This document shows positions 1 through 9,049 of a stretch of DNA of 9,049 bases, piece after piece. The notes beneath the pieces were generated by a model that had not been told where the DNA came from, made no database searches, and saw only the letters and a list, made by a program, of their open reading frames with translations. The translations under genes and the position numbers were made by a program. Source of the stretch: Bacteroidales bacterium (GTDB taxonomy: Bacteria > Bacteroidota > Bacteroidia > Bacteroidales > P3). Every line of letters begins with the position of its first letter. Within the stretch, counting starts at the first letter, position 1. Location of the stretch: contig JAFWOP010000154.1 in the NCBI GenBank assembly GCA_017545365.1, forward strand, positions 1 through 9,049, read 5' to 3'.

Positions 1-204
1 GTCGACGTACTCCTTGTTCATCTTACGGGCACGGAGCAGTTCCTGCTGCATACGTTCATGGCGGTCAGCGTCGCAAGCCGTGAGCAACAGGAGGGGGATT
101 GCAAATCCCAATACCCAACGAGCCGGAATTGCAAATCCCAGCCAGCGGGTAAATCCCTGCCAGCTGACGAGAGCTAGGAAAAGAGTAAGGCGGTTATAGT
201 TCAT
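1..204 (-). CDS. Lipoprotein N-terminus, partial (family unknown)
   Basis: This frame is open from an ATG at 204 to the left edge, giving 68 residues with no stop; the C-terminus lies outside the window. It begins MNYNRLTLFLALVS, and a lipobox LLLTAC places the acylated cysteine at residue 44. The mature part starts CDADRHERMQQELLRARKMN, a charged helical stretch that resembles the start of Bacteroidales TPR-type lipoproteins; that assignment is only a resemblance. The signal peptide is about twice the usual length and carries two arginines (R20, R29) and a doubled GFAIP peptide. Removing residues 15-37 leaves an ordinary 20-residue lipoprotein signal, so those residues look like a repeat insertion. 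A consensus Bacteroidetes promoter lies 24-54 nt upstream, so the gene is probably transcribed independently of the PUL to its right. Confidence 0.72.
   Translation of the reverse strand, partial: MNYNRLTLFLALVSWQGFTRWLGFAIPARWVLGFAIPLLLLTACDADRHERMQQELLRARKMNKEYVD
94..162 (-). repeat. REP-like palindromic repeat inserted in a signal peptide
   Basis: The 13-mer ATTGCAAATCCCA occurs at 98-110 and 128-140, exactly 30 nt (10 codons) apart. A diverged third piece (TAAATCCC) is at 150-157 inside a GCTGGC-type imperfect palindrome. GGGATTGCAAATCCC at 95-109 is itself near-palindromic. The 69-nt block is a multiple of three and is translated as residues 15-37 of the lipoprotein, including GFAIP twice. 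Similar short palindromes are, from memory, common REP-like elements in Bacteroidetes; the family identity is inferred and was not searched. Confidence 0.6.
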
Positions 205-227
205 TTCGCATTTATGTAAGTAAGGGG

Positions 228-258
228 CAAAGTTACACAATAATTTTCTTACAGCAAA
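228..258 (-). promoter_or_regulatory. Bacteroidetes-type promoter for the left lipoprotein gene
   Basis: Read on the minus strand, TTTG (258-255) is followed by a 19-nt spacer and TAACTTTG (235-228). This matches the known Bacteroides sigma-ABfr consensus TTTG-N19-21-TAnnTTTG exactly. It predicts a transcription start near 221-224 and a leader of roughly 20 nt before the ATG at 204. It is the best promoter match I found in the window. Confidence 0.7.
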
Positions 259-366
259 ATATTAGGAAGAAAATGATACTTGCAAAGTATTTCTCAGAAT
301 TATTTGAAAAATAGGGTCAAGCCGTCATTCTTATAGTTATATTACTGATTTATAAAACGTTATCCT

Positions 367-416
367 ATGATGGCTTGCTCTTTGAGCCATCATAATGCCG
401 TCATATAGCCCTCATA
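367..416. repeat. Hairpin plus three GCCNTCATA repeats at 11-nt spacing
   Basis: ATGATGGCT (367-375) and AGCCATCAT (385-393) form a perfect 9-bp stem with a 9-nt loop. The right arm then starts three direct copies of GCCNTCATA at 386, 397 and 408, each exactly 11 nt apart, so the copies fall on nearly the same face of the helix. This part of the 205-649 gap contains no open frame of note. The function is unknown; a repeat element or a protein-binding array are both possible. Confidence 0.6.
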
Positions 417-500
417 TTTGTTGGATAAGCAGTCAAAAATGTAGGAAATAGTAAGGTAACTTACTGATTTAAACGGTGTTTCACAACAGCAATAATATTT

Positions 501-571
501 GAAACAAACTGTTTCCATGGGAGAAACAGTTTGTTTCTCCCATGGAAACTGTTAGTTTCCTCCGTTGAAAC
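501..571. repeat. 22-nt-period array of GTTTC-N7-GAAAC palindromes
   Basis: Three 17-nt units of the form GTTTC-N7-GAAAC start at 511, 533 and 555, an exact 22-nt period with 5-nt spacers. A half unit (GAAAC at 501-505) sits one period earlier. Units 1 and 2 are perfect reverse complements (17 of 17). The pairing extends to 501-559, where only 510/550 and 506/554 fail to match, so a single long hairpin with a 3-nt loop is also possible. It lies about 80 nt past the GH8 stop and has no U-run after it, so it is not a standard terminator, although it could protect the 3' end of the mRNA. Confidence 0.75.
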
Positions 572-600
572 TATGGGGAACTGACGTTCTTATGCTGTGA

Positions 601-618
601 GATGACGGCTATGATGGC
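601..618 (-). repeat. Inverted copy of the GCCRTCAT motif pair
   Basis: On the minus strand this reads GCCATCAT, one base, then GCCGTCATC. It mirrors the GCCATCATA and GCCGTCATA copies at 386-405, with a 9-nt instead of an 11-nt offset. Together the two blocks bracket the 22-nt array as loose inverted ends. It lies in the 3' flank of the GH8 gene, 32 nt past its stop. Confidence 0.5.
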
Positions 619-649
619 AGGAGAAAAGTAAGGAGATGGGTCACATAGA

Positions 650-2008
650 CTATTGAGGAACGATGACCTGATAGTTGCCGCTGAGGTGCATGAAAGCGAA
701 AAGCCGGAGCAGACCGTCGTAGTAGGCATCGAAGTAGCCGTCCTCAAAGGGCTCGTGCTTGGCATTCCAGAGGGCGTTGACAAACTCACGGCTCTTCTCG
801 TGCTTGCACATGACGGAGGCTGCGGCGAGGGTGCTGACGAGGCCGATGCTGTGGCGCAGCTTGCGGAAACCGCCGGCTCCCAGTATCTCGTTGCCCTCAG
901 GCAGGGTGCCGTCGGTGCGATACTGGTCGACAAAGGTGTCGATTCCCTGACTGTAGAAGAAGTTCTGAATCTTCTCGCCATACTGCTGCTGCCACTCGCC
1001 GTCGGCACAGCTCCACTCATAGTCAAGGGCAATGTTCATGGGCACGCGCCAGGAGTCGTAGCGGAAATTGTTGTTGCCGTTACGGCGGGGGGCACCCTGA
1101 GGCGCTTGTTGCATGCCTGGGAAGCGTGGCATCTGCATCTCGCTGCCGTCGAACTGGCATTGGTCGCCGTTGAGACCCGTCTTCTCGTTGATGCACTTGT
1201 GGAGGAACTCACGGCTCTTCTTGGCACAGTCGAGCCAGAAGTCGGAGCGTCCGTCATCGCCCCATTTTGCCCATACCTCGTAGAAGGCGGGGATATGGTA
1301 GGAAGGGTCGGTGAAGCGCTGGCCGAAGCCGTCGGGGGTGAAGGTAATGAGGCGTGTCTCTGGGTCGATGAGGTACATCTTCTGTGGCCCTGTCTGTTGT
1401 GGCCCGAATCCACCAAAGCCGGGACGGGGTTCAGGAGTGTACTCGCGAGGCTGTATGCAGTCGAGGATATGCTTGGCCTCTGCCTTGTAGTCGATGCCGG
1501 TATTGTTGCCCCATCGGTTGGAGGCAAAGATAAGGGCGGTGATGAAGTAAAGCTCGCCGTCGCTAGCTGCCCCTTCGGCATTGTGGGTGCCGTCGGTCTT
1601 GCAGCTCCAGGCGAAATATCCCTCACGCGAGCCGCTCTGGTGCTGCATGTACTTCTTGCTCCAGCGCCACAGACGGTCGAAGATGTCCTTCTCGTTCATC
1701 TGCACGGCAATCATCATGCCGTATGACATGCCCTCGGTGCGAGCATCATGGTTCTTGACGTCGGAGACGTAGCCGAGCGTGTCGCCAACCTCAAAGTAGA
1801 CCTTGTTGGGGCCACGGAACACAGCGTTGAACACTTCCTTTAGCTTGGCCTCAACCTCATCAGGCTGGTAGCCCATCTCTACAAACACATTGCGGTAGCG
1901 GCCTGTCTCTTGCGCTTCGCTAACGAATAATGAACAAATACACGTTACGCTAATTAGTAATATACGATGAATATCCATATTGCTCATTTTTAGTTTGTCA
2001 TTTCTCAT
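650..2008 (-). CDS. Glycoside hydrolase family 8, Rex-like exo-oligoxylanase
   Basis: A 452-residue enzyme, close to the family's usual size once the signal peptide is removed. The hydrophobic run ILLISVTCICSLFV (16-29) followed by SEAQ indicates Sec export, probably to the periplasm. The body matches, from memory, Bacillus halodurans Rex (EC 3.2.1.156), which removes xylose from the reducing end of xylo-oligosaccharides: YRNVFVEMGY, VGDTLGY, RTEGMSYGMMIAVQ (proton donor E92), GYFAWSC, ASDGELYF (D150, substrate positioning) and YDSWRVPMNIALD (D318, expected base). Two Gly/Pro/Gln-rich loops (about 192-209 and 291-314) are extra relative to Rex. Three in-frame ATGs are possible (2008, 1987, 1978) and all keep the signal peptide; I give the longest. 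It is the last gene of the PUL, 272 nt after SusD. Another GH8 specificity cannot be excluded. Confidence 0.9.
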   Translation of the reverse strand: MRNDKLKMSNMDIHRILLISVTCICSLFVSEAQETGRYRNVFVEMGYQPDEVEAKLKEVFNAVFRGPNKVYFEVGDTLGYVSDVKNHDARTEGMSYGMMIAVQMNEKDIFDRLWRWSKKYMQHQSGSREGYFAWSCKTDGTHNAEGAASDGELYFITALIFASNRWGNNTGIDYKAEAKHILDCIQPREYTPEPRPGFGGFGPQQTGPQKMYLIDPETRLITFTPDGFGQRFTDPSYHIPAFYEVWAKWGDDGRSDFWLDCAKKSREFLHKCINEKTGLNGDQCQFDGSEMQMPRFPGMQQAPQGAPRRNGNNNFRYDSWRVPMNIALDYEWSCADGEWQQQYGEKIQNFFYSQGIDTFVDQYRTDGTLPEGNEILGAGGFRKLRHSIGLVSTLAAASVMCKHEKSREFVNALWNAKHEPFEDGYFDAYYDGLLRLFAFMHLSGNYQVIVPQ

Positions 2009-2011
2009 TTT
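1984..2011. repeat. Degenerate heptamer tract over the GH8 start
   Basis: Four consecutive 7-nt units run TCATTTT, TAGTTTG, TCATTTC and TCATTTT, all in register. On the coding strand three of them carry ATGA, so the tract supplies ATGs at 2008, 2001 and 1987. The first and last are in the GH8 frame and the middle one is not. A change of one unit would shift which ATG is in frame. Confidence 0.55.
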
Positions 2012-2012
2012 T

Positions 2013-2048
2013 AGAAAAATCAGCCACCTATATTCACATACAGGTGGC
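2013..2048 (-). terminator. GNRA-loop hairpin with U-run in the GH8 leader
   Basis: On the minus strand GCCACCTGTAT (2048-2038) pairs with ATATAGGTGGC (2033-2023). This is an 11-bp stem with one G-U pair, closed by a GTGA tetraloop, and is followed by TGATTTTTCT. It has the shape of a rho-independent terminator, but it lies between SusD and GH8, only 4-45 nt before the possible GH8 starts, and no promoter can fit between them. It could therefore act as an attenuator, a partial terminator that lowers GH8 expression relative to SusC/SusD, or an mRNA-stabilising structure. The stem is certain; the role is inferred. Confidence 0.6.
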
Positions 2049-2156
2049 CATGAATCTTAGTGCTGTCATAACATGAGGAGTTATGATTGACTAAAAAAAC
2101 TACTAACCATATTTACTAATAACTAACTTATGAATAAAAACTACTATTTACGGCTG

Positions 2157-2164
2157 CAAAATTA
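2157..2164 (-). promoter_or_regulatory. Possible -7 promoter element upstream of GH8
   Basis: TAATTTTG on the minus strand fits the Bacteroidetes -7 consensus TAnnTTTG and sits in a very AT-rich stretch (about 2090-2200). I see no TTTG at the 19-21 nt spacing expected upstream, so the match is half a promoter. If real, it gives GH8 its own transcript with a leader of about 140 nt containing the hairpin at 2023-2048. Confidence 0.3.
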
Positions 2165-2234
2165 CTAGTATTTTTTATACATTATATAATCATACGTCCA
2201 AATGGTTTTTCTTTTTGTTTCAAAGGCGCATCGC

Positions 2235-2269
2235 TAATGAATAATGAATAATGAATAATGAATAAAGAA
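2235..2269. repeat. TAATGAA heptamer tandem array
   Basis: Four perfect TAATGAA units (2235-2262) are followed by TAAAGAA (2263-2269). The array begins 12 nt beyond the SusD stop in the 3' flank and does not encode protein on the minus strand. Confidence 0.85.
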
Positions 2270-2280
2270 AAATGAACTAA

Positions 2281-4050
2281 CTATTGCTTGGGCAAGTACC
2301 AGTTCTTTTGGTCCATGAGAAGTGTGTGCAGGACATTGTCCTGCTCTCCGTTGCGGCGGCTGATGGGGCCTGCGAGGTAGTCAGGGTCATTGCGACGCAG
2401 GGCCACTCGCATGAGGTCGTAGTAGCGGTAACCCTCGAAAAATCCCTCCAGGGCCATCTCTTCGATAATCATGTCCTCTACGAGGGGTATCTGGTATTGG
2501 ACGGTGTCCTCTCGCGTTGCTAACTGTTTTTCCGGCTGCGGCAGTACGTAGTAATCATTACAATGCGAGTCGCCGGAACCACGGGAGTGTATGCCTAGTA
2601 TTGCCAGATTTCCTTGTTCATCGAGACGAGGGAATGCCAATGGGTCGAACATGATGAGCTGTCCGGCCTTGCTACGCTCGATACTGTCCACGAAAAGCTC
2701 TACGTTCTCAGGGCAGAGACCATGCTTTAGGATGAGGAAGGCTGACTGTGGATAGCCTGATCGGTTGAGGGCCTCGGCAAAGCGAAGGTATACCATCGGG
2801 CTGCGATAGGTGGTGATGGAGCCCCTTGTGAACTTGTCGATTTGCTGTGTGAGGGAAGAGTACTCTTCGTAGGGGTCTTGTGTGCCACGTGATCTGAGGC
2901 TGTAGACGGAATAGAGACGGAGGTCTCCTGTGAGGATTTGCTCGCTTAAATCGTTTACGTAGATGACCTGTCTGGTTTGTTCGTTGGAGTACTCCAAGCA
3001 ATTAATCTGTCTGGCTGAGAGTTGCCGCATGGTGACAGTGGGCTGTAGCTGGTAGAAGTAATTGTTTTCGCGTGTGGAGTTCATGATGTTATCGATGTCA
3101 CTGATGTTTCCATCGAATATGTCTGTCTCCATGGGGATGATGCCCAGAACCTCGTTGTCGCCGGTAACGGAGTAGCTTCCTGAGGGTGAGGTGTAAATCA
3201 TCGGGGTGGACCAGTGCACGCGGTTGCTGGCACTGATCTTGATGGGGGCTATCTTGTCGTTCAGGTAATCGGAATACCATTTAGCGGCCTCTTCGTAGCG
3301 TCCTGCCCATAGGCATAGGTCGCCGAGGAGTGCGCGTGTGGGAATGAAAAATTTAGTGGAAGAACGTTTGCCGATGCTTCCATAGACGGGTGGATTGACG
3401 TATGCGTAGGGCGTGAGGTCCTCGATGAAATAGTTGCAGACGTCCTTGATGGATGAGAGCTGGGAGTTGAGTGCTGCGTGTGCTTCGCGCTCGGTCATGA
3501 GGGGCGTGGTGACGAGTGGCACCTCTCCATAGATTTTGACCAGCTCAAGATAGGTCCACGCACGGAAGCTCTTGACGGCGGCATACTCGTTGCGGAAGAG
3601 CTGACGTCCGCGGCGCTGCATGGTGGTGTCAATATGGGCGAGGAAGTAGTTGCAGTTGTTGATGACGGCGTAGTAGTCGGCTATCTTGTTGTACTTGTTT
3701 GAGTTGAGAGTTGAGGGTTGAGAGTTGAGAGTTGAGGGTTGAGAGTTGAGAGAGAAGGAAGCAAGGCGTTTGAGGTCTGAAGAGGCGGCATCGGTGACGG
3801 TCATGAGGTCGGAACGTGCCTCGCCAAGAATGACAGTACGGTCGGCAATAATCTGCATCTTGTTGATGATACCTAGTACGCTATACACTGAGTCTGTGGG
3901 ATGATTCAGCGTGTTGTCTTTCTCATATTCCACAAGCTCGGACTCGGTTTCAAGCATATCGCCACACGAAGTCATTCCAATAACCAATAAACAATAACCA
4001 ATAACCGTCATTGCATTGGTCATCTTCTTTATTATTGATAGCTTTTTCAT
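2281..4050 (-). CDS. SusD/RagB family glycan-binding lipoprotein
   Basis: A 589-residue outer-membrane lipoprotein of the SusD/RagB family, which caps the SusC transporter and binds glycan at the cell surface. The lipobox VIGMTSC puts the acylated cysteine at residue 29. Family landmarks are LGEARSDL near residue 80, NKYNKIADYYAVINNCNYFL (118 onward, the conserved early SusD helix), FRAWTYLELVKIYGEVPLV, and the C-terminal IIEEMALEGFFEGYRYYDLMR (about 528-548), ending KNWYLPKQ. An in-frame TTG at 4059 would add three residues. I prefer the ATG at 4050 because the FAS1 protein's similar signal peptide starts at the same point. Residues 100-117 are a translated heptamer repeat (LNSQPST twice) not expected in the family. 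It follows SusC by 104 nt, so co-transcription is likely. Confidence 0.93.
   Translation of the reverse strand: MKKLSIIKKMTNAMTVIGYCLLVIGMTSCGDMLETESELVEYEKDNTLNHPTDSVYSVLGIINKMQIIADRTVILGEARSDLMTVTDAASSDLKRLASFSLNSQPSTLNSQPSTLNSNKYNKIADYYAVINNCNYFLAHIDTTMQRRGRQLFRNEYAAVKSFRAWTYLELVKIYGEVPLVTTPLMTEREAHAALNSQLSSIKDVCNYFIEDLTPYAYVNPPVYGSIGKRSSTKFFIPTRALLGDLCLWAGRYEEAAKWYSDYLNDKIAPIKISASNRVHWSTPMIYTSPSGSYSVTGDNEVLGIIPMETDIFDGNISDIDNIMNSTRENNYFYQLQPTVTMRQLSARQINCLEYSNEQTRQVIYVNDLSEQILTGDLRLYSVYSLRSRGTQDPYEEYSSLTQQIDKFTRGSITTYRSPMVYLRFAEALNRSGYPQSAFLILKHGLCPENVELFVDSIERSKAGQLIMFDPLAFPRLDEQGNLAILGIHSRGSGDSHCNDYYVLPQPEKQLATREDTVQYQIPLVEDMIIEEMALEGFFEGYRYYDLMRVALRRNDPDYLAGPISRRNGEQDNVLHTLLMDQKNWYLPKQ
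3703..3751. repeat. GTTGAGR heptamer array inside the SusD gene
   Basis: Seven consecutive 7-nt units, GTTGAGA or GTTGAGG in the order A,G,A,A,G,A,A, give a 21-nt super-period. Because 21 is a multiple of three the reading frame survives, and the minus strand encodes a seven-residue repeat (LNSQPST). It sits between the RLASF and NKYN landmarks of SusD, where a surface loop is likely. Confidence 0.9.
3971..4050 (-). repeat. Shared lipoprotein signal-peptide block, copy A (SusD)
   Basis: This 80-nt block from the SusD ATG to just before the lipobox cysteine aligns without gaps to 8942-9021 in the FAS1 gene. I count 70 of 80 identical bases, including 38 in a row (3971-4008). Its core is four heptamers (CCAATAA, once ACAATAA) at 3977-4004, which encode the hydrophobic VIGYCLLVIG. 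Confidence 0.85.
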
Positions 4051-4060
4051 TGTTTTCAAT

Positions 4061-4153
4061 GTTTATTGTTTAACGTTGACGGTTGGTACTCACCACCGTC
4101 TTGTTTATTGTTTAACGTTGACGGTTGGTACTCACCACCGTCTTGTTTATTGT
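4061..4153. repeat. Two perfect 42-bp tandem repeats between SusC and SusD
   Basis: Identical 42-nt units occupy 4061-4102 and 4103-4144, and 9 nt of a third follow (4145-4153), ending one base before the SusC stop codon. On the coding strand each unit folds: GACGGT pairs with ACCGTC and GGT with ACC around a GAGT loop, with one bulged A. No U-run follows, so a terminator is unlikely. The SusC-SusD mRNA would carry two identical hairpins here, possibly tuning processing or the SusC:SusD ratio (inference). 42 nt equals six heptamers, and the first four begin with GTT. Confidence 0.9.
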
Positions 4154-4154
4154 A

Positions 4155-7100
4155 TTAGAGGTTGATGTTCACACCGAATGAGAATGTACGTCCTGAGCCG
4201 AGGAGTCCCCGATCGATGCCTTGTGAGAGGATGTTGGAGGAGAAGGCACAGTTAGGGTCGCTGCCTAGGTAGTGCGTAATGGTGAAGAGGTTCTGTGCGC
4301 TGCCCCAAATGGTGACGCCTTGCAGATAGGTGCTCTGTATGGGCACGTGGTAGCTGAGGGTGACGTTGCTGAGGCGGAGGTAGGAACCGTCCTCTATCCA
4401 GCGGTCGCTGAAGCGTGAGTTACCCATGGGGTCGGTGTAGGAGACGCGGGGGATGTCGGTCACCTGGCCTTCTGTTGTCCAACGGTTCTGGATGGCTGTG
4501 GTCTGGTTGATGAAGTAGGTGCCGCCTTCAAGGAGTGAGCGCTGGTAGTTGAAGATGTCGTTGCCAAGTGAATAGGTGAAGGTGGCATCGAGGCGCAGGT
4601 TCTTGTAGGCGAGTGAGGTGAAGATGTTACCGTAGATGTCGGGGTTGGGGTCGCCGATGATAGTACGGTCGGCCTCGTCGATGAGACCGTTCTCTCCGGC
4701 GGGCGAACCGCTGGACGCGCTGAGGTCGAGGAAGCGCATGTCGCCAGCCTGGAAATACACACGGTCGCCGTTTTGCTTGAGAAGGTAGTGTCCGTCGGCC
4801 TCAGCCGCAGTGGTGGTGGCGTAGACACCATCGGTCTTGTAACCGTAGAACATGCCTACGGGCTGCCCCACCTGTGTGAGGATGGTGGCACCAAAGATGT
4901 TGGTCTCAATGGAGCGGTCATTGTCGGGCAGGGCCGTCACCTTGTTCTTATAGTGTCCGGCAGATGCTCCGAGTTCCCAGGAGAAGTCCTTCAGGGCGAG
5001 TACCTTTGTCGAAAGGGTTGCGTCGAAGCCCACGTTCTCCAGCTTACCATCGTTGCTCCAGTTCTCCTGAAGTCCACTGGTGTATGACAACTGGCGAAGA
5101 GAGAGGAGATTGGTTGTCCAGCTCTTGAACACATTCAGGTGTAAGTTCACGCGGTTGTTGAGGAAGTTGCCGGTCAGTCCAGCCGTGAGTCGGCGTGTTG
5201 TCTCCCACTGCAGGTCGGTATTACCGATATTGCCAATCAGCTTTCCCGTGACACCTGTGTCCGTAATCATTCGCTTCGAGATGAAGTATGAGCGAGAGGC
5301 AGTATAGTTGATGTCATCGTTGCCAGAGACATCGAAGCCCACGTTCAGCCGCAAGTAGTCGATGCCCTTGATACCGGAGAGGAATTTCTCGTTGGTGAGC
5401 ACCCAGGAAGCCTCGACGCTCGGGAAGAGTCCCCAAACGGTGCCGAAGAGTTTGAGACCACTGGCATCGTCGCCGAAACGTGACGAAGCCTGTGCCGAGA
5501 GACCGGCACTGACGTAGAAGCGGTCACCAAAACCATAGTCACCCAGGACATACCAGGTAATCTCACGTGTCTGGTCATCGGCACCATCTGTGGACTTGAA
5601 CTGCAACGAGTTCGACATGTTCGGGTTCTTGTCGTTTGAGGAGTTGTATCCTAACTGTGACGTGCTGGTGAAGTCGTAACTCAGATAGCGCACACCAGCC
5701 TTGACGCTGATGTCATGGAGGTCATATTTGTTCTGCCACGTGAGCCGCGTATCGCTCTGGATGGCCGTCTCGCGGGCAGCCATGCTCTGTGCGATGTTTT
5801 TCAGTTTCGTCTCTTCCGAAATACCATCGACCACGAAGTTAGGCACACCCTGAAGAGGCAGGTAGTAGTTTTCGTTGGTATTGACCAGGCCGAGCACGAA
5901 ATGCTCGCTCAAGTTGAGATGACGGTTGAACCGATATTTCGGTGTGATGGCAAAGGTGATAAGGCGGTTACCAAAAGAGTTGCGGTTTCTTCCATCACCA
6001 TATTGCAAGATGGAGGTGGGGTTGGCAAGACGTCCGCGTCCCTGGAATTTCCCCTCAAGATAGTCATCGGCCTCAGCGAGATAATGGCTGATAGTACCGT
6101 GGTTGTCGAATGCGTAAGGTGAGAGGAAGGGCGACTTGGCCAATGCAAGGAATCCGGGCGAGGTGATGACAGTGCCGAGTGGATTCAGCGGTGCGCCGTC
6201 ATCGCGCAGGTCACGGTCCACATCACTGTAGTAAGCATCGAAGCGGGCATCAAGTCTGTTGGTGATGGAGATGTCGGAGTTGAGACGAAGGTTGAAACGC
6301 GAGTAGTCGTTCTCCTTCAGTGTGCTGTTGCCTAACGAGTAACCAACAGAGAGGTTATAAGAGGCGACGTCGTCACCACCCTGCACGTTGATGCCGTAGT
6401 TTTGTGAGAAAGCATTCTTGTAGACCTCATCCTTCCAGTCGGTATTGTTGTGATACTGATTGTAATAGTAATAGGAAGGTTCGCTGTTGAGGTAACGCAT
6501 ATTGCTCATTGCCGTGGGGTTTATATGGCCTGACAGCAACTCCGTCGTGTAAAGCCTGTATTCCTCGGCTCCCAGCATCTCCGGCATACGGGGGATTAGC
6601 TCGTACCGTCCATTGATGTTGACGTCAATCTTCGTGGCCATCGACTTGTTGCGCTTCGTCTTGATGACGAGCACCCCGTTGGCACCCTTGGCTCCGTAGA
6701 GGGCGGTTCCGTTCTTCAGCACTTCTACGCTCTCGATATCATTGACATTGAGGTTCATCAGCAGGTTGTTGTAGTATCCATCGTGAAGCATGGAGCGCTG
6801 GTACTGCATATCCATGACAACATCGTCAAGGACGACAAGCGGCTGCGCATTGGCATTGAGCGAGTTGATACCTTCAATGAGCATGGTGTTGCCCATGCCT
6901 GGTATGCCTCCACGTTTCACCATACGCATATCGGCTCCCAACTGCTGGGCTACGAGCGGGTCGATACTCACCTCGGCATTGTTGTCAAAGCGGTTAGCCT
7001 CTGCGCTGATGAATGCCGAAGTGGTACGTCCGTAAGTCTCCCTGAAGGCATTGCTGTACAGGCTGGCATCGGCTTTCTCGCCATGAATGGCTCGCTGCTG

Positions 7101-7358
7101 CAGGTTATAGCCATCAACACGAAGCAGCAAGGAGCGGGTGCTGCTGTTCACCTTCAGTTCGTACTGGCCATTCTCATCGGTCATGGTCGTCATACGCTGG
7201 TTGTCGTAGGCAGAAACGATGACACCTGCCAGAGGCTTGCCTGTGGCCGCGTCGGTCACGGTACCGCTCACTGTCTTCTTATCCTCCTGTGCTGTCGCTG
7301 CAATCGAAACGCAGGCCAAGCATATCGCACAGATTGTCTTATGTATGTTGCTAATCAT
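4155..7358 (-). CDS. SusC/RagA-type TonB-dependent outer-membrane transporter
   Basis: A 1067-residue transporter that imports SusD-bound oligosaccharide across the outer membrane with TonB energy. A Sec signal peptide (1-23, ending ATA before Q24) leads into a carboxypeptidase-regulatory-like beta-sandwich (about 30-105: VSGTVTDAATGKPLAGVIVSA, TDENGQYEL). The plug follows, with NTMLIEGINSLNANAQPLVV (157-176) and the signature DIESVEVLKNGTALYGAKGA continuing to IKTK (207-235). The rest is beta-barrel, closing with TFSFGVNINL, an aromatic-rich strand typical of the family. I see no clear TonB box or the usual EVVVTGYG segment between the N-terminal domain and the plug. An upstream in-frame TTG at 7367 exists; I chose the ATG at 7358. 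The gap after the FAS1 stop is 19 nt and is filled by a repeat, indicating one operon with coupled translation. Confidence 0.95.
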   Translation of the reverse strand: MISNIHKTICAICLACVSIAATAQEDKKTVSGTVTDAATGKPLAGVIVSAYDNQRMTTMTDENGQYELKVNSSTRSLLLRVDGYNLQQRAIHGEKADASLYSNAFRETYGRTTSAFISAEANRFDNNAEVSIDPLVAQQLGADMRMVKRGGIPGMGNTMLIEGINSLNANAQPLVVLDDVVMDMQYQRSMLHDGYYNNLLMNLNVNDIESVEVLKNGTALYGAKGANGVLVIKTKRNKSMATKIDVNINGRYELIPRMPEMLGAEEYRLYTTELLSGHINPTAMSNMRYLNSEPSYYYYNQYHNNTDWKDEVYKNAFSQNYGINVQGGDDVASYNLSVGYSLGNSTLKENDYSRFNLRLNSDISITNRLDARFDAYYSDVDRDLRDDGAPLNPLGTVITSPGFLALAKSPFLSPYAFDNHGTISHYLAEADDYLEGKFQGRGRLANPTSILQYGDGRNRNSFGNRLITFAITPKYRFNRHLNLSEHFVLGLVNTNENYYLPLQGVPNFVVDGISEETKLKNIAQSMAARETAIQSDTRLTWQNKYDLHDISVKAGVRYLSYDFTSTSQLGYNSSNDKNPNMSNSLQFKSTDGADDQTREITWYVLGDYGFGDRFYVSAGLSAQASSRFGDDASGLKLFGTVWGLFPSVEASWVLTNEKFLSGIKGIDYLRLNVGFDVSGNDDINYTASRSYFISKRMITDTGVTGKLIGNIGNTDLQWETTRRLTAGLTGNFLNNRVNLHLNVFKSWTTNLLSLRQLSYTSGLQENWSNDGKLENVGFDATLSTKVLALKDFSWELGASAGHYKNKVTALPDNDRSIETNIFGATILTQVGQPVGMFYGYKTDGVYATTTAAEADGHYLLKQNGDRVYFQAGDMRFLDLSASSGSPAGENGLIDEADRTIIGDPNPDIYGNIFTSLAYKNLRLDATFTYSLGNDIFNYQRSLLEGGTYFINQTTAIQNRWTTEGQVTDIPRVSYTDPMGNSRFSDRWIEDGSYLRLSNVTLSYHVPIQSTYLQGVTIWGSAQNLFTITHYLGSDPNCAFSSNILSQGIDRGLLGSGRTFSFGVNINL

Positions 7359-7363
7359 AATTC

Positions 7364-7391
7364 TCAATCTTCAATTTTCAATCTTCAATTC
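7364..7391. repeat. TCAATYT heptamer array at the FAS1-SusC junction
   Basis: Four units, TCAATCT, TCAATTT, TCAATCT and TCAATTC, alternate at 7-nt spacing. The array makes up nearly the whole 19-nt gap and also supplies the last codons of the FAS1 gene (I-E-D) and its TGA stop. The SusC ATG is 6 nt beyond its end. Confidence 0.85.
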
Positions 7392-9021
7392 GTCTTGGGC
7401 GCAGGTAGATGCAGTCAAGCAACATCTCATTAGAGAATTTTGCCCTCTCTGAAGTAGATATGCTGCACTTGATGGTCAGGCTGATTTTGCTAGTACTTTG
7501 GTTGTAGTTTGTGGCGGGGAATGAGAAAGCTTCGGCCAGCATAACGGTATCAACCTTTTCCGGATTGCTTTGGAACACCGTGCCACCGCAATCGAAAGTG
7601 TTCTCTTGGCCATCAGCCTCCACATAGTTAATGGATGCCTTGAACTTACAGGGGCGAATCTTTTTGGGATCAGGATTGCCGAATACCGCCTGTGGCAAGA
7701 TGATGGCACAAACGTCGTACTTACACGACAACACATTGTCTAAACGGATGGTAATCTCCCAGTTCGAACGTCCCGTGGGAATAATCTGAAGGAAACCATT
7801 CTGGGAAACACTGTCGGCAATGAGCCTAATTCCTGAATAGACGCAATCCTTCTCGTCAGTGACATACCATGAAGACTCTGTCTCAGTCCATAGTTCTTTG
7901 AAGAAAGTCTGTTCGGGGGTAAAGGGCCACTCTTTGGTCTTGTATAGAATACCATTGCTACATTGCAGCGGTGTCGCACCATAAAGGATGCCACCAGGAG
8001 CGAATGGTTTTTGGAATACATGGTATATAGGTCTGCCTGCAACATAACTCCTACGCCAGCTCAGGTAAGGGACTGATACCAAGGAGTCGTTTGTTGACTT
8101 CTGGTCGGTCATGTTGAAGACAGCGTCGTCGAGCAGTGCCCGGTTAGTCCAGTATCGCTGCAAAGAGTCGGCCTTCATGTAGGACTTGTCAAAGACGAAA
8201 TACTTCGACGTGTTCTCCCAGGCTTTCTGCCAACCTTCATTGGTAGGAACCACCACCCAGTAGGTGGAGTCTTCGGCATTGAGCAGTCCGATGTTGTCCA
8301 GAATGTGGTTATGCTCGTGGACCACAGAGTCGATGTAGACGGGAACGCCCTCGATGATACCACTCGACACGGAAGCATCGGGGTCGAACTCATCCCATTC
8401 AAACTGACGCAGGTTGCTGCCGATGGCCGACAAGTCAGGCTGGTCACACAGAGCCTCATAGAGATTAAAATCGTATGGAATCGCGTGGGATATCACATGT
8501 ATCACACCATTCTTTGCCCGCTGGTTGGCAGTAATGACCGGAATGTCCTGAATGGTCGATTTCGTCACGCTCACGGTCTTTCCATTCATCAGACGCAATG
8601 TCTGTGAACCCTCCTTCATGGACGTGGTCATGCGTGAGAGATGATTGAATACAAACGACTTCTCAACCATGGAGTCGCCGCGAGCCGTCTCAACAAGCCG
8701 CAGAAGGGAGTCCTTGTTGAACGTGCCGTTAATGGGGGCAATCACGGTAAACGCCTGACTGCCGTCAAGCAGTTGGGCAAAACTGACCTCTGTCTTGCGG
8801 TGCATACGGAATTTGCGGGTCTGCTCAAGCACCTGACAGAAATCCGACAGTTGGGGGTTGGCCTTCAACTGCTGCCACAAGGTGGCATCGCCGCCATTCT
8901 CCAATGCCGGCTCGTAGTGGTCGGTCCAGTCAGAGCAGGCTGTCATTCCAATAACCAATAAACAATAACCAATAACCGTTATTCCATTGGTTACTCTCTT
9001 TATAATTGATGGTCTTTTCAT
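7378..9021 (-). CDS. FAS1 (fasciclin) domain surface lipoprotein of the PUL
   Basis: A 547-residue lipoprotein with its lipobox (VIGMTAC) cysteine at residue 29. Residues about 45-183 form a FAS1 fold: FTVIAPINGTF (91-101) corresponds to the family's first conserved box, FVFNHL (123-128) to the middle helix, and NGVIHVISHAIPY (171-183) to the second box. A weaker second FAS1 copy begins near 186, with YWVVVPTNEGW (254-264) and SNGILYKTKEW near its end. The C-terminal part looks beta-rich and I do not recognise it. FAS1 domains mediate adhesion or carbohydrate contact, so a surface glycan-binding partner of SusC/SusD is plausible but inferred. It precedes SusC, which is often the first gene of such operons, so transcription probably starts beyond the right edge. 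An ATG at 9039 would add MKNEKR; I chose 9021 because the matching SusD signal starts there. Confidence 0.88.
   Translation of the reverse strand: MKRPSIIKRVTNGITVIGYCLLVIGMTACSDWTDHYEPALENGGDATLWQQLKANPQLSDFCQVLEQTRKFRMHRKTEVSFAQLLDGSQAFTVIAPINGTFNKDSLLRLVETARGDSMVEKSFVFNHLSRMTTSMKEGSQTLRLMNGKTVSVTKSTIQDIPVITANQRAKNGVIHVISHAIPYDFNLYEALCDQPDLSAIGSNLRQFEWDEFDPDASVSSGIIEGVPVYIDSVVHEHNHILDNIGLLNAEDSTYWVVVPTNEGWQKAWENTSKYFVFDKSYMKADSLQRYWTNRALLDDAVFNMTDQKSTNDSLVSVPYLSWRRSYVAGRPIYHVFQKPFAPGGILYGATPLQCSNGILYKTKEWPFTPEQTFFKELWTETESSWYVTDEKDCVYSGIRLIADSVSQNGFLQIIPTGRSNWEITIRLDNVLSCKYDVCAIILPQAVFGNPDPKKIRPCKFKASINYVEADGQENTFDCGGTVFQSNPEKVDTVMLAEAFSFPATNYNQSTSKISLTIKCSISTSERAKFSNEMLLDCIYLRPRRIED
8942..9021 (-). 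repeat. Shared lipoprotein signal-peptide block, copy B (FAS1)
   Basis: This is the partner of 3971-4050, gap-free with 70 of 80 bases identical and a perfect 38-nt match at 8942-8979. The CCAATAA-type heptamers are at 8948-8975. The encoded signals differ at seven positions before the cysteine (for example MKRPSIIKRVTN here against MKKLSIIKKMTN in SusD) and share TVIGYCLLVIGMT exactly. The proteins show no similarity beyond the cysteine. Confidence 0.85.
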
Positions 9022-9028
9022 TCTTTTT

Positions 9029-9049
9029 TCATTTTTCATTTTTCACTTT
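9029..9049. repeat. TCATTTT heptamer array at the FAS1 start, cut by the edge
   Basis: Units TCATTTT, TCATTTT and TCACTTT run in register to the last base of the window. On the coding strand each of the first two carries ATGA, giving ATGs at 9039 (in the FAS1 frame) and 9032 (out of frame). It resembles the tract at the GH8 start. Confidence 0.65.

What the first reader, a model, noticed from the sequence alone, without database searches (positions are those of the whole stretch)
1984..9049. Heptamer grammar: unrelated 7-nt tandem arrays at nearly every gene boundary
Tracts at 1984-2011 (TCATTTT), 2235-2269 (TAATGAA), 3703-3751 (GTTGAGR), 3977-4004 and 8948-8975 (CCAATAA), 7364-7391 (TCAATYT) and 9029-9049 (TCATTTT) all have a 7-nt period, although their sequences differ. 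The 4061-4153 tandem unit is 42 nt, or six heptamers. The tracts sit at starts, stops or gaps, and none lies inside a catalytic or barrel region. A shared unit length with different sequences suggests one process, such as slippage of fixed step or a templated mechanism, rather than descent from one repeat. Heptameric repeats are known in cyanobacteria (STRR). I recall similar phrases in Prevotella genomes but know of no unified explanation.
Basis: partly seen in the sequence, partly recalled or inferred. Interest (0 to 1): 0.75.

Follow-up and report, generated by a model that had tools for sequence, protein, structure and literature searches.

The report
Seven-base repeats invading Prevotella genes
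A group of gut Prevotella bacteria carries many short tracts in which a seven-letter DNA word is repeated; they lie beside genes and also inside genes for ordinary enzymes, where they can add the same seven-amino-acid motif in any reading frame and differ between near-identical proteins.

Summary
Six window arrays score >=12 at period 7 (none in 100 simulations). Period 7 is the commonest basic period in 711 kb of the same genome (123 of 343 arrays) and in 80 congener loci (151 of 434), but 19 other genera of the order gave 1 such array in 289 kb.

"At gene boundaries" is half right. Boundary enrichment is real (52 of 123 within 50 nt of a start or stop; random 11.7%), yet 73 of 123 lie inside ORFs. 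In the window, 3701-3752 is inside SusD, and two arrays form signal-peptide cores. All 16 array-bearing ORFs I chose for testing are known families (QueA, LpdA-type, RsmF, Mfd, AcrB and others).

Because 7 = 1 modulo 3, a stop-free heptamer array encodes one heptapeptide in every frame. Near-identical proteins differ by exactly 7 or 14 residues at such sites (SusD, QueA), and orthologues carry different heptamers at one site.

Best explanation: 7-nt slippage plus copying between loci, filtered by selection into leaders, signal peptides and permissive loops. Copying is indirect; the enzyme is unknown. Heptamer repeats are known; in-frame invasion on this scale appeared in none of my literature searches.

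The parts
1984..2011 (-). Degenerate heptamer tract (AAAATGA-like in the sense of the gene) at the 5' end of the GH8 gene; overlaps codons 1-9 if the upstream ATG at 2008 is used, otherwise leader
   Evidence: scores 12 only at period 21 (1979-2014), below 10 at period 7
2235..2276 (.). TAATGAA array, 6 copies, just beyond the SusD stop codon (2281-2283)
3701..3752 (-). GAGTTGA array (sense CTCAACT), 7.4 copies, inside the SusD ORF; encodes SLNSQPSTLNSQPSTLNS. Absent from 29 other sampled orthologues; one near-identical protein is shorter by exactly 7 residues
3977..4006 (-). CCAATAA array (sense TTATTGG) encoding the hydrophobic core VIGYCLLVIG of the SusD lipoprotein signal peptide
4060..4153 (.). 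42-nt tandem repeat in the SusC-SusD gap: GTTTATT-like stretch plus hairpins at 4078-4100 and 4120-4142
7359..7391 (-). Heptamer/14-mer array (sense GATTGAA and variants) directly before the SusC ATG (7358-7356); it contains the TGA stop of the upstream fasciclin gene
8948..8977 (-). CCAATAA array, same 30 nt as 3977-4006, in the signal-peptide codons of the fasciclin-domain lipoprotein
9021..9049 (-). TTCATTT array at the 5' end of the fasciclin lipoprotein gene; runs to the window edge
2281..4050 (-). SusD-like gene (host of two arrays)
   Evidence: PF14322
4155..7358 (-). SusC-like TonB-dependent receptor gene
   Evidence: PF07715, PF13715
7378..9039 (-). Fasciclin-domain lipoprotein gene
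   Evidence: PF02469
650..2008 (-). GH8 gene
   Evidence: PF01270

Best explanation
The arrays are products of a lineage-specific, still active mutational process in these Prevotella. (1) Copies are gained and lost in 7-nt steps, most simply by replication slippage. (2) Pieces of arrays are copied from one locus to others, probably by microhomology-guided template switching or gene conversion, so each lineage has a small repertoire of related heptamers and a site can swap its heptamer. (3) Selection decides where they stay: purine/A-rich leaders and spacers, signal-peptide cores that need mainly hydrophobicity, and permissive loops of enzymes. A stop-free heptamer array reads as the same heptapeptide in all three frames (7 = 1 mod 3), so it can enter a gene in any frame; afterwards, steps of three heptamers (21 nt, 7 residues) keep the frame. 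Shown: the excess, its lineage restriction in the samples, in-frame copies in real genes, different units at the same sites, 7-residue steps between near-identical proteins, a shared repertoire within a genome. Inferred: slippage as the physical step and ectopic copying as the route. Unknown: the enzymes and why 7.
For: Excess at 7; no period-7 array in a Markov-5 simulation of 311 kb. Lineage restriction. In-frame copies in known gene families: 16 of 16 tested. Step size: P0002 vs P0001 SusD minus 7 residues at 99.1% identity; QueA plus 7 (98.2%), plus 14 (99.1%), plus 7 (96.7%). Swapping at a site: SusC signal peptide, RsmF loops, SusD leaders (7 of 30) and signal peptides (6 of 30) with differing units, interior 3 of 452 windows. 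Dispersal: within-genome unit sharing exceeds all 500 locus shuffles. Translation through arrays: TGA to TCA in 8 of 17 single-base variants when the stop-containing strand of the AATGGTC family is sense, 1 of 49 when antisense, 0 of 10 outside ORFs.
Against: No copying event was seen directly and no donor-recipient pair was traced. Within-genome sharing could partly reflect common mutation bias or shared ancestry. Period 8 (and 9, 22) repeats are also frequent, so 7 is the peak, not the only step. Three QueA proteins differ by 5 residues at the array site, not 7. Density varies widely between congeners (0 to 16 period-7 arrays per locus; 25-105 per Mb in five genomes). Same-length replacement at many sites fits gene conversion but could also be slow substitution.
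Confidence: 0.6

Rival explanations
1. In-place slippage only. Each array grew at its own site from a chance seed because the replication machinery slips most readily by about 7 nt; units look alike within a genome through mutation bias and because only some sequences are tolerated.
For: Published hypothesis: heptanucleotides are the commonest long simple repeats in most genomes studied and 7 nt may match the stretch held by the polymerase (Mrazek et al. 2007, seen only as cited in passages of PMC4679880, and PMC4692102). Steps of 7 residues. Some array-free orthologues carry array-like sequence at the site (FSQPNKYN in SusD; LNIEDGKLKI in QueA).
Against: Within-genome unit sharing above all 500 locus shuffles; AATGGTC is 22 of 123 own arrays and 1 of 151 in congener loci; inverted partners above control (28 vs 5 of 156; 26 vs 0 of 188); a general polymerase property does not explain scarcity in 19 other genera of the order.
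Confidence: 0.2
2. A palindromic mobile element (like Rickettsia palindromic elements or MITEs) whose arms are heptamer arrays; single arrays are remnants that lost one arm.
For: Inverted partners above control; 32 arm-core-arm rows; conserved cores in different genes (4 places in this genome with <=3 mismatches, control 0; identical 27-nt core twice in one Fkp gene).
Against: Most arrays have no inverted partner at the 13/14 level (128 of 156 own, 162 of 188 congener). Cores have few copies and different sequences. None of the 32 rows is in the window. Y1 transposase loci (3) have no period-7 array in their flanks.
Confidence: 0.1
3. A templated enzyme, such as a telomerase-like reverse transcriptase with a 7-nt template, writes the repeats.
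For: Fixed step with variable sequence; reverse transcriptase genes are present (4 matches at 3 loci).
Against: Two of the three proteins look like group II intron enzymes by sequence (my reading); PADLOC gives generic RT hits, no telomerase-like call. No period-7 arrays lie in the fetched RT flanks (about 0.66 arrays per 3 kb would be expected, so weak). Many different units per genome (33 among 123) would need many templates.
Confidence: 0.04
4. The arrays are regulatory: copy number in leaders tunes or switches expression (phase variation), and the coding ones are by-products.
For: Leader arrays are purine-rich in sense (67 of 93) and sit next to start codons, the kind of unstructured A-rich leader that favours initiation in this phylum (PMC6847099, abstract and passages).
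Against: About half of arrays lie inside ORFs, many in enzymes; leader arrays are not conserved between species (23 of 30 SusD orthologues have none).
Confidence: 0.05

Closest known systems
Heptanucleotide long simple sequence repeats (Mrazek et al. 2007, as cited in PMC4679880 and PMC4692102)
   Same: 7-nt unit dominates; scattered phylogeny; length variable; slippage invoked
   Different: Many related units per genome, about half inside ORFs in frame, unit swapping at orthologous sites, steps of 7 residues in housekeeping proteins
TAACTGA direct repeats of Beggiatoaceae, also in some Cyanobacteria and five Bacteroidetes (PMC4679880, passages)
   Same: Heptamer arrays, often just before start codons; one strand translatable as a heptapeptide
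   Different: There one heptamer dominates and single-base relatives are rarely repeated; here a family of related units, many inside genes
GGGAATC-type heptamer repeats of Xanthomonas and Nostoc (PMC4692102, passages)
   Same: Abundant variable heptamer arrays near genes; length and sequence vary between close relatives
   Different: Those are G-rich and quadruplex-forming; these are mostly A/T-rich
Rickettsia palindromic elements (described in PMC10969869, passages)
   Same: In-frame insertion into many unrelated genes whose products tolerate it
   Different: RPEs are about 150-bp palindromes encoding a conserved peptide; here tandem heptamers with variable unit, only a minority palindromic
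Cyanobacterial STRR heptamers
   Same: Heptanucleotide tandem repeats
   Different: Sequences differ; not compared here

Membership tests
Heptanucleotide long simple sequence repeats | Excess of 7-nt tandem arrays over chance | tested here: met
Heptanucleotide long simple sequence repeats | Copy-number variation in unit steps between close relatives | tested here: met
   7 and 14 residue (21, 42 nt) differences in near-identical SusD and QueA proteins; DNA of those relatives not seen
Heptanucleotide long simple sequence repeats | Units not a multiple of three are mainly outside coding regions (expectation stated in PMC4679880) | tested here: not met
   73 of 123 own and 75 of 151 congener arrays inside ORFs; arrays are still under-represented there relative to the 88-90% coding share
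Rickettsia palindromic elements (type of system) | In-frame insertion into many unrelated genes | tested here: met
Rickettsia palindromic elements (type of system) | Palindromic element with conserved sequence | tested here: not met
   28 of 156 own and 26 of 188 congener arrays have an inverted partner; cores few and diverse
Phase-variable simple sequence repeats | Copy number switches expression | not testable with these tools
   no expression data
REP/MITE elements moved by Y1 or other transposases | Association with a transposase gene | tested here: not met
   3 Y1_Tnp loci, no period-7 array in 1.8-3.3 kb around them; other transposases not tested
Cyanobacterial STRR | The specific STRR heptamers | not tested
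   sequences not compared

The most novel reading that the evidence does not exclude
These Prevotella carry an active, lineage-specific system or mutator that writes and disperses 7-nt repeats into genes. Because a heptamer array is frame-neutral, it works as a general engine for inserting heptapeptide loops and replacing signal-peptide cores across the proteome, enzymes included, fast enough to differ between near-identical strains.
Probability: 0.25. Interest if true: 0.9.

Novelty: new variant of a known kind. Interest (0 to 1): 0.72.

Why it matters
If a mutational step of 7 nt continually places frame-neutral peptides into loops and signal peptides, it is a natural experiment in protein insertion tolerance on a genome scale and a source of strain diversity in abundant gut bacteria. 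It makes the old question of why 7-mers dominate bacterial long repeats testable, because array-rich and array-poor genera lie in one order, so candidate polymerase or repair genes can be compared. Practically, the arrays can disturb gene calling, protein alignment and strain typing, and they offer multi-locus strain markers.

Tried and rejected
GH8 neighbourhoods were not syntenic with the window's SusC/SusD, so they served only as a congener sample. 'Every unit is stop-free on exactly one strand' was tested: so per array (110 of 123 own; shuffles at most 88) but not per distinct unit (23 of 33; shuffle mean 20.1), so it reflects a few dominant families. Templated or transposase origin: no arrays in the fetched RT or Y1 flanks, weak evidence. 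Rfam (three congener loci) gave 26 matches, all below their gathering scores, 25 of them microRNA hairpins and one a threonine leader. The joint DNA alignment of palindrome cores was unreliable because arms with different heptamers misled it; no covariance model was built. The RsmF model (mean pLDDT 46) was discarded. The built-in reversed-pattern controls do not help because those units are mirror-symmetric.

Limits. Own sample 1 (starts of 20 contigs chosen by number): 33 arrays in 311 kb, 106/Mb. Own sample 2: 90 in 400 kb, 225/Mb; 15 of its 16 contigs were known to hold TTATTGG hits, so the pooled 173/Mb is probably high. Sample 1 alone gives the same picture: 17 of 33 inside ORFs, 13 of 33 near a boundary, random 12.1%. 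The 80 congener loci were chosen by GH8 homology. ORFs come from a simple longest-ORF script; some are surely wrong. Counts with periods 7, 14 and 21 together include ordinary coiled-coil repeats of 21 nt (for example L043:8789, L185:11927, L191:2967); period 7 alone is. The 16 ORFs sent to Pfam were picked by me. Near-identical proteins come from a database clustered at 90% identity and their strains are unnamed. In the RsmF set a seventh sequence, L113, came out truncated and was dropped. In one search both arms of one pair can each be counted.
Full report
WHAT WAS CHECKED. The nearest named GH8 records are Prevotella and Xylanibacter, many from rumen. Genes, all on the minus strand, are fasciclin lipoprotein, SusC, SusD and GH8. 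Six arrays score >=12 at period 7; at periods 4-24 only 7, 14 and 21 reach 12; no period-7 array appeared in 100 simulations. TRF agrees and, at its lower threshold, also lists a few repeats of period 9, 11, 22 and 42. Corrections: the 1984 tract is degenerate; the 42-nt unit is a heptamer-like part plus a hairpin; three tracts lie in codons (SusD interior; SusD and fasciclin signal peptides).

GENOME AND LINEAGE. In 711 kb of the same genome 123 of 343 arrays have basic period 7; in 80 congener loci 151 of 434. A Markov-5 simulation of the first 311 kb gave none. TRF gives 120 of 319 (own), 48 of 218 (five other congeners pooled), 114 of 348 (80 loci) and 2 of 32 (order sample). In the five other congener genomes period 7 ranks first (G072, G097) or second (G117, G127 after 22; G034 after 8), at 25-105 per Mb. 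Nineteen genomes of other genera of the order (18 from other families, one from the same family), 289 kb, hold one period-7 array. CTCAACTCTCAACTC occurs 141 times in own and in 3 of 98 other genomes of the order. So the phenomenon is concentrated in this genus, with large differences between species.

WHERE THE ARRAYS SIT. Period 7 only: own, 52 of 123 lie within 50 nt of an ORF start or stop against 11.7% of random positions; congener loci 59 of 151 against 11.6%; five genomes 33 of 57 against 11.5%. Inside ORFs >=100 aa: 73 of 123, 75 of 151 and 20 of 57, against 88-90% of random positions. So arrays are enriched at boundaries and under-represented, but common, inside genes. Boundary enrichment is shared by period 8 (77% of 74) and weaker for periods 9-18 (30% of 120); period 22 shows none (11.3% of 53). 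With periods 7, 14 and 21, I read 96 arrays in 63 own ORFs (period 7 alone 76 in 52). Sixteen array-bearing ORFs (11 own, 5 congener, chosen by me) all match a Pfam family above its cut-off: oxidoreductase of the LpdA type, FGGY kinase, RimO/MiaB-type radical SAM enzyme, PLP decarboxylase, Mfd/TRCF, AcrB type, rhamnosidase, QueA, CbiB, ATP-grasp, CobQ, MurF-Alr fusion, Fkp (two), YfhO and RsmF. Gene names are my reading of the domains.

WHY SEVEN IS SPECIAL FOR CODING DNA. Since 7 leaves remainder 1 on division by 3, an array whose circular unit has no stop codon is open in all three frames and encodes the same heptapeptide in each (TTATTGG gives LLVIGYW; CTCAACT gives the STLNSQL cycle). In all samples, period 7: inside genes the sense unit is stop-free for 102 of 126 arrays and in signal-peptide codons for 27 of 30; upstream of starts for 21 of 93 and downstream of stops for 19 of 98 (one array can count in two groups). 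The interior figure is partly forced by calling ORFs; the low figure downstream of stops is not obviously so. When the stop-containing strand of the AATGGTC family is sense, 8 of 17 single-base variants are TGA to TCA, against 1 of 49 when antisense and 0 of 10 outside ORFs. This is evidence that arrays are translated.

EVOLUTION AT FIXED SITES. Of 30 SusD genes (own plus 29 orthologues, 56-70% identical) none of the other 29 has the internal array. Leaders carry an array in 7 of 30 and signal peptides in 6 of 30, with differing units, against 3 of 452 interior windows, two of them the window's own array. In six RsmF orthologues (73-81% identical to L084) different heptamers sit in the same loops and L093 has none; L084, L093 and L102 are isolates by their titles, so metagenome assembly is not the cause. 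Own against the closest sampled genome (16 kb, 81.7% identity): of 14 array sites, one array is the same in both, four are arrays with different units, nine are in own only; the SusC signal peptide has CAATGGT in own and CAATCTT in the other, same length and phase. Over all samples 117 of 171 internal coding sites have a sampled homologue; array residues are gapped in every homologue at 23 and in most homologues at 37; at the other 80 they are mostly aligned, because the homologue has an array too or has other residues of equal length.

NEAR-IDENTICAL PROTEINS. P0002, 99.1% identical over aligned residues to the SusD representative P0001, lacks exactly one heptapeptide. QueA proteins compared with P0241: plus 14 residues at 99.1%, plus 7 at 98.2%, plus 7 at 96.7%, no change at 98.6%, and minus 5 with the array gone at 98.2-98.6% (three proteins). 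At a second QueA site, proteins 88-99% identical read VQCSMLNVQCS, LHSSIFNLQSSI, TQHPTPSTQ or IDHSPLTIDHS (their DNA was not seen). The LpdA-type site reads NYQLSIVNSQL in four proteins about 99% identical, NFQILNLQSSIFNLQS in two at 92-93%, and has no array in one at 90%.

DISPERSAL. Sharing of units between different loci of one genome is 0.0555 against 0.0331 when loci are shuffled among six genomes, 0 of 500 shuffles as high; between genomes 0.0162. Inverted partners (13 of 14 bases within 120 nt) exist for 28 of 156 own arrays (control 5) and 26 of 188 congener arrays (control 0), a few with conserved cores. I read this as copying between loci in both orientations, with some small palindromic elements, not as one element family.

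STRUCTURE. The AF2 model of SusD (mean pLDDT 71.9) puts the array (about residues 100-117) in low-confidence coil between helices 87-97 and 123-147. In phmmer's alignment this QueA has 56 residues where B. subtilis QueA has 11, and an array lies in that stretch.

MECHANISM AND PRIOR ART. Shown: 7-nt unit, 7-residue steps, recurrence at sites, lineage restriction, signs of translation. Inferred: slippage and template switching. Unknown: the enzyme. Heptamer dominance and a polymerase-footprint explanation are published (Mrazek et al. 2007, seen only as cited in passages of PMC4679880 and PMC4692102). In-frame invasion of many genes has a precedent in Rickettsia palindromic elements (passages of PMC10969869). 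The searches listed no paper on heptamer arrays inside Prevotella genes, judged from titles and abstract starts; the library lacks most subscription papers.

Noticed in passing
window 4078-4100 and 4120-4142; L041:5307-5329; L044:762-784; L231:17152-17174: A 23-nt hairpin family (GACGRTTGGTACTCACCAYCGTC and variants) dispersed in this genome and one congener; 7 probe rows (two loci are the window itself seen twice), reversed-probe control 1.
   Followed up: partly
window 523-572 and period-22 arrays in the samples: A 22-nt repeat class, palindromic in the window copy; 0 of 53 lie within 50 nt of an ORF start against 7.1% of random positions.
   Followed up: no
window 3977-4059 and 8948-9039: SusD and the unrelated fasciclin lipoprotein share a near-identical 30-residue signal-peptide region, suggesting copying of signal peptides between genes.
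   Followed up: no
L139, L140, L143, L147 (SusD 5' regions); L221 (RimO loop): A GC-rich palindrome (CCCCTCCC...GGGAGGGG type) occupies the same leader, signal-peptide and loop positions that heptamer arrays occupy in other species.
   Followed up: no
L068:15383-18154: One Fkp-type gene holds two in-frame copies of a heptamer-armed palindrome with an identical 27-nt core.
   Followed up: partly
L197:19171-19280; L199:14717-14840; L182:1465-1570: Leader array and signal-peptide array of one gene are inverted copies, so the mRNA could pair across the start codon.
   Followed up: no
own sample, period-9 arrays (for example L034:3692-3768): A second repeat class with period 9, several units resembling TTCGTGTAA (30 of 343 own arrays).
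   Followed up: no
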